From Alphaproteobacteria bacterium (GTDB taxonomy: Bacteria > Pseudomonadota > Alphaproteobacteria > Oceanibaculales > Oceanibaculaceae), in contig JAHJHR010000004.1 in assembly GCA_018823745.1 (NCBI GenBank), positions 62,001 through 126,000 of the forward strand: 64,000 nt of DNA, written 5' to 3'. Shown piece after piece: positions 1 through 64,000 of the stretch. Within the stretch, counting starts at the first letter, position 1. Each line of letters opens with the position of its first letter. A program made the position numbers and the translations under genes. The notes below the pieces were generated by a model that worked only from the letters and a program-made list of their open reading frames with translations, did not search any database and was not told the DNA's origin.

Positions 1-3000
1 AATACAGATAGACGACAGGCGTGGTGTAGAGCGTCAGAAGCTGACTGACCGCCAGCCCGCCGATGATCGCGATACCCAGCGGCTGGCGCATTTCCGAGCC
101 CTCGCCGATGCCGATGGCCAGCGGCACCGCGCCCAGCAGGCCGGCGATGTTGGTCATCAGGATCGGCCGCAGCCGCAGCAAGGCGGCGCGGTGGATCGCA
201 TCGCGCGGCGACAGCCCGTCGCGGCGCTCCGCCTCCAGCGCGAAATCGACCATCAATATGGCGTTCTTCATGACGATGCCGATCAGCAGGAACAGGCCGA
301 GCAGGGCGATCAGGCTGAATTCGATGCCGCCGGCCCGCAGCGCCAGCAGTGCACCGACCCCGGCCGAGGGCAGCGTTGAGAGGATGGTCAGCGGGTGCAG
401 GGTGCTTTCATACAGCACGCCCAGCAGCAGATAGACCGCAAGCAACACGCCGACGATCAGCCAGGGCTGCGCGTCCATGCTCTGCTGCAGGCCGCGCGCC
501 GTGCCGCCCATGCGGGCCTGCACCTCGGTCGGCAGCATCACCTCCGCCAGCATGCGGCTGATGGCCTCGGACGCCTGTTGGGTCTCCACACCGGGGGCCA
601 GGGAATAGCCGATGCCGGTCGCCGCGAATTGCGAATCGTGATAGATGCGGTCATCCCCCAGCCCATAGCTGTAACGCGTGAAGGCGGAGAGCGGCACCCG
701 CGCACCATCCGCCGTGATCGCCTGGAGGTGTTCCAGCACGGCCGGCTGGGCGGTGTAGCCGGGCGCCAGCTCCATCACCACGCGGTACTGGTTCTGGTTG
801 TCGTACAGCGTGGCAACCTGGCGCTGCGAGAAGGAATTACCCAGGATCGACGCGATGGTCTGGGTATCGACACCCAGCCGGCGCGCCGCATCGCGGTCGA
901 TCTCCAGCATCACCTGCTGCGTGCCCTCATCGCCGACGGAATCAACATCGACCAGTTGGGGCATGTTCTGCATCGCCTCGGACACAACGCGCGACCAGCG
1001 TTGCAGCAGCGCCAGATCGTCGGCCATCAGCACCAGCTCCGACTGGCTCTGGTTGAAGGACAGGCCGAACTGGATGTCCTGGTCGACATTCAGGATCAGG
1101 ATGCCGCCCGGCACCGGCGGCACCTTGGCGCGTATGCGGTCGATCACCTGCTGCGCGCTGATGCCGCGCTCGGCCAGCGGTTTCAGCCGGACCGTCAGGC
1201 GGGCATTGCTGACGCCGCCGCCATCGCCGCTGGTGCCGACCACATCCTGCACCGCCGGATCGGCCAACAGCAGCCGGCGATAGGCCTCGATCTTCGGCTG
1301 CATCACCTGAAAGGAGAAACCGTCATCACCGCGCACGAAGCCGCGGATCTGCCCGGTATCCTGCTGCGGCAGCAGCCCCTTGGGCGCGCTGATATAGAGA
1401 TAGGCATTCAGCCCGATGACCGCCCCCAGCAGCAGCAGGATCACCGGCCCGTGCCGCAGCGACCAGCTCAGGCTGTTGGCATACATCCCCTTCAGCTCGC
1501 CGAACACGGCACCCGCACCCCGCGCCAGCCGGCCCGCCGGCCGCTCCGTACGGGGGGGCAGCAGATGCGCGCACAGGCTGGGCGTCAGCGTCAGCGACAG
1601 CACCAGCGAAATCAGGATGGCGGCGGTCAGCGTGATCGAGAATTCGCGGAACAGCCGCTCGATCAGCCCGCCCATGAACAGGATCGACAGGAACACCGCC
1701 ACCAGCGAGACATTCATTGCCAGCAGGGTGAAATTCACCTCCGCCGAGCCGCGCAAAGCGGCGCGGTACGGGGCCATGCCGCGCTCGATATGGCGCTGCA
1801 CATTCTCCAGCACGACGATGGCATCATCGACCACCAGCCCGGCCGCCACGATCAGCGCCATCAGCGACAGGTTGTTCAGCGAGAAGCCATAGAGATACAT
1901 CACCGCATAGGTGCCGATCAGCGACACCGGAATCGCTAAAGTGGGGATCAGCGCGGTGCGCAGGCTGCCCAGGAACATCCAGACCACCAGCACCACCAGT
2001 ACGGTGGAGATCAGCAGCGTGATCTGCGCTTCCTTCAGCGTGGCCCGAATACCCGGCGAGCGGTCCATCACCACGCTCAGCGTCGCATCGGCCGGCAGCA
2101 GGGCGCGCAGGGCGGGCAACTGCGCGTCGATGGCGTCGATGGTCTCGACGATATTGGCGCCGGTCTGCCGGCTGATCATCAGCACCACCGCCGGCTTGTC
2201 ATTGTGGAAGCCGCTGCGATAGCGGTTCTCCACTGAATCGGTGACCGTCGCCACATCGCCCAGCCGTACCGCCGCGCCATCCTGCCAGCGAATCACCAGA
2301 GGCGCATATTCTGACGCCTTGCGCAGCGAGTCGCTGGTGTTCACCTGCCAGCGCCGCTCCCCGCCCTCGATCTGGCCCAGCGGACGCACCGGGTTGGACT
2401 GGGCGATGGCGGTCCGCACCTCGTCCAGCGCGATGCCGTGATGCGCCAGCATGCCGGGATTGAGCTGTACCCGCACCGCCGGCAGCGAGGCGCCGCCCAG
2501 GCTGACCTCGCCGACGCCGGTGATCTGCGCGATCTTCTGCGCCACCACGGTGGAGGCGAGGTCGTAGATCTGGCCCGGCGACAGATTGGGCGAGCTGATC
2601 GCCAGCGCCATGATCGGCGCCTGCGACGGATTGATCTTGCGATAGGTCGGCAGGCTGGGCATGCCACTGGGCAGCTGGTTGCGCACCGCGTTGATTGCCG
2701 CCTGCACGTCGCGCGCGGCGTCGTTTATGTCGCGCCCCAGCTCGAATTGCAGGATGACGCTGGCAGTGCCCTGCGCACTGGACGATGTCAGTGCCGAGAT
2801 GCCGGCGATGCTGCCCAGCGCCCGTTCCAGCGGCGTGGACACGGTGGCGGCCATGCTTTCCGGGCTGGAGCCGGGCAGGCTGGCGGACACTACGATGGTC
2901 GGAAAATCAACCTGTGGCAGCGGCGAGACCGGCAATAGCCGCCACGCCGTCAGGCCGACCAGAACCAGCGCCAGCGCCATCAGCGCGCTGCCGATCGGCC

Positions 3001-3028
3001 GCCTGATGAAGGGCCGGGCGATGTTCAT
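1..3028 (-). CDS. mdtC: RND efflux pump inner-membrane subunit, MdtC type (3' end cut by window)
   Basis: Proton-driven inner-membrane pump of the hydrophobe/amphiphile RND family, the probable partner of the MdtB-like protein encoded just upstream. About 1009 residues are visible from ATG at 3028; only the last residues beyond the Val-Val-Tyr-Leu-Tyr segment are lost. The N-terminus ([18 protein letters not shown]) is the usual TM1. TM4 carries the paired Asp residues of the proton relay ([12 protein letters not shown]). The start codon overlaps the mdtB stop by 4 nt (ATGA), so the two are translationally coupled. MdtB and MdtC form a heterotrimer in Enterobacteria; the same is inferred here from resemblance and order. 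Confidence 0.93.
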
Positions 3029-6000
3029 GCCGTCCCGTCACCCGGGACAGCGATTGCTGACTCCTTACGCCGCCGCGTCAGCCGGTCGAAGAACAGATAG
3101 ACCACCGGCGTGGTGAACAGTGTCAGCACCTGGCTGACCAGCAGCCCGCCGACCATGACCAGACCCAGCGGCTGGCGCAGCTCCGCCCCCGACCCGCTGG
3201 CCAGCATCAGCGGCAGCGCCCCGAACAGGGCGGCCAGCGTGGTCATCAGGATCGGCCGGAAGCGCAGCATTGCGGCGCGGTGGATGGCCTCGCGCGGGCT
3301 CAGCCCCTGATGGCGCTGCGCCTCCAGCGCGAAATCCACCATCATGATGCCGTTCTTCTTCACCAGCCCGATCAGCAGCACGATGCCGATCACCGCGATC
3401 AGGTCAAGCGGCTGGCCGGTCAGCAGCAGCGCCGCCAGCGCGCCGACGGTGGCCGAGGGCAGGGTGGACAGTATGGTGATCGGATGGATCGTGCTCTCAT
3501 ACAGCACGCCCAGCACGATATACATCGTCACCACGGCAGCCAGGATCAGCCAGAGCGTGTTCGACAGCGAGGAGCGGAAGGCTTGCGCCGCCCCCTGGAA
3601 GCGGCGTTCCACCTCCAGCGGCAGGCCGATTTCCGCCTCCACCGCCTCGATGGCCGCCACCGCCTCACCCAGCGAGACGCCCTCGGCCAGATTGAACGAC
3701 ACATTCACCGCCGGGAATTGCGCCTGATGGTTGATCAGCAGCTTTGCCGGCCGCTGCGACACCCGCGCCACCGACAGCAGCGGCACGGGCGTGCCATCCG
3801 GTGTCGGCAGGTAGACATCCTGCAACGCCGACAGGCCGGTGGCATGGGTCGGATCGACTTCCAGGATCACCCGGTACTGGTTCGACTGGGTGAACATGGT
3901 GGAAATCTGGCGCTGACCGAAGGCGCTTTGCAGCACGCTGACGATCTGGGTCACATTGATGCCCAGCCGGGCGGCCGCGTCGCGGTCGATATCGACATAG
4001 GCCTCCAGCCCGCCCTCCATCAGGTCGTTGGCGACGTCCGCCAGCTCCGGCCGCTCGCGCAGCCCGGCCATCAGCGGGGCCACCCAATCGGCCAGAACAT
4101 CGGGATCGGGATGGGTCAGGGTGAACTGGAACTGGGTGCGGCTGACCCGGTCTTCGATGGTCAGCTCCTGCACCGGCTGGAACCAGGCGGTGATGCCCGA
4201 CAGGCCGTCGATGCGCTGGCGCAGCCGCGCGATGATCTGCGTTGCCGAGGCGTCGCGCTCGGCATGCGGTTTCAGATTGATCAGCATGCGGCCGCTGTTC
4301 AGCGTGGCGTTGCTGCCATCGACCCCGATGAAGGAGGACAGATTGGCGACCGCCGGATCTTCCAGGATGCGCGCCGCCAGCGCCTGCTGGCGTTCCGCCA
4401 TCGCCGTGAAGGAGATTGATTGCGGCGCTTCCGTCACCGCCTGGATAACGCCGCTATCCTGCACCGGGAAGAAGCCCTTGGGCACGGCGAGGTAGAGGAT
4501 GGCGGTCAACGCCAGCGTCGCCAGCATCGCTGCCATCGCCAGCGCACGGTGCGCCAGCACCCAGTCGAGCCAGAGGCCGTAGCGCGTGATCACCCGGTCC
4601 ATCAGGCTGGGCTTCTCCGGGTCCGCCTGATGCGCCATCGGGGGCAGCATGCGGGCGCTCATCATCGGCGTCAGCGTAAGCGATACCGCCAGCGAGATCA
4701 GGATGGCGATGGCCAAGGTGACGGCGAATTCATGGAACAGCCGTCCCACCACATCGCCCATGAACAGCAGCGGGATCAGCACGGCCACCAGCGAGACGGT
4801 CAGCGATACGAGGGTGAAGCTGATCTCCGCCGCGCCTTTCAGCGCCGCCTGCATTGGCGACAGCCCTGCCTCGCGGTGCCGGGCGATGTTCTCCAGCATG
4901 ACGATGGCGTCATCGACCACGAAGCCGGTCGCGATGGTCAGCGCCATCAGCGTCAGATTGTTGACTGAGAAGCCGGCCATATAGATCACGCCGAAGGTGC
5001 CGACCAGCGACAGCGGCACCACCACGCTGGGAATGATCGTCGCCCGAGCGTTGCGCAGGAAGGCATAGGTCACCGCGACCACCAGCAGGATGGCGAAGAT
5101 CAGTTCCTTCTGCACGTCGCGCACCGAGGCGCGGATGCTCTGCGTCCGGTCGGTCAGCACCGCCACCTCGACCGAGGCCGGCAGGCTGGCCGACAGCTGC
5201 GGCAGCAATTCGCGCACCCGGTCGGCAACGTCGATCACATTGGCGCCCGGCTGGCGCTGGATGTTTAGCAGCACGGCGGGCACCTTGTCCGACCAGGCGG
5301 CGAGGAACCGGTCCTCCGCCCCGTCGACCACCTTGGCGACATCGCCCAACCGCAGCGCGCCGCCCTCGCTCCAGGTCAGGATCAGCCGGCGATAGCCCTC
5401 GGCCGTACGGATCTGGTCATTGGCGTCCAGCAGCGTGGTGCGGTATGGCCCGTCGAAGCTGCCCTTGGCCTGGTTTGCATTGGCACTGGCGATGACGCTG
5501 CGCACATCCTCCACGGTCAGGCCGGCGGTGGCCAGCGCGCCGGGATTGACCTGCACGCGGATCGCCGGTCGCTGCCCGCCGGCCAGGCTGATCAGGCCGA
5601 CGCCGGATACCTGCGCCAGCTTCTGCGCCATGCGGGTATCCACCAGATCATAGACCGCTGGCAAAGGCAGCGTTGCAGAGGTGATCGCCAGCGTCAGGAT
5701 GGGCGCATCGGCCGGGTTGACCTTGCGATAGATCGGCGGCACCGGCAGGTCGCCCGGCAGCAGGCTGTTGGCGGTTGCCAGCGCCGATTGCACCTCCTGC
5801 TCGGCAACGCCCAGATCGACCGTCAGCGCGAATTGCAGGGTGATGACCGAGGCCCCGCCGGAACTGTTGGAGGACATCTGGTTCAGGCCGGGTATCTGGC
5901 CCAGCCGGCGTTCCAGCGGTGCCGTGACGGTCCGCGCCATGACGTCCGGGCTGGCGCCGGGATAGAAGGTGAAGACCTGGATGATCGGGTAATCGACCTG

Positions 6001-6114
6001 CGGCAGCGCCGCCACCGGCATCATCCGCCAGGTCAGGATGCCCGACAGCATCAGCGCCAGCATCAGCAGCGAGGTAGCGACCGGCCGCAGGATGAAGGGG
6101 CGCGAGAGATTCAT
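3025..6114 (-). CDS. mdtB: RND efflux pump inner-membrane subunit, MdtB type
   Basis: 1029-residue RND transporter, full family length. It shows N-terminal TM1 ([18 protein letters not shown]), the porter-domain start [11 protein letters not shown], the [12 protein letters not shown] segment and TM4 with the proton-relay Asp pair ([15 protein letters not shown]). These resemble E. coli MdtB more than MdtC or AcrB. It lies 4 nt after the membrane-fusion gene and overlaps mdtC by 4 nt, so mdtA-mdtB-mdtC is one operon. The likely role is tripartite export of amphiphilic compounds such as bile salts or novobiocin-like drugs. That substrate range is known for the family and is not shown here. No outer-membrane TolC-type gene is visible in the window. 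Confidence 0.95.
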
Positions 6115-6118
6115 GATG

Positions 6119-7342
6119 TCAGCCGCCGCCGGGTTGCGTTGCAGGGGGCTGAAGCACCGGGCTGGCAGGCGGCGGTGCGGTCACGACGGTCACCGCGCGG
6201 CCTTCGCGCAAGCGGTCGAGACCTTCCAGCACCACCTGGTCCTGCGCCGACAGACCCTGCAGCACCGCCACCCGCTCGGCATTGGTCGGGCCAAGCTTGA
6301 TCGGGCGGATCACCGCCTTGCCATCGGCAATCATGTAGACATAGGTGCCTTGCGATCCGTATTGCACCGCATCGACCGGGATGGTCACGGCACCTTCCAG
6401 CGTGCGCACCCGCAGCCGCACATTCACGAACTGGTTGGGAAACAGCGCGTCGTCCGTATTGTCGAACTGCGCCTTCAGCCGCAGTGTGCCGGTGGCAAGG
6501 TCGATCTGGTTGTCCAGCGTGGTCAACACGCCCTCGGCCAGCATCTGCTGCTCGTTGCGGTCCCAGGCCTCGACTGGCAGCAGCCGGCCGGCGGCATGGG
6601 CCTCGCGGATGGCGGGAAGCTGTACTTCCGGCACGGTGAATTGCACGCCGATGGGCTGGGTCTGGGTGATCGAGACAATGCCCTCGGTATCGCCGGTGGA
6701 GACCAGATTGCCGGCATCGACCCGGCGCAGGCCAAGCCGCCCGGCAATGGGGGCGACGATGCGGGTATAGTCGAGCTGCAGCTTGGCGTCATCGACCTGT
6801 GCCTGGTCCGACATCAGCGTGCCGCGCAGCTGGTTGACCAGCGCCGCCTGTGTGTCGAGCTGCTGGCGGGCGATGGAATCCTGCTCGAACAGCCGGCGAT
6901 AGACCGCCAGGTCATTCTCCGCATTCTTCAGCTGGGCCAGATTCTGCTGCTTCTGGCCTTCCGCCTGGGCCAGGCGGACGCGATAGGGTTCGGGGTCGAT
7001 CTCGGCCAGCAATTCGCCGGCCTTCACCCGCTCGCCCTCCTGGAACAGCACGCGCTGAAGCTGCCCGTCGACCCGGCTGCGCACCACCACCGTATTCAGC
7101 GGCGTCACCGTGCCGATGGCCTTCACCTCCACTGTCATATCCTCCGACCGCGCATCGATGACGCGCACCGGCACCGGCCCGGCCCAGGGGCTGACGAGAC
7201 GCGCCGGCGGGGCGGTCGGCGTGCGCAGCAGAAAGTACCAGGCTGCACCGCCCGCGATGGCCAGCAGGCACAGGATGACGGCGGCACGCAGCCAGCGGCG
7301 GGAAGAAGGCTGGCCGGCGGGGGAGGAAACAGGGTCAGTCAT
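6119..7342 (-). CDS. mdtA: RND efflux periplasmic adaptor, MdtA type
   Basis: Membrane-fusion protein linking the MdtBC pump to an outer-membrane channel. It has an N-terminal membrane anchor ([23 protein letters not shown]), a biotinyl/lipoyl half-motif ([17 protein letters not shown]), a coiled-coil hairpin with the element [12 protein letters not shown], and beta-barrel/membrane-proximal domains ending in a proline-rich tail. I chose the ATG at 7342 (MTDPVSS) because it gives a normal short cytoplasmic segment. A GTG at 7384 would add 14 residues. Neither has a strong Shine-Dalgarno sequence, so the start is uncertain. It is the first gene of the mdtABC operon. Confidence 0.92.
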
Positions 7343-7672
7343 GAATATCCATGCAGAAGAAATAGGCCTCAGCGCCGCCTGCACCAGCCCGCCATGGCGC
7401 GCAGCATGCGGCCCGTCGCTGTGAAAGCGCGTCGATTAAACGCGAATGATTATTAAAGGACGTGGTCAGCGCGGGAAACCCCCAGCTTGCGGATCGGGTC
7501 GCTCAGGCACGCTTTATCGGCGCATGGTGACTAAACGCAGCGGGACGGCTTTTCCGTCGCAGAAAATCTCAACGAGACATACAGGAAATTATCGCGGCAG
7601 CAGGATATTGATAATCACTCTCATAGCATATAGCGTCGGGCCGATCCTGGTCCTGCACAGCGCGGCAATCCC
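7343..7672. other. intergenic region between mdtA and the sigma factor gene
   Basis: This 330-nt stretch separates the divergent mdtA and FecI-like genes and must hold both promoters. It becomes AT-rich toward the sigma gene. The only recognisable element is the Fur-box-like sequence at 7604-7622. Short open frames here have no coding character. Confidence 0.6.
7604..7622 (+). promoter_or_regulatory. Fur box upstream of the FecI-like sigma gene
   Basis: The sequence GATATTGATAATCACTCTC matches 16 of 19 positions of the classical Fur consensus GATAATGATAATCATTATC. It lies 51 nt upstream of the sigma factor start, where a Fur-type repressor would block transcription under iron sufficiency. The match is direct. 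Whether Fur or another iron regulator binds it is inference, since many alphaproteobacteria use Irr or RirA. Confidence 0.65.
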
Positions 7673-8215
7673 TTGAAACAAAACGCTAGCAAGCTGAACC
7701 TGTTCCTTGCGCACAGGCGGTCGCTCATCGATTACGCCACGCCGATCGTCGGCGACCGGGCGGATGCCGAGGATGTGGTGCAGGAAGCATGGCTGCGATT
7801 CGAGGACATGCTGGCCCGGCCGGGGGCTGCGCCCGATACCATTCGCCAGCCGGCAGGATATCTCTACCGCATTGTCCGGAATCTGGCCGTGGACTGGACC
7901 CGCAGACTGGCCACGGAGCGACGCCATCACCAGGCCTCCGGCACGCTGGACCAACTGGCCGACCAGCCGGACCGCATCTCGCCAGAGGCGACCGCGCTGC
8001 ATCGCGACACGCTGCGCCGGGTTGCGATGGCTGTGGCGCAACTGCCCGAGAGAAACCGTATCGCCTTCGAGATGCATCGGTTTGGCGGGCATACCTTCCA
8101 GGAAATTGCCGATCATCTCGGGATTTCGCTCGGGCACGCGCATGGGCTGGTGCGGGACGCCGTCTCCTATTGCGCTGCCCAGAGCCGGCATCCCACGCAC
8201 GGTAAAAAAACATGA
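7673..8215 (+). CDS. ECF RNA polymerase sigma factor, FecI-like
   Basis: 180-residue ECF sigma factor. Region 2 is visible at about residues 20-70 (DAEDVVQEAWLRF, then YLYRIVRNLAVDWTRR) and region 4 near the end (LPERNRIAFEMHRFGGHTFQEIADHLGIS). The sensor gene follows with an ATGA overlap, and a TonB-dependent receptor with an STN domain follows that. This is the FecI-FecR-FecA order, so the factor probably drives the receptor gene when the receptor binds its ferric siderophore. The start codon is TTG at 7673; no ATG exists in frame nearby. A Fur box sits just upstream. Confidence 0.9.
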   Translation: MKQNASKLNLFLAHRRSLIDYATPIVGDRADAEDVVQEAWLRFEDMLARPGAAPDTIRQPAGYLYRIVRNLAVDWTRRLATERRHHQASGTLDQLADQPDRISPEATALHRDTLRRVAMAVAQLPERNRIAFEMHRFGGHTFQEIADHLGISLGHAHGLVRDAVSYCAAQSRHPTHGKKT

Positions 8216-9255
8216 CGCCCCCGTTGCTGCCCGTTCGTCATATAGAGAGGAGGGCAGCCGATACCCGCGTTCTTCCCAGCCAATTCGCCACGGAGATCAT
8301 GGCCGCAACAGACGACATCGACGACCCGGTCTGGCAGCAGGCACTCGACTGGCTGTTCCGCCTTGATGCGGCGCCAGGGGATGCGGCACTGCGCGCGGCA
8401 TTCGACGCGTGGCTGCAAGCCGATCCCCGGCATGCAGCCAACTGGCGCAGGGCATCGGAGACCTGGGCGGCAATGGGCACCGTGCCGCCTGCGCATCGTC
8501 ACCAATGGCACGGCGCGCGCAGCCGGACACAGCGACCGCTCAGGGCCGGCATTCTTGCCGCGACCGCTCTCGCGGCCTGCCTTGCCCTGTGGCTGGCATC
8601 GGACGCGCTCTGGCCAGCCGGCGATTTTCATACCCGCGTCGGGCAAAGCGAGCAGATCGTCCTGGAGGACGGCTCGCGGGTGACGCTGGATACCGACAGC
8701 GCGCTGGATGTTGCCTATAGCAGCACCCGTCGGGCGGTCACGCTCTTGCACGGACAGGCCTATTTCGAGGTGGCGGCGAATGCCCTGCGGCCTTTCACGG
8801 TTGATGCCGGGGGCACATCGGTAACCGTGATCGGCACGGCCTTCGGGGTCAGGCTGGCCCCGGATGACATCCAGGTCGCGGTTCACCAGGGCATAGTGGA
8901 GGTCGCCCCCGCCGGAAGCCCGGTGGCGGTCGAACGGCTGGCACCCGGCCAGACGCTGCGTATCGACCGGCACGAGGAGCAGGCATTTCGCGGCACTGTC
9001 GATCCCGCTGCCGTCGCCGCCTGGCGGCAGGGGCTGCTGATCGTCGACGGGATAACGGTCGGCGAAGCCCTGGCCGAGATCGGGCGCTACCACACCGGCC
9101 TGATCCTGCAGAGGGACCCGGAACTTGCCGCGCGGCAGGTGACCGGCATCTACGACCTGACCGATCCGCTGGCGGCGCTGGCCGCCATCCTGCGCCCGCA
9201 TGGCGGCACGATGCGGCAGATTACCCCCTATCTTGTGATCATCGGCAGCAGCTGA
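8212..9255 (+). CDS. FecR-like anti-sigma factor / transmembrane signal transducer
   Basis: Inner-membrane regulator that holds the ECF sigma factor and receives the signal from the STN domain of the receptor. Seen in order: a DUF4880-type N-terminal cytoplasmic domain (DPVWQQALDWLFRL, LQADPRHAANWRRASETW), a single TM segment (AGILAATALAACLALWL), the FecR periplasmic domain (QIVLEDGSRVTLDTDSALDV, VIGTAFGVRL) and a C-terminal STN-like region. ATG 8212 overlaps the sigma stop (ATGA), giving 347 residues. A second ATG at 8299, with GGAG 3 nt upstream, would give 318 residues, closer to the usual family start just before DPVWQQ. Either may be used. Confidence 0.9.
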   Translation: MTPPLLPVRHIERRAADTRVLPSQFATEIMAATDDIDDPVWQQALDWLFRLDAAPGDAALRAAFDAWLQADPRHAANWRRASETWAAMGTVPPAHRHQWHGARSRTQRPLRAGILAATALAACLALWLASDALWPAGDFHTRVGQSEQIVLEDGSRVTLDTDSALDVAYSSTRRAVTLLHGQAYFEVAANALRPFTVDAGGTSVTVIGTAFGVRLAPDDIQVAVHQGIVEVAPAGSPVAVERLAPGQTLRIDRHEEQAFRGTVDPAAVAAWRQGLLIVDGITVGEALAEIGRYHTGLILQRDPELAARQVTGIYDLTDPLAALAAILRPHGGTMRQITPYLVIIGSS

Positions 9256-9310
9256 CCCCCGTCTGCTAAAAACTTTGAAAATCCCCGGCTGAGATACGTC
9301 TGTTGTGCTG

Positions 9311-9331
9311 TGCAAATGAGACTTGTTTGCA
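9311..9331 (+). promoter_or_regulatory. inverted repeat before the TonB-dependent receptor gene
   Basis: TGCAAA and TTTGCA form perfect 6-nt arms around a 9-nt spacer in the 117-nt gap between the FecR-like gene and the receptor. The position, 42 nt before the receptor ATG, suits an operator or part of the promoter. No binding factor is assigned. Confidence 0.3.
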
Positions 9332-9372
9332 TAATGCATGCCTGCGCACTCTCAGAAAGAAGGGGACTCTGA

Positions 9373-11853
9373 ATGACAGCGCCAATCGGGGCCTATACCG
9401 GCCCATCGGGGACTAGACTTAACGGCAGCGCCGCACGGGCGGTACTGCTGATGGCCACATCACTGCTTGCGCTGTCCACGGGCCTGCCCGGCGCCTCGGC
9501 ACAACAAGCGCCGGCCCAGATCGCTCAGAGCAGTCAGGTCGCCTTCGATATTCCCGCCCAGCCGCTAGCCGGCGCGCTGACCAGTTTCGGCCGGCAGGCC
9601 GGCTTGCAGGTCACGATGGATACCGCCATCGCGCGCGGTCTTTCGACCACTGCGATCAGCGGCACCATGGCGCCGGGCGAGGCACTGAACCGCCTGCTGG
9701 CGGGCAGCGGCCTGATCTGGACGCAGGTGGACGCCCGGACCATCGAACTGCGCCGGCAGGGCCAGAGCAGCGGTGGGGCGCTGCAACTGTCCCCCATCCA
9801 GGTCGAAGGCGCGCGCAGCGCCGATGCCGGCAAGAGCGAGGGCACCGGCTCCTACACCATTGGCTCCAGCAGCTCCGCTACCAAGCTCGACCTGTCGTTC
9901 CGCGAGACACCGCAATCGGTGACGGTGATGACGCGCCAGCGCCTGGATGATCAGGGGCTGAACGAGATGAAGGATGTGCTGAACCAGGCGGTCGGCGTCA
10001 CGCTGGTAGAATCCGGTGCGCTCGGCACCGACGGCAACCAGGTCTATGTGCGCGGCTTTGCGCTGAACAATTTCCAGGTCAACGGCATTCCGCGCTCCAC
10101 GGTTTACGGCTTCAACGACGAGATCGCCGATCTCGCGACCTATGATCGTGTGGAGATCGTGCGCGGCTCGACCGGCCTGCTGAACGGCGTCGGCGATCCC
10201 TCGGCCTCGGTCAATCTGGTGCGCAAGCGCCCGACCGCGAATTTCCAGGGCTATGTCGAGGGCCAGGTCGGGTCCTGGGATCGCTATCGGGGGGAGATGG
10301 ATGTTTCCGGCTCCCTGGTCGAAAACGGGCGGCTGCGCGGGCGTTTCGTGACCGCCTACCAGGACAGCAACTCCTTCATCGACCGGCTGGAGATGGACAA
10401 GCAGATCGCCTATGGCACGCTGGAAGCCGATCTGACCGAGGACACGCTGCTGACCGTCGGGCTGGAATATCAGAAGCATAATTCCGAACAGGCCTCGCGC
10501 GCCGGCTTCCCGCTGCTCTATGCCGACGGCACACCCACGGATTTCTCGCGCTCGATCAATTCGGCTGCGAACTGGGCCTATTTCATGAATGACAGCATCA
10601 CCGCCTTTGGCAGCCTGGAACACCGCTTCGACAATGGCTGGAAGGTGAAGCTGGATATCGAGAACTCCTGGCGCGAATATGACGGGCTGCTGGGCTATGG
10701 CGTGCGCGGCAACCTGAACCAGGACGGCACCGGCATGGGCATCTGGCCCGGGCGCTGGAATTCCGATCTGGAGCAGACCTCGATCGGCGTCGATCTGTCC
10801 GGCCCCTATGAAATGTTCGGCCGCAAGCATGAGCTGATGCTGGGCACCAGCGGGTATCACGCGCATCGCCAGGGGCTGGACTATCCGCTCTGGTATCTCA
10901 CCGGCTATGATCCCAGCATCCCGGATTACTTCAACTGGAACGGCGAGATCGCGCAGCCGGCACTGGACTCCACCGGCTGGTCGGAGACCAAGGAGCGGCA
11001 ATATGGCGTCTATGCCGCGACCCGTCTGCGCCCGACGGATTCTCTGTCGGTCATCCTGGGCAGCCGGCTCAGCAAATGGGAGGAGGAGACCCGCAGCTTC
11101 CCCAACAGTGGTGCCTCCCGCGCCACCAGGCGGGCGGAAAACGGGGTGCTGGTGCCCTATGCCGGCGTTGTCTACGACCTGACCGATATCTGGTCAGTCT
11201 ATGCCAGCTATACCAGCATCTTCAAGCCGCAGAGCCAGAAGGGTACCTCCGGCCTGACGCTGGACCCGCTGGAAGGCAATGCCTATGAGGCGGGCGTGAA
11301 GGCGGAATTCTATGAGGGCCGGCTGAATGCCAGCTTTGCCGTCTTCAGGATTGAGCAGGACAATCTGGCGGTCATCGATCCGGGTCAGTTCGCGCCCGAT
11401 GGATCGCAGGCCTACAGGGCGGCGAAAGGCACCACCAGCGAGGGCTTCGAGGTGGAGATGAATGGCGAGCTGATGCCGGGCTGGCAGATCGGTGGCGGTT
11501 ACAGCCGGGCCGTGCCGGAGGACGCCAACGGCACGCGGCTGACCACCAACATCCCGAAGGACAGCTTCAAGCTGTTCTCGACCTACCAGTTGCCGGGGGA
11601 ATGGCGTGACCTGACGGTCGGCGGCAATCTGCGCTGGCAGGGCGATGCCTATAGCCGCATCAGCAACACGGAGTTCCAGCAGGATGCTTTCACCCTGGTC
11701 GACCTGATGCTGCGCTACCAGCTGACGGACAACGTCTCCGCCAGTCTGAACCTGAACAACATCTTCGACGAAAAATACCTGACCGATATCGCCTTCAACG
11801 GCTATTGGGGCGAACCGCGCAGCGTGATGGTCAGCCTGCGCGCGACCTGGTAG
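9373..11853 (+). CDS. TonB-dependent siderophore receptor with N-terminal signalling (STN) domain
   Basis: 826-residue outer-membrane receptor that imports a ferric siderophore with energy from TonB. Seen in order: signal peptide (LLMATSLLALSTGLPGASAQ), STN signalling domain at about residues 55-130 (FDIPAQPLAGALTSFGRQAG, then APGEALNRLLAGSGL), TonB box/plug (FRETPQSVTVMTRQRL, VYVRGFALNNFQVNGI, DRVEIVRGSTGLLNG) and a 22-strand barrel ending in the terminal aromatic strand VMVSLRATW. The siderophore-type receptor family (FpvA/FhuE/FoxA-like) fits. The ATG is preceded by AAGAAGGGG. With the upstream sigma/FecR pair it forms a cell-surface signalling system. The ligand cannot be told from sequence. 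Confidence 0.95.
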   Translation: MTAPIGAYTGPSGTRLNGSAARAVLLMATSLLALSTGLPGASAQQAPAQIAQSSQVAFDIPAQPLAGALTSFGRQAGLQVTMDTAIARGLSTTAISGTMAPGEALNRLLAGSGLIWTQVDARTIELRRQGQSSGGALQLSPIQVEGARSADAGKSEGTGSYTIGSSSSATKLDLSFRETPQSVTVMTRQRLDDQGLNEMKDVLNQAVGVTLVESGALGTDGNQVYVRGFALNNFQVNGIPRSTVYGFNDEIADLATYDRVEIVRGSTGLLNGVGDPSASVNLVRKRPTANFQGYVEGQVGSWDRYRGEMDVSGSLVENGRLRGRFVTAYQDSNSFIDRLEMDKQIAYGTLEADLTEDTLLTVGLEYQKHNSEQASRAGFPLLYADGTPTDFSRSINSAANWAYFMNDSITAFGSLEHRFDNGWKVKLDIENSWREYDGLLGYGVRGNLNQDGTGMGIWPGRWNSDLEQTSIGVDLSGPYEMFGRKHELMLGTSGYHAHRQGLDYPLWYLTGYDPSIPDYFNWNGEIAQPALDSTGWSETKERQYGVYAATRLRPTDSLSVILGSRLSKWEEETRSFPNSGASRATRRAENGVLVPYAGVVYDLTDIWSVYASYTSIFKPQSQKGTSGLTLDPLEGNAYEAGVKAEFYEGRLNASFAVFRIEQDNLAVIDPGQFAPDGSQAYRAAKGTTSEGFEVEMNGELMPGWQIGGGYSRAVPEDANGTRLTTNIPKDSFKLFSTYQLPGEWRDLTVGGNLRWQGDAYSRISNTEFQQDAFTLVDLMLRYQLTDNVSASLNLNNIFDEKYLTDIAFNGYWGEPRSVMVSLRATW

Positions 11854-11900
11854 TCCAGCCCGCCCGGCCCGCGGAGACGGTCCTGCCGTCATCCGCGGAG

Positions 11901-12803
11901 TTAGGCGACCGCAAGAGGCGGGTGCGTATTGCGGGCCTTGATCAGGGCGGCGACGAAGGCGCGCACGATGCGGGCCTGCTGCATGTCGGGCCGGAACAGC
12001 AGATGGCTTCGGAACGGCACTTCCGGCTCGAACGGCCGGAAGACGACGCCGCGTGCGGCAAAGCCATCGGCCGAGAGCGGGTTGATCAGCCCGACGCCGA
12101 CGCCCTCCAGCGCCAGTGCACAGACCGTGGTGGAATTCGGCGTTTCGGTGACCAGCACCGGCTTTGCGCCGACCGCGTCGAAGGCCTGTTGCAGGCGCAG
12201 CCGCGCCCGGTCCTCCGGCGACAAAGCGATGTAATCCACGCCATGCAGATCCTGCGGTCGGATGGTTTTCAGCGCCGCCAGCGGATGGCCGGGCGGCAGG
12301 GCGATGACGCCGGGATAGCTGGCGAAAAGCTGGTGATCGACACCCGACAGATCGATCTCGTCGGCGGCCAGCCCCAGATCGAAGCCGCCATCGGCGACAT
12401 GATTACGCACCGCCGCCGAGGACATCACGCTCAGCGTCACGGTGATCGCCGGATGCCGGTCGCGGAATAGCCGGATGGCGCGCGGCAGCAGCGTCGAGCC
12501 AAAGGCTGCCAGGCTGGCCACCCGGACATTGCCGGAACCGAAATCCCGGATTCGCGCTGCGGCGGCGCGCAGCCGGTCAAGGCCGACAAAGCTGGCATCG
12601 ACATCGCGAAAGAACATCTGGCCCTCGGGCGTCGGCACCAGCCTTCCCTTCACCCGGTCGAACAGGGCGAAGCCGAGCCGGGCCTCAAGCTCCGTCAGGC
12701 TGCGGCTGACCGCCGGCTGGGTGATGCCCATCAGCTCCGCCGCACGGGAGACGGTGCCGCTGATCATCACCGACCGGAAGGCCTCGATCTGCCGCAGGTT
12801 CAT
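11901..12803 (-). CDS. LysR-family transcriptional regulator
   Basis: 300-residue LTTR. The N-terminal winged HTH (MNLRQIEAFRSVMISGTVSRAAELMGITQPAVSRSLTELEARLG) is canonical, followed by a substrate-binding domain. It is transcribed divergently from metC with an 87-nt gap, and LTTRs often control the divergent neighbour. Control of metC or sulfur metabolism is therefore plausible but not shown. No clear effector-specific motif is seen. Confidence 0.92.
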   Translation of the reverse strand: MNLRQIEAFRSVMISGTVSRAAELMGITQPAVSRSLTELEARLGFALFDRVKGRLVPTPEGQMFFRDVDASFVGLDRLRAAAARIRDFGSGNVRVASLAAFGSTLLPRAIRLFRDRHPAITVTLSVMSSAAVRNHVADGGFDLGLAADEIDLSGVDHQLFASYPGVIALPPGHPLAALKTIRPQDLHGVDYIALSPEDRARLRLQQAFDAVGAKPVLVTETPNSTTVCALALEGVGVGLINPLSADGFAARGVVFRPFEPEVPFRSHLLFRPDMQQARIVRAFVAALIKARNTHPPLAVA

Positions 12804-12914
12804 GACCGCCTCTCCGAGGTATAAGGTTTAGGCATAGACTACGGCTTTCCTGTCAATTGTTCTACTGGGCTGCCCATGCGGTAATGCGCCATGACTGACC
12901 TGACGAGGATTCCC

Positions 12915-14084
12915 ATGCGCGACCAGACTCTCTGCGTTCACCGGCCGGCCGTCTCCCAGGAAGGCTATGCCAGCCTGGCCACCCCGACTCACCGGGCCTC
13001 GACCATTGTCTTTGCCGATGCGCAAGCCTATGCCGAGCGCGGCAAGCGCGGGCCGGATGGCTATACCTATGGGCTACATGGCACGCCAACCAGCCGGACG
13101 CTGGAAGCCTCCCTGACCGCGCTGGAGCAGGGCGTGCGCACGGTGCTGGTGCCCTCGGGACAGGCCGGCATTGCGATGGTGTTCCTGACGCTGCTGCAGC
13201 CGGGCGACACGGTGCTGATCCCCGACACGGTCTATCCGCCCGCCACCAGCCTGTGCGAGGATTTCCTGAAGCCGCGCGGCATCGGCTACCGCGTCTATGA
13301 CCCGATGATCGGCGCCGGCATTGCCGATCTGATCGACGAGACGGTGAAGCTGGTCTGGACCGAATCGCCGGGCTCGACGACGATGGAGGTGCAGGATATC
13401 CCTGCCATTGTGGCGGCTGCCCACGCCAGAGGCGTGCCGGTCGGCTGCGACAATACCTGGGCGACGCCACTGTATTTCAAGCCGTTGGCCCATGGCGTCG
13501 ATTTCGTCGTCGAGGCTCTGACCAAATATGCCGGCGGCCATTCCGATCTGCTGATGGGCTCGATCAGCGTCCGCGAGTTGGCGCAGCACCGGCGGCTGAA
13601 GGACACGATCCGGGCGCTGGGCATCGGTGTCTCGCCGGATGAGTGCAGCCTGGTGCTGCGCGGACTGGAGACGATGGCGGTGCGGCTGGCCCATGCCTCC
13701 GCCGTGGCGCTGGATTTCGCCCGTCGGATGGCCGACCGCCTGCCGGCCGAGCTGGTCCTGCACCCGGCGCTGCCCGGCTGTCCGGGGCATGATCTGTGGC
13801 GGCGGGATTTCGCCGGCGCCAGCGGCGTGTTCAGTCTGGTCGTGCCGCAGGGTGCGGAAGCGGCCCTGCCCGGCCTGATGACCGCTGCGCGCATCTGCGC
13901 CATCGGGGCGTCCTGGGGCGGCACCCGCAGCCTGCTGGCGCCGATGAACATCGCCGGCGAGCGCCGGATCGGCCGGGCGGTGCATCGCGGCACCATCCTG
14001 CGGATCAGCATCGGGCTGGAAGACCCGGCCGAGCTGTGGGCCGATCTGGAACCGATTGTCGAGGCGATAGCTACCGCCCGATAA
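12915..14084 (+). CDS. metC: cystathionine beta-lyase (Cys/Met-metabolism PLP enzyme)
   Basis: PLP-dependent enzyme of the trans-sulfuration family. It is expected to cleave cystathionine to homocysteine, pyruvate and ammonia. The PLP lysine lies in EALTKYAGGHSD (about residue 204 from this start). YTYGLHGTPTSRTLE and the active-site GSTTMEVQDIPAI and CDNTWATP motifs are present. The ATG at 12915 has GAGG about 6 nt upstream; an ATG at 12891 would add 8 residues but lacks a ribosome site. It is divergent from the LysR gene and ends directly against the convergent pxpA stop codon. A related family member such as a gamma-lyase cannot be fully excluded, but the length and motifs fit MetC. Confidence 0.88.
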   Translation: MRDQTLCVHRPAVSQEGYASLATPTHRASTIVFADAQAYAERGKRGPDGYTYGLHGTPTSRTLEASLTALEQGVRTVLVPSGQAGIAMVFLTLLQPGDTVLIPDTVYPPATSLCEDFLKPRGIGYRVYDPMIGAGIADLIDETVKLVWTESPGSTTMEVQDIPAIVAAAHARGVPVGCDNTWATPLYFKPLAHGVDFVVEALTKYAGGHSDLLMGSISVRELAQHRRLKDTIRALGIGVSPDECSLVLRGLETMAVRLAHASAVALDFARRMADRLPAELVLHPALPGCPGHDLWRRDFAGASGVFSLVVPQGAEAALPGLMTAARICAIGASWGGTRSLLAPMNIAGERRIGRAVHRGTILRISIGLEDPAELWADLEPIVEAIATAR

Positions 14085-14810
14085 TCAGGCCGCCTGCAGC
14101 GCCAGTTCGCGATGCACGGCGCGCGCAAGGTCGACCGCGCCCGGCGTGTCGGAATGGATGCACACCGTATCCGCCCGCATCGCGATGTCACGGCCGCTGA
14201 TCGCGCTTGCCTTGCCCTCCCGGACGGCCCGGATGACCTTCCGGGCCGCGTCGGCGGAATCGACCGCATGGTGTTCGCGGGTCATGACCAGGCTGCCGGA
14301 ATCGTCATACTCCAGATCGGCATAATACTCAGCCAGCATGGTCAGGCCGCGCGCCGTATAGACCGCCTCATGCTGGGTGCCGGCCATGCCGAGCACCGGC
14401 ACGTCGAAGACCGCCACGGCATCGGCAATGGCCTCGGCCAGTGCGGCATCGCGGGCGGCCACGACATAGAGCGCGCCATGCGGCTTGATGTGGTTCAGCA
14501 CCATGCCCTCGGCATCGAGAAACGCCTTCAGCGCGCCTACCTGATAGAGGATGCAGGCCGACAGCTCGTCGCGCTGCATCTTCATCTCGCGCCGGCCGAA
14601 ACCCTGCAGATCAGGGAAGGAGGGATGCGCACCGACCTTCACGCCATGGCTTTTCGCCAGCCGGACCGTGCGGCGCATCACCGCCGGGTCGCCGGCATGA
14701 AAGCCGCAGGCGACATTGGCAATGTCGATGAAGGGCATGATTCCCTCATCATCGCCGCAGCGAAACAGGCCGAAGCCTTCGCCCATGTCACAATTGATCG
14801 GAACGGACAT
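14085..14810 (-). CDS. pxpA: 5-oxoprolinase subunit A-type protein (LamB/YcsF family)
   Basis: 241-residue LamB/YcsF protein. The N-terminal signature INCDMGEGFG, the metal-site GFHAGDPAVM and HPSFPDLQGFGRR motifs and HIKPHGALY are all present. In bacteria PxpA works with PxpB and PxpC to open 5-oxoproline with ATP. No pxpB or pxpC is nearby; instead the gene ends an operon with allophanate hydrolase and an oligopeptide-type ABC importer. The ATG at 14810 is preceded by AGGAG. The substrate in this setting may be a lactam or amide other than oxoproline, which is inference. Confidence 0.85.
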   Translation of the reverse strand: MSVPINCDMGEGFGLFRCGDDEGIMPFIDIANVACGFHAGDPAVMRRTVRLAKSHGVKVGAHPSFPDLQGFGRREMKMQRDELSACILYQVGALKAFLDAEGMVLNHIKPHGALYVVAARDAALAEAIADAVAVFDVPVLGMAGTQHEAVYTARGLTMLAEYYADLEYDDSGSLVMTREHHAVDSADAARKVIRAVREGKASAISGRDIAMRADTVCIHSDTPGAVDLARAVHRELALQAA

Positions 14811-14872
14811 TCGTTTCTCCTGAGGTGAGGACCCTCACACTATGGGAAACAAATCCGCGGGACGCCAGCCGG

Positions 14873-16669
14873 TTAGGCGCGCGTGGAGTCCAGCCATTGC
14901 CGCCAGCCGCCATGGGCGGTGATGTCACGGGCGGCCGCCACGGCATGGGCCTCGCACAGAAAGCCGGGGACCCACCGACCATCGGCCAGTTCCACCTTGC
15001 CGATGGCCAGCGGGGCGGCGATGTCCTGCATGAACCGGCCCATCGCGGAGGCTGGCAGGGTCCAGAGTTCGCCGGCAACCGCCGCACCGCTTGCCTCGTC
15101 GCGGACCAGGCCGGGGCGTGGCGGCGACAGCGATTCCAGCGCGTGCAGGCGATAGCAGGCTGCCGTCTCGATGACAGCGCTCATCCTGCCGCCCAGCCCG
15201 GCCAGCGCCGGGTTCAGTGGCAGGCCTTGCATATGCGCGCCGAAGATCGCCAGCTCGATGCGGTCCGTTGCGGGTGCCGGTAAAGCCGCAGAGGGCAGGG
15301 GCTTTCCGGTCGCGCCCATCTTCAGCCCGGCGGCTTCGTGCAGCTGGCCGCCCAGATGCAACAGGGCGGCATCGTGGAAGGCGGGGGCAAAGAGCGTCAC
15401 GCCGAAGGGCAACCCGTCGGGCTGGAAGCCGGCGGGGACCGCCACCGCCGACAGATCCAGCAGATTCATGAAATTGGTGTAGTGGCCAAGCTGGCTGTTC
15501 AGGCGCACCGGGTCGGCCTCGACAGCAGCGATGGTGTGGATGGTGCCGGCGGTTGGGGTCAGAATGGCGTCGACTTTGGTCCAGGCGGCTTCGGCCTGCC
15601 GGGCCAGCGCGCGCAGCTCATACAGCGCGTTGAAGGAATCGACGGCGCTGAAGCGTTTGCCGCCCTCGACGATGCCGAGCACCACCGGGTGGATGCTGTC
15701 CGGGTTGCGGGCGAGAAAATCGGCGATGGCGGCGGTGCGCTCCGCCACCCAGGGGCCGTCATAGAGCAGCCGGGCGGCGGCCAGGAAGGGCGTCAGGTCG
15801 ATCTCGACCAGCGTGGCTCCCATCTCGGCGCAGCGCTGCTTTGCCGCCTCGAACAGGGCGGGGGTATGCGGGTTGCCGAAAAAGGCGAGGTCTTCGGCAC
15901 GCGGCACGCCGAGCCGCAGCGCTTTCGGCTCGGGCAGGCCAGGCAGGCTGGCGGGGGCGGGCCGGGCGAAGGGATCGGCCGGATCGTATTGCCCGGCAAT
16001 CGCTGCCACGGCGGCGGCATCGGCGCAGTTCAGCGCGAAGATTGTCACGCAATCCAGCGAGCGGCAGGCCGGCACGACGCCCCGCGTGCTGACCAGCCCG
16101 CGCGTGCCTTTCCAGCCGACGATGTTGCAGAAGGCCGCCGGCACCCGGCCGGAGCCGGCGGTATCCGTGCCCAGCGAGAAGCTGACCGCCCCGGCGCTGA
16201 CCGCCACCGCCGAGCCGGAGCTGGAACCGCCCGAGACATAGGCCGGGTCGAACGGATTGCGGCAGGCGCCATAGGGCGAGCGCACGCCGACCAGCCCGGT
16301 GGCGAACTGGTCCAGATTGGTCTTGCCGATCAGGATGGCCCCGGCGGTGCGCAAAGCGGCGACAGCGCCGGAATCCTCCGCCGGGTCGAAGGCGAAATCC
16401 GGGCATCCGGCGGTCGTGGGCAGGCCGGCGGCGTCGATATTGTCCTTCACCGCGAAGGGCACGCCATAGAGCGGCAGGCCGGCCCGGTCGCGCCCGGCCA
16501 GGGCGGCGGCGTCAGCCAGAATGTCGGCCTCCTCGCGCAGCGCGATCCAGACATTATCGGCGGCCTGCGCACGCGCCCGGCGCAGCGCCTCGCGCAGGAT
16601 CGCGGCAGGGTCGCCACCCCCGGCATAGAAGGCGGACAGGGCGGCAAGGTCGAAGGAGTGATCGGACAT
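14873..16669 (-). CDS. atzF: allophanate hydrolase
   Basis: 598-residue amidase-signature enzyme that hydrolyses allophanate to ammonia and CO2. The catalytic triad is visible: Lys75 (PFAVKDN), cis-Ser149 (VSGGSSSGS) and nucleophile Ser173 (GTDTAGSGR). The last ~140 residues match the second domain of AtzF proteins (FGAHMQGLPLNPAL, PGFLCEAHAVAAA, ITAHGGWRQWL), which separates it from generic amidases. The ATG overlaps the stop of the GntR gene by 1 nt (TGATG). No urea carboxylase gene is seen here, so the source of allophanate, or whether the substrate is a related carboxamide, is open. Confidence 0.9.
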   Translation of the reverse strand: MSDHSFDLAALSAFYAGGGDPAAILREALRRARAQAADNVWIALREEADILADAAALAGRDRAGLPLYGVPFAVKDNIDAAGLPTTAGCPDFAFDPAEDSGAVAALRTAGAILIGKTNLDQFATGLVGVRSPYGACRNPFDPAYVSGGSSSGSAVAVSAGAVSFSLGTDTAGSGRVPAAFCNIVGWKGTRGLVSTRGVVPACRSLDCVTIFALNCADAAAVAAIAGQYDPADPFARPAPASLPGLPEPKALRLGVPRAEDLAFFGNPHTPALFEAAKQRCAEMGATLVEIDLTPFLAAARLLYDGPWVAERTAAIADFLARNPDSIHPVVLGIVEGGKRFSAVDSFNALYELRALARQAEAAWTKVDAILTPTAGTIHTIAAVEADPVRLNSQLGHYTNFMNLLDLSAVAVPAGFQPDGLPFGVTLFAPAFHDAALLHLGGQLHEAAGLKMGATGKPLPSAALPAPATDRIELAIFGAHMQGLPLNPALAGLGGRMSAVIETAACYRLHALESLSPPRPGLVRDEASGAAVAGELWTLPASAMGRFMQDIAAPLAIGKVELADGRWVPGFLCEAHAVAAARDITAHGGWRQWLDSTRA

Positions 16670-17364
16670 CAGGGAGTCTCTTGCGGCAGGCTGGTACGGG
16701 TGTCGCTGACAAAGGCGGCGCTGGCGGCGCTGACAGTGATGACATGGGCGCGGGTGGCTATCGCCGCCGCCTCGCCATCGCCGCGCAATATGGCGGTGAC
16801 AATGGCGTCATGTTCCTCCCAGCTCTTGCGCAGCCGGCCGAGCATGCGGAACTGGGCGCGTCGGAACGGGGCGAGCCGGCTGCGCGTGGTGCTGACCAGA
16901 TCGCGCAGATAGCTGCTGTGGCAGCCTTCATAGATCAGCCCGTGGAACTGCAGGTTGAAACTGGAATAGGCATCCTGCGCGCCATCATGCACCAGCGTCG
17001 CGGCGGATTGATGCAGCGCGTCCAGCGCGCGGCGCTCCCCGGCTGACATGCGCAGGGCGGCCAGCCGGGCGCAGGCCGATTCCAGCTCCGCCATGGCCTC
17101 GAACATATCGGTCAGGCGCTGGTCGGTGATGATGGCGACGACACAGCCGCGATTGGGCCGGCGCTCGGCCAGTCCCATGGCGGAAAGCTGGCCCAGCGCC
17201 TCGCGCACCGGGGTTCGCGACACGCCGAAGCGGTCGGCCAGCCCCAGCTCGTCCAGCTTCTCGCCCGGCGGCAGGATGCCATTGACGATGTCATCGGCGA
17301 GGGTGCGGATCATCTCGTCGACGGTGGTGCCGGCGCGCAGCAAAGCGCGTTTCTGCTGCATCAT
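16669..17364 (-). CDS. GntR-family (FCD domain) transcriptional regulator
   Basis: 231 residues: an N-terminal GntR winged HTH (IVNGILPPGEKLDELGLADRFGVSRTPVREALGQLS) and an all-helical FCD effector domain with the metal/ligand histidines expected in the C-terminal half. It is encoded inside the ABC-atzF-pxpA operon, overlapping the ATPase gene by 4 nt (ATGA) and atzF by 1 nt, so it is most likely the local repressor. A 16-bp palindrome in front of the operon (22642-22657) is a good candidate operator. Confidence 0.9.
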   Translation of the reverse strand: MMQQKRALLRAGTTVDEMIRTLADDIVNGILPPGEKLDELGLADRFGVSRTPVREALGQLSAMGLAERRPNRGCVVAIITDQRLTDMFEAMAELESACARLAALRMSAGERRALDALHQSAATLVHDGAQDAYSSFNLQFHGLIYEGCHSSYLRDLVSTTRSRLAPFRRAQFRMLGRLRKSWEEHDAIVTAILRGDGEAAAIATRAHVITVSAASAAFVSDTRTSLPQETP

Positions 17365-19031
17365 GCGACCGGCTCCGGCCGGGCATGGACCGTGCTGTGG
17401 CCCGGCGGATGCGGGATCGCCTCCAGCAGGGTGCGGGTATAGGCATCGGCCGGGGCGCGCAGCACGCTCTCGGTCTCGCCTTCCTCGATGATGCGGCCCT
17501 GGCGCATGACCATGACCCGGTCGCAGATCAGCCGCACCACGTTCAGGTCATGGCTGATGAACAGATAGCTCATGCCCAGCTCGACCTTCAGATCGGCCAG
17601 CAGATTCAGCACCACGGCCTGAACCGAGACATCCAGCGCCGCCGTCGGCTCATCCAGGATCAGCAGCTTCGGGTCCAGGGCGATGGCCCGCGCAATGCCG
17701 ACGCGCGCCTTCTGCCCGCCGGAGAGCTGATGCGGGAACCGGTCCAGCAGATCGATGGGCAGGCCGACCAGACGGGCCAGCGACTCGATCTTCTCACGGG
17801 CCTCGGCGCGGCGCATGCCGGCCAGTCGGTACATCGGGTCAGCAATGGAATCGAAGGCGCTCCAGCGCGGGTTCAGGCTGTCGGTCGGGTCCTGGAAGAC
17901 CATCTGCAGCTTGCCGCGCTCGGGCGAGCGGGCGAAGCGCCCGGCCGGGATCGCCGCGATATCGGTGCCGTCGAAGCGTATAGCGCCGCTGGTCGGGTCG
18001 AGCAGCCGCATGACCATGGCGGAGGTGGTGGATTTGCCGCAGCCACTTTCCCCGACCAGACCCAGGCTCTCGCCCTGATGGACGGTGAAGGAGATGCCAT
18101 CGACGGCGCGGAAGGCGGCGCTGCCGTTGCGGGCGGGGAATTCCTTCACCATGTCGCGGATTTCCAGCAGCGGCTCGCCGCGTGGCAGGATTGCCGGGGC
18201 CGGGCGCGGTTCGGGCAGCAGATCCCGAATCTGCGAATCGAGCCGCGGCGTGGCGCGCAGCAGGCGCTTCGTATAGGGGTGGGTGGGATCGGCGAACAGG
18301 CTGTCGGTGCGCGCCTGTTCCACCACCTTGCCCTTTTCCATGACGACGATGCGGTCGCAATAGGCGGCGGCGAGGCCCAGGTCATGGGTGATCAGCAGGC
18401 TGGACATGCCGCGTTCGCGCGTCAGCTCCACCATCAGGTCCATGACGGTCTTCTGCGTCGTCACGTCCAGGCCGGTCGTCGGCTCGTCGGCGATCAGCAA
18501 TTGCGGCCGGCAGGCCAGCGCGATGGCGATGACGACGCGCTGGCACATGCCGCCTGACAGCTCGAACGGATAGGCGTGGTAGCGTTCCTCCGGATTGGCG
18601 ATCTTCACCGTGCGCAGGATCTCGATGGCGGCCTTCTTCGCGGTGGCGCGCACGGCCAGCGCATGCTCGATCAGCACATCCTCGATCTGCCGGCCGATAG
18701 CGCGGATCGGGTTCAGCGCAGCGCGCGGATTCTGGAACACCATCGACATTTCGCGGCCGCGCAGCTCCGTCATCACCTTTTCCGGGGCCTTGTCGATGCC
18801 GATGCCGCCGAAAACGATGGAGCCGCCGGCAATCCGCCCGGCCCGGTCGAGGATGCGCATCACGGCATAGGAGGTGACGGACTTGCCGGAGCCGGATTCG
18901 CCGACCACGCCGACCGTCTCGCCTTTGCCGATGGCGAAGGAGACACGCTCGATGGCTGTGACCGCGCCGTTCCGGGTGGCGAACTCGACCGTCAGATCGC
19001 GGATGTCCAGCAGGGGGATGGCGTTCATCAT
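17361..19031 (-). CDS. fused double ATP-binding subunit of an oligopeptide-type ABC importer (DppD-DppF / GsiA-like)
   Basis: Two ABC domains in one chain of about 556 residues. The first has Walker A GESGSGKS and signature LSGGMCQ. The second has Walker A GESGCGKST and signature LSGGQKA. Each is followed by the C-terminal oligopeptide-transporter extension (THPYTKRLLRATP in the first). The ATG at 19031 follows GAGGAGG by 5 nt; a longer reading to 19082 lacks this. The tandem fusion is as in GsiA of glutathione importers. Permeases and the binding protein are encoded immediately upstream. Confidence 0.92.
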   Translation of the reverse strand: MMNAIPLLDIRDLTVEFATRNGAVTAIERVSFAIGKGETVGVVGESGSGKSVTSYAVMRILDRAGRIAGGSIVFGGIGIDKAPEKVMTELRGREMSMVFQNPRAALNPIRAIGRQIEDVLIEHALAVRATAKKAAIEILRTVKIANPEERYHAYPFELSGGMCQRVVIAIALACRPQLLIADEPTTGLDVTTQKTVMDLMVELTRERGMSSLLITHDLGLAAAYCDRIVVMEKGKVVEQARTDSLFADPTHPYTKRLLRATPRLDSQIRDLLPEPRPAPAILPRGEPLLEIRDMVKEFPARNGSAAFRAVDGISFTVHQGESLGLVGESGCGKSTTSAMVMRLLDPTSGAIRFDGTDIAAIPAGRFARSPERGKLQMVFQDPTDSLNPRWSAFDSIADPMYRLAGMRRAEAREKIESLARLVGLPIDLLDRFPHQLSGGQKARVGIARAIALDPKLLILDEPTAALDVSVQAVVLNLLADLKVELGMSYLFISHDLNVVRLICDRVMVMRQGRIIEEGETESVLRAPADAYTRTLLEAIPHPPGHSTVHARPEPVA

Positions 19032-19041
19032 CGATGCCTCC

Positions 19042-19932
19042 TCAGGTCCGGCGCTGCGGGTCGACCAGGTCGCGCAGACCATCGCCCAGCAGGTTGAAGG
19101 TGAAGACCGCCAGCATCAGCGCGGCACCGGGGAACAGCGCCAGCCACCACTCGCCGGAGACGATGAAGTTCGCCCCCTCGGCAACCATGATCCCCCATTC
19201 CGGCGTCGGCGGGCGAACGCCCAGGCCGATGAAGGACAGGCCGGCAGCGTTCAGGATCGCCCAGCCCATATTCAGCGATATCTGCACCATCATTGGCGGC
19301 AGGGAATTCGGGAAGATATGCATCGCCAGCACGCGCAGATCGCTGTTGCCCGACAGCTTGGCCGCCTGCACGAAGCCGGCATTGCGCCGCACATTCACCT
19401 CGGCCCGCGCCATGCGGGCATAGAAGGGCAGATTGATGATGGCGGTGGCGTAGATCACATTCTCGATGGTGTTGCCCGCTGCAGCCACGATGCCCATGGC
19501 CAGCACGAAGAGCGGGAAGGCCATGATCGTGTCCAGCCCGCGCCCGACGATGCGGTCGGTCCAGCCGCCGTAATAGCCGGCCAGCGAGCCGATCACCGAT
19601 CCGGCGACGAAGGACAGGGCGACGGCAGCGACCGAGATCGTCAGATCCAGCCGTGTGGCGACGACAACGCGCGAGAAGACATCACGGCCGAGATGGTCGG
19701 TGCCGAACCAATGCTGCCAGGAGGGCGGCTGCAAGGCGCGCGCCCCATTGGTCGCCAGCGGGTCATAGGGCACCAGCGCCGGCCCAAGAACCGCCGCCAG
19801 CACGATCAAAAGGAACAGCGCGAAGGCCAGGGCGGTGACCGGGTTGCTGGCCAGGACATAGCGGAAATGCCGCCAGAAGCTGTTGCGCTGGGACGCCGCC
19901 TTTGGCGCGGAATGATCGGCGGTGGCGGTCAT
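19042..19932 (-). CDS. oligopeptide-type ABC importer permease, DppC-like
   Basis: About 296-residue permease with an N-terminal OppC-type extension (SFWRHFRYVLASNPVTALAF), six predicted TM segments and the EAA-loop region (RAEVNVRRNAGFVQAAKLSG). ATG 19932 has GGAGGA 6 nt upstream. An ATG at 19938 overlaps the upstream stop but would sit on the ribosome site. It partners the DppB-like permease to form the transmembrane pore of the importer. Confidence 0.92.
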   Translation of the reverse strand: MTATADHSAPKAASQRNSFWRHFRYVLASNPVTALAFALFLLIVLAAVLGPALVPYDPLATNGARALQPPSWQHWFGTDHLGRDVFSRVVVATRLDLTISVAAVALSFVAGSVIGSLAGYYGGWTDRIVGRGLDTIMAFPLFVLAMGIVAAAGNTIENVIYATAIINLPFYARMARAEVNVRRNAGFVQAAKLSGNSDLRVLAMHIFPNSLPPMMVQISLNMGWAILNAAGLSFIGLGVRPPTPEWGIMVAEGANFIVSGEWWLALFPGAALMLAVFTFNLLGDGLRDLVDPQRRT

Positions 19933-19934
19933 GA

Positions 19935-20963
19935 TCATTCCTCCAGTTGCAGGCGGGGATCGACCAGCGTGTAGATCACGTCGATCAGCAGATTCAGGGC
20001 GACGAAGAGCAGCGCCATAGCCAGCACGAAGCCCTGCACGGCGGCGTAGTCGGAGACGACCAGCGCCTCTATGGCGTAGGAGCCGATGCCGGGCCAGGCG
20101 AAGACCTTCTCGACCAGCACATTCGCCCCCAGCGCGAAGGAGAACACCATGCCCAGCGTGGTGATGACCGGCAGCATGGCGTTGCGCAGCGCATAGCCGA
20201 ACAGCACGGTGCGGCGCGACAGCCCGGCGGCGCGGGCGGTGCGGATGAAGTCGCTGCCCAGCACCTGCAGCATTGCGGCGCGGGTCATGCGCGCGATGGG
20301 TGCCAAAGTGAACAGCGCCAGCGTCACCGCCGGCAGCGCCAGATGGGCCAGCGCGCTGCCGAAGGCGCTGATATCGCCGGCCAGCAGCGAATCGATGGTG
20401 TAGAAGCCGGTCACCCGGTCCGGCGGCAGGAACAATATGTCCAGCCGCCCCATTGGCGGCGGTGCCCAGCCGAGCAGGTAATAGAACAGATAGACCAGCG
20501 CCAGACCGGTGAAGAAGGTCGGCAGCGAGACGCCGGCAGTCACCACGAAGCGGCACAGATGATCGACCCAGCTATCCGGCCGGGTTGCGGCCAGCACGCC
20601 CAGCGGCACCGCCACGGCGATGGCCAGCAGCAGCGCGGTCAGGGTCAGTTCCAGCGAGGCCGGCAGGCGGGTGACGATCTCCGTCAGCACCGGCTGGCCG
20701 GTCGAGATCGAGGTGCCGAGATTGCCGGTGGCGAGGTCCCGCAGATAGCTGACGAACTGCACCGGCAGGCTGCGGTCGAGGCCGAGCTGCTTGCGGATTT
20801 CGGCAATCGAGGCCTCGTCGGCCGCCGGACCGGCGAAATACACCGCCGGGTCGCCGGGCAGGGCGCGGGTCAGCACGAAGGTGATGATGATGATGCCCGC
20901 AAGGGCGGGCGCCGCCTGCAGCAGGCGACGCCCGACGAGCCGGACTTTCGGGGGGAGTGTCAC
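19935..20963 (-). CDS. oligopeptide-type ABC importer permease, DppB-like
   Basis: 342-residue permease with the DppB/OppB N-terminus (RRLLQAAPALAGIIIITFVLTRALPGDPA), the periplasmic loop and the EAA-like motif (FIRTARAAGLSRRTVLFGYALRNA). The start lies 14 nt after the binding-protein stop codon, and the next permease gene starts 2 nt after this one ends. The operon order SBP-B-C-DF is standard for peptide/opine/nickel-family importers. The substrate cannot be assigned from this gene alone. Confidence 0.93.
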   Translation of the reverse strand: MTLPPKVRLVGRRLLQAAPALAGIIIITFVLTRALPGDPAVYFAGPAADEASIAEIRKQLGLDRSLPVQFVSYLRDLATGNLGTSISTGQPVLTEIVTRLPASLELTLTALLLAIAVAVPLGVLAATRPDSWVDHLCRFVVTAGVSLPTFFTGLALVYLFYYLLGWAPPPMGRLDILFLPPDRVTGFYTIDSLLAGDISAFGSALAHLALPAVTLALFTLAPIARMTRAAMLQVLGSDFIRTARAAGLSRRTVLFGYALRNAMLPVITTLGMVFSFALGANVLVEKVFAWPGIGSYAIEALVVSDYAAVQGFVLAMALLFVALNLLIDVIYTLVDPRLQLEE

Positions 20964-20977
20964 GGCCCGTCCCCTCC

Positions 20978-22609
20978 TCAGGCGGTCTTGAAGGTCAGAG
21001 GACGGACATCGACCATGCGGTGGAACCAGGCCTCATAGCCATCGAGGCCGGGGCGCATCGCGACATCCAGATTGGGCTGATACAGCGGGATGCGCGGCAC
21101 ATCGTCGAAGGCCTTGGCGATCATGCGCTTGATCTTCGGCGCATAGGTCGCATCGTCCATCGGCATGTGCAGCGTCTCGTTGATCAGCTGCATCATCTCC
21201 GCATCGTCGTAATTGGACGAGTTGAAGAGGTTGCCCTTCACATAGGCCCAGAAGAAGTAATAGTCGGGCGTGTTCAGCCAGCCGCCGAAATTGTCGAGAT
21301 GCAGCGGCAGCTTCTTCTCGACCAGCGCCACGGTGCGCCAGTTGGCCCCCGGAATCTTGTCGATGGTTGCCTTGATGCCGATCTTCGCCAGACCCTCCTG
21401 GATCAGCAGAGCCGTCGGCTCACCCCATTCGGCGGTGCCCAGATCGAAGGACAGCGGCACCTCGAACCCGTCCTTGAAGGCAGTCTGGGACAGCAATTCC
21501 TTCGCCTTGTCGTAATCGGTCGAATAGGGGAAGGGCTGCGGCCAGGCGATATCGGTCGGCTCGGCGCTCTTGGCGCCCCACATCGGCGCGCCACGCTCAT
21601 AGGCGGCGTTCTGGAAGATTTCCTGATAGGGCACGGCATAGGCAACGGCCTGACGCACCTTCTTGTCCTTGAAGGGCTCGAAATTCAGGTTGGTGCACAG
21701 GACATGCAGGCAGTTCTCGATCGGCGTGCCGACCACTTTCACCGTCTTCAGCGCGCCCAACTCCTTGGCGTCCTTCGCCGGAATGTCGTGCGAGAGATGG
21801 ATGTCGCCGCGCTCGATCAGCGCGCGTCGGGTCGATTGCGACGGGATTTCGCGCATGATGATACGCTTCGCCGCCGGCAGCGGCCCGCCCTTCCAGGCAT
21901 CGTTGCGGGTATAGACCAGCTGCTGGCCCGGGTCCCAGCGCTCGACCTTGTACGCACCGGAGCCGGCTGGGGTGCGGTGCAGATATTCCATCGCCCAGGG
22001 GTCTTTTTCGGTGGCGTTGGCCTTGGCGACGGTGGAATTGATGATGAACGGCACCGGCACGGCCAAATCGGGCAGGGTCAGCTTGGATTTGCGCAGGAAT
22101 TTGATGCGGAAGGTCTTCGCATCAACCACCTCGAACTGCTCCGGCTTTTCCAGCGAGCCGGCCTTCATCTGCACGGTCGGGAAGCCGCCGACCGAAACAG
22201 CGCGGTCCAGCGACCATTTCACATCAGCCGCGGTCACCGGCTTGCCGTCCCAGAAGGTCGCGTCCTTCAGCTTGAAGGTCACCGAATCCCCATCGGGGGC
22301 GATCTCCCAGCTTTCCGCTAGCTCGCCTTCCAGCTTGGCGTAATCATAGCTCAGCGAGCCGTCCGGCATGGTCTTGGTGCCGAAGGTCAGCAGCCGGTCA
22401 TAGCAATTGACCGAGACCTGATAGCTCGGCCGGTTGGTGCCGGTGCGGTGCAGATCCAGGCTGTTGATCGTGGTGCCGGTGACCACCACCAGCGTATCCG
22501 CCGTCGCCGCCGAGGCCGGCAGAACCTTGAGGAAGGGCAGCATGCCGGCGCTGAGGGAGGCCCCCAGTGTCGTGGCCGCGCCTGCCTTCAGAAAACTTCT
22601 CCTGTCCAT
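20978..22609 (-). CDS. oligopeptide-type ABC importer substrate-binding protein (Tat-exported)
   Basis: 543-residue SBP_bac_5 family periplasmic receptor. The N-terminus MDRRSFLKAGAAT carries a twin-arginine motif, which predicts folded export by Tat instead of Sec. The mature part starts near TADTLVVVTGTTINSLDLHR and has the family motif of cluster C receptors. The ATG is preceded by AAGGAT. It is the first gene of the minus-strand operon ending with atzF and pxpA, suggesting uptake of an amide, ureide or peptide-like nitrogen source; that link is inferred from context. Confidence 0.9.
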   Translation of the reverse strand: MDRRSFLKAGAATTLGASLSAGMLPFLKVLPASAATADTLVVVTGTTINSLDLHRTGTNRPSYQVSVNCYDRLLTFGTKTMPDGSLSYDYAKLEGELAESWEIAPDGDSVTFKLKDATFWDGKPVTAADVKWSLDRAVSVGGFPTVQMKAGSLEKPEQFEVVDAKTFRIKFLRKSKLTLPDLAVPVPFIINSTVAKANATEKDPWAMEYLHRTPAGSGAYKVERWDPGQQLVYTRNDAWKGGPLPAAKRIIMREIPSQSTRRALIERGDIHLSHDIPAKDAKELGALKTVKVVGTPIENCLHVLCTNLNFEPFKDKKVRQAVAYAVPYQEIFQNAAYERGAPMWGAKSAEPTDIAWPQPFPYSTDYDKAKELLSQTAFKDGFEVPLSFDLGTAEWGEPTALLIQEGLAKIGIKATIDKIPGANWRTVALVEKKLPLHLDNFGGWLNTPDYYFFWAYVKGNLFNSSNYDDAEMMQLINETLHMPMDDATYAPKIKRMIAKAFDDVPRIPLYQPNLDVAMRPGLDGYEAWFHRMVDVRPLTFKTA

Positions 22610-22641
22610 GGGTGCTATCCTTTTTGAAAGTACGAGCTTTC

Positions 22642-22657
22642 AAAGTGCATGCACTTT
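22642..22657 (-). promoter_or_regulatory. perfect 16-bp palindrome, candidate operator of the GntR regulator
   Basis: AAAGTGCATGCACTTT is a perfect palindrome centred about 40 nt upstream of the binding-protein ATG. A second small inverted pair, GAAAG/CTTTC (22626-22641), is adjacent. FCD-type GntR repressors bind short palindromes around the transcription start, and such a regulator is encoded in this same operon. The sequence is seen directly; the pairing of protein and site is inference. Confidence 0.55.
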
Positions 22658-22798
22658 ACGGGCCAAGTGAGAAGCGCGCATATAATACAGGAAAATCAAT
22701 AATTTATTGGATTGTGGCGAATCGCACTAGAATCTGTGGATGTTTCATGATGATTAAAATTTAATCACGCACAAATATTCGCCTGCAAAATAAGCATT

Positions 22799-23272
22799 TC
22801 AGGAAAACGGCACAGCCGGTTGCTCGCAGAGGAAATTCAGGGCGATTCCCTCTTCAACGAATCCGCTGGCTTTCAGATGGCCGATCAGGCCGCCGCGCCG
22901 TGATGGCGCCCAGGCCCGCACCCTGGCGCAGCCCTGGCGGGTGGCGGTCATCTTTAGGGCGTCGGCCAGGGCGTCGATCACCACTGCCGGATCGATCAGA
23001 TCCAGCGCCACGAAGCTCTCCGCAAGCAGGCTGCGGCCCAAAGCGATGCTGTCGATCTGGTGATAGACGCACAGGCCGGTGAGGTAACCGCCCTCCGCCT
23101 GCGCCGCGAGAATGCCGCATGTACCGGTGCCGCGATTGCCGATCATCCGGGCGGCAAAGCTGTGCCACTCATCCGGCTGAATATCGGGCAGGGTCGCCGC
23201 GATCAACGGGAAGGCCCGGTCGATCTCCGCCAGGGTCAGCAACTCAACCGACAAGCTCCGCACCGTAACCAC
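22799..23272 (-). CDS. hypothetical protein, possibly GNAT-like
   Basis: 157 residues with mixed alpha/beta character. The pattern (sensor-like start TLAEIDRAFPLIAATLPDI, central strand GYLTGLCVYHQID, late segment ARVRAWAPSRRGGLIGHLKASGFVEEGIALNFL) resembles a small acetyltransferase fold, including a hydrophobic end strand after a helix. No clean acetyl-CoA P-loop is seen, so the assignment is weak. It starts with GTG at 23272 and is divergent from the FnrL-type gene, sharing a 134-nt promoter region. Confidence 0.6.
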   Translation of the reverse strand: MVTVRSLSVELLTLAEIDRAFPLIAATLPDIQPDEWHSFAARMIGNRGTGTCGILAAQAEGGYLTGLCVYHQIDSIALGRSLLAESFVALDLIDPAVVIDALADALKMTATRQGCARVRAWAPSRRGGLIGHLKASGFVEEGIALNFLCEQPAVPFS

Positions 23273-23324
23273 CTCGCCTTATCCGGGATTTCCGGCAGTT
23301 TGCGCGGGATGGGCGGGGGCTGCT

Positions 23325-23338
23325 TTGCGATGGATCAA
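23325..23338 (+). promoter_or_regulatory. FNR/FixK-type box
   Basis: TTGCG-ATGG-ATCAA matches TTGAT-N4-ATCAA at 8 of 10 defined positions, with an exact right half-site. It lies about 69 nt before the ATG of an Fnr-type regulator whose recognition helix carries the E..SR residues that read this box. Autoregulation is the simplest reading. The site could also serve the divergent gene. Confidence 0.5.
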
Positions 23339-23406
23339 TTTGCCACAGATGCCGCAGGCGGGTTGTGCTATTATTAAAGGGTTCAATTCAGTAACGGAGG
23401 TGGCAA

Positions 23407-24150
23407 ATGACTCCGTTTGTCCAAACCCAATGCACCCATACGGCCGCAGCGCTTGCCACGGCCGATGTGGAAGACCCCTGCAGCCACTGCGAATCGCGGG
23501 CGGTGAGCATGTGTGCCTCGCTGGATGAGGCCGGGCTGGCCGCTTTGTCGCATATCACCACGGCCGTGCCCTATGCGGCCAAGACGGATTTCGTCAGCGA
23601 GGGCGAGCCGGCGACCTACCTGTTCAATGTCACCAGCGGCACGGTGAAGCTGTATCGCCTGCTGGCCGATGGCCGGCGGCAGATCGTCGGTTTCCTGTCA
23701 GCCGGGGATTTTATCGGCATCGCGGTGGATGACTGCTACCTCTATTCCGCCGAGACGGTGACGCCGGTGACGGTGTGCCGCTTCCCGCGGGTGCGTTTCA
23801 AGGCCCTGCTGGAGAATTACCCGGCGCTGGAAAAGCGCCTGTTCCTGATGGCGCGGCACGAGCTTGTCGCAGCCCAGGACCAGATTTTGCTGCTGGGCCG
23901 CAAGACGGCGAAGGAGCGGATCGCTTCCTTCCTGATGACGGTGAAGCGCCATGGCACGGGCACCGGCGATCCGGTGCTTGTCCTGCCGATGAGCCGCAGC
24001 GACATTGCCGATTATCTGGGCCTGACCATCGAGACGGTCAGCCGTACCTTCACCCAGTTCCGCCAGGAAGGCCTGATCCGGCTGGATGGCGTCAGCAACG
24101 TCGTGCTGCTTCAGCCCGACGCCCTGGCCGAGCTGGCCGAGGGGCTGTAG
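23407..24150 (+). CDS. Crp/Fnr-family regulator, FnrL type (oxygen-sensing Fe-S)
   Basis: 247 residues. Three N-terminal cysteines, Cys25, Cys28 and Cys36 (CSHCESRAVSMC), and Cys110 (AVDDCYLY) match the four ligands of the oxygen-labile 4Fe-4S cluster of FNR. A cyclic-nucleotide-like beta-barrel and dimerisation helix follow. The C-terminal HTH reads SRSDIADYLGLTIETVSRTF, with the E-x-x-S-R recognition residues for TTGAT half-sites. It is expected to activate genes for low-oxygen respiration. The ATG is preceded by GGAGG. Confidence 0.9.
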   Translation: MTPFVQTQCTHTAAALATADVEDPCSHCESRAVSMCASLDEAGLAALSHITTAVPYAAKTDFVSEGEPATYLFNVTSGTVKLYRLLADGRRQIVGFLSAGDFIGIAVDDCYLYSAETVTPVTVCRFPRVRFKALLENYPALEKRLFLMARHELVAAQDQILLLGRKTAKERIASFLMTVKRHGTGTGDPVLVLPMSRSDIADYLGLTIETVSRTFTQFRQEGLIRLDGVSNVVLLQPDALAELAEGL

Positions 24151-24156
24151 GCGCGC

Positions 24157-24184
24157 GCGGCCACTGCTCGGGAGCAGCGGCCGC
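24157..24184. terminator. GC-rich hairpin between convergent genes
   Basis: GCGGCC-a-CTGCTC and GAGCAG-c-GGCCGC form a nearly perfect 13-bp stem just after the FnrL-type stop, ahead of the convergent CMD gene. There is no T-tract on either side, so it would be a weak or Rho-assisted terminator, or only an RNA-stabilising hairpin. Confidence 0.45.
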
Positions 24185-24197
24185 TACACCCTTCGGC

Positions 24198-24614
24198 TTA
24201 CTTCTTTTCGGCGGCCGCTTCGGCGTCGAAATCCTTGAACACTTCCAGCGCCACCTTCATGGCGTCCAGCGCTGCGGGCACGCCGCAATAGATCGCGGCC
24301 TGCAGCACGACTTCGCGGATTTCCTCGCGGGTCAGGCCGTTGTTCAGCGCGCCGCGCACATGCAAGCGAATCTCATGTGGGCGGTTCAGCGCGGTCAGCA
24401 TGGCGAGGTTCAGGAAGCTGCGGGTGCGGCGGTCCAGCGTGTCGCGGCCCCAGACCTCACCCCAGCACCATTCGGTGACCAGCTTCTGCAAGGGGGCGGT
24501 CATGTCGTCGGCACTGGCGACGGATTTGTCGACATAGGCACCGCCCAGCACTTCACGGCGAATTTTCAGGCCCTTCTTGAACTGCTCGGTCTCGAATTCC
24601 GGACGCATGGCCAT
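24198..24614 (-). CDS. carboxymuconolactone decarboxylase family protein, PcaC-like
   Basis: 138 residues from ATG 24614, which has AGGAGG 9 nt upstream. Matches to the PcaC family include EQFKKGLKIRREVLGGAYVDKS, EWCWGEVWGR and RSFLNLAMLTALNRPHEIRLHVRGALNNG. PcaC decarboxylates 4-carboxymuconolactone in the beta-ketoadipate pathway. No other pca gene is adjacent, so this stand-alone copy may have another substrate. It converges with the FnrL-type gene. Confidence 0.85.
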   Translation of the reverse strand: MAMRPEFETEQFKKGLKIRREVLGGAYVDKSVASADDMTAPLQKLVTEWCWGEVWGRDTLDRRTRSFLNLAMLTALNRPHEIRLHVRGALNNGLTREEIREVVLQAAIYCGVPAALDAMKVALEVFKDFDAEAAAEKK

Positions 24615-24788
24615 GGGGTATTTCCTCCTGAAGGCGCGACAGCGCGCGCCCTGTTTCTGGGATTGGGTTAACACGAGAGACATCCCGGATAAGCTAGCCC
24701 TGCCGGGCAGTCAATGGCGGCAGTCAATTATATTGTCCGGCTGCGGTTTCTCGTCTTGGATGGGTAAAACGCGCTGCGGGAGGAAACC

Positions 24789-25598
24789 ATGCAGGACAGG
24801 ATGCCCGAACCCTTCGAGTTGTTTGCTATCCGCTATGCCCATATGGGCGGGCGGCGGCAAAGCGATAATTTCATCGGCGGCGATCTCCACGAGACGGCCT
24901 CCGATCTCGACTATTTCGTCTGGGTGGCGCGCCGCTCCGACCGGCTGTTCCTGATCGATACCGGCTTCGGTGAGGCGGCGGCCAGGGGACGTGGCCGCGA
25001 TTTGCTGCGCCTGCCGGCTGACGGGGTGCGGCTGCTGGGCATTGATCCCGGGCAGATCGACGATGTCATCCTCACCCATCTGCATTATGACCATGCCGGT
25101 ACGCTGGGCGATTTTCCGCGCGCCTGCTTCCATGTGCAGGACCGCGAGGTCGCCTTCGCCACCGGCCGCTGCATGTGCCATGCGGCGATGCGCGTGCCCT
25201 TCGATGTGGAAGATGTCGTTGCCCTGGTGCGTCATGTCCATGGCGGCCGGGCGCGCTTCCATGACGGCATGAGCGAGCTGGCGCCGGGGTTGCAACTGCA
25301 CCGGATCGGCGGTCATACGGCGGGGCTTCAGGCGGTCCGGGTCTGGACCCGGCGCGGCTGGGTCGTCGTCGCCTCCGACGCTTCGCACCTCTATGCGAAC
25401 ATGGAAAAGCGGGCACCTTTCCCCATTGTCCAGAATGTCAGCGATATGCTGGACGGCCATGACACGCTCTACCGCCTGGCCGATTCACCCGATCACGTCA
25501 TTCCCGGCCATGACCCGCTGGTGATGCAGCGCTACCCGGCCCTCTCGCCCGAGCTGGCCGGCATCGTGGTCCGGCTGGACGTGCCGCCGCATCAATGA
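24789..25598 (+). CDS. metallo-beta-lactamase fold hydrolase, AHL-lactonase-like
   Basis: 269 residues. The metal-binding signature THLHYDHAG follows the strand ending in LIDTGFG, then GGHTAGLQAV, VVASDASHLYANME and a late GHDPLVM supply further ligands. This layout is that of the N-acyl homoserine lactonase (AttM/AhlD) branch, but many members hydrolyse other lactones or esters. Preceded by GGAGGAAACC. It is divergent from the PcaC-like gene with about a 174-nt gap. A lactonase next to a PcaC-like protein is of interest but not proof of a shared pathway. Confidence 0.85.
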   Translation: MQDRMPEPFELFAIRYAHMGGRRQSDNFIGGDLHETASDLDYFVWVARRSDRLFLIDTGFGEAAARGRGRDLLRLPADGVRLLGIDPGQIDDVILTHLHYDHAGTLGDFPRACFHVQDREVAFATGRCMCHAAMRVPFDVEDVVALVRHVHGGRARFHDGMSELAPGLQLHRIGGHTAGLQAVRVWTRRGWVVVASDASHLYANMEKRAPFPIVQNVSDMLDGHDTLYRLADSPDHVIPGHDPLVMQRYPALSPELAGIVVRLDVPPHQ

Positions 25599-25689
25599 AG
25601 GTGGCACGCATCGACCTCTCTTCTGTCATGGTCCCTTGCGTATCAGCGCCCTAGCGCTGATCATCGGGGCAAATAGGGGGGAGAGGGGC

Positions 25690-26340
25690 ATGCCCCAGGG
25701 CATCATCGCGGTCGGCAATCTGAAGGGCGGGGTGGGCAAGAGCACCATCGCCGTCAATCTGGCCTGTGCACTGGCGGGCAAATCCGGCAGGCCGGTGCTG
25801 GTCGATGCCGATGCGCAGGGCACCGCTGTCGAATGGGCGGCGGGTGGCGGGCTGCCGATCGATGTCGTGCATCTGCCGATTGACGAGAATACCGACCCCG
25901 ACGAGTGGCGCGCCACGGTGCAGGGGCATCGCGAGACAGCCGGGCTGGTCGTGGTCGATCTGCCGCCGCATTGGGGGCCGGCCCTGACGGCGGCGCTGGA
26001 GGTCACCGATCTGCTGCTGATTCCGGTCACGCCCAGCGGCGCCGATCTGAAGGCGACGCTGCAGGCGCTGGAAAGGCTGGCGCAGACCCGCCGCCATCGC
26101 AAGGGCAAGCCGCCGACGCTGCTGGTGCCGTCGCGGGTTGACCGGCGCACGGCGGCCGGGCGGGAGATCGAAAGCGTCCTGGCCGATATGGGGGAACCTG
26201 TCGGCCCGGCCATCCTGCAACGCTCGGCCCATATCGATGCCTTCACCACCGGTCGCTGGGTCGGCGACTGGGCTCGGAAATCGGCCGCCCGCGCGGATAT
26301 CGACGCGCTGGCCAGCCATGTGAAACGGAGCCTGACATGA
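25690..26340 (+). CDS. orphan ParA/MinD-family ATPase
   Basis: 216 residues from ATG 25690, preceded by a purine-rich GGGGGAGAGGGG. It carries the deviant Walker A motif KGGVGKSTIAVNLA, the switch motif LVDADAQGTAVEWA, and Walker B/switch II LVVVDLPPH, with the expected GADLKATLQALERL region. No parB or parS-like element is adjacent, so it is not a chromosome partition locus. The stop overlaps the start of the DUF697 gene (ATGA), pointing to a two-protein system with a membrane partner. Confidence 0.9.
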   Translation: MPQGIIAVGNLKGGVGKSTIAVNLACALAGKSGRPVLVDADAQGTAVEWAAGGGLPIDVVHLPIDENTDPDEWRATVQGHRETAGLVVVDLPPHWGPALTAALEVTDLLLIPVTPSGADLKATLQALERLAQTRRHRKGKPPTLLVPSRVDRRTAAGREIESVLADMGEPVGPAILQRSAHIDAFTTGRWVGDWARKSAARADIDALASHVKRSLT

Positions 26341-27026
26341 GCAGACGCCCCTCTTTGCGTGACAATCTGAATCCCCGCAACGATTCGGTAGACACCATCG
26401 CCGCCCCGGAAAAAGCCACACCGGCGCCTGCCCGGCCCAAGGCTGCGAAGCCGAAGAAGAAGGCTTCGCCCGTAAAGACTATGGGGGCAAAGACCGTGGA
26501 GGCCAAAGTTACGGGGGCAACCGCGTCGCGGAAATCACCGGCCAAGGAACAGCCCTCCCAGGCCATATCGACGCCGCTTCCCTATACCCCGGCAGAGACC
26601 GAGGGCCGCGAGGCGCGGCTGGCGGAGTCGCACGGCATCGTAAAACGCTACAGCCAATGGGCGGCGGCGGCCGGGCTGCTGCCGATGCCGGTGCTGGATA
26701 CGATGGGGCTGACAGCGGTGATCATCCGCATGATGGCGGAGCTGAACCGGGTCTATCGCTCGCATAATGACCCCGGCGTGGCGCGTCAGGCGGCGCTGAC
26801 CGTGGCCGGCGTGCTGGGGCCGAAGATAGCGGCGGTCAGTACGCTGAAGGCGATTCCCGGGCTGGGGCTGGCCGGCATGGCGGTGATGCCGGGGCTGGCA
26901 GCGGCCGGGGTCTGGGCGCTGGGCCGCTACTACCTGCAGCATCTCGACCAGGGTGGCAGCGCCAGCGATTTCGATCCGCAGGCCGCCGCAACCATCGTTC
27001 AGGAAGAACTAAAGAAGAAGGGCTGA
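26337..27026 (+). CDS. DUF697 (YcjF-like) membrane protein
   Basis: 229 residues. A Lys/Pro/Ala-rich disordered N-terminus (about residues 20-75) precedes a conserved DUF697-type region (IVKRYSQWAAAAGLLPMPVLD, then VARQAALTVAGVLGP) with two hydrophobic stretches (AAVSTLKAIPGLGLAGMAVMPGLAAAGVWALG). DUF697 proteins commonly accompany GTPases. Here the translationally coupled partner is a ParA-type ATPase. The basic tail could contact DNA or acidic lipids. Function unknown. Confidence 0.82.
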   Translation: MSRRPSLRDNLNPRNDSVDTIAAPEKATPAPARPKAAKPKKKASPVKTMGAKTVEAKVTGATASRKSPAKEQPSQAISTPLPYTPAETEGREARLAESHGIVKRYSQWAAAAGLLPMPVLDTMGLTAVIIRMMAELNRVYRSHNDPGVARQAALTVAGVLGPKIAAVSTLKAIPGLGLAGMAVMPGLAAAGVWALGRYYLQHLDQGGSASDFDPQAAATIVQEELKKKG

Positions 27027-27029
27027 GGA

Positions 27030-27878
27030 TCAGCACACCGTCTCGACCATGGCGCGCAGCCGGGCAGGCACATCATGGGCGCGCACAGCGGCGTCGCGGA
27101 CCAGCGTGTCGAAGCGGCTGGACAGCGCGCGGATATGTTCCTTGCTGGTGAAGACCAGATAGATGTCGCCGACATAGACCACGGCGCGCAACCCGCCATA
27201 GACGCCGATGGGCGCGCAATAGGCCTTGCGCAGATCGAACAGATAGAGCCGCAGCCGGGGATACAGCTCCTCCGTCAGCTCGGCCATATGGGTCAGCTGC
27301 TCCCGGCGGGATTCGGCTGACAGGCCTTCCCATTGCCCGGCCCCCTGGCAGAACACCTCCAGCGCATGCTTCGGCATGGCCAGTTCCATGTCGACCTCGG
27401 GCAGCCGGGCGTAGTTCAGCTTGTCGCGGGCGTCGATGATGGCCTGGCGCGGCGTCTTGGCCGGGGCCAGGCGCCATTCATGGCGCAGCACCGCATCGGT
27501 TTTCAGCAGATCGGGCAGGCCGGCCGGGACATGGCGGATCTTCCGGCCCTCCGCCTCGCGATACCAGGACATCACCGTCTCGTCGAACGGGGTGCGCGCG
27601 GCGCGGGTGATATGCACGCTGGCATCCAGGATTTCCGCCGCCCCGCCCGGCTCCTCCGCCAGGCCGAGCAGCCAGTCGGTGCTGACACCCAGCGCCTCGG
27701 CCAGATTTGCCAGGACATGGCTGTTCGGCATGCGCCCGGCATCCGGCTCCAGAAGCTGGGTGATGGTGGTGCGGTCGATGCCGGCCGCCCGGCCCAGCGC
27801 GCTGAGGCTCCATTTGCCCGTGGCCAGCACGCCGCGCAGCCTGTCGGTCAGCAGATTGGCACGGTCCCGTTTATCCAT
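27030..27878 (-). CDS. XRE-family transcriptional regulator
   Basis: 282 residues: an N-terminal lambda-repressor-like HTH (WSLSALGRAAGIDRTTITQLLEPD) followed by a ~190-residue C-terminal domain with ALEVFCQGAGQWEGL and YLVFTSKEHIRALSSRFD, without a peptidase motif. It converges with the DUF697 gene with 3 nt between. Such long-tailed XRE proteins are common in alphaproteobacteria and their effectors are unknown. Confidence 0.85.
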   Translation of the reverse strand: MDKRDRANLLTDRLRGVLATGKWSLSALGRAAGIDRTTITQLLEPDAGRMPNSHVLANLAEALGVSTDWLLGLAEEPGGAAEILDASVHITRAARTPFDETVMSWYREAEGRKIRHVPAGLPDLLKTDAVLRHEWRLAPAKTPRQAIIDARDKLNYARLPEVDMELAMPKHALEVFCQGAGQWEGLSAESRREQLTHMAELTEELYPRLRLYLFDLRKAYCAPIGVYGGLRAVVYVGDIYLVFTSKEHIRALSSRFDTLVRDAAVRAHDVPARLRAMVETVC

Positions 27879-28033
27879 ATCGGGATTCTTATCACAGTCA
27901 GGGGCAATTTGCAGCAGATGGAGGATTTTATCTGCAATCCGGAGAAGCTCGTCACGAAACCCGCGTCGTACTCCCGGCCGTACCGGCGCAGGGTCGCGCC
28001 AGCAAGAAGACCCCGAAACACTGGATTCCCGGC

Positions 28034-28231
28034 ATGGAGAGCACCAAGCGCACCTTCGTCAAGGCCATCACCTGGCAGAGCATCGGCTTGCTGGCGACGA
28101 CGCTGGTCGGCTGGCTGCTGACCGGGTCGGCCAGTGTCGGCGGGCAGATGGCGCTGGCCACCAGCGGGCTGGCGCTGGCGACCTATGTGCTGCATGAACG
28201 GGTCTGGCAGCGTGTCAGCTGGGGGCGTTGA
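28034..28231 (+). CDS. DUF2061 small membrane protein
   Basis: 65 residues with two hydrophobic segments (WQSIGLLATTLVGWLLTG; MALATSGLALATYVLHERVW). The start KRTFVKAITWQ and the end YVLHERVWQRVSWG match DUF2061. In other alphaproteobacteria this domain is found alone or fused to sulfate-assimilation proteins. The role is unknown. ATG at 28034 without a strong ribosome site. Confidence 0.82.
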   Translation: MESTKRTFVKAITWQSIGLLATTLVGWLLTGSASVGGQMALATSGLALATYVLHERVWQRVSWGR

Positions 28232-28249
28232 AGAGACGCAGAACCGGGA

Positions 28250-30187
28250 TCAGCGCTTCTTCTGCATCAGGACGGCGCAATCGGTGTCTTCCTCCAGCCC
28301 CGGCTCAATGAAGGCCAGGATGGAGGCCAGCGGTGTCAGCAGGACGCCCAGCGCCACGGCGCCGGCAGCCCGCGCGGCTGCCTGTCCGGCATCGATACCG
28401 ACGACCGGCTGGGCGAAGGTGCCCTTGACGGTGATCGGGGTGCGGGCGCTGAACAGGCTGGGGTCCTTGGGATAGGTTTCGAGTTGCAGACCCAGTTCCT
28501 CCTTGCCCAGATTGGCGCCGCCGGTGATCTGCACGGTGCTGTCATCGGTATCCATGACGAAGATGCGCGGCGTCACCAGCCCCTGCTTCACCATCAGATC
28601 ACCCAGCATGCAGTTGATCGCCACATTCTTGTCGCCGCCGGCCCAGAAGCCGATGGCCTCGGCAATGTCGATGCCGATGATCTCCAGCGCCAGGTTAGAC
28701 AACTGGCCCCGGTTCATCGCCAGGCGGATATCGCCATTGGCGCTGCCCAGGGAGGAGCGGATAGTGTCGCCGAAGCCGACCAGCTTGATGCGGCCATTGA
28801 TCCGCCCCTCGCCTGCCCCCTTCACGCCGGCGGCATCGAGGAAGCGCTCCAGCCGGTAATTGCGCAGCAAGACATCATAATCAGTGCGCACCGGCTGCTC
28901 GCGGGCATTGATGGCAATGGTCGCCAGCGTGCGCCCGCCGGCGACGCCGAGAGACAGCGGCGACAGGGTCAGCAAGCCGTTTTCCAGCGTCAGTGTCAGA
29001 TCGACATCGCTGAGCGGCAGGTTGGGGGCGATCACTCGCCTTCCCTTGAACAGAACCTTGGCGTCCACATCGCGCACCAGCGCGATATTCAGCGGTGTAT
29101 CCGGCAGGACACGGCGCGGGGGCTGCGATGCTTTCGGCTTCGCGGGTTTGTCGGCAGCCTCTTCCTGCGGGTCCTGCTTGATGCCGATCAGCGAGCCGAC
29201 ATCGCGGTAATGCAGCCGGTCGGAGACAAGGTCGGCGCTGACGAACAGCCGGTCCCGGCCGGTATCCACCGCCAGTGAGCCGGCAATGTCGCTGCGGCCC
29301 ATCTCGCCTGTCAGATTGTCGAAGCTGATGACATCTCCCTCGTACTTCAGCTGGGCGCCCAAATCATAGGGCGGAGTCATCGGGAAGGGGATGCCGGTCA
29401 CCTGCGACAGCAGGGAAAGGTCCGGCCCCTTCAGCGTCACTTCCAGATCAAGACCGGTGAAACGGATCGGGTCCTGCACCGTGCCGGAGATGCGCCCCTG
29501 CGACTGTACGGCCTCGATATCGACGGTCAGCGGATAGGGGGTGTCGCTCTCGCGCAGTGTCAGCAGAGAGCCGCCGACCAGCTTGATCTTGAACGGGTCG
29601 CCCTGCAGCGTGCCCTCGCCGGTCAGGGTGACGGTCGATTCCCCGGCATCGCCGCTGCCGCCCTGGGCGGTATCGAGCTTGCCGTCGAGCATCAGCCCAG
29701 TCCCGGGATCGCGATAGGTCAGCGTGCCATCCTCGATGATCAGCTGGCCGATCAGCGGCATTTCGCTGCGGTCGTCGGGGGCGGCGCCGCTGGCGGTGTC
29801 CAGCGCATCGAAGTCCCAATTGGTGGTGCCATCGGGCTGCCGTTCCAGCGCCAGCGCCGGTTTGACCAGCCGGATTTCAGGCAGGACCAGCCGGCCACCC
29901 AGAAGTTCAGGGATATCAATGACGAACTCGACCGTCTCGGCGGTCAGCATGTCGCCGCCTTCGGCCCAGTCGACATTGCCGAGGCGGATATCGGAGAGGA
30001 CGATGCGCGGGCGCAGCGACCATTCGCCCTGGATATCGCCGATCTCGACCGAACGGCCGGTTTTATCGCTGGCCAGACCGGTGGCCGATCCGCGCAGCCA
30101 GTTCCAGTCAAACAGCAGCATCGTCAGCGCGACCACGCCGACAAGGCCAAGCGCCACGCCGATAACCCATTTGACTGTTCTGGACAT
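28250..30187 (-). CDS. AsmA family protein
   Basis: 645 residues. An N-terminal TM anchor (KWVIGVALGLVGVVALTMLLF) is followed by the AsmA domain with GRSVEIGDIQGEWSLRPRIVLSDIRLGN, and a C-terminal AsmA_2 type region (DIRLAMNRGQLSNLALEIIGIDIAEA). AsmA/YhdP/TamB relatives form bridge-like periplasmic tubes for lipid movement between membranes; the precise role here is unknown. An Asp/Glu-rich end (EPGLEEDTDCAVLMQKKR) closes the protein. It is convergent with the DUF2061 gene, with an 18-nt gap. Confidence 0.88.
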   Translation of the reverse strand: MSRTVKWVIGVALGLVGVVALTMLLFDWNWLRGSATGLASDKTGRSVEIGDIQGEWSLRPRIVLSDIRLGNVDWAEGGDMLTAETVEFVIDIPELLGGRLVLPEIRLVKPALALERQPDGTTNWDFDALDTASGAAPDDRSEMPLIGQLIIEDGTLTYRDPGTGLMLDGKLDTAQGGSGDAGESTVTLTGEGTLQGDPFKIKLVGGSLLTLRESDTPYPLTVDIEAVQSQGRISGTVQDPIRFTGLDLEVTLKGPDLSLLSQVTGIPFPMTPPYDLGAQLKYEGDVISFDNLTGEMGRSDIAGSLAVDTGRDRLFVSADLVSDRLHYRDVGSLIGIKQDPQEEAADKPAKPKASQPPRRVLPDTPLNIALVRDVDAKVLFKGRRVIAPNLPLSDVDLTLTLENGLLTLSPLSLGVAGGRTLATIAINAREQPVRTDYDVLLRNYRLERFLDAAGVKGAGEGRINGRIKLVGFGDTIRSSLGSANGDIRLAMNRGQLSNLALEIIGIDIAEAIGFWAGGDKNVAINCMLGDLMVKQGLVTPRIFVMDTDDSTVQITGGANLGKEELGLQLETYPKDPSLFSARTPITVKGTFAQPVVGIDAGQAAARAAGAVALGVLLTPLASILAFIEPGLEEDTDCAVLMQKKR

Positions 30188-30245
30188 GATGAGGAAACCG
30201 CTGGACCGGGCTTAAGGTTCCCTGCCGGTCAGCAGAAACCTCAGG

Positions 30246-31088
30246 TTATAGCATTTCGAGAGGTCGGGCCCGATTCGGCGGCGGAAACACGCTGTCCAAC
30301 GCCGCCAGATCGGCGGCGTCCAGCGTGATCGACAGCGCGCCGTGATTGTCGCGCACATGGCTGGCATGGCCGGCCTTGGGGATGGCGATGATGTCGCCCT
30401 GGCGCAGCAGCCAGGCCAGCGCGATCTGGGCCGGTGTCGCGCCGTGCCGGTCGGCGATGCTCGGCAAAGCGGGGTGGCGCAGCAGCCGCCCCTGTTCGAT
30501 CGGCGAATAGGCCATGACCGGCACCCGGCGCTCCCGGCACCAGGGCAGCAGGTCGAATTCAATGCCGCGCCGGGTCAGGTTATAGAGCAGCTGGTTGGTC
30601 GCCAGCCCCTTGGCATCCGGCAGGGCCGCCAGTTCCCGGCAATCCTCGATATCCAGATTGCTGACGCCCCAGTGCCGGATCTTGCCGGCGCGCTGCAGAT
30701 CGGCGAAGCCTTCCAGGGTTTCGGCAAGCGCCGGCCCGCCGCGCCAGTGCAGCAGATAGAGGTCCAGCCGGTCTGTGCCCAGCCGTTTCAGGCTGCGCTC
30801 ACAGGCCGCCACCGTGCCGTGCCGCGTGGCGTTGCCGGGCAGCACCTTGCTGACCAGGAACAGCCCCTCGCGGCGGCCCTGGATAGCCTCACCCACCAGT
30901 TCCTCGGAGGCGCCATCGCCATACATCTCGGCGGCATCGATCAGCGTCATGCCGAGATCGATGCCAAGCTGCAGGGTGGCGATCTCTTCCCGTCGCCGGC
31001 GCGGATCATCGGCCAGGCACCAGGTGCCCTGTCCCAGGATCGGCACGGCCTCGCCCGAGGGCAGGCGGGTGGTTGGAATGGAGGTCAT
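30246..31088 (-). CDS. aldo/keto reductase
   Basis: 280-residue NADPH-dependent oxidoreductase of the AKR fold. The catalytic Asp-Tyr-Lys-His set is visible in LIDAAEMYGDGASEELVGEAI, FLVSKVLPGNATR and LDLYLLHWRG. The C-terminal cofactor-binding region AIPKAGHASHVRDN is present. The substrate cannot be told. It lies 59 nt upstream of the asmA-like gene on the same strand and could share its transcript. Confidence 0.92.
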   Translation of the reverse strand: MTSIPTTRLPSGEAVPILGQGTWCLADDPRRRREEIATLQLGIDLGMTLIDAAEMYGDGASEELVGEAIQGRREGLFLVSKVLPGNATRHGTVAACERSLKRLGTDRLDLYLLHWRGGPALAETLEGFADLQRAGKIRHWGVSNLDIEDCRELAALPDAKGLATNQLLYNLTRRGIEFDLLPWCRERRVPVMAYSPIEQGRLLRHPALPSIADRHGATPAQIALAWLLRQGDIIAIPKAGHASHVRDNHGALSITLDAADLAALDSVFPPPNRARPLEML

Positions 31089-31224
31089 GGCGGCTCAGTC
31101 CGGTTTGTGATGCTGGCGAAAGGCTGCAGCCTGAATCCCCCGAAGGGCAATTAAGGGCGCATTAACTTTTACTTCAGCATATTGGCTTATTCTCAGTTTG
31201 TAAGAGTGCCACAAAAATGCGCCT

Positions 31225-31806
31225 ATGGGGGAGCCCCAGCCTGTGCCGTCGGATTCGCCTTATACCGCGCATATGAAACCAGGCGACATGCCGACCGGCG
31301 AATACCGACAGGTCTTTCCCGATGGCGACGGCAGGATGATAATCGATCATGACCGGTTGGCCGCGTTGTATCGCCTGTGGAGCAGCAAAGCCATCTTTCC
31401 GGACCTACCTGACCGGGCCAGTTTCGCGCCCGAGCATTTCGCCCCCTGGATGGGCAATCTGTCCATCGTGGACTATGAACGCCCGACGCAGCGTTTTCAC
31501 ATCCGGCTGAGCGGCGTTGTCCTCACCCAGTTTCACGGCATGGACCAGACGGGGAAGTATCTTGATGAGATTCTTTCACCGACACATCGGCCGCGCATCC
31601 TGCAGGAATATACGGCAGCGCTGGAACGCCGGGGGCCGGTCTATTCGGTCTGGCGAGGCGGCACTGCCAGCCGGCTGTCGGTGCATCGTCTGATCATGCC
31701 CTGTCTGGCCGGCGGGACTGATGTTGACCAGCTTCTGGTCGGCCTGTATCTCGACGGTTTCCCGCAGATGGCCAAGCGTATCGGCCTGTATCGCGGTGCC
31801 CGCTAG
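31225..31806 (+). CDS. PAS_5-type domain protein, first copy
   Basis: 193 residues. After a ~25-residue lead the domain reads LAALYRLWSSKAIFPDLPDRASFAPEHFAPWMGNLSIVDYE, then a QRFHIRLSGVVLTQF strand and TGKYLDEILSPTHR. This is the pattern of the alphaproteobacterial PAS_5 family of single-domain sensors. The downstream gene (31808-32313) is a paralogue with the same order of motifs, so this is a tandem duplication. No output domain is present. Partner and signal are unknown. Confidence 0.75.
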   Translation: MGEPQPVPSDSPYTAHMKPGDMPTGEYRQVFPDGDGRMIIDHDRLAALYRLWSSKAIFPDLPDRASFAPEHFAPWMGNLSIVDYERPTQRFHIRLSGVVLTQFHGMDQTGKYLDEILSPTHRPRILQEYTAALERRGPVYSVWRGGTASRLSVHRLIMPCLAGGTDVDQLLVGLYLDGFPQMAKRIGLYRGAR

Positions 31807-31807
31807 A

Positions 31808-32313
31808 ATGCAGGGCCCGGCGAGCGTTGCCCTGCCCGCGCCGGAGATCCCGGCAGTGGTGCATCCGAAACTCGCCCGGCTGCTCGATCTGTGGCTGGCC
31901 CGCTATGACGGTCGGACTCTGCCGTCGCGCGCAGCCTTCAGCTTTGAGGATTTCCGGCCCTGGATGGGCAATCTCGGCATTATCGAGGTCGAGCTGCCGC
32001 CCTGCGCTTCCGGTTCCGGCTCTATGGCGTCCAGCTGGTGGAATTCGACGACAAGGATTTCACCGGCAGGTATCTGGACGAGGTCCTGCCATCCGAACGG
32101 GTGGAGGCAATCCTGGCCCTTTACCGGCGCTGCGTGGAAACCAGCCTGCCCGTCCATATTACAGGGCCGAGCGGCCGCAAGGACTGGCTGGTGATGAATC
32201 GGCTGCTGCTGCCCTGCGCCTCGGACGGACGGACAGTGGATCGCATCATCCTGGGGCTCTACCCGGAAAACCCCGACCGGCAGGAAAGCCGGACGGGGTT
32301 GCTCGGGGAATAG
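31808..32313 (+). pseudogene. PAS_5-type domain protein, second copy, with a frameshift
   Basis: Begins with ATG 31808, one base after the stop of the first copy. The first 65 codons read through PKLARLLDLWLARYDGRTLP and FRPWMGNLGIIEVELPP. The homologous continuation (RFRFRLYGVQLVEFDDKDF, then TGRYLDEVLP) is in another frame. Aligning to the first copy places a one-base deletion in the CCC run at 32000-32002; restoring one C gives a full 168-residue protein ending at 32313. Both halves keep good sequence, so it is either a recent loss, a sequencing error in a short C run, or programmed slippage, which is less likely. Confidence 0.75.
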
Positions 32314-32315
32314 CG

Positions 32316-33152
32316 TTACGACTGGCCCTTCTTCGCATTGGGGAAGAACAGTGGCTCGCCATCGATCTTGTAATCGGCAATGGCCTTCTGGCCCTCGCCG
32401 GAAACCAGCCAGTCTATGAAGCTCTGACCCAGCTCCTTTTTCACATGGCTGTGCTTCGCCGGGTTCACCAGGATAACGCCATACTGGTTGAACAGCTTGA
32501 GATCGCCCTCGACAATGATGGTCAGATCGCCGCGATTCTTGAAATTCAGCCAGGTGCCACGATCGGTCAGCGCATAAGCGTTCATCGCCGAGGCGGTGTT
32601 CAGCGTCGGGCCCATGCCGGAACCGGTTTCGCGATACCAGTCGCCGGCCCCCTTGACCTCGATGCCAGCCGCTTTCCACAGGCGCTGTTCCGCCTTGTGC
32701 GTGCCGGAATCATCGCCGCGCGAGGCGAAGGGCGTCTTGGCGGCGGCGATCTTCTTCAGCGCCGCGTCGATATCCTTGCTGCCGGCGATTCCGGCCGGGT
32801 CGGATTTCGGGCCGACGACGATGAAGTCGTTATACATCACCTCGAAGCGCTCGACACCGAAGCCCTCAGCGACGAATTTCTTCTCCGATGCGGCGTCATG
32901 CACGAAGACGACATCGGCATCGCCGCGCCGCCCGGTTTCCAGCGCCTGGCCGGTGCCTTGGGCGATGACCCGCACCTCGATGCCGGTCTTTTCCTTGAAT
33001 TTCGGCAGCAGGGCCTTGAACAGCCCCGATTGCTCGGTCGAGGTGGTCGAGGCCACGGTGATGACCTTGTCCTGGGCAGAGACGGGTGTGCCGGACAGGG
33101 CGAGCGTCAAGCCGATGGCCGCGCTGATCAGGGCGGAATGGAGGATACGCAT
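32316..33152 (-). CDS. tupA: tungstate ABC importer substrate-binding protein
   Basis: About 278 residues from ATG 33152, which follows an AGAGGGAG ribosome site. Signal peptide RILHSALISAAIGLTLALSG...VSAQ. The mature start ITVASTTSTEQSGLF carries the TTS(T/D)-type oxyanion-binding segment of TupA, and RGDDSGTHKAE, GDADVVFVHD and NTASAMNAYALTDRGTW are typical of the family. TupA binds tungstate much more tightly than molybdate in characterised cases; specificity here is inferred. The binding-protein gene is last in the operon. It converges with the PAS copy. Confidence 0.9.
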   Translation of the reverse strand: MRILHSALISAAIGLTLALSGTPVSAQDKVITVASTTSTEQSGLFKALLPKFKEKTGIEVRVIAQGTGQALETGRRGDADVVFVHDAASEKKFVAEGFGVERFEVMYNDFIVVGPKSDPAGIAGSKDIDAALKKIAAAKTPFASRGDDSGTHKAEQRLWKAAGIEVKGAGDWYRETGSGMGPTLNTASAMNAYALTDRGTWLNFKNRGDLTIIVEGDLKLFNQYGVILVNPAKHSHVKKELGQSFIDWLVSGEGQKAIADYKIDGEPLFFPNAKKGQS

Positions 33153-33181
33153 GATGCTAGGTCTCCCTCTTTCTGGTTTGT

Positions 33182-33898
33182 TCACCACAGCAATTCCCCC
33201 CGGATGAAGGCCTGAGCCTCCGGGGTGCGGGGATGGTCGAAGAATTCCTCGGCCGGGGTGTGCTCCAGCAATCTGCCGTGATGCAGGAAGATCACCTCGT
33301 CGGCCAGCCGCCGGGCCTGGCCCATGTCATGCGTGGTCATGACGATCTTCATGCCCTCGGCGTGGCAGGTCTGGACCATCGCCTCGATGGCGCGGGTCGC
33401 CGCCGGGTCCAGCGCCGATGTCGGCTCGTCGAGAAACAGCGCCTGCGGGCGCTGCGCCCAGGCCCGCGCCAGAGCAAGGCGCTGCTGTTCACCGCCGGAT
33501 AACCGGCGCGCCGGCTGGCTGGCGATATCCTCCAGGCCGAAATGCGCCAGCGCCTGGCGGGCGCGCGGTTCGCGTTCGGTACGGGGCAGGCCGTTCAGCG
33601 CCAGCGCGTGGTGCAGATTGCCCAGCGCGCTGCGGCGCAGCATCACCGGGCGCTGGAACAGCATGGCGTGGCGCCCGACGGCCGACCCGCCGCGCCACTC
33701 GACGCGCCCGGATGTCGGCTCGATCAACCCATGGCACAGCCGGAGCAGCAGGGTCTTGCCGGCGCCGTTCGGCCCCATGACGATGGTGCGCCGTCCGGCC
33801 GCCAGATCGAAGCTGACAGTGTCGAGCAGGCGCTTTCCGCCAGCCTCATAGGAAAGGCCGCTGACCGTGAGGGGAAGGATGGGCCGCCCGTCATACAT
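33182..33898 (-). CDS. tupC: tungstate ABC importer ATP-binding protein
   Basis: 238-residue ABC ATPase with Walker A GPNGAGKT, signature LSGGEQQRLALARA, Walker B ALFLDEP and H-loop TTHD. ATG 33898 has GAGGGGGG upstream. It lies between the permease and the binding-protein genes, giving the order tupB-tupC-tupA on the transcript, a known arrangement for this family. Confidence 0.92.
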   Translation of the reverse strand: MYDGRPILPLTVSGLSYEAGGKRLLDTVSFDLAAGRRTIVMGPNGAGKTLLLRLCHGLIEPTSGRVEWRGGSAVGRHAMLFQRPVMLRRSALGNLHHALALNGLPRTEREPRARQALAHFGLEDIASQPARRLSGGEQQRLALARAWAQRPQALFLDEPTSALDPAATRAIEAMVQTCHAEGMKIVMTTHDMGQARRLADEVIFLHHGRLLEHTPAEEFFDHPRTPEAQAFIRGELLW

Positions 33899-33912
33899 AG
33901 CTGCCACCCCCC

Positions 33913-34614
33913 TCAGCCTGCGGCCCGCTGGGCCATGCGGCCGGCGACGAAGGCGCCGGTGTTCAGCAGCAGGGTGATGGTCAGCAGGATGATGCCGAGG
34001 CCGAGCGCAAGGGCCAGATCGCCCTTGCTGGTCTCCAGCGCGATGGCCGTGGTCATGGTGCGCGTATAGCCGGCGATATTCCCGCCGACGATCAGCACCG
34101 CGCCGACCTCCGCGCTGGCCCGGCCGAAGCCGGCCAGGATGGCGGTGATCAGGCTGAACCGGCCATCCCACAGCAAGGTCGGAATGGCGCGCATCCGCGA
34201 CGAGCCGAGCGAGCGCAGTTGCTCCTCATATTCGGCCCAGAGATCCTCGACGATCTGGCGGGTCAGCGAAATGACAATGGGCAGGATCAGCACCGTCTGC
34301 GCCAGGATCATCGCCCCCGGCGTGAACAGCATGCCGAGAAAGCCGAGCGGGCCGGAACGTGAGAGCAGCAGATAGACCACTAGCCCGGCGACCACCGGCG
34401 GCAGCCCCATCAGCGCATTGCTAACGACGATCAGCGCCGAGCGGCCGGGGAACCGCCCAAGCGCCAGCGCCGCCCCCAGCGGCAGGCCGATGGCCGCGGC
34501 GATCAGCACGGCGCTCAGCGTGACCTTCAGGGACAGCAGCACGATGTCGCCCAGCACCGGATCGAGGCTGGCGATCAGGTCGAGCGCGGTTATGAAGGCG
34601 TTTTGCTGGTTCAT
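33913..34614 (-). CDS. tupB: tungstate ABC importer permease
   Basis: 233 residues with about five TM segments and the EAA-like loop LWAEYEEQLRSLGSSRMRAIPTLLWD, typical of TupB/WtpB permeases. GGNIAGYTRTMTTAIALETSKGD near the C-terminus is the family's conserved cytosolic-facing segment. AGGAAA precedes the ATG. First gene of the tup operon. The region upstream has a phased CGTAA repeat (34654-34677). Confidence 0.9.
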   Translation of the reverse strand: MNQQNAFITALDLIASLDPVLGDIVLLSLKVTLSAVLIAAAIGLPLGAALALGRFPGRSALIVVSNALMGLPPVVAGLVVYLLLSRSGPLGFLGMLFTPGAMILAQTVLILPIVISLTRQIVEDLWAEYEEQLRSLGSSRMRAIPTLLWDGRFSLITAILAGFGRASAEVGAVLIVGGNIAGYTRTMTTAIALETSKGDLALALGLGIILLTITLLLNTGAFVAGRMAQRAAG

Positions 34615-34653
34615 GGCGTTTCCTGTCGCTGACTATGCCATTTCGACAGAAGA

Positions 34654-34677
34654 CGTAAAAGGGCGTAATGAACGTAA
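34654..34677 (-). repeat. three CGTAA/TTACG repeats upstream of tupB
   Basis: CGTAA occurs at 34654-34658, 34664-34668 and 34673-34677, spaced 10 and 9 nt, so roughly one helical turn apart. It lies 40-63 nt before the tupB start. The spacing looks like an operator for a protein binding one face of DNA, possibly a tungstate/molybdate regulator. No such regulator is identified here. Confidence 0.4.
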
Positions 34678-34819
34678 CAAAACAGACAAATTCGTATAAT
34701 CCACAGCGGCGCATGGGGATGGATTGCCCCGATGGTGAAAACCGGGTCAAATCACGCATCACCATCGGCGATCAGGAGAGGAAAAATTCTCCGGCGCTGA
34801 ACCAAATCGGAGGAAACGC

Positions 34820-35578
34820 ATGAGTTCGCATACAAAAGTCGCGATTGTCACCGGCGCCGGCACCGGCGTCGGCAAGGCCGTTGCCCTGGCCCTGGCCAAG
34901 GATGGTTTTGCCATTGTTCTGGCAGGCCGCCGCAAGGAGCCGCTGGAGGCCGCCGCCAGGGAGGTTGAGGCGCTGGGTGTGAAGGCGCTGGCCGTGCCCA
35001 CCGATGTCGGCGATCCGGCGCAGGTGAAGGCGCTGTTCGCCAAGACCAAGGAGGCTTTCGGCCGGCTCGACTTCCTGTTCAACAATGCCGGTATCGGCGC
35101 GCCGGCCATCCCGCTGGAGGATCTGACCTTCGAGCAGTGGAAGGCGGTGGTCGATGTCAACCTGACCGGCATGTTCCTGTGCATCCAGGAATCCTTCAGG
35201 ATCATGAAGGACCAGAACCCTCGCGGCGGGCGCATCGTCAATAACGGTTCGATTTCGGCCCATGCGCCGCGGCCCAACAGCATCGCCTATACCTCGACCA
35301 AGCATGCCGTGACCGGCCTGACCAAATCGGCATCGCTGGATGGCCGCAAATATGACATCGCCTGCGGCCAGGTCGATATCGGCAATGCGGCAACGGAGAT
35401 GACCGACCGCATGGCCAAGGGCGTGCAGCAGGCGAATGGCGAGATGGCCATCGAGCCGCGCATGGACGCCGCCCATGTCGGCAGTTCGGTTGCCTATATG
35501 GCCAGCCTGCCGCTGGACGCCAATGTGCAGTTCCTGACCGTGATGGCGACCAAGATGCCCTTCGTCGGCCGCGGCTGA
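34820..35578 (+). CDS. short-chain dehydrogenase/reductase
   Basis: 252-residue classical SDR. The NAD(P)-binding motif is [13 protein letters not shown], followed by NNAG and the catalytic Ser (NNGSIS) and Tyr-x3-Lys (YTSTKHA). The C-terminal region carries the usual [21 protein letters not shown]. The substrate is unknown. The ATG follows GGAGGAAACGC. Divergent from tupB. Confidence 0.92.
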
Positions 35579-35596
35579 CACTCACGCTCGAACGGA

Positions 35597-35633
35597 AAAC
35601 GGCCGCCTCGCAGGAGGCGGCCGTTTCTGTTTT
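35597..35633 (+). terminator. Rho-independent terminator of the SDR gene
   Basis: AAACGGCCGCCTC and GAGGCGGCCGTTT form a perfect 13-bp stem with a GCAG loop, followed by TCTGTTTT. It lies 19 nt after the SDR stop and between convergent genes. The A-rich left flank could also help terminate the opposing TRAP transcript. Confidence 0.88.
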
Positions 35634-35653
35634 GCGCCGGTGCGACGGGCCGG

Positions 35654-37675
35654 CTAACCGGCGGCGCGGCTCACCCGGCGTTCCATCACATGCCGCGCGA
35701 CGACGCCCAGGAAAACGGCGACACCGGCGATCTTGGCGTAGATCAGGTGGCTTTCGTTCATCGCATCCGAGACGGCATCCAGAATGCCCGGAAACAGCAG
35801 CAGGAAGCCGGCCAACAGCAGCGCCAGCCGCTCCACCCCGGTCAGCCGGCGCAGGAACCAGTTCTGCGCGCAGGAGGCTAGGGCCGCGATGCCGATGCCG
35901 GTGGTGAGGATGACAATCACCACATCCAGGATCGATCCGCTCTCCGGCATGGCGAGCAGGATGCCGACGCCGGCCGGGTCGAGCACGAAGACGAAGGGCA
36001 CCAGGAAGGCTGGCAGCGTATATTTCCAGCTCTGCAGCGTCGTCTTGTACGGATCGCCGCCGGTGATCGCCGCTGCCGCGAAGGGTGACAGGGCGGTCGG
36101 CGGGGAGACTTCCGACAGCACGGCGTAGTAGAAGATGAACATGTGCGCCGCGTAATCCGGCACGCCAAGCTGGATCAGCGCCGGGGCGGCAATCACCGCG
36201 CAGATGATGTAGGAGGCGGTCACCGGCACCGCCAGCCCGACAATCCACACGATCAGCGAGGTATAGAGCGCCGTCAGCGCCAGATTGCCGCCGGCATAGC
36301 CGATGACGATGGCGCTGAATTTCAGGCCGAGGCCGGTCAGCGTTACCACGCCGACGATGATGCCGGCGGCCGCACAGGTCGCCGCGATGGACAGCGTGGC
36401 GACCGAGCCATTGGCCAGGGCCAGCAGCAATTTGCGCGGGTAGAGCGCCGAATCCTTGCGCAGGAAGCTGACCGCAATTGCCAGGACGATGGACCAGAAC
36501 ACGGCGGTCACCGGCGAGAAGCCGATGATCAGGAAGGCGACGATCGAGACGAGGGAGGTGAAGTGGAAGCCATGCGTGCGGGTCATCGCCCACAGGCTTT
36601 GCTTCTTCTCCACTACCACGTCATGGATGCCGAAGCGACCGGCATCCAGCTCGACCATGATGAACAGCGCCAGATAGTAGAAGACGGTCGGAATCACCGC
36701 CATCCGGATGACGTCCAGATAGGAGATGCCTAGGAATTCCGCGATCAGGAAGGCGGCCGCCCCCAGCACCGGCGGCGACAGGATGGCGCCCAGCCCGCCG
36801 GCTGCCAGCAACCCGCCGGCATCTTCCGCCTTGTAGCCGGCGCGCTTCAGCATCGGCCAGGCGATGGAGCCCAGCGTCACCGTCGTTGCCACGCCCGACC
36901 CGGACGGTCCCCCCAGCAGGAAGGAGGAGAAGGTGACGGCGCGACCGGCGCTGGTCGGCTTGCCGCCCATCATGCTGAAGGAGAAATCGATGAAGAATTT
37001 GCCGGCGCCGGAGGCCTGCAGGATCGCGCCGAAGATGGTGAACAGGATGATCAGCGATGAGGAGACGTCGATGGCCGGGCCGAAAATGCCTTCCAGCGTG
37101 ATGTAGAGCTGGCCGACCAGGCGGTCCACCTCATAGCCGCGATGCGTCCAGGGGGCAGGCAGATACGGACCGAACAGCGCATAGGCCAGGAATACGATGG
37201 CGACGACCGGCATGATCGGCCCGGTGCTGCGCCGTGCGGCTTCCAGCACGAGAATGAGGAAGGCGGTGCCGAACCAGACATCGATGTCGTAGGGCAGGGT
37301 CGAGCGGTCGGCCAGATCCTCGCCGCCCTGGATCAGGTACCAGACCGTCGCGACAGAGGCGATGGCCAGCAGCACGTCCCAGAAATACACCTTGTTCCGG
37401 AAACGCTCCGAGACCGGGAACATCATGTAGATCAGGAACAGCGCGAAGCCGACATGAACGGGACGCAAAATCTGCGCCGGCACGATGTCATAGGCGGCAT
37501 AAAGATGGAAAAGCGTCATGGCCAGTGCCACGCCCATGATGAAGTACCAGAACCAGCCGCTCAGCCGGTTTACGGCACCTTCTTCTTCCTCAACGAATTT
37601 CTCGGCCCGTTTCAGGGCCTCCTCGCTGACGGCGTCGGTGGATTTCAACTCATCGCGAGCCGAATCAGCACTCAT
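35654..37675 (-). CDS. TRAP transporter fused membrane subunits (4TM-12TM), TAXI type
   Basis: 673 residues that combine the small DctQ-like and large DctM-like membrane subunits, as in TAXI-TRAP transporters. Hydrophobic segments run from about residue 40 to the C-terminus. The DctM core is seen in FSSFLLGGPSGSGVATTVTLGSI, ILSPPVLGAAAFLIAEFLGI and EVSPPTALSPFAAAAITGG. It would use an ion gradient to import an organic acid delivered by the TAXI protein encoded 118 nt upstream. Glutamate/2-oxoglutarate type substrates are known in the family; the substrate here is unknown. Confidence 0.93.
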   Translation of the reverse strand: MSADSARDELKSTDAVSEEALKRAEKFVEEEEGAVNRLSGWFWYFIMGVALAMTLFHLYAAYDIVPAQILRPVHVGFALFLIYMMFPVSERFRNKVYFWDVLLAIASVATVWYLIQGGEDLADRSTLPYDIDVWFGTAFLILVLEAARRSTGPIMPVVAIVFLAYALFGPYLPAPWTHRGYEVDRLVGQLYITLEGIFGPAIDVSSSLIILFTIFGAILQASGAGKFFIDFSFSMMGGKPTSAGRAVTFSSFLLGGPSGSGVATTVTLGSIAWPMLKRAGYKAEDAGGLLAAGGLGAILSPPVLGAAAFLIAEFLGISYLDVIRMAVIPTVFYYLALFIMVELDAGRFGIHDVVVEKKQSLWAMTRTHGFHFTSLVSIVAFLIIGFSPVTAVFWSIVLAIAVSFLRKDSALYPRKLLLALANGSVATLSIAATCAAAGIIVGVVTLTGLGLKFSAIVIGYAGGNLALTALYTSLIVWIVGLAVPVTASYIICAVIAAPALIQLGVPDYAAHMFIFYYAVLSEVSPPTALSPFAAAAITGGDPYKTTLQSWKYTLPAFLVPFVFVLDPAGVGILLAMPESGSILDVVIVILTTGIGIAALASCAQNWFLRRLTGVERLALLLAGFLLLFPGILDAVSDAMNESHLIYAKIAGVAVFLGVVARHVMERRVSRAAG

Positions 37676-37733
37676 TGGTTTTCTCCCCTATGGACGCCGC
37701 TGCTGGCAGCGTCCCTTTCGTAAGCCCCATGTA

Positions 37734-37776
37734 CCAGCGCCCTGCCCCGGCAGGCGGGACAGGGCGCTGGGTTTTT
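37734..37776. terminator. hairpin between the TAXI binding-protein and permease genes
   Basis: CCAGCGCCCTG and CAGGGCGCTGG form a perfect 11-bp stem. On the plus strand it is followed by GTTTTT, but no plus-strand gene ends here. On the minus strand it sits 24 nt after the binding-protein stop codon with no U-tract after it. It is therefore better read as an intercistronic stem that protects the upstream message or limits read-through into the permease gene. Confidence 0.6.
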
Positions 37777-37793
37777 AGCGACAGGCTGGCGTC

Positions 37794-38759
37794 TTAGTTG
37801 ACCTTGACGCCTTTTTCGGTGAAGTAGCGCAGCGCGCCCGGATGGAAGGGCGCCGGGGAATTGCCGGAACGCTGGTTTTCCATCACCACTTCGGCGGCCG
37901 ATTTATGGGTCGCAACCCATTCCGCCTTATGCTCGAACATGGTTTTCACGATGTTGTAAGCGACATCGTCCGGCATTGATTCGTGGACGACCAGGATGTT
38001 CCAGACATTGACCTGCTTGTTCACCGCGGTCTGGCCCGGATAGGCGCCGGCCGGGATCTCGCCGGCGGAATAGAGCGGGCCCCATTTGGCGTTCATCTTT
38101 TCCGCCAGATCGGCATGATCGACCAGTTTCAGCGTCAGGCCGGGCGTCGCGCCCAGATCGGTGACGGCCGAGGTCGGCACGCCGCCAACCCAGAAATAGG
38201 CGTCGATCTTGCCGTCCTTCATGGCATTGGTCGATTCGGCGACGCCCAGGCGTTCGCGCGTGATGTCCTTCTCCGGGTTCAGGCCGGCGGCTTCGAGCAC
38301 GCGGAAGCCCATCACCTCGGTGGCGCTGCCCTGAGAGCCGGTGGAGACGCGCTTGCCCTTGAGGTCGGCGACGGAGGAGATGTTCTTGCCATCAACCGTG
38401 ACGACATGCATGCGGTTCGGATACAGCACGGCCAGGGTCTTCAACGGCACCTTGTTGCCCTTGAACTTGCCCTCGGCGCGCAGCGCATCCAGGCTGGCAT
38501 CGGCCATGGCGAAGGCGATGTCGGCGCGCTCGGCGCCCACAAGCTTCAGATTGTCGACGGAGCCGCCGGTCACTTCGGCCGTCGCGGCCCAGTTCGGCAC
38601 ATACTTCGTCAGCATGTTGGCGAGACCGCCACCCAGCGGGTAATAGACGCCGCCGGTGCCGCCGGTAACGATCGACATGGCCCGAGAATCCTGGGCCTGC
38701 GCGGATGTGGCAAGACCCAGGCCCAATGCGACAGCAAGACCCAAAGCAAGACGTTTCAT
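37794..38759 (-). CDS. TAXI family TRAP transporter solute-binding protein
   Basis: 321 residues from ATG 38759, which has GGAGGA 7 nt upstream; longer readings lack this. Signal peptide KRLALGLAVALGLGLATSAQA. The mature start SIVTGGTGGVYYPLGGGLANML is the TAXI hallmark, with GSVDNLKLV and TGSQGSATEVMGFRVLEAAGL following. It delivers substrate to the fused membrane subunit encoded next. Glutamate- or organic-acid-type ligands are common in the family. Confidence 0.92.
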   Translation of the reverse strand: MKRLALGLAVALGLGLATSAQAQDSRAMSIVTGGTGGVYYPLGGGLANMLTKYVPNWAATAEVTGGSVDNLKLVGAERADIAFAMADASLDALRAEGKFKGNKVPLKTLAVLYPNRMHVVTVDGKNISSVADLKGKRVSTGSQGSATEVMGFRVLEAAGLNPEKDITRERLGVAESTNAMKDGKIDAYFWVGGVPTSAVTDLGATPGLTLKLVDHADLAEKMNAKWGPLYSAGEIPAGAYPGQTAVNKQVNVWNILVVHESMPDDVAYNIVKTMFEHKAEWVATHKSAAEVVMENQRSGNSPAPFHPGALRYFTEKGVKVN

Positions 38760-39050
38760 GTGTAATTCCTCCCAGTACTGGTTTGATCGCCCGCCCTCTT
38801 TGGTAAGGGGCGAGTTCCAGCCGGGACTATATAGAGACTTCGGCAGGGTATCCAGCGAATCTGATGCGCGCTTACAAGCTGTGTCCCAGTGTGACAGGGA
38901 CATACGGCTGCCACCAGAAATGCTGATGTAAGCGCTTTCTGATTTCGCTGCGTGAAGTAAAGGCGGTTTTTAGTTGGGCCTTCCGTCCTGCGACACTCTG
39001 CCTGTGTCGGCAGGCTTGCGCCGGGGGAGAAGCTGGCGAAGTCTTGGACG
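38760..39050. other. intergenic region between the TAXI gene and the DUF423 gene
   Basis: About 290 nt between divergent genes. It holds the ribosome site of the TAXI gene and the inverted repeat at 38882-38902. Reading frames through it have no coding character. Promoters for both neighbours must lie here. Confidence 0.6.
38882..38902 (-). promoter_or_regulatory. inverted repeat upstream of the TAXI-TRAP operon
   Basis: TGTCCC and GGGACA are perfect 6-nt arms around a 9-nt spacer, 123 nt before the binding-protein start. Symmetry and location suit an operator. No cognate regulator gene is adjacent. Confidence 0.35.
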
Positions 39051-39074
39051 GTGAGTTCGCGAAAGGAAAACGGG

Positions 39075-39458
39075 ATGCGGTCTGGTGTCGGGGTGGCGGG
39101 GCTGAACGGTGCGTTGCTGGTGGCGCTGGGTGCCATCGGCGCGCATGGCTTCAGCGGCGATGCGCAGGCAGTGACCTGGTTCGAGACGGCGTGGCGCTAC
39201 CACGCCTTGCATGCGGTGGCGATTCTGGCGGTGGCGCTGGCCCATCCGCTCTTTGCCGGGCGGGCACGCCAGGCCCTGACAGCCGCGCTGTGCCTTTTCG
39301 TTTTGGGTAGCCTGCTGTTCTGCGGGTCGCTGTACAGCCTGGCCTGGACCGGGAGCGGCTTGTTTTCCGGCTCGGCGCCGCTGGGCGGCGGGGCGCTGAT
39401 CCTGGGCTGGCTGGCGATAGCGCTGGCTGCCGGACTGGGCGGGGCACGGTCGATTTAA
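39075..39458 (+). CDS. DUF423 (YgdD/YwdK-like) membrane protein
   Basis: About 127 residues from ATG 39075, preceded by AAAGGAAAACGGG; a GTG at 39051 would add 8 residues. Four hydrophobic segments with the DUF423 signature ALGAIGAHGFSG near the N-terminus, WRYHALHAVAILAVALA, and GSLLFCGSLYSLAWTG. Function is not known in any organism to my knowledge. Short gap to the next small membrane-protein gene, possibly co-transcribed. Confidence 0.88.
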   Translation: MRSGVGVAGLNGALLVALGAIGAHGFSGDAQAVTWFETAWRYHALHAVAILAVALAHPLFAGRARQALTAALCLFVLGSLLFCGSLYSLAWTGSGLFSGSAPLGGGALILGWLAIALAAGLGGARSI

Positions 39459-39537
39459 AGCAGGGCGCGCATTGCACGGAACGGCGCGCAACGACTAGTA
39501 TATGCAGCCAAACTGATTCCAGGAGAGGTGGCCGGCG

Positions 39538-39756
39538 GTGCTGGAGCGGGACATCGACAAGCGATCGAAGCTGGGCCAGCGGCTGCTGACGGCTTATGTG
39601 CTGCTGTCCTGGGGTACGCTGCTGGCCATGGTGCCGTTTCTCTACGGCCAGCGCTATTTCCTGGATTTCTGGCACATCGTGCTGTCGATCATGCTGGTCG
39701 CCAATGTGATCATCGGCACCATCGTGCGCGTCTATTTCAAGGATTACCGGGGCTGA
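39538..39756 (+). CDS. hypothetical small membrane protein
   Basis: 72 residues starting with GTG, preceded by AGGAGAGGTGG. Two predicted TM helices (LLTAYVLLSWGTLLAMVPFLYG; FWHIVLSIMLVANVIIGTIVRVY) flank a short polar turn, and it ends in basic VYFKDYRG. I do not recognise the family. It follows the DUF423 gene by 79 nt and converges with the GT9 cluster. Confidence 0.65.
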   Translation: MLERDIDKRSKLGQRLLTAYVLLSWGTLLAMVPFLYGQRYFLDFWHIVLSIMLVANVIIGTIVRVYFKDYRG

Positions 39757-39764
39757 CCTGGGGG

Positions 39765-40769
39765 TTAGCCAGCGGGCCGCAACAACTCCTCCACCGCCTG
39801 TGCTACCGGCTCGACCGGGATGGCGGTCATCTCGGCTGCGCCAAAGTGGCTGGCCTCGATGAACCGCGCGCGTCGGGTGATCGGGCCGAATTTATCCGCG
39901 CTGGTCGGGCCGTAGAGCACGACAAGCGGCGTGTCGGCGGCGGCCAGCATATGGCTCACCCCGCTGTCATTGCTCAGCGCACCGGCCAGCCGGCGGCCAA
40001 TGGCCATGGTGCGCATCGGATCGAAATGATCGCCCCATAGTGCCGTGTCCTGCTCCGGGAACAGTGCCGTCGGTACGGCGTCGTGGATCGCCGGCATCTC
40101 GGCGGCCTCGACCGGCCCCAGGATGAAGACGGGCACCCGGCCAAGGGCTTCCTGTCGGCGGGCGATCTCAATGAAACGCTCCAGCGGCCAGCGCTTGACC
40201 GCCTGACCGGCGCCGGGGGCGAAACCGATATATTCGGGGCCATCGGGCAGTTGCGCCTCTGCCTTGGCGGTCAGCGCCGTCGGCAAGGTGAGGCCGCGCT
40301 CCAGAGCCGGGGCAGGCTGGCCGGTGACCATCTCCATCATGCCGATGAAGCGTTTCAGGATATGTGCCGGGCGCTGGTGCCCGCGGGGCGGCTTGATATC
40401 GGAGAACAGGAAATCCGCGCAGCCGCTGATAAAGATCCCATGGCGCAGCCGCCGGGCGCAGAGCGTGCGCCAGACAACCTGCTGGGTATCCAGCACCAGG
40501 TCGAAGCGGGTCTTGATCGATACCGGGCGCAGGAATTCCGTCATCTGCTTGCCGATATCGGCGTGAGGCCGGATATCGTCCAGCAGATCGCTCACCAGCG
40601 GCGCGATGCGGTCCTGATAGACGGTCGGGCCGGGGCAGATCCAGCTGATATGGGCACCGGGAAAGCCGGCCCGCAAAGCGCGCAGGAAAGGCAGCTTATA
40701 GACTCCGTCGCCGATGATCTCGCCGCCGCTATAGATTGCAACGCTCTCTATGGGGCCGGGCTCAGACAT
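39765..40769 (-). CDS. glycosyltransferase family 9 protein (heptosyltransferase-like), third in cluster
   Basis: 334 residues with GT-B fold character of ADP-heptose transferases. Seen: IYSGGEIIGDGVYKLPFLRALRAGFPGAHISW near the N-terminus, YIGFAPGAGQAVKRWPLERF in the middle and LSNDSGVSHMLAAADTPLVVLYGPTSADKFGP, the GT9 donor-site segment. It is likely to act on lipopolysaccharide core or a related envelope glycan. Its start overlaps the previous GT9 gene by 8 nt. Confidence 0.88.
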   Translation of the reverse strand: MSEPGPIESVAIYSGGEIIGDGVYKLPFLRALRAGFPGAHISWICPGPTVYQDRIAPLVSDLLDDIRPHADIGKQMTEFLRPVSIKTRFDLVLDTQQVVWRTLCARRLRHGIFISGCADFLFSDIKPPRGHQRPAHILKRFIGMMEMVTGQPAPALERGLTLPTALTAKAEAQLPDGPEYIGFAPGAGQAVKRWPLERFIEIARRQEALGRVPVFILGPVEAAEMPAIHDAVPTALFPEQDTALWGDHFDPMRTMAIGRRLAGALSNDSGVSHMLAAADTPLVVLYGPTSADKFGPITRRARFIEASHFGAAEMTAIPVEPVAQAVEELLRPAG

Positions 40770-41796
40770 GGCCGACCTTGTCCGGCAGGCGCTTGCTGCT
40801 GGAGATGGCGCTGCGCACGGAATCCACGGTGATGCGCGACATGCCGGTCGCCTTGTCGACCGTGCCGTCGGGCGGCAGGAGGGCGGTGATCGCCTTGCTG
40901 TGGGTCAGCGGCGGCGTCGCGCCGAACAGGCCAACCGCCGGTATGCCGGCGGCTGCGGCAAGGTTCAAAAAGCCGGTATCATTCCCGACATATAAATCGA
41001 GTGCCCCCAGCACCGGCAGGATGTCGCCGATCGGCATGTCGAAGGTTTCGATCAGCCGGCCCTCGCCCGCTTCCCCCGGGGCCCGCATGGCGGCGTGGAT
41101 GGCAGGCATGAAGCCGGCCTCCGCAGGGCCGCCCAGCAGGAAGAAGCTGCCCCAGCCATCGGCGGCGAGGCCGGCGATCAGCGCCGCGAAATTCTCGGCG
41201 CCCCATTGCTTGTAGGCCTCCGAACTGCCGAGGCCGATGCCGATCCACGGCCGCAGCCGGTCGGCATAGAGCGCGCGTTTCGTGGTGACGGCATCGGCGT
41301 CGAGCCGCAGCACCGGTTCGATCTCGGTGCGGGGGATGGCGGCGGCTTCCAGATAGGCGTCGGCCAGTTGCACGGGATGCGCGCGGCGCAATTCCTTGTC
41401 CAGATAGGGGCCGCAATTCAGATAGACACGTTGGCGGCCGAAGCCATAGCCATAGCGTTCCGGCACGCCGGCCAGCCAGGCGGCAAAGGCATAGCGCCAG
41501 CTGTGATGCAGGATGTAGACGCGCTTGAAACGCTCCCTGCGCAGCAGGAAGCCAAGACGGATCGCCCCCAGCCAGCCATCATGCCGGCCGGCCTTCTCGC
41601 TCTGCGCCCGGTCGAGCCAGATAACCCGTTTGACCGAGGGATCGCCGGCGAAGATCTGGTCAGCGCGCGAGCGCGGCTTGGTGATGATCGTCACCGGTTC
41701 GCCCAGCGCTTCAGAAAGGGCATGGATATGCGACAGATGCCACACCATGTCGCCCACCCCCGGCAAGGGCTGGATGACGGCGGTGCCACCGCTCAT
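40762..41796 (-). CDS. glycosyltransferase family 9 protein (heptosyltransferase-like), second in cluster
   Basis: 344 residues from ATG 41796. The N-terminus VIQPLPGVGDMVWHLSHIHALSEAL is the GT9 start, and YVGNDTGFLNLAAAAGIPAVGLFGATPPLTHS is the donor-binding segment. GIGLGSSEAYKQWGAENFAALIAGL supplies the central motif. ATG overlaps the stop of the upstream GT9 gene (ATGA). Sugar and acceptor are unknown; an LPS core role is inferred from family. Confidence 0.88.
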   Translation of the reverse strand: MSGGTAVIQPLPGVGDMVWHLSHIHALSEALGEPVTIITKPRSRADQIFAGDPSVKRVIWLDRAQSEKAGRHDGWLGAIRLGFLLRRERFKRVYILHHSWRYAFAAWLAGVPERYGYGFGRQRVYLNCGPYLDKELRRAHPVQLADAYLEAAAIPRTEIEPVLRLDADAVTTKRALYADRLRPWIGIGLGSSEAYKQWGAENFAALIAGLAADGWGSFFLLGGPAEAGFMPAIHAAMRAPGEAGEGRLIETFDMPIGDILPVLGALDLYVGNDTGFLNLAAAAGIPAVGLFGATPPLTHSKAITALLPPDGTVDKATGMSRITVDSVRSAISSSKRLPDKVGHV

Positions 41797-42788
41797 GGCT
41801 TGTTCGCCAGCAGGTCCAGCGCCGCCTGCTCCGCCGCCTCGACGGCGATGCCGTCCATCAGCCGCTCGCCGGGGCGCTGGCCGCTGTCGAGAGCGGTGAT
41901 CAGGCTGCGCCAATCCTCCGGCGTGCGCACCAGCCGGGCATGTGGCCCCCCCGGCGCGCCCCAGGGATGGTAGCGGATTTCATCGGTCGGGCCGAACAGG
42001 CCCAGCGTCGGCGTACCGGCCGCGGCGGCAATATGCATCAGCCCTGAATCATTGCCGATATAAAGCTGGCTGCGGGCAAAGGCAGCGGCGGTCGGCATGA
42101 CGGGCGCGCCGATCATGTCGATGCAGCGCGGGCCGAAATGCGCCAGCACCGGTTCGACGACGGCGCGCTCATGCTGGGCGGCACTGACCAGAATGGCCGC
42201 GCCGGGCAGGGGGCCGTCGGGGGCGGTCAGCCGGTCTGCCAGGGCGATGAAGCGCGCAACCGGCCATTGCTTGGCCGGCCAGTTGGCGGCCGGGCCCAGC
42301 GCCAGGACAGGGCGGCCGGCAGGCAGCAGCCGCTCGGCGTCCTGCTGGTCTTCCGGGCCGATCCAGAGGCGGGGCCAAAAGGCGGGGGGCGTGGGCCGGG
42401 ACGCCTCGATCAGGCTGGCCAGTTCCTCCACCACATGCAGGCCGGGCTTGTGCGCGCCCAGCCGGATCAGCCGGCCCCGGCGCAGCATCGAGGAGGCGAG
42501 GGAATTCCGCAGATCGACGATGATGTCCCATCGGCGCGTGACCAGCTGGCTCCAGAGGGTAAGCCAGTGCAGGGAATATCTGCGCTTGTGCAGGGTGATT
42601 ACCGCCTCGACGCCGGGCGCATGCCGGAAGATCGGCGCGGGCAGCGGTCCGCAGACCACCGTCGCGCGACAGCCGGGATGTTGGTCCAAAAGGGCGGCCA
42701 GCAGGCCGGTGGACATCACGGCATCGCCCAGCCGGTTCGAGGTAATGAACAGCAATCGCAATCGATATCCCCTTAATCCCCCCGGCAT
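41793..42788 (-). CDS. glycosyltransferase family 9 protein (heptosyltransferase-like), first in cluster
   Basis: 331 residues. LLFITSNRLGDAVMSTGLLAALLDQHPGC is the GT9 N-terminus, LALGPAANWPAKQWPVARFIALADRL the central motif, and YIGNDSGLMHIAAAAGTPTLGLFGPTDE the donor-binding motif. ATG 42788 is used but internal alternatives near residue 11 are possible, since the conserved part begins there. Three GT9 genes in one tight operon suggest successive steps in one glycan. Confidence 0.88.
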   Translation of the reverse strand: MPGGLRGYRLRLLFITSNRLGDAVMSTGLLAALLDQHPGCRATVVCGPLPAPIFRHAPGVEAVITLHKRRYSLHWLTLWSQLVTRRWDIIVDLRNSLASSMLRRGRLIRLGAHKPGLHVVEELASLIEASRPTPPAFWPRLWIGPEDQQDAERLLPAGRPVLALGPAANWPAKQWPVARFIALADRLTAPDGPLPGAAILVSAAQHERAVVEPVLAHFGPRCIDMIGAPVMPTAAAFARSQLYIGNDSGLMHIAAAAGTPTLGLFGPTDEIRYHPWGAPGGPHARLVRTPEDWRSLITALDSGQRPGERLMDGIAVEAAEQAALDLLANKP

Positions 42789-42858
42789 CGTCCGGCCTGA
42801 GCGCGGACTGTGCCGCAGCCTTTCTACGCTTGCTGCGGGGGCGCGACAACCGACACTA

Positions 42859-43881
42859 TCATGGCGTTGGGAATCCTGCCGTGCCGTGGATCGCCGGCAC
42901 CGCGCCCTGCTCGACCAGCCACGACCGGCTGAGTGTCATGATCTGGTGCAGCAACGCGCTCTGGTCGGCGCCGAGGCCCATATGGCCACCCTCCAGGGTC
43001 TGCATCGTTTTCGGCTCCGGCGTCAGGTCGCGCATCCGTGCGCTGGACCCGGCCGGGATGATGGTGTCTTCCGCCCCGCTGAGCACGAGGAACTGGCCCT
43101 TCAGATGCGGCAGATGTGCGTCCGGCTCCAGCGGGATCAGCAGCCGGTCGGCGGCGATGCCGATCAGGTCACGCGCCCAGGCGGGCTGCAGGAAAGGGTT
43201 ATGTGCGACAATCTCGCCCAGATCGGTGCCGCCATAGGCCAGGATGGTCCAGCTGACCGTATAGCCTTCAGCCGTCATGACACGCTGCACGCTGGGGGCG
43301 ATTAGCGCGCCCAGTGAATAGCCGAGCAGGCTGACGCGGCTGGTATCGGCCCAGCTCTGCCCGTCGAGCCAGTCCATGAGGGCCTCGACCTGCCCCGGAA
43401 CACTCAAAGCACGGTCGCGCATATCCAGCGACAGGGCATTCAGCCCGCCGCTGATGGAGACATCGCTGGGCAAAGGCCAGTCATAGCCGATCAGCACCGT
43501 GTCACCGGCATCGCGGATCGGGCGGATATTCTCGATCCCCGTGCGCATGCCACCCAGCACGATGATGACCGGCATCGGGGCGCCGCTAAGCTGTTCGGGT
43601 ATCGAGATGGTTGCCTGAACCGTTTTCAGCCGGGGGTCGCTGAATACCAGGCGGCGGTCGATCCGGCCATCGCGGAAGCTCTGGGATTCACGCTCGAAGC
43701 GCAGCGGCCCTTCGGCGCGCGGCAGGGCCTCAAGCGGGTCCTGTTGCGCCAGCCAGACGACCCAGCCGGTCAGCATCAGGAGTACCACCGCGAGGAGGGC
43801 GGCCAGCAACAAGGCGCCATGCCACAGGAACTGGCGCAGCGGCCGTGCCGAAGGAGTGTTTGCTTTTAAGAGATCGACCAT
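42859..43881 (-). CDS. membrane-anchored alpha/beta hydrolase
   Basis: About 340 residues from ATG 43881. A TM anchor (LWHGALLLAALLAVVLLMLTGWVVWLA) comes first, then an alpha/beta hydrolase fold with the nucleophile elbow LLGYSLGAL (Ser), a probable Asp in SGAEDTII and the final His in EGGHMGLG. A GTG at 43998 would add 39 residues that look non-conserved, so the start is uncertain. Substrate unknown. It lies upstream of the GT9 genes on the same strand and could be part of envelope biogenesis, by context only. Confidence 0.8.
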   Translation of the reverse strand: MVDLLKANTPSARPLRQFLWHGALLLAALLAVVLLMLTGWVVWLAQQDPLEALPRAEGPLRFERESQSFRDGRIDRRLVFSDPRLKTVQATISIPEQLSGAPMPVIIVLGGMRTGIENIRPIRDAGDTVLIGYDWPLPSDVSISGGLNALSLDMRDRALSVPGQVEALMDWLDGQSWADTSRVSLLGYSLGALIAPSVQRVMTAEGYTVSWTILAYGGTDLGEIVAHNPFLQPAWARDLIGIAADRLLIPLEPDAHLPHLKGQFLVLSGAEDTIIPAGSSARMRDLTPEPKTMQTLEGGHMGLGADQSALLHQIMTLSRSWLVEQGAVPAIHGTAGFPTP

Positions 43882-43998
43882 TTCAGTTGCGGAATTTGAT
43901 GCCGCATCATGGCGCAAAGGTGGCTGCTCCGCGGTGATGTCTTGGCAATGCGAAGCGGATCGCGGCAAAGCGGTATCGAGTGCCGCACGGACCGGCAC

Positions 43999-44572
43999 CC
44001 GGCCTGCCCCGAAATCGTCATAAAAAACCGGTGATCGGCATTAAGTCGCAAAATTCCCGAAAAAATCAGCGAATAATCAATTTAGAACAAAGACTTGCGC
44101 GTTATTTTCGCTGAGCGTTCGAACAGTCAGCCGCGAATCTGGCGAATCGCCGGTAAGTGCTGGCCTTTCAAGGGAAAAATCGCTCTTGCGTGGTGGGGGC
44201 GATAAGCATATATCGACGGCCAGAGCGTATTCGCACGTACCTATGGCCCAAGTGGTTTCGACCCCAGTGGTTAAGTAACGACGTAACGCGTCTCTTTTGG
44301 CTCACTTGGCGGTTTGCCGTCTGATCCGAAGGGGTCTTGTTATGAATTCGTCCTGTACCACCGGGGGCTGAGACACCCCCCTGAAACGAACCTTGCGCGG
44401 TCCCACAGGCTGATGTCCAGCCGTCGAACCCGCCAAGCACGTCTCACTTCATAGCCTTCTATATACGTCGCCGCGTTGTTTGCGCGGCTGGCGATTAGGT
44501 TCTTGACGCGATCCGTTGGTTTTTCCGGCGGGTCAACGGGGTTGCATCTGCACCCCAAGGGGAATGCTTGTT
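43999..44572 (+). promoter_or_regulatory. structured leader of the ornithine decarboxylase gene (candidate speF-type cis-regulatory RNA)
   Basis: About 570 nt without a normal gene precede the first decarboxylase. It is rich in hairpins: GATCC/GGGTC (about 44322-44336), GGGGG/CCCCC (44363-44367 with 44376-44380), GGCT/AGCC (about 44410-44425), GCCGCG/CGCGGC (44470-44475 with 44483-44488) and GGGGT/ACCCC (44538-44542 with 44552-44556), the last ending directly before the ribosome site AAGGGG (44557-44562). Comparative work has defined a large RNA motif, speF, upstream of this gene family in alphaproteobacteria; identity with it is likely but unchecked. A leader peptide ORF lies at 44342-44371. 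The transcription start is not located. Confidence 0.65.
44342..44371 (+). CDS. candidate leader peptide in the decarboxylase leader
   Basis: Nine codons, MNSSCTTGG then TGA. It has a strong ribosome site, GAAGGGG, 7 nt before the ATG, similar to that of the decarboxylase gene itself. The stop codon lies in the loop of the GGGGG/CCCCC hairpin and the last codons in its left arm, so a ribosome paused at the end would melt it. In enterobacteria, speF is controlled by the peptide SpeFL, whose ribosome arrests with ornithine; this peptide is not similar in sequence, so only the logic is shared. Confidence 0.5.
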   Translation: MNSSCTTGG

Positions 44573-45877
44573 ATGGCTCATACGCTTGATGTCCTGTCCG
44601 ATTTCGCCGTCCGTCGCCGTGCCACCAAGGCCCGCACCGGTACTGGCCGCCTGCCCTCCGTCGATGGCGTCGTCGCGGCCCTGAAGCCGAGCGATCCGCT
44701 GGTCTGCCTGCGCCCGCATCTGCTTGAGGCGACGGCCCGCAGCTTCGTGTCGGTGTTTCCGGGGCGTGTCTTCTATGCCGTGAAGTGCAACCCGGATACT
44801 GCCGTTCTGCGCGCGCTGGCTGCCGGTGGCGTGCAGCATTTCGACGTTGCCTCGCTGACCGAGATCGAGACCGTCCATCGCCTGCTGCCGGATGCCCGCA
44901 TGGCCTTCATGCACCCGGTGAAGCCGCGCGCCTCGATCCGCGAGGCCTATGCGAAATACGGCGTGCGTGACTTCGCGCTGGATTCGGTCGACGAGCTGGC
45001 GAAGATCATCACCGAGACCGGCCATGCCGCCGATCTGGGTCTGTTCGTGCGCCTGAAGCTGCCGAAGGGCAATGCCGTCTATGACCTGTCGGGCAAGTTC
45101 GGTGCGGCACCGGAGCAGGCCATCACCCTGCTGCGCGCCGCCCGCGATGCCGGCAAGCGCGTCGGCCTGTGCTTCCATGTCGGTTCCCAGTGCCTGGACC
45201 CGACCGCCTATGAGCGCGCCCTGGATCTGGCCGGTGAAATCATCCGCGCTTCCGGCGTGACCCCGGACGTGCTGGATATCGGCGGCGGCTTCCCGGTCAG
45301 CTATCCGGATGCCACCCCGCCGGCGCTGTGGGAGTTCATGACCGCCATCAGCCGTGGCTTCCGCCGCCTGAACCTGCCGAAGTGCGAGCTGTGGTGCGAG
45401 CCGGGCCGCGCGCTGGTTGCCGCCGGTGCGTCGCTGGTCGTCCAGGTGCATCTGCGCCGGGGCAACGAGCTGTTCATCAATGACGGCGTCTACGGCACCC
45501 TGTCCGATGCCGGCGTGCCGGCCTTCCGCTTTCCGGTACGGCTGATCCGTCCCGGTGGCGAGAACGTGTCGGAGGAGATGCAGGATTACGTGTTCTTCGG
45601 CCCGACCTGCGACAGTGCCGACCGGATGGCCGGCCCCTTCCCGCTGCCCGCCGATATGCGTGAAGGCGACTGGATCGAGATCGGCCAGCTGGGGGCCTAT
45701 GGCGCCTGCCTGCGCACCGGCTTCAACGGCTTCGACCGGATCGGCCGCCAGGTGGTTGCCGACGGGCCGCTGCTCGCCACGCCGGGGCATCCTGGCGCGG
45801 GCGAGGAAGCAGCACGCTTCGCCGCCCCGCTGCATGTCGCCAATAGCCGGCGCTCGAAGCTGCGGGTGGCCGCGTAA
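44573..45877 (+). CDS. ornithine decarboxylase-type enzyme (PLP fold type III), first copy
   Basis: 434 residues from ATG 44573. PLP lysine 71 (VFYAVKCNPD), then LCFHVGSQ, LDIGGGFPVSY, CEPGRALVAAG and the late active-site Cys in FGPTCDSADRM. These define the alanine-racemase-fold basic amino acid decarboxylases (ODC, lysine/ornithine). It has an extra ~45-residue N-terminus and a ~40-residue C-terminal tail compared with the second copy at 47455. Expected product is putrescine, the substrate of the homospermidine synthase encoded next. The long leader suggests polyamine-type regulation. Strict ornithine specificity is not settled by sequence. Confidence 0.88.
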   Translation: MAHTLDVLSDFAVRRRATKARTGTGRLPSVDGVVAALKPSDPLVCLRPHLLEATARSFVSVFPGRVFYAVKCNPDTAVLRALAAGGVQHFDVASLTEIETVHRLLPDARMAFMHPVKPRASIREAYAKYGVRDFALDSVDELAKIITETGHAADLGLFVRLKLPKGNAVYDLSGKFGAAPEQAITLLRAARDAGKRVGLCFHVGSQCLDPTAYERALDLAGEIIRASGVTPDVLDIGGGFPVSYPDATPPALWEFMTAISRGFRRLNLPKCELWCEPGRALVAAGASLVVQVHLRRGNELFINDGVYGTLSDAGVPAFRFPVRLIRPGGENVSEEMQDYVFFGPTCDSADRMAGPFPLPADMREGDWIEIGQLGAYGACLRTGFNGFDRIGRQVVADGPLLATPGHPGAGEEAARFAAPLHVANSRRSKLRVAA

Positions 45878-45894
45878 ACGACAACGATATATCC

Positions 45895-45928
45895 GCGCGG
45901 TCGGGACAGGAGCCGGCCCGCATTTTTT
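45895..45928 (+). terminator. terminator-like hairpin between decarboxylase and homospermidine synthase genes
   Basis: GCGCGGTCGG and CCGGCCCGC pair over nine positions with one bulged C and one G-U, loop of 8 nt, followed by ATTTTTT. It sits 18 nt after the decarboxylase stop and ends about 20 nt before the next start. It would cut part of transcription and so set the ratio of the two enzymes. Confidence 0.65.
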
Positions 45929-45948
45929 GGAACGGAGACAGACTGAGA

Positions 45949-47379
45949 ATGACGGAATACACGCACCATACCGCTTTCGGCGGGCGACTTGTGATCATCG
46001 GCTTCGGCAGCATCGGCCAGGGCGTCCTGCCGCTGATCCTGCGCCATATCGACATGCCGGTGGACAGGATCGTCATCATCACCGCGGATGACAACGGCCG
46101 CGCGGTGGCCGAGCAGCATGGCGTGGCATTCCGTGTCGAGCCGGTGACCCGCGAGAATTATGAAGATCTGGTCGGCAAGGAACTCACCAAGGGCGATTTC
46201 CTGCTGAACCTGTCGGTCGATGTCTCCTCCATCGCGCTGGCTGAGCTGGCCCGCGACAAGGGTGCCCTGTATCTCGACACCTGCATCGAGCCCTGGGTCG
46301 GTGGTTATACCGATACTTCGCTGCCGCCCTCGCTGCGCTCCAACTATGCGCTGCGCGAGGAATTCCTGGCAAAGCGCCGGCCGGGCAAGAAAGATCCGAC
46401 GGCGGTCATCACCCATGGCGCCAATCCGGGGCTGGTGTCGCATTTCGTGAAGCAGGCGCTGCTGAACATCGCCGCCGATACCGGCGTGAAGACGGCGGTG
46501 CCGGCTGACCGTGCCGGCTGGAGCAATCTCGCCAAGACGCTGGGCGTGAAGGTGATCCACATCGCCGAACGCGACACCCAGGTCTCCGCGACGCCGAAGA
46601 AGGTCGACGAGTTCGTCAACACCTGGTCGATCGACGGCTTCGTCTCGGAAGGCTCGCAGCCGACCGAGCTGGGCTGGGGCACGCATGAGCGGCACTGGCC
46701 GTTCAACGCCAGCCGCCACGCCTTCGGCTCCGATGCGGCGATCTTCCTGAACCGACCGGGCGCCAGCACCCGCGTGCGCACCTGGACGCCGACCGAAGGC
46801 CATTTCCACGGTTTCCTGATCACCCATAGCGAGGCGATCTCGATTGCCGATTATTACACCGTGACCGAGGAACAGGGCACCGCGCGCTCCGTTACCTACC
46901 GGCCGACGGTGCATTACGCCTATCACCCCTGCGATGCCGCCGTCATGTCGGTGCATGAGCTGGCCGGCAAGAACTGGGTGCAGCAGAAGACCCAGCGCCT
47001 GATGGTCGACGAGGTGATCAGCGGCATTGACGAGCTGGGCGTGCTGCTGGCCGGTCACGCGAAGAATGCCTACTGGTATGGCTCGCAGCTTTCCATCGAG
47101 GAAGCCCGCAAGCTGTGCCCGCACAACAATGCGACCTCGCTGCAGGTCACCGTCGCCGTTCTCGGCGGCATGGTCTGGGCGATGGAGAACCCGGAAGCCG
47201 GCATCGTCGAGCCCGACGAGCTGGACTTCAAGCGGGTGCTCGATGTCTGCATGCCTTATCTCGGCCCGGTTGTGGGTGTTTATAGCGATTGGACCCCGCT
47301 GCTGAACCGAGGCGAGCTGTTCGCGGAAGACGTCGATCATGACGATCCGTGGCAGTTCAAGAACGTGCTGGTCGTCTGA
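45949..47379 (+). CDS. hss: homospermidine synthase
   Basis: 476 residues. N-terminal Rossmann motif VIIGFGSIGQGVLPLIL binds NAD; LYLDTCIEPWVGGYTD, THGANPGLVSHFVKQAL and the C-terminal MENPEAGIVEPDELDF are characteristic of bacterial homospermidine synthase. The enzyme joins two putrescines (or putrescine and spermidine) into sym-homospermidine, the main long polyamine of many alphaproteobacteria. It lies between two decarboxylase genes that can supply putrescine. Confidence 0.95.
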   Translation: MTEYTHHTAFGGRLVIIGFGSIGQGVLPLILRHIDMPVDRIVIITADDNGRAVAEQHGVAFRVEPVTRENYEDLVGKELTKGDFLLNLSVDVSSIALAELARDKGALYLDTCIEPWVGGYTDTSLPPSLRSNYALREEFLAKRRPGKKDPTAVITHGANPGLVSHFVKQALLNIAADTGVKTAVPADRAGWSNLAKTLGVKVIHIAERDTQVSATPKKVDEFVNTWSIDGFVSEGSQPTELGWGTHERHWPFNASRHAFGSDAAIFLNRPGASTRVRTWTPTEGHFHGFLITHSEAISIADYYTVTEEQGTARSVTYRPTVHYAYHPCDAAVMSVHELAGKNWVQQKTQRLMVDEVISGIDELGVLLAGHAKNAYWYGSQLSIEEARKLCPHNNATSLQVTVAVLGGMVWAMENPEAGIVEPDELDFKRVLDVCMPYLGPVVGVYSDWTPLLNRGELFAEDVDHDDPWQFKNVLVV

Positions 47380-47454
47380 CCAGCCGGATTTGAGTTGGCG
47401 TACCTGAACCGTAATTTTTACGCCGCCTGACCAGCGGTTTGGGAGAGTAGAGAG

Positions 47455-48588
47455 ATGAACGAAAAGATTGCCCGCTTCCTCGCCGAGCGACGAGTCGAGA
47501 CCCCGTTCCTGGTTGTCGACCTGGATGTCGTTGAGGAAAATTACCGGGCGCTGACTGCAGCCCTGCCGGATGCCAAGGTGTTCTATGCCGTGAAGGCAAA
47601 CCCGGCACCGCAGATCCTGCATCGCCTGAACGACCTCGGCTCCAGCTTCGACACCGCGAGCGTGGTCGAGATCCAGGACGCCTTGGCGGCTGGGGCGACG
47701 CCGGAGCGCATCTCCTACGGCAACACGATCAAGAAGCAGTCGGACATCGCCAAGGCGCATGCCCTGGGCGTGAATCTGTTCGCTTTCGACAGCGAGGCGG
47801 AGCTGCGCAAGATCGCCGAGGCGGCGCCGGGTGCCCGTGTGTTCTGCCGCATCCTGACCTCTGGCGAGGGCGCCGACTGGCCGCTATCGCGCAAGTTCGG
47901 CTGCGAGCCGTCCATGGCGTTCGACCTGCTGCTGAAGGCAGCGGATATGGGCGTGGTGCCCTATGGCATTTCCTTCCATGTCGGTTCGCAGCAGCGTGAC
48001 CCGATGCAGTGGGACGCGGCCATCGCGGCGACGGCGAAGCTGTTCCAGGATCTGGAGCATCGCGGCATCATGCTGCGCATGGTCAATCTGGGCGGCGGCT
48101 TCCCGACGCGCTACCAGAAGGACATGCCGACCCCGGCGGAATACGGCAACGCGATCGCTGAATCGATGCGTGCCCATTTCGGCAACCGTATCCCGGAGAC
48201 GATTGTCGAGCCGGGCCGCGGCATGGTCGGCAATGCCGGCGTCATCGAATCCGAGGTCGTTCTGATCTCGCGCAAGTCGGAGAATGATCCGAAGCGCTGG
48301 GTCTATCTCGACATCGGCAAGTTCGGTGGTCTGGCCGAGACGATGGACGAGGCGATCAAGTACCCGCTTGGTTTCGACCGCGAGCTGACCGCCGAGGGCG
48401 AGGCCGTGGTTCTGGCCGGCCCGACCTGCGACAGCGCCGATGTGATGTATGAGAAGGAGGAGTACAAGCTGCCCCTCGACCTCGCTATCGGTGACCGCAT
48501 CCGCATCGGCTCGACCGGCGCCTATACCACGACCTACTCGGCCGTGGCCTTCAACGGCTTCAAGCCGCTGGCGTCCTACTACATCTGA
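47455..48588 (+). CDS. ornithine decarboxylase (PLP fold type III), second copy
   Basis: 377 residues, the usual length for bacterial short ODC/LODC. PLP lysine 47 (VFYAVKANP), ISFHVGSQQRDP, VNLGGGFPTRY, EPGRGMVGN and the catalytic Cys in LAGPTCDSADVM. The ATG follows GGGAGAG by a few nt. It shares the fold with the first copy but is clearly divergent in length and ends, so one may prefer ornithine and the other another basic or modified amino acid. Last gene of the polyamine group; a strong terminator follows. Confidence 0.9.
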   Translation: MNEKIARFLAERRVETPFLVVDLDVVEENYRALTAALPDAKVFYAVKANPAPQILHRLNDLGSSFDTASVVEIQDALAAGATPERISYGNTIKKQSDIAKAHALGVNLFAFDSEAELRKIAEAAPGARVFCRILTSGEGADWPLSRKFGCEPSMAFDLLLKAADMGVVPYGISFHVGSQQRDPMQWDAAIAATAKLFQDLEHRGIMLRMVNLGGGFPTRYQKDMPTPAEYGNAIAESMRAHFGNRIPETIVEPGRGMVGNAGVIESEVVLISRKSENDPKRWVYLDIGKFGGLAETMDEAIKYPLGFDRELTAEGEAVVLAGPTCDSADVMYEKEEYKLPLDLAIGDRIRIGSTGAYTTTYSAVAFNGFKPLASYYI

Positions 48589-48610
48589 TCGGGTCTTTGG
48601 CTAAACGACA

Positions 48611-48647
48611 AACCCCCTCGCTGGCGGCAGCGAGGGGGTTTTCGTTT
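48611..48647 (+). terminator. Rho-independent terminator of the polyamine operon
   Basis: AACCCCCTCGCTG and CAGCGAGGGGGTT form a perfect 13-bp stem with GCGG loop, followed by TTCGTTT. It lies 22 nt after the second decarboxylase stop. Confidence 0.9.
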
Positions 48648-48666
48648 GCTTGGTTTGTGGCAGGGG

Positions 48667-48933
48667 CTACAGCGTCAGGGTCTCTGGAGTGCCCTCTGGA
48701 GCAGGTCTGCTCTCGGGCGCGCGTTTCTGCGGTGCCTCGTCGCTGCGCGGGATGACGATATTGCCCTTGTCGTCGAGATAGGGTGTGCCATAGCGCTGCA
48801 TCTCGTCGACGATGCCGCGCAGTGCTTCCATGATCTTCACCGCACCATCGCGCAGGCTCTCGACCGGCGCGTCGGCCCGGGCGGGCGTAACGGCGGCGAG
48901 AACCAGTGTGGCGGCGATCAGCAGGCGGATCAT
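48667..48933 (-). CDS. small exported protein of unknown function
   Basis: 88 residues. Signal peptide MIRLLIAATLVLAAVTPARA, then a helix LRDGAVKIMEALRGIVDEMQ and the segment YGTPYLDDKGNIVIPR, which resembles small periplasmic proteins common in alphaproteobacteria with a P-x-x-L-x-x-G-x-I-x-I-x-R pattern. The C-terminus is Pro/Glu-rich. AGGAGG lies 5 nt before the ATG. Function unknown. It follows the ABC permease gene by 19 nt. Confidence 0.75.
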   Translation of the reverse strand: MIRLLIAATLVLAAVTPARADAPVESLRDGAVKIMEALRGIVDEMQRYGTPYLDDKGNIVIPRSDEAPQKRAPESRPAPEGTPETLTL

Positions 48934-48952
48934 GGGTGCCTCCTATAGGGCG

Positions 48953-51478
48953 CTATTCATTGCGCAGCAGCGGGGCGGCCTTCTGGCCCAGTGCCCGCCA
49001 GGTGCCGGCAAGGCCCAGGGCAACAGTGATCATCGTGCACAATAATGATGTCCAAATCACGGCGCCCGGAACGAAGACGAAATCCGACTGCATGACGAAG
49101 GTCAGCACTGCCCAGGAGGCAATCGTGCCGACCAGGGCGGCAATACAGGCGATCATGATGCCAAGCATTCCGTATTCCAGCAGGAAGGCACCAATCACGT
49201 CGCGCCGGGTTGCCCCCAGCACCTTTAGCACCACAGCGTCATAGACCCGCCGGTGATGCCCGGCGACCACCGCCCCGCCCAGCACCAGCGTACCGGCCAG
49301 AATGGCGACCGAGGCGGTGACGCGCACGGCGGTGCCGATGGCCTGCAGGATGGTGTTGGCGGCTTCCAACGCATCCTTCACCCGGATCGCATTTACATTC
49401 GGCAGCGCATCGGTAACGGCACGCTGTACGGATTCCTCGGCGACGGGACCGTCGGTGTTCACCGTGGCGATGACGGTATGCGGGGCAGCCTCCAGCGTGC
49501 CGGGGGCGAAGATGACGATGAAGTTGATCGACATCCGGCCCCAGTCGATGCGGCGGAGATTGCCGATGGTGGCGGTGATCTCGCGGCCCAGCACATTGAT
49601 CGTCAGCGTGTCGCCAATGCCGACGCCAAAGCCGGCTGCGATCTCGGCATCCAGCGAGATCAGCGGCGGGCCGCTATAGTCGCGCGGCCACCACTCGCCG
49701 GCCACGATCTGCGTGTTCGGCAGGGGATCGGCGGTGTAGGTCAGCCCGCGGTCGCCGCGCAGCGCCCAGCGTACCTCGTTGTTGATCTGCACCTGATCGC
49801 CCGGCACGTCGTTGATGCGGGTTATCCGGCCCCGCACCATCGGCGTGCGCTCGCTGTGCGAGACGCCGGGCACGCCGTCCACGATCTGCTGAAACTGCGC
49901 CACCTGGTTCGGCTGGATGTCGATGAAGAAATAGCTGGGAATCTGGTCCGGCAATTGTTCGGTGACCTGGCGCGTCATGTTGCTCTGGGTCAGGGCAACG
50001 GCGACCAGCACGGTCAGGCCGAGGCCGAGCGACAGCGCGATGCTGGCGGTCGGCGCGCCCGGTCGGTTCAGATTGGCCAGCGCCAGACGCAGTGTCGGGC
50101 GGCGGGGGCGGCCCAGTGCGCCAACACCCTTCATCAGCGCCCAGGCGGCGCTCAGGAAGACCAGCACCGCCCCCAGCGAGCCGGCAACGAACCAGCTGGC
50201 CAGAACCCGGTCGGAGGAAGACAGGATCGCCAGCGCCGCCAGGCCGATGCCCGATGCCGCCAGTGCCAGAAGATAGGGCAGGCGCGGCCAGCCGCTCTCA
50301 GCTGCCGTCAGCTGGCGGAACAAGGCGGCCGGGCGTATATCCTGCGCCCGCGCCAGCGGCCAGAGCGAGAAGGCCAGCGCGGTCAGGATGCCGAACAGGG
50401 CGGCCAGAGCCAGAGGGGCGAAGAACAGGGCAGGGACGACCTTTACAGGCAGCAGCTGGTTGAACACGGCGGCCCCGGCAAAGGGCAGCAGCGCGCCCAG
50501 CACCAGGCCGGCCAGAATGCCGCCCGAGGCCAGGATCAGCACCAGCGCCAGATAGGTGCGGAACACCGTGCCGCCCTCTGCTCCCAAGCATTTCAGCGTG
50601 GCGATGGTGGCGGTCTTGCCTTCGAGATAGCTTTTCACCGCATTGCCGACGCCGACACCGCCGACCAGCAAAGCGGTCAGCCCGACCAGCGTCAGGAACT
50701 GCGCGATACGGCTGATGAAGCGGCGCAGGCCCGGTGCAGCTTCATCCACGCCGCGCACCCGCCAGCCATTATCGGCGGCGTAGCGCTGCCTGAAATCCGC
50801 CATCCATGCGGCCCGGTCGGTGCCGGGTGGCAGGGCGATGCGGTAATTATATTCGATCAGCGTGCCGGGCTGGACCATGCCGGTCGCCATCAGCGCGTCA
50901 CGATGGATCATCACGCGGGGACCGAAACTGGCGAAGCTGACCGCGCGGTCCGGCTCGCGCAGGATGGTGGCCCGGATTTCGACATCCAGATCGCCGACCC
51001 GCATGCGCTCGCCCAGTTGCAGGTCCAGCCGGTCCAGCAGATTGGCGTCGATGGCGGCCCCCCAGATGCCGGCGCGCTCAGCCAGCACCTCGGCCATCGG
51101 CAAGGCAGGCTCGATATCGATGCTGCCGGTCAGCGGATAGGCGCTGTCGACGGATTTCAGTTCCGCCAGCGTGCGCTGGTCGCCATTCGGGTTGCGCGCC
51201 ATGGAGCGCATGTCGGTGACCTGCGATACCTGGCCCTGGCTTCGCATATAGGCCAGCGCCTCGTCGCTGATCGGCACATGCACCGATTCGATATCGACAT
51301 CGCCGCCCAGAATGTTGCGGGCATCGGCGCGCAGCCCCGCCAGCAGCGAATCAGCGACCGAGCCGACACCGGCAATCGCCGCCACGCCCAGCATCAGGCA
51401 GGCCAGGAAAATGCGGAAGCCCTTCAGCCCGCCGCGCAGTTCCCGCCGGGCGAAGGTGAACCAGACCGGGCTGTTCAT
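48953..51478 (-). CDS. FtsX/LolCE-type ABC transporter permease (YbbP-like)
   Basis: 841-residue permease with two FtsX domains. It has an N-terminal TM (GFRIFLACLMLGVAAIAGVGSVADSLLAG), a large periplasmic domain, TM groups in the middle (LTLVGLTALLVGGVGVGNAV) and near the C-terminus (VRVTASVAILAGTLVLGGAVVAGHHRRVYDAVVLKVLGATR). YbbA-YbbP systems are often next to an esterase gene (tesA) and are thought to extrude or move lipophilic compounds. The start overlaps the ATPase stop (ATGA). Confidence 0.9.
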   Translation of the reverse strand: MNSPVWFTFARRELRGGLKGFRIFLACLMLGVAAIAGVGSVADSLLAGLRADARNILGGDVDIESVHVPISDEALAYMRSQGQVSQVTDMRSMARNPNGDQRTLAELKSVDSAYPLTGSIDIEPALPMAEVLAERAGIWGAAIDANLLDRLDLQLGERMRVGDLDVEIRATILREPDRAVSFASFGPRVMIHRDALMATGMVQPGTLIEYNYRIALPPGTDRAAWMADFRQRYAADNGWRVRGVDEAAPGLRRFISRIAQFLTLVGLTALLVGGVGVGNAVKSYLEGKTATIATLKCLGAEGGTVFRTYLALVLILASGGILAGLVLGALLPFAGAAVFNQLLPVKVVPALFFAPLALAALFGILTALAFSLWPLARAQDIRPAALFRQLTAAESGWPRLPYLLALAASGIGLAALAILSSSDRVLASWFVAGSLGAVLVFLSAAWALMKGVGALGRPRRPTLRLALANLNRPGAPTASIALSLGLGLTVLVAVALTQSNMTRQVTEQLPDQIPSYFFIDIQPNQVAQFQQIVDGVPGVSHSERTPMVRGRITRINDVPGDQVQINNEVRWALRGDRGLTYTADPLPNTQIVAGEWWPRDYSGPPLISLDAEIAAGFGVGIGDTLTINVLGREITATIGNLRRIDWGRMSINFIVIFAPGTLEAAPHTVIATVNTDGPVAEESVQRAVTDALPNVNAIRVKDALEAANTILQAIGTAVRVTASVAILAGTLVLGGAVVAGHHRRVYDAVVLKVLGATRRDVIGAFLLEYGMLGIMIACIAALVGTIASWAVLTFVMQSDFVFVPGAVIWTSLLCTMITVALGLAGTWRALGQKAAPLLRNE

Positions 51479-52269
51479 GCGTTGGCGGCCGTTCGCTCAC
51501 CGGCGCGGGAAGCGGCATCGGTATACTCGTCGGCGCTGATCAGCCCGTCGGTCAGATGGACAATGCGGTCGCAGCGCTGCGCCAGATCGAGGTCATGGGT
51601 GATCAGCACCAGCGTCGTGCCGTGGCGGCGTTTCAGATCGAACATCAGATCGATCACCTGCGCGCCGGTCGTGCCGTCCAGATTGCCGGTCGGCTCATCG
51701 GCCAGCAGCAAGGACGGGCCGGCGACAAAGGCGCGGGCGAGGGCGACGCGCTGCTGTTCGCCGCCGGATAGCTGGTCGGGGTAATGCGTCAGGCGATGGC
51801 CCAGGCCGACTGCGCGCAGCCCTTCCTCGGCCCGCTCGAAGGCGTCGGCGGCGCCGGCCAGCTCCAGCGGTATGGCGACATTCTCCAGCGCGCTCATCGT
51901 CGGGACCAGACGGAAGGCCTGGAAGACGATGCCGATGCGGGCCCGGCGGAACAGCGCCAGCTGGTCCTCGCTCATGCCGCCCAGCTCCTGCCCGGCGACG
52001 CGCACGCTGCCGCTGGTGGCGCGTTCCAGCCCGGCCATCAGCATCATCAGCGTGGACTTGCCGGCCCCGGAAGGACCGACGATGCTGACGCTCTCGCCGG
52101 CTGGCACGGTCAAATCAATTCCGCGCAGGATGTTGACCTCGCCCGCCCCGCTTCTCAAGTTAAGCTGCACCTGCCCCAGTTCGATGAGCGTATCAGCACT
52201 CGAATCGGGCCCGCCCGGATGCAGACCGGTATCCCGCTGGGAGCCGGTCGGTGAGGAGAAGGATGTCAT
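51475..52269 (-). CDS. ABC transporter ATP-binding protein (YbbA/LolD-like)
   Basis: 264 residues from ATG 52269. Walker A GPSGAGKSTL, Q-loop MSEDQLALFRRARIGIVFQAFRL, signature LSGGEQQRVALARA, Walker B LLLADEPTGNLD and H-loop TTLVLITHD. These are typical of the MacB/LolD/YbbA class. A Gly/Ser-rich N-terminus of ~30 residues precedes the domain. Works with the permease encoded next. Its ATG shares CATG with the start of the divergent esterase gene. Confidence 0.92.
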   Translation of the reverse strand: MTSFSSPTGSQRDTGLHPGGPDSSADTLIELGQVQLNLRSGAGEVNILRGIDLTVPAGESVSIVGPSGAGKSTLMMLMAGLERATSGSVRVAGQELGGMSEDQLALFRRARIGIVFQAFRLVPTMSALENVAIPLELAGAADAFERAEEGLRAVGLGHRLTHYPDQLSGGEQQRVALARAFVAGPSLLLADEPTGNLDGTTGAQVIDLMFDLKRRHGTTLVLITHDLDLAQRCDRIVHLTDGLISADEYTDAASRAGERTAANA

Positions 52270-53038
52270 GGTGGATACCTGTTGTTTCCGGGACGAGAGG
52301 GCACACGCTGGTCGGCAAAGGATCGGGTGGCTTTCAGGCGGCTTCGTCGTCCGCTTCCATAACAAGCTTCGATATGGCCCGGCCCGTCGGATATTCAACG
52401 CGCGGACGGCCCTGCTTCCGTCGCTGGCGCTTGTTGTCTTTCTGGCCCTCGGGGCTGTATCCACCCGGGCGGAGATCGTTCTGCTGGGGCTGGGCGACAG
52501 TCTGATGGCCGGCTATGGGCTGGACGAGCGGGAGTCTTTCACCGTCCAGCTGGAAGCGGCGCTGCGCGACAAGGGGCATGACGTGCGGCTCGTCAATGCC
52601 GGCGTGTCCGGCGATACCTCGGCCGGTGGCCGGGCGCGGCTGGACTGGGCGCTGGCCGAAAAGCCGGATGCCGCCATTGTCGAGCTGGGGGCGAATGACG
52701 GGCTGCGCGGGCTGGAGCCGGGGCAGCTCTATGAAAATCTCGATGCGATCCTGACCCGGTTGAAGCAGGAGGGGGTTCCCGTGCTGCTGGCCGGCATGCT
52801 GGCGCCGCCGAATTTCGGTACGGAATACGCCAAGGCGTTCAAGGCGGTTTACATCCGCCTGGCGGAGAAGCATGGCAGCGTCTTCTACCCCTTCTTTCTC
52901 GACGGCGTGGCCGCCGAGAAACTGCTGAACCAGGGCGATGGCATCCACCCCAACCGCGAGGGTGTGGCCATTATCGTCGAGCGTATCCTGCCGAAGGTTG
53001 AGGAATTGCTGGGCCGGGTGAAGAAGACCGCCGGCTAA
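52268..53038 (+). CDS. GDSL-type arylesterase / lysophospholipase (TesA-like)
   Basis: 256 residues if ATG 52268 is used. The SGNH motifs are clear: block I LGLGDSLMAGYGL (Ser), block II NAGVSGDTSAGG, block III VELGANDGLRG and block V DGIHPN (Asp-His). A hydrophobic stretch (LPSLALVVFLALGAVSTRA) just before the first block is a likely export signal. About 45 residues precede it, unusually long, and the only start codons upstream are ATG 52268 and GTG 52271. The real start may be a rarer codon. TesA is expected to hydrolyse acyl esters in the periplasm. Confidence 0.85.
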   Translation: MVDTCCFRDERAHAGRQRIGWLSGGFVVRFHNKLRYGPARRIFNARTALLPSLALVVFLALGAVSTRAEIVLLGLGDSLMAGYGLDERESFTVQLEAALRDKGHDVRLVNAGVSGDTSAGGRARLDWALAEKPDAAIVELGANDGLRGLEPGQLYENLDAILTRLKQEGVPVLLAGMLAPPNFGTEYAKAFKAVYIRLAEKHGSVFYPFFLDGVAAEKLLNQGDGIHPNREGVAIIVERILPKVEELLGRVKKTAG

Positions 53039-53697
53039 TACCGCATGAACAGGTTGAGGAAGCGGCCAACCGGCCCGGTCAGCCGCAGCGGCGCGTCGGT
53101 GACCGCCAGGCAATAGCAATCCTCGCCAAGATCGGCGACCGGCTGATGATCCAGATCGCCATCGGCAATGGCGACATCGCCCCGGGCGTAGCGGCCGGTG
53201 CTGTCGGAGAAACTGCCGGCAAGCACCAGCGTCAGTTCATTGCCGGCATGGGTGTGCTGCGGCACGCTTTGGCCGCCGCGAATGCGGTAGAAGCGGGTCT
53301 TCTCGCCCTTCAGCCCGACTTTCAGTTCGATCTGGTCGATACCACGCGTCAGCGACGACCATTTCAGATCATCGAGATTACCGGCCAGATGGCTGCGCAG
53401 CGGCTCCGGGATCATGTGCAGCGTGCGCGCGTCGAAGCGGGGGCTGTCAGAGGCCGGCGTCTGTTCGGACGGCATCGGCTCGTCCAGCCGCGCCATCATC
53501 GCGCTCAGCGCGTCGGGGGCGATGGCCGAGGGGCTGGCGGAATCCAGCAGGGCACCGCCCAGATGCTCATAGGCGGCAACCTTGTCGCGGCATTCCGGGC
53601 ACAGCGCCAGATGCGTGGCGACCAGGAGGTCGACCGAGTGGCTGGCGCTGCCCGCCGCATAATCCATCAGATATTCGTCGCTCGGATGATGGGCCAT
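53035..53697 (-). CDS. chrR: ChrR-type zinc anti-sigma factor with cupin domain
   Basis: 220 residues. N-terminal zinc anti-sigma domain with His and the pair in HLALCPECRDKV, then a C-terminal cupin (GGQSVPQHTHAGNELTLVLAG, GDLDHQP). In Rhodobacter, ChrR binds RpoE and releases it in singlet oxygen or organic peroxide stress; the cupin ligands (His, His, Glu, His) are all present here. The gene starts directly after the sigma stop (TAG then ATG). Its end overlaps the esterase end by 4 nt in a convergent layout. Confidence 0.93.
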   Translation of the reverse strand: MAHHPSDEYLMDYAAGSASHSVDLLVATHLALCPECRDKVAAYEHLGGALLDSASPSAIAPDALSAMMARLDEPMPSEQTPASDSPRFDARTLHMIPEPLRSHLAGNLDDLKWSSLTRGIDQIELKVGLKGEKTRFYRIRGGQSVPQHTHAGNELTLVLAGSFSDSTGRYARGDVAIADGDLDHQPVADLGEDCYCLAVTDAPLRLTGPVGRFLNLFMRY

Positions 53698-54249
53698 CTA
53701 CGTCAATTCTCTCTCTAGGCCCTGGCGAAGCTTGGCCAGGGCAAGCCGGATACGCGATTTCACAGTTCCAAGTGGCAGATCGCTCTCTGCCGCGATGGTG
53801 CTGTGCGATTTGTCCTCGAAATAGGCCTGGCGCAGCAAGGCCGCCTGTTCCTCGGGAAGCGTCTTCAGAACCCGCTTGATCGCCGCGTCGCGCTGCGACT
53901 CAGCCATTGCCTCGTCGGCCGGTTTGGGTGCGTCTGGCACCAGGGCCGGGTCTTCCGGGTCGATCTCCGGCCGGCGCACGCGGCGCAGCGCGTCGATGCG
54001 CTTGTTGCGGGCGATGGTGAAAATCCAGGTGCTGGCACTGGCCTGGGCAGGATCGAAGGTCTCGGCCCGGCGCCAGACCATCAGCATGGCCTCCTGCACC
54101 ACTTCCTCGACCATCTCGCCGCCGGAGCCGATGCGCGTCAGATAGGTTTTCAGCCGGGGGGCGAAATGCGCGAACAGTTCCGCAAAGGCAGCCCTGTCGC
54201 GGTGACGCCCGACAGCGACCAGAAGTTCTTCATACGCAGGTGCCGCCAT
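53698..54249 (-). CDS. rpoE: ECF sigma factor RpoE (ChrR-associated, ECF11)
   Basis: 183 residues from ATG 54249. Region 2 (AFAELFAHFAPRLKTYLTRIG, VVQEAMLMVWRRAETFDP, TWIFTIARNKRIDALRR) and region 4 (LPEEQAALLRQAYFEDKSHSTIAAESDLPLGTVKSRIRLALAKLR) are canonical. Partner of ChrR downstream. Expected to activate photooxidative-stress genes. A candidate autoregulated promoter lies at 54393-54422. A longer in-frame reading to 54387 exists but crosses that promoter. Confidence 0.92.
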   Translation of the reverse strand: MAAPAYEELLVAVGRHRDRAAFAELFAHFAPRLKTYLTRIGSGGEMVEEVVQEAMLMVWRRAETFDPAQASASTWIFTIARNKRIDALRRVRRPEIDPEDPALVPDAPKPADEAMAESQRDAAIKRVLKTLPEEQAALLRQAYFEDKSHSTIAAESDLPLGTVKSRIRLALAKLRQGLERELT

Positions 54250-54392
54250 GGAGTTCGTCTCGCGATTCCGCTTATTTTCCGCCTTTCTGACGGTTTTCCC
54301 ATTAAACGGCCTCACCATCCGGCTCACAAGGTGAACCGGATGTACGGGGCCACACGATTGCGTGCGTATGTCGAGTATTGCTTCCACACAGC

Positions 54393-54422
54393 AGAATACG
54401 CAGCGCTGTCGGTATCGGATCA
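54393..54422 (-). promoter_or_regulatory. candidate RpoE-dependent promoter of rpoE-chrR
   Basis: On the minus strand TGATCC is followed after 18 nt by TATTCT. RpoE/ECF11 promoters in alphaproteobacteria use a TGATC -35 element and a TA-rich -10 at this spacing. It lies about 145-175 nt before the rpoE start, leaving a long untranslated leader. Autoregulation of rpoE is known in the group. Confidence 0.5.
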
Positions 54423-54528
54423 GCCTTGCCCAAAAAATGTTCTAATTGCCGCCTAGAACCACTTCTGTCGCGCCTCCGTGTCAATCGCGGGTTGGCAGCG
54501 GCCCCCGCTGTCGATTAGGTTACCCGCC

Positions 54529-55065
54529 ATGATGAAACTGACGCGCATTCTTGCCTTTTGCTGCGCCGTCGCTGTTGCAGCTCCCCTGACCCTGTCGGGG
54601 GGCGAAGCGGCCGCCCAGCAGCCCAAACCGCTCGGCACCTTCAGCGCCTGGAGCGCCTTCACCTATCAGGAGGATGGCGGCCTCGTCTGCTACGTCGTCA
54701 GCGAGCCGATCAAGGATGACGGCGATTACACCAGGCGCGGCAAGATATACACGCTGGTGACCCATCGCCCGGCCAAGAAGACTACCGGCGTGGTCAGCGT
54801 CGTTGCCGGCTATCAATATGCTGATGGCGGTGAGGCGCTGGTGAGCATCGGCTCCAGCAACTACAAGCTGTTCACTGTCGATGACCATGCCTGGGCCGCC
54901 ACCGCCGCGGACGACAAATCCATCGTCGACGCGATGAAGAAGGGGGCGAACATGGTCATCAAGGGCAAGTCCTCGCGCAACACCTCGACGACGGACACCT
55001 ATTCGCTGAACGGCTTCACCCGCGCCTATGAGGAAATCAGCAAGGCCTGCAAGGTCGCGGGATAG
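54529..55065 (+). CDS. IalB-family (invasion-associated locus B) exported protein
   Basis: 178 residues from ATG 54529, with ATG 54532 also possible. Signal peptide MKLTRILAFCCAVAVAAPLTLSG. The mature part reads FSAWSAFTYQEDGGLVCYVVSEP and TLVTHRPAKKTTGVVSVVAGY, the two conserved blocks of the IalB family, with a Cys pair. Function in non-pathogens is unknown. Divergent from rpoE, and its transcript ends at a bidirectional terminator shared with asd. Confidence 0.82.
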   Translation: MMKLTRILAFCCAVAVAAPLTLSGGEAAAQQPKPLGTFSAWSAFTYQEDGGLVCYVVSEPIKDDGDYTRRGKIYTLVTHRPAKKTTGVVSVVAGYQYADGGEALVSIGSSNYKLFTVDDHAWAATAADDKSIVDAMKKGANMVIKGKSSRNTSTTDTYSLNGFTRAYEEISKACKVAG

Positions 55066-55091
55066 GGCTTCTCCTCCACGCCCGGTCGAAT

Positions 55092-55124
55092 AAAAAAGGC
55101 CCCGTCCTTGCGGCGGGGCCTTTT
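55092..55124. terminator. bidirectional Rho-independent terminator between ialB-like gene and asd
   Basis: AAAAGGCCCCG and CGGGGCCTTTT form a perfect stem with a 9-nt loop. An A-run on the left gives a T-run for the minus strand and TTTT on the right serves the plus strand. It lies between convergent genes. Confidence 0.88.
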
Positions 55125-55143
55125 CCGTATCCGGTGAGGGGCT

Positions 55144-56169
55144 TTACGCCGCCTTGCGCAGATGGTTCTGGATCAGCGTCTCGGCAATCTGCACGGCGTT
55201 CAGGGCGGCACCCTTGCGCAGATTATCGGCGACGCACCAGAAGGCCAGGCCGTTCTTCACGGTCGGGTCCTTGCGGATGCGGCTGATATAGACATCATCC
55301 TCGCCCGCGCATTCCTGCGGGGTGACATAGCCTTCATCGGCGCGGTGATCGACGACGGTGATGCCCGGGGCCTTCTGCAGGATGGCGCGGGCCTCATTCT
55401 CGTCGATCGGCTTTTCGGTCTCGATGTTGATCGATTCGGCATGGCCGATGAAGACCGGCACCCGCACGCAGGTGGCGAAGACCTCGATATCGGGGTCCAG
55501 AATCTTCCGGGTCTCGACCCGCATCTTCCATTCTTCCTTGGTCGAGCCGTCATCCATGAAGACGTCGATATGCGGGATCACGTTGAAGGCGATCTGCTTG
55601 GTGAAGATTTCCTTGGTCGGCGAATCATTCACATAGATGCCGCGGGTCTGGACGAACAGCTCGTCCATCGCCTCCTTGCCGCCGCCGGACACCGACTGAT
55701 AGGTCGAGACGATGACGCGCTTGATCTTGAAGCGGTCATGCAGCGGCTTCAGCGCGACCACCATCTGGATGGTCGAGCAGTTCGGATTGGCGATGATGTT
55801 GCGCTTGGTATAGCCGGCGATGGCCTGCGGGTTCACCTCCGGCACGATCAACGGCACATCGTGGTCCATGCGGAACTGCGAGGTGTTGTCGATGACGATG
55901 GTCCCGGCCTTGGCGGCGCGCGGCGCGTGCACGGCGGAAATCTTCGCACCCGGCGAGAACAGCGCGATATCGGTGCCTTTGAAGTCGAAGGTGTCGAGGT
56001 TCTGGACTTTCAGTGTTGTGTCTTCACCGAACGACACTTCCTGTCCGACAGAGCGTTCCGACGCCAGGGCGACGATCTCGTCGACCGGGAAGTCACGCTC
56101 GGCCAGAGTGGTCAGCAATTCATGCCCGACCGCACCCGTGGCACCGACAACCGCAACCTTGTAGCCCAT
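55144..56169 (-). CDS. asd: aspartate-semialdehyde dehydrogenase
   Basis: 341 residues. Converts aspartyl phosphate to aspartate semialdehyde, a shared step for lysine, threonine and methionine. NADP-binding VAVVGATGAVGHELL, catalytic Cys131 in ANPNCSTIQMV, and active-site motif STYQSVSGGGKEAMDEL are present. Stand-alone, monocistronic-looking gene with a terminator downstream and about 130 nt to the next gene upstream. Confidence 0.95.
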   Translation of the reverse strand: MGYKVAVVGATGAVGHELLTTLAERDFPVDEIVALASERSVGQEVSFGEDTTLKVQNLDTFDFKGTDIALFSPGAKISAVHAPRAAKAGTIVIDNTSQFRMDHDVPLIVPEVNPQAIAGYTKRNIIANPNCSTIQMVVALKPLHDRFKIKRVIVSTYQSVSGGGKEAMDELFVQTRGIYVNDSPTKEIFTKQIAFNVIPHIDVFMDDGSTKEEWKMRVETRKILDPDIEVFATCVRVPVFIGHAESINIETEKPIDENEARAILQKAPGITVVDHRADEGYVTPQECAGEDDVYISRIRKDPTVKNGLAFWCVADNLRKGAALNAVQIAETLIQNHLRKAA

Positions 56170-56301
56170 GATGGACTCCCGTGTTCAAAGGCAAGATAAA
56201 TTCAGGGACAGTTGAAATACGCCCTCGACCGGTGCAATGCAACATTAGGCTTGCAACAAAGCAGCAGGCCTTGCCTGCAGAAAGGCCGGGTCACAGGGTG
56301 A

Positions 56302-56847
56302 TTATCGCCCGCCTTCGTCGCCGCCGGCCCCGCCGAAGCCGAAGGGGCGGTTGAAGGCGGTGCGGCCCTCGATGATCTGCTGCAGCGCCAGGGCGCGGAT
56401 ATCGACCGTCACATCGCCGGCGTTGCGCACGCAGATGCTGCCGAAAATGGTGTCGCTGCTGTCGATCTGCAGCGGCTGGCCGGTAACGCCGTCTTCCAGG
56501 TCTTTCAGGCTTTTCTCGCTGAAACGCTCCACTGTCAGGCGGAAATCGGCGCATTGGCTGTCTTCCATCGCGTCGAATTCGTTCAGCCCCTTGCTCAGCA
56601 CCACCTGATGGCCAAGGCTGGGCCGGAAGCGGACATTCGACATGAAGGCGCCGCGATAGACCTCGACCAGTTGCACGGCCAGCCTGCCGGGATCGTAATA
56701 GCTTTCCGGGTATTTCAGATTGGCCGAGATGAAGGCCCCGGCCCTGGCCAGCGCATCGCTGCCGGTGAACCGCTTGGCGGCGGCCGCCGGCCCGGCGAGA
56801 AGCAGGGCCAGTACGAGGGCGAGACAGACCATCGTGTAGGTGCGCAT
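56302..56847 (-). CDS. hypothetical exported protein
   Basis: 181 residues. Signal peptide MRTYTMVCLALVLALLLAGPAAA; mature part with the elements ALARAGAFISANLKYPESYYDPGRLAVQLV and MEDSQCADFRLTVERFSE. Two late cysteines (Cys in SQCADF and SICVRN) might form a disulfide. The C-terminus is Gly-rich. GAGAGGG precedes the ATG. No family recognised. Confidence 0.7.
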   Translation of the reverse strand: MRTYTMVCLALVLALLLAGPAAAAKRFTGSDALARAGAFISANLKYPESYYDPGRLAVQLVEVYRGAFMSNVRFRPSLGHQVVLSKGLNEFDAMEDSQCADFRLTVERFSEKSLKDLEDGVTGQPLQIDSSDTIFGSICVRNAGDVTVDIRALALQQIIEGRTAFNRPFGFGGAGGDEGGR

Positions 56848-56950
56848 CCCGACCCTCTCATCAGCATTGCATGATGAAGCGTATCAGCAAGGCGGCGGGG
56901 CTGTCATGATTCGTCTTCGCCTCGCGGCGCGGACTGGGTATGGTGCGCCG

Positions 56951-57397
56951 ATGACAGACCAAATACCGTTCTGGCGTCGCAAGACGCTGCAGGAAATGAC
57001 CAAGGCGGAGTGGGAATCGCTCTGCGATGGCTGTGGCAAATGCTGCCTGATCAAGCTGGTCGACGAGGATAGCGGGGAGGTCGACTACACCGATGTCGTC
57101 TGCCACCTGCTGGACACCGACACCTGCCGCTGCACCAATTACAAGAAGCGCAACCAGCTGGTACCAAGCTGCGTGATCCTGTCCGTCGATACGCTGGAGC
57201 ATCTGCCCTGGATGCCGACCACCTGCGCCTATCGGCTGCTGCATGAGGGCAAGGACCTGGCCTGGTGGCATCCGCTGGTCTCCGGCGACCGCAACACGGT
57301 CCATGCCGCCGCCGCCTCGGTGCGCCATCGCGTCATCCCGGAAAACCTGGTCGAGGATGAAGACCTGGAAGACCACATCGTCGACTGGCCGAAATAG
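56951..57397 (+). CDS. UPF0260 (YcgN-like) cysteine cluster protein
   Basis: 148 residues from ATG 56951. The start MTDQIPFWRRKTLQEMTKAEWESLCDGCGKCCLIKL has the hallmark CDGCGKCC; further Cys residues (VVCHLLDTDTCRCTNY, VPSCVIL, TTCAYRL) complete a likely metal or Fe-S site. LAWWHPLVSGD and VIPENLVEDEDLEDHIVDWP are conserved in YcgN-type proteins. Biochemical function is unknown. Confidence 0.92.
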   Translation: MTDQIPFWRRKTLQEMTKAEWESLCDGCGKCCLIKLVDEDSGEVDYTDVVCHLLDTDTCRCTNYKKRNQLVPSCVILSVDTLEHLPWMPTTCAYRLLHEGKDLAWWHPLVSGDRNTVHAAAASVRHRVIPENLVEDEDLEDHIVDWPK

Positions 57398-57409
57398 GCT
57401 GTCGCGGCT

Positions 57410-57808
57410 TTAGCCGCCGAATACGACCTGATGCATGATCCGACCCGGCAGGAAGGTGAAGGCGCCGGCGATCACCAGCGCCCCCAGATAGGCCGACAGC
57501 ATGTTGTAGCGGTGCGCCTGCACATTGCCGCGCCGGATATGGATGATCGCCCTGGTCAGCGTATAGAGCACCAGGATCGACAAAAGGTGAATCCAGCTGA
57601 ACCCCATGAACTGGTTCAGCTCGTGAATCCAGAAGGCGGAGATCGCCACCACCACCATCATCGCGACCCAGATTCGGCCCATCGCCTTATGGATTGTCGT
57701 GCCCTTAGGGCGCAGCAGGACGATAAGGCCGAGAAAGAAGGCTGCCATCGCGATCCAGGCGTGAAGCTGGATCGCCGGCGGGGCGGCCAGAAGCGGGGCA
57801 AAGCTCAT
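57410..57808 (-). CDS. DUF2306 membrane protein
   Basis: 132 residues from ATG 57808, preceded by GAGAGAG. Four TM helices (HAWIAMAAFFLGLIVLL, IWVAMMVVVAISAFWIHEL, WIHLLSILVLYTLTRAI, AYLGALVIAGAFTFLPG), with the conserved basic RPKGTTIHKAMGR and RRGNVQAHRYNM loops of DUF2306. Function unknown. It converges with the YcgN-like gene. Confidence 0.82.
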   Translation of the reverse strand: MSFAPLLAAPPAIQLHAWIAMAAFFLGLIVLLRPKGTTIHKAMGRIWVAMMVVVAISAFWIHELNQFMGFSWIHLLSILVLYTLTRAIIHIRRGNVQAHRYNMLSAYLGALVIAGAFTFLPGRIMHQVVFGG

Positions 57809-57914
57809 GAAGGGGCTCTCTCGCAGGATGAACACCGCCGGTAATCTATCAGAATCAGGAGGGGTTCGTCATGGGGGCATAACCAGAGCGGCGCACGTTG
57901 GAATGATTCGCAAT

Positions 57915-57933
57915 CCTATTGACACTCATTCGC
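57915..57933 (+). promoter_or_regulatory. Fur-box-like site upstream of bfd
   Basis: CCTATTGACACTCATTCGC matches 12 of 19 Fur-consensus positions, with the better match in the middle. It lies 47 nt before the bfd ATG. The match is modest; Irr or RirA sites are alternatives. Confidence 0.35.
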
Positions 57934-57979
57934 GATCTCAGCATATGATGGTGCATCCGGAGTGGGAGTTGCGACGACC

Positions 57980-58195
57980 ATGTATGTCTGCGTATGCAAT
58001 GCCATCAGCGACCGACGTGTTCGCGCCGTCATTGATGACGGGGCGGCAACGGTGGGGCAGGTCTATCGGGCCTGCGGCAGCCAGCCGCAATGCGGGCGCT
58101 GCCGGACGACGATCTGCGACATGCTCGGCAGGGACCGCGCCCCGGCGATGTCCATTGCGATGCAGCCCGGTATGGCGATGGCCGGCGGCGACTAA
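57980..58195 (+). CDS. bfd: bacterioferritin-associated ferredoxin
   Basis: 71 residues from ATG 57980. The BFD [2Fe-2S] domain is seen in MYVCVCNAI and SQPQCGRCRTTI, giving four cysteines in C-x-C and C-x2-C pairs. Bfd reduces stored iron in bacterioferritin for release. The bacterioferritin gene lies 154 nt downstream. The C-terminal Met-rich tail (MSIAMQPGMAMAGGD) is short. Confidence 0.9.
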   Translation: MYVCVCNAISDRRVRAVIDDGAATVGQVYRACGSQPQCGRCRTTICDMLGRDRAPAMSIAMQPGMAMAGGD

Positions 58196-58209
58196 GTCGC
58201 GTTTTCCAT

Positions 58210-58228
58210 GTGAGTGAGTATCACTATC
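58210..58228 (+). promoter_or_regulatory. Fur-box-like site upstream of bfr
   Basis: GTGAGTGAGTATCACTATC matches 13 of 19 positions of the Fur consensus with a well-kept right half. It lies in the 154-nt gap between bfd and bfr, so bfr may have its own iron-controlled promoter. Confidence 0.4.
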
Positions 58229-58349
58229 TCTTAACTGTTGATTTTATTGCCTTTTTCGCGCCCTGTGCTTTCCCGGCGCGGTATTATCCTGTATATCTGT
58301 GCATCACAGCGCCAGTACGATTGGCCAACAGATAGTCAGGAGGCCTGCG

Positions 58350-58829
58350 ATGAAGGGCGACGCCAAGGTAATTCAGCACCTTAACAAGATTCTCTATAAC
58401 GAGCTGACGGCGATCAACCAGTATTTCCTGCATTCCCGGATGCTGCGCAATTGGGGCATCGAGCATCTGGCGAAGAAGGAATACGAGGAATCCATCGACG
58501 AGATGAAGCACGCCGACAAGCTGATCGAGCGTATTCTCTTCCTCGACGGCCTGCCCAATCTGCAGGATCTCGGCAAGATCATGATCGGCGAGGATGTCAC
58601 GGAACTCCTCGAATGCGACCTGAAGCTGGAACTGGCGGGCGTGCCCGACCTGCGCGACGCGATCAAGCATTGCGAGGACGTGCGCGACTATGTCAGCCGC
58701 GAGCTGCTGGTCGATATCCTGGAGAGCGAGGAGGAGCATATCGACTTCCTCGAAACCCATCTCGACATGATCGGCCGCATGGGCATCCAGAATTACATCC
58801 AACTGCACAGCAAGCCGGCGGAGGATTGA
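58350..58829 (+). CDS. bfr: bacterioferritin
   Basis: 159 residues from ATG 58350, which has AGGAGG 6 nt upstream. The full diiron ferroxidase set is present at the canonical numbers: Glu18, Glu51, His54, Glu94, Glu127, His130. The heme ligand Met52 is also there, so this is a heme-binding, catalytically active subunit. Stores iron in a 24-mer shell. Partner ferredoxin bfd is encoded upstream. Confidence 0.95.
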
Positions 58830-58861
58830 TCTTCGCCGATTAGCGCCGCATTGTTGGCGCT

Positions 58862-59641
58862 ATGATCGATGTCAGCGGCAAGAGTGTTCTGATCACGGGC
58901 GGGGCAAGCGGTATCGGGCTTGCCGCCGCCCGTTGTTTTTCCGCCGCCGGCGCGCATGTCGCCATCGGCGACCTGTCGGGCAGCGCTGCCGAGGCCGCCG
59001 CCCTTACTCTGGGAAGCAGCCATATCGGCCTGGCGCTTGATGTGACCGACGAGAAAAGCGGCGCGGCCTTTGTCGCCGCCGTGGAAAAACGCTACGGCCG
59101 CATTGACGTCCTGGTGAACTGCGCCGGCATCGCCGACAGCTTCACGCCGACGCTGGACCAGCCGCTGGAGCAGTTTCGGCGCCTTATCGACATCCATCTG
59201 ACCGGCACCTATGCAATGTGCCGCCATGCCGCCCGGCTGATGCTGGCTCAAGGGGCGGGGGCCATCGTGAATATCGGCTCCATCGCCAGCTGGACCGCCC
59301 TGCCGCGCCGCAACGGCTATACGGCGGCCAAGACCGGCACGCTGGGCCTGACCCGGGCGCTGGCCTGCGAATGGGCGCAGGGCGGCGTGCGGGTGAACGC
59401 CGTCACGCCCGGCTATATCCGCACACCCTTCGTCGAGACGCTGATCGCCGAGGGCAGGCTGGACGAGAAAGTGCTGGCGCGGCGCTGCCCCTCCGGCCGG
59501 CTCGGCACGCCGGAGGATGTGGCGAAGGCCATCCTGTTTCTCGCCTCCGACATGGCCGGCTACATCACCGGCGCCGCCCTGCCGGTCGATGGCGGCTGGA
59601 TCGCCTATGGCGCGCCGGGTGATGCCTCGTTGGTGGATTAG
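58862..59641 (+). CDS. short-chain dehydrogenase/reductase
   Basis: 259-residue classical SDR with TGGASGIGLAAARCF, NCAGI, the catalytic Ser (NIGSIAS), Tyr-x3-Lys (YTAAKTG), and the C-terminal RLGTPEDVAKAILFLASDMAGYITG. It is close to the large sugar/polyol and 3-oxoacyl reductase-like group; substrate unknown. The ATG at 58862 lies 32 nt after the bfr stop. It may be co-transcribed with the transporter downstream (8 nt gap). Confidence 0.92.
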   Translation: MIDVSGKSVLITGGASGIGLAAARCFSAAGAHVAIGDLSGSAAEAAALTLGSSHIGLALDVTDEKSGAAFVAAVEKRYGRIDVLVNCAGIADSFTPTLDQPLEQFRRLIDIHLTGTYAMCRHAARLMLAQGAGAIVNIGSIASWTALPRRNGYTAAKTGTLGLTRALACEWAQGGVRVNAVTPGYIRTPFVETLIAEGRLDEKVLARRCPSGRLGTPEDVAKAILFLASDMAGYITGAALPVDGGWIAYGAPGDASLVD

Positions 59642-59648
59642 CAGCGTC

Positions 59649-60806
59649 ATGGCTGGATCGAAGCCACGGCTGACAGGCGATATCGGTGGCGCCTGCGGCG
59701 ATCTAGGCACGCTGCTGCCGCATGTGATTGGTGTGATAGCAGTGGCCGGCATGGCCCCGCTGGGCATCCTGTTCGGCTTCGGCTCGTTTCTCGTCGCCTC
59801 CGGCCTGTTCTATGGCATGCCGATGGCGGTGCAGCCGATGAAGGCGATCTCTGCAGTGCTGATTGCCGGCGACCTTGATGCTGCCGGTATGGCGGCCAGT
59901 GGGCTGATCATCGGCCTGGTCATGCTGGGGCTGGGCGCGACCGGGGCCATTACGCCGCTGGCACGGCTGATCCCGCAATCGGTGACGACCGGGCTGCAAC
60001 TCGGCCTGGGCCTGATCATGGCGCTGCTGGGGCTGGAGCTGATGGCGGAGCACCCGCTGTTCGGGGCGGCGATCCTGATCCTGCTGCTGGCGCTGATGCG
60101 GGTGCGTGGCCTTCCGGCGGCGCCGATTGTCCTTGTGGCGGCCATTGGCAGCGGGCTGGCGCTGGGCTATGTGGCGCCGCCGGGCGACCTTGCCTTTGGC
60201 TGGGCGCTACCGACGCTGGTGCTGCCCGGCTGGGCCGACATGCTGTACGCCGTGGAGCGGGCCGTGATCCCGCAGCTTCCCCTGACCCTGACCAATGCCG
60301 TGATTGTCACCGCCATTCTGTCGCGCGAGCTGTATGGCGCGGCGGCGGGCCGGGTGAGCATGCGCAATCTCAGCCTGACAACCGGCCTTGGCAATCTGCT
60401 GCTGGCCCCGCTGGGCGGCATGCCGATGTGCCATGGCGCGGGCGGCGTGCAGGCACAGTACCGGTTCGGCGCCCGCACCGGATGGGCGCCGGTGCTGCTG
60501 GGCGGAATTCTTCTGGCGCTGGCGCTGGGCTTCTCGCAGGGGGCTATGGCGCTGCTCGGGCTGATCCCGATGGCGGCGGTCGGCGCGCTGCTGGTGGTTG
60601 CGGGCATCGATCTGGCGCTGTCGCGGCGCCTGTTCGATGCAAGGGCGCATTGCTGGCCGGCCATCGCGCTGACGGCCGGCCTGACGGTGCTGGTAAATCC
60701 GGCTGTCGCCCTGGCCGCCGGCTGGGCGGTGGAGGCGATTGCCGGCGGGCTCAGGCGATATCGGGCCGGTAGGCCTTCACATCGGCATACTGGACGAATT
60801 CGATGA
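59649..60806 (+). CDS. MOT1/SulP-like molybdate transporter
   Basis: 385 residues, about ten TM helices. The N-terminus GDIGGACGDLGTLLPHVIGV and mid-protein LPLTLTNAVIVTAILSRELYG plus GLGNLLLAPLGGMPMCHGAGGVQAQYRFGAR form the two conserved blocks of the MOT1 (sulfate/molybdate) family. MOT1 proteins import molybdate at low concentration in plants, algae and bacteria; the ion specificity here is inferred. No Shine-Dalgarno sequence is obvious. The last 18 codons overlap the convergent VOC gene (60751-60806). Confidence 0.85.
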   Translation: MAGSKPRLTGDIGGACGDLGTLLPHVIGVIAVAGMAPLGILFGFGSFLVASGLFYGMPMAVQPMKAISAVLIAGDLDAAGMAASGLIIGLVMLGLGATGAITPLARLIPQSVTTGLQLGLGLIMALLGLELMAEHPLFGAAILILLLALMRVRGLPAAPIVLVAAIGSGLALGYVAPPGDLAFGWALPTLVLPGWADMLYAVERAVIPQLPLTLTNAVIVTAILSRELYGAAAGRVSMRNLSLTTGLGNLLLAPLGGMPMCHGAGGVQAQYRFGARTGWAPVLLGGILLALALGFSQGAMALLGLIPMAAVGALLVVAGIDLALSRRLFDARAHCWPAIALTAGLTVLVNPAVALAAGWAVEAIAGGLRRYRAGRPSHRHTGRIR

Positions 60807-61218
60807 CATTGCCGTCCGGGTCTTCGCAGAAGACGAGGAAGGTGCCGGGCCGCACCTCAACCTTGCCCTCGCCGGACAGGATGTTCACGCCGTCCTTCAC
60901 CAGCTTTTTCAGCACGGCGTCCAGATCGGAAACGATGAAGGTGATATAGGCGGCGCCGTAGCGGTCCAGGATGAAGGCGCTCATCGTCGGCGCCTCGGAC
61001 GGGGCCTCGGGCTGCAGCAGCTTGATGCGCTCGCCATAGGGGGTCTGCAGGCGCACCACGCGGTAGCTGGCCGTGGACAGGCCGGTTTCCTTGGCCTTGT
61101 CCATCGGCACGGTCACGTCGCCCACCGGCTCGCAGCCCAGCAGCTTGGTGTAGAATGGCAGAAGGCGTTCGATATCCGGCGTGCAGATGCCGATCTCCAG
61201 CGGAACGACCTGCTTCAT
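60751..61218 (-). CDS. glyoxalase/VOC superfamily protein
   Basis: 155 residues. VOC beta-alpha-beta-beta-beta modules: EIGICTPDIERLLPFYTKLLGCEPVG in the first and AYITFIVSDLDAVLKKLVKDGVNILSG, then TFLVFCEDPDGNVIEFVQY in the second. His/Glu metal ligands are partly conserved (Glu in the last FCEDPDGNVIEFVQY strand). Substrate unknown. It lies upstream of the MOT1 end in antisense and 57 nt beyond the stop codon of the AroE-like gene on the same strand. Confidence 0.85.
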   Translation of the reverse strand: MKQVVPLEIGICTPDIERLLPFYTKLLGCEPVGDVTVPMDKAKETGLSTASYRVVRLQTPYGERIKLLQPEAPSEAPTMSAFILDRYGAAYITFIVSDLDAVLKKLVKDGVNILSGEGKVEVRPGTFLVFCEDPDGNVIEFVQYADVKAYRPDIA

Positions 61219-61275
61219 GAAACCCTGTTCCTTTTGACCGCGTTGGCGAAATTCATTGGCTGTTACTGCCCCCAG

Positions 61276-62070
61276 TTACTTCCCTACGCGCAGGAAATCG
61301 GCGAGAAGCAGGATCTGCTGGTCCAGCATGTGCCGCCCGTAATGCACCGGGCAGCCACGCTGCTGCGCTGCTTGTAGCAAAGGCGTCTCCACCGGGTCCA
61401 TGATGATTTCAGCGACCAGCATGTCCGGCGTCAGTTTGTTCACATCCATCGGCAGGGCATCGCCCGGTTTCAGCCCCAGCGAGGTGGAGTTGACGATGGT
61501 GTCATGCCCCGCCGGATCGTCGCTGCCGGCCTTTACCTCGACCTTCGGATAGGCGGCCTTCACGGCGGCCGCCAGTTCCTCCGCCTTGGCCGGGGTGCGG
61601 TTCTGGATGGTCAGCCGTTCGACGCCTTCCGCCGCCAGCTCGAAGGCAATTGCCCGTGCCGCCCCGCCGGCCCCCAGCAGCAGCACGCGCTTGCCGGTCA
61701 CCTCGAAGCCCTGATGGCGCATGCCGGCGACGAAGCCCTTGCCGTCGAACATGTCGCCGACCAGCCGTCCGTCGGGATCGCGGCGCAGCGCGTTGATCGC
61801 CCCGATCAGCCGGCCGGCCGTGCCCAGCTCGTCGCACAGTTTCGCAATCTCCAGCTTGTGCGGCACGGTGATGACGATGCCACCGAAATTCTCGGTGGCG
61901 CGCAAGCCGTCTGCCCACGCCTTCAGCTTCTCCGGCTTCACATGGAACGGCACCATTACCGCATCGACGCCGCGTTCCGCGAACAGCGCGTTGAACAGCA
62001 TCGGCGCGCGGACATGGCCGATCGGATCAGCGATGATGCCGTAGAGCTTCGTCCTGCCGGTTATGCTCAT
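61276..62070 (-). CDS. shikimate dehydrogenase-like protein (AroE paralogue)
   Basis: 264 residues from ATG 62070. The AroE fold is clear: a cofactor-binding LLLGAGGAARAIAFEL, the NRT segment and YGRHMLDQQ near the end. Catalytic Lys72 (ITVPHK) and Asp109 (GDMFDGKGF) are present, but the shikimate-carboxylate-binding Ser-x-Ser of true AroE is replaced (DPIGHVRAPML), and the usual GDNTD is GDMFD. It is encoded with a BKACE enzyme and a hydroxyacyl-CoA-type dehydrogenase, an unusual place for the biosynthetic enzyme. It is therefore likely to act on another substrate. The start shares TGATG with the BKACE stop. Confidence 0.85.
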   Translation of the reverse strand: MSITGRTKLYGIIADPIGHVRAPMLFNALFAERGVDAVMVPFHVKPEKLKAWADGLRATENFGGIVITVPHKLEIAKLCDELGTAGRLIGAINALRRDPDGRLVGDMFDGKGFVAGMRHQGFEVTGKRVLLLGAGGAARAIAFELAAEGVERLTIQNRTPAKAEELAAAVKAAYPKVEVKAGSDDPAGHDTIVNSTSLGLKPGDALPMDVNKLTPDMLVAEIIMDPVETPLLQAAQQRGCPVHYGRHMLDQQILLLADFLRVGK

Positions 62071-63005
62071 CAGAAATTCACCTGGTCGCCGCCCTTGAGG
62101 TCGAGCATCGCGCGCGCCTCGGTCGGGGTGGCAATCTCCAGCGAGAGTTCTTCGAGAATCCGGCGGATCTTGGAGACCTGCTCGGCATTGTTCTCGGCCA
62201 GCTTGCCCTTGCCGGCATAGACTGAATCCTCCAGCCCGACGCGCACATTGCCGCCCATGATGGCGCCCATGGTGCACATCGACATCTGGTGACGGCCGGC
62301 GGCCAGGATCGACCATTGGTAATTGTCGCCGAACAGCTTGTCGGCGATCTCGCGCATATGCATCAGGTTCTTATGGTCGGCGCCGATGCCGCCCAGGATG
62401 CCGAAGATGGTCTGCACGAAGAAGGGCGGCTTCACCAGCCCGCGATCCATGAAATGCGCCAGGTTGTAGAGATGGCCGACATCGTAGCATTCAAACTCGA
62501 AGCGCGTGCCGCAGCCCTCGCCCAGCTCCTTCAGGATGAATTCGATATCCTTGAAGGTGTTGCGGAAGATGAAGTCGCGGCTGTTCTCCAGATGGTCAAC
62601 CTCCCACTGGTGCTTGAAGCTGGGGTAGCGGTCCAGCATCGGGAACAGGCCGAAATTCATCGAGCCCATGTTGAGCGAGCACATTTCCGGCTTGGTCTGC
62701 AACGGCCCGGCCAGACGGTCCTGCACGCTCATGCCCTGGCCGCCGCCGGTTGTGATGTTGATCACCGCGTCGGTCGACTGCTTGATGCGCGGCAGGAATT
62801 CCATGAACACTGCCGGGTCCGGCGTCGGCCTTCCATCCTTTGGGTCGCGCGCATGCAGATGCAGGATCGAGGCCCCGGCCTCCCACGCGCCGATGGCGTT
62901 ATCGGCAATCTCGTCCGGCGTGATCGGCAGATGCGGCGTCATCGTCGGCGTATGAATCGAGCCGGTGACGGCGCAGGTGATGATGACTTTCTTGGCATTG
63001 GCCAT
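62070..63005 (-). CDS. beta-keto acid cleavage enzyme (BKACE, DUF849 family)
   Basis: 311 residues. The metal ligands His49 and His51 lie in the strand SILHLHARDPKDGRP; NITTGGGQGMS and FGILGGIGAD are further family motifs. BKACE enzymes condense a beta-keto acid with acetyl-CoA and cleave it; the founding member handles 3-keto-5-aminohexanoate, others dehydrocarnitine. The paired dehydrogenase encoded upstream (63031-63987) suggests oxidation of a 3-hydroxy compound, then cleavage. Substrate not determined. Confidence 0.9.
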   Translation of the reverse strand: MANAKKVIITCAVTGSIHTPTMTPHLPITPDEIADNAIGAWEAGASILHLHARDPKDGRPTPDPAVFMEFLPRIKQSTDAVINITTGGGQGMSVQDRLAGPLQTKPEMCSLNMGSMNFGLFPMLDRYPSFKHQWEVDHLENSRDFIFRNTFKDIEFILKELGEGCGTRFEFECYDVGHLYNLAHFMDRGLVKPPFFVQTIFGILGGIGADHKNLMHMREIADKLFGDNYQWSILAAGRHQMSMCTMGAIMGGNVRVGLEDSVYAGKGKLAENNAEQVSKIRRILEELSLEIATPTEARAMLDLKGGDQVNF

Positions 63006-63030
63006 TGTTGGTTTCCCTGTTCGTTAAGCT

Positions 63031-63987
63031 TCAGTTGCCTATCTTCTTCGCGGCGTCGCGCTTGTGGGCGATCAGCGCCATCAGGTGGCGGTCGCGCCAG
63101 GCCTGGCGGTCGTCCAGCCGGTCGGCGGGCAGGGCCTCGCGGCGTTCGCCTTCCAGCGTGTCGCTCAGCGCCTTGTCCCAGCGCCGGGGCTGCGCCTGTT
63201 CCTGCTGCATGTCCCAGTACATCGGGGCGTAGCGCGCGATGTAGTCGGCAATGCCGGCCGGCGCGTTCAGGTCGATGGTCTCGAACGGCCCCATGAAGGA
63301 CCAGCGCAGACCCAGACCGTCCTTGATCGTCTTGTCGACATCCTCGGTGCTGGCATAGCCATCGGCGACCAGCTTGAAGGCCTCGGCCAGCAGCGCACCC
63401 TGCAGCCGGTTCAGGATGAAGCCGGGCACTTCCTTCTTCACCAGGATCGGCACCATGCCGGCGGCCTCGTGCAGGGCGCGGGCGCGCTCGACCACGGCCG
63501 GGTCGGTCCAGGGTGCCGGCGACAGCTCGACGATGGGCACCAGATGTGGCGGGTTTGCCGGATGCGCCACCAGGCAGCGCGCCCGGCCCTTCAGCTCTTC
63601 CGTGAACAGCGAGGCGCGGATATTGGAGGATGAGGTGGCGAGGATGGTGGCCGGATCAGCGATGCGGTCCATCGCGGCGAAGATTTCCTGCTTCGCCTCC
63701 ACCGTCTCGCGCACGTTTTCCTGCACATAGGCGACGCCGGACAGGGCGTCCTCCAGCGTGGTGGCGGTCGAGATGCGGGCCTGGGCACCTTCGGGGTCGC
63801 CGAGCAGCCCGTTTGCCTTCAGGTCGTTCAGCGCTCCGCCGATCAGGCCGAGGGCGGATGCGAGCGCCGGCTGGCTGACATCGTGGAGTTTCACGCGGTG
63901 GCCGGCGCGGGCGAAGCAGATCGCCCAGGCCCGGCCGATGAGACCGGCGCCGATTACGGCGATGGTCGGCTTGTTTCCTCCTGTCAT
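63031..63987 (-). CDS. 3-hydroxyacyl-CoA dehydrogenase-type oxidoreductase (carnitine/gulonate dehydrogenase-like)
   Basis: 318 residues. NAD-binding IAVIGAGLIGRAWAICFARAGHRV, the catalytic His in VAHPANPPHLVPIVELSP and SSSNIRAS are present, plus the C-terminal dehydrogenase domain (VPGFILNRLQGALLAEAFKLVADGYAS). This length and pattern fit lambda-crystallin/L-carnitine dehydrogenase relatives. Its gene lies just before the BKACE gene, so 3-hydroxy to 3-keto oxidation followed by cleavage is the natural reading. Only 13 nt upstream are visible in the window. Confidence 0.88.
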   Translation of the reverse strand: MTGGNKPTIAVIGAGLIGRAWAICFARAGHRVKLHDVSQPALASALGLIGGALNDLKANGLLGDPEGAQARISTATTLEDALSGVAYVQENVRETVEAKQEIFAAMDRIADPATILATSSSNIRASLFTEELKGRARCLVAHPANPPHLVPIVELSPAPWTDPAVVERARALHEAAGMVPILVKKEVPGFILNRLQGALLAEAFKLVADGYASTEDVDKTIKDGLGLRWSFMGPFETIDLNAPAGIADYIARYAPMYWDMQQEQAQPRRWDKALSDTLEGERREALPADRLDDRQAWRDRHLMALIAHKRDAAKKIGN

Positions 63988-64000
63988 GGCCCGCTTTCTT

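Follow-up and report, generated by a model that had tools for sequence, protein, structure and literature searches.

A candidate RNA-gated leader ORF with an ar45-like core upstream of a polyamine operon in the marine bacterium Oceanibaculum and related Alphaproteobacteria

The window analysed here, a stretch of 64,000 nucleotides of alphaproteobacterial DNA, contains an operon with the gene order ornithine decarboxylase (ODC) - homospermidine synthase - ODC. It raises the question of how a very short ORF in the leader of the first gene could take part in the control of polyamine synthesis. This first gene (44573-45877; all leader and operon features are on the forward strand) is an ODC of the alanine-racemase fold, as judged by its Pfam domains (PF02784/PF00278) and its match to the PDB lysine/ornithine decarboxylase 5gjm (E 5e-49). 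It is followed by a homospermidine-synthase-like protein with saccharopine dehydrogenase domains (45949-47379; PF03435/PF16653), homologues of which have a core and leader ORF (uORF) of their own in other genomes, and by a second enzyme of the ODC type, recognised by Pfam search (47455-48588). The latter is without its own core; only one copy of the RNA core described below occurs in the whole genome.

Extent and conservation of the leader

Originally, the leader was predicted to be structured and about 570 nt long. The structure is borne out, since the region 44220-44610 folds with -151.7 kcal/mol (z -3.07) and none of 100 shuffled sequences folds as well, but the length has to be corrected. 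A putative promoter at 44186-44214 consists of a -35 hexamer TTGCGT (44186-44191), a spacer of 17 nt and a -10 hexamer TATATC (44209-44214), with a predicted start near 44221. It was not picked up by a generic promoter scan. The same hexamers are located 19-23 nt 5′ of CACGT in Stella, in two metagenome-assembled genomes (L040, L043), in O. pacificum and in others, and conservation within the genus is sharp from 44220 onward. Both the spacing to the core, which is as in related genera, and this edge of conservation indicate a transcript start near 44221. This puts the leader at about 350 nt and leaves 43999-44215 as upstream sequence outside this transcript. The predicted start thus lies upstream of 44371, the position beyond which a start had been named as counting against the original prediction.

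The comparison within the genus comprises four Oceanibaculum genomes, namely the window, O. pacificum (L042) and two further congeners, all of which carry this leader. It is near-invariant at 44220-44239, 44280-44299, 44320-44399 and 44420-44459, and poorly conserved past about 44458-44459. One near-invariant block (44352-44409) is closed by CCUGU (44352-44356) and ACAGG (44405-44409), a stem that shows no covariation because it does not vary. The last conserved stretch, GAACCCGCCAAGCACGTCTCACTTCATAGCC at 44426-44456, is almost identical in the four genomes. Upstream of the promoter, TTTCGCTGAGCGTTCGAACAGTC at 44106-44128 is kept in all four genomes while its flanks are not; it could be an operator, and the divergent gene at 42859-43998 may be its target.

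An ar45-like core and a base-paired start of the leader ORF

The 5′ end of the transcript carries, by alignment, a divergent ar45-like core at 44223-44292, with the sequence GAGCGTATTCGCACGTACC ... GTAACGACG(TA)ACGCGTC and the helices UCG/CGA and UAC/GUA. Within it the ar45 core CGCACGUACC ... GUAACGACG can be recognised, in which the paired UGC/GCA element of ar45 is changed to UAC/GUA; an intermediate UGC/GUA occurs in other lineages. The Rfam model ar45 (RF02347) did not reach its threshold of 40 bits in the window scan, and G000 gave no match either. A blastn search found a 35-nt piece of the core with 91% identity in the genome of an unrelated family (E 5.9e-7), and a pattern scan of GTDB genomes located the core before ODC in Stella (Stella vacuolata) and in the metagenome-assembled genomes L040 and L035. 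With ar45 the window shares the core CGCACGURCC ... GYAACGACG, the position directly 5′ of ODC genes and a U-rich tract past the closing stem. It differs in that the Rfam model reports neither the window nor its relatives, and in that ar45 has so far been described as a small RNA, perhaps trans-acting, whereas in the window an mRNA leader has the core at its 5′ end, with a gated AUG after it.

This AUG belongs to the ORF of nine codons at 44342-44371 which, as originally noted, is present behind a GAAGGGG ribosome site. In the predicted fold, a gate hairpin (44292-44334) pairs the tract CUCUUUUGG (44292-44300) with the ribosome-binding site CCGAAGGGG (44326-44334), which is kept in the four Oceanibaculum genomes, with an apical stem between them; the AUG is predicted to be paired as well, both in the free and in the core-closed ensemble. 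When the leaders were collapsed to 95 representatives (<78% identity, not phylogenetically independent), 81 had a strong, purine-rich ribosome site and an ATG 50-75 nt 3′ of the core, compared with 2.9 ± 1.6 in shuffles; those without are mostly of the rhizobial speF type. Nine codons are few, and RNA structure could by itself hold them in place, so that for the window one might consider an ORF that arose by chance within a structured 5′-UTR of the usual kind, but the excess over shuffles refutes it for the family and makes it very improbable altogether. The short ORF that begins at the gated AUG has 8-60 codons and ends 5′ of ODC, but nine loci have this AUG in the reading frame of ODC itself. 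Of these nine, L070, L071, L076 and L086 have ATC or GTC at the usual ODC start position, which is no start codon, and ODC must therefore start at the gated AUG.

The pairing between tract and ribosome site was followed in 61 sequences; it involves CUCUUUUGG/CCGAAGGGG in the window and UCCUUUUUGG/CCGAGAGGGA in most other leaders. Its helix is 94.9% paired. For the structure as a whole the value is 87.7%, and it falls to 47-73% when the partners are slid. The apical stem covaries, with five pairs changed on both sides. In the tract helix itself only two pairs are changed two-sidedly and seven one-sidedly, and this mostly one-sided variation counts against the reading as a gate. The pyrimidine tract scores 18.65 against its own ribosome site and shuffled tracts score 12.62, while the edge over tracts swapped in from other leaders is modest (18.09 ± 0.22). 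The predicted unpaired probability of the ribosome site is 0.09 in the native and 0.39 in a shuffled context (P 1.7e-13).

A second pairing concerns the start of the ORF. In the window fold, the uORF start region GUUAUGAAUUCGUC (44339-44352) is complementary to GACGUAAC of the core (44280-44287). Across 86 leaders the complementarity of the start region to a 9-mer of the core amounts to 11.29, against 9.13 ± 0.27 for control stretches downstream. The complement of GCAAC in the core falls in codons 2-3 of the ORFs (NUUGC). As this complementarity exceeds that of the controls, the recurrent peptide start M-V-A is at least partly an RNA constraint. Five leaders (L096, L114, L117, L120, L125) are without the helix of U-tract and ribosome site; their uORFs start with GTTGTTGT(T/C), which is complementary to GCAACGACG of the core over 8-9 bp, and they may use this pairing in its place.

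Could the core instead be a free-standing trans-acting sRNA that ends at its own U-tract terminator, with the ORF downstream being incidental? The U-rich tract after the core stem and a terminator-like site called at 44280-44292 fit this explanation, as does the reported expression of ar45 in Bartonella independently of the adjoining speF leader (PMC7717549). However, the core is strictly linked to ODC or homospermidine synthase genes, ribosome site and AUG are kept at a fixed distance from it, and the pairing of the U-tract with that very ribosome site is conserved. Early termination is also compatible with a leader function, and we regard an independent sRNA as unlikely.

We consider it fairly probable that an RNA gate controls initiation at the leader ORF and that translation of this ORF switches the polyamine operon; core, sequestered ribosome site, leader ORF, conserved promoter and polyamine-gene context were all read from the sequence. 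Ribosome site and AUG of the leader ORF would be kept base-paired by the ar45-like core together with the hairpin next to it. Low levels of polyamines, or of a related signal, would open the gate and let ribosomes initiate on the leader ORF. Once they occupy this ORF and its stop codon, they could alter the downstream leader, either by melting the stop hairpin or by excluding Rho or an inhibitory fold; in the window, a change in the fold of 44388-44456 would be a further candidate. As a result, the operon of ODC, homospermidine synthase and ODC would be expressed. The gate would respond to a metabolite of the polyamine pathway, a signal of polyamine or ornithine type being proposed solely because of the genes controlled. 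Translation of the leader ORF would act positively on ODC: the same gate opens onto either the leader ORF or ODC itself, and an open gate would most simply mean more enzyme.

Selection on the leader peptide and the region of its stop codon

In the window, the leader ORF starts with AUG, encodes MNSSCTTGG* and stops 201 nt before the ODC start; two congeners have MIASCTTGG*. ATG, ribosome site and six of the nine codons are kept in the genus, as the original prediction demands. A synonymous-only change of the nine codons, for which a test had been proposed, was not found in the alignment of congeners: three substitutions were seen, in codons 2-3, and each of them is non-synonymous. In the window's ODC type, pN/pS of the short uORFs is 0.88. 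The longer uORFs of family f61 behave differently, with substitutions at codon positions 1:2:3 in the ratio 37:40:99 and a pN/pS of 0.35 (1.5 and 1.3 in the other frames). One diverged pair in another family gave 0.32, and a third family 0.62. In the peptide FGRENPLSS, six of nine codons differ silently between L063 and L073. Many leaders share a C-terminal motif of the type PSS[LIM], with endings such as PSS, SSM or TSI. The length of the uORF is held despite sequence drift, with 11 codons in most leaders of the Azospirillaceae type; leaders of the homospermidine synthase type have 14 codons in seven cases, and two of these seven contigs stop short of the gene. Leader peptides had no match in Pfam and no credible NCBIfam family, apart from one weak L32-like match below the cut-off. 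The C-terminal Ser of PSS/TSI is nearly always encoded by AGT in L063, L064, L066, L077, L114 and relatives; in such GC-rich genomes AGC, TCG or TCC would be expected, which points to a constraint at the codon or RNA level beyond the peptide.

Conservation at the peptide level is seen in the longer uORFs of related lineages (0.35, 0.32) but not in the short type (0.88), to which the 9-codon ORF of the window belongs. These comparisons support a functional peptide in the former and a functional ORF only in the window. What counts for the window ORF is probably that, or where, it is translated, and not the peptide made. In lineages with long peptides, the conserved PSS-type C-terminus suggests an added step of ribosome stalling.

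The region of the stop codon bears on the switch that was originally proposed. The uORF stop codon is indeed located in the loop of a hairpin (44363-44380) formed by GGGGG (44363-44367) and CCCCCC (44376-44381), which is invariant in the four genomes. As a family-wide feature a stop hairpin was rejected: a broad search gave 16.2 against 16.5 in controls, and in a narrow search of the ODC1 type the hairpins around the stop did not significantly surpass those at other places in the leaders (P 0.12). The C-run (44376-44381) had been supposed to pair also with the ODC ribosome site. The C-run does not vary, but this site does: it is AAGGGG here, AAGGGAG in O. pacificum and TTGGGAG in the remaining two species. 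The four G-C pairs of the window drop to three in the congeners, so the pairing is not conserved and was rejected. In the same way, the likeness between the ribosome sites of uORF and ODC is present in the window, but as a feature of this one genome.

A switch in which translation of the peptide frees the C-run to mask the ODC site is therefore without comparative support. In its full form, a nascent peptide of nine residues would sense ornithine or a polyamine and stall the ribosome. The leader peptide SpeFL offers a precedent, and the related lineages show both selection at the peptide level (0.35, 0.32) and shared C-terminal PSS/SSM/TSI motifs. For the window, however, we think such an arrest peptide improbable, given short ORFs without peptide selection, exclusively non-synonymous changes in the genus, the loss of a pair between C-run and ODC site, and a length that would hardly reach into the exit tunnel.

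A further explanation dispenses with both peptide and metabolite: an RNA-binding protein could recognise the core, with the uORF as a mere gated spacer. A short and almost invariant core (CGCACGURCC/GYAACGACG) would suit a protein, and in vitro no binding of ornithine, putrescine or spermidine was found for the speF leader of A. tumefaciens (PMC1273637), a result that also speaks against the metabolite-responsive gate, although these binding tests covered the rhizobial leader type only. On the other hand, none of the loci is linked to a candidate protein, and the conservation of uORF length and peptide implies more than a spacer; we give protein control little weight.

Distribution and relation to known ODC leaders

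A regulated leader ORF before ODC is well supported in Alphaproteobacteria far beyond the genus. The covariance model R1 was built from 13 core sequences of the window type, one of them the window, so that its score on the window is by construction. It detected the core in 70 of the 385 alphaproteobacterial genomes surveyed and in 46 genera. In families looked at more closely, it was present in 48 of 49, 39 of 41, 37 of 39 and 7 of 7 genomes. The matches in the 70 genomes are nearly always 5′ of an ODC or homospermidine synthase gene, and in at least six genomes a copy stands directly 5′ of the latter. A second copy of core, gate and uORF (mostly 14 codons) directly before homospermidine synthase was seen in L085, L090, L093, L095, L098 and L103; none of 10 homospermidine synthase leaders reached any Rfam gathering score. 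ODC homologues were found in 138 of 386 genomes. Among sixty regions 5′ of ODC, most of them taken from genomes that R1 had not matched, a few had further divergent cores and many had none.

The original prediction referred to the speF motif, described by Corbino 2005 (PMC1273637), which lies upstream of this gene family. Scanned with the Rfam model (RF00518, threshold 37 bits), 43500-46200 gave no match at E <= 10; the genome and G000-G003 were likewise without one, and membership of the leader in speF was rejected. A TPP-like reading of GGGGGCUGAGACACCCCC was likewise discarded (no Rfam match at E <= 10). The window leader has the position of speF, upstream of a COG0019-type ODC of the same family in Alphaproteobacteria, and speF lies immediately 3′ of ar45 where both match. 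It differs in that the rhizobial block ACUGAAGAGGCACACC..UUGCC occupies the place of ribosome site and AUG uORF in the window type. An ORF at the invariant UUG of the rhizobial type found no support, since the frames differ between relatives. In two other alphaproteobacteria (L007:1408-1654, L008:1386-1628), speF follows directly downstream of ar45, both being contiguous parts of one leader in which the ar45 3′ stem GGGC is succeeded by UUUUUU; the 'ar45 sRNA' may accordingly be an attenuated ODC leader.

We know of no function assigned to alphaproteobacterial speF or ar45 since their first description. A bolder reading, which we hold to be less likely than not, is that a widespread alphaproteobacterial element seen so far as fragments (ar45 'sRNA' and speF leader) could be a polyamine-pathway sensor gating a leader ORF, with the ORF of many lineages encoding a second sensor, a PSS-type arrest peptide. 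If true, a riboswitch-like gate would act in series with a nascent-peptide switch, common to ODC and homospermidine synthase operons. Independently of this reading, our comparison gives the speF and ar45 elements a common anatomy of core, hairpin masking the ribosome site, gated AUG and leader ORF, and adds an uncatalogued family of leader peptides before polyamine operons. The regulated step in most lineages is predicted to be initiation at the leader ORF and not at the ODC start.

Parallels are SpeFL in enterics and polyamine-responsive uORFs in eukaryotes. SpeFL (enterobacterial speF) is a translated leader ORF controlling an ornithine decarboxylase, as is proposed for the leader ORF of the window; the ODC belongs to a different fold family and the window peptide has nine residues. 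To our knowledge, no RNA gate of the window's kind has been described in the SpeFL leader. The odc1 motif of sphingomonads (uORF-25-1; Brewer 2021, PMC8632094) likewise precedes ODC and combines a short uORF with a ribosome site sequestered in a stem. It has two UUG starts two nt apart and an invariant 11-residue peptide overlapping the ODC start, whereas uORFs of the window type start with AUG, vary in length, end 40-240 nt before ODC and follow an ar45-like core; with AUG, nine codons and 201 nt distance, the window uORF does not have the odc1 arrangement. The AUG-uORF architecture is absent from Rfam 15 and was found neither in PMC1273637, PMC7717549 and PMC8632094 nor elsewhere in the literature searched.

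In L080 and L113, a core with gated AUG precedes genes other than ODC or homospermidine synthase, encoding a class I glutamine-amidotransferase-like protein and a 136-residue protein without known function. ODC leaders in L262, L290 and L301 have a variant core, CCCACGTGCC ... GGTAACGAGGTAACGG, with the ODC start directly after it.
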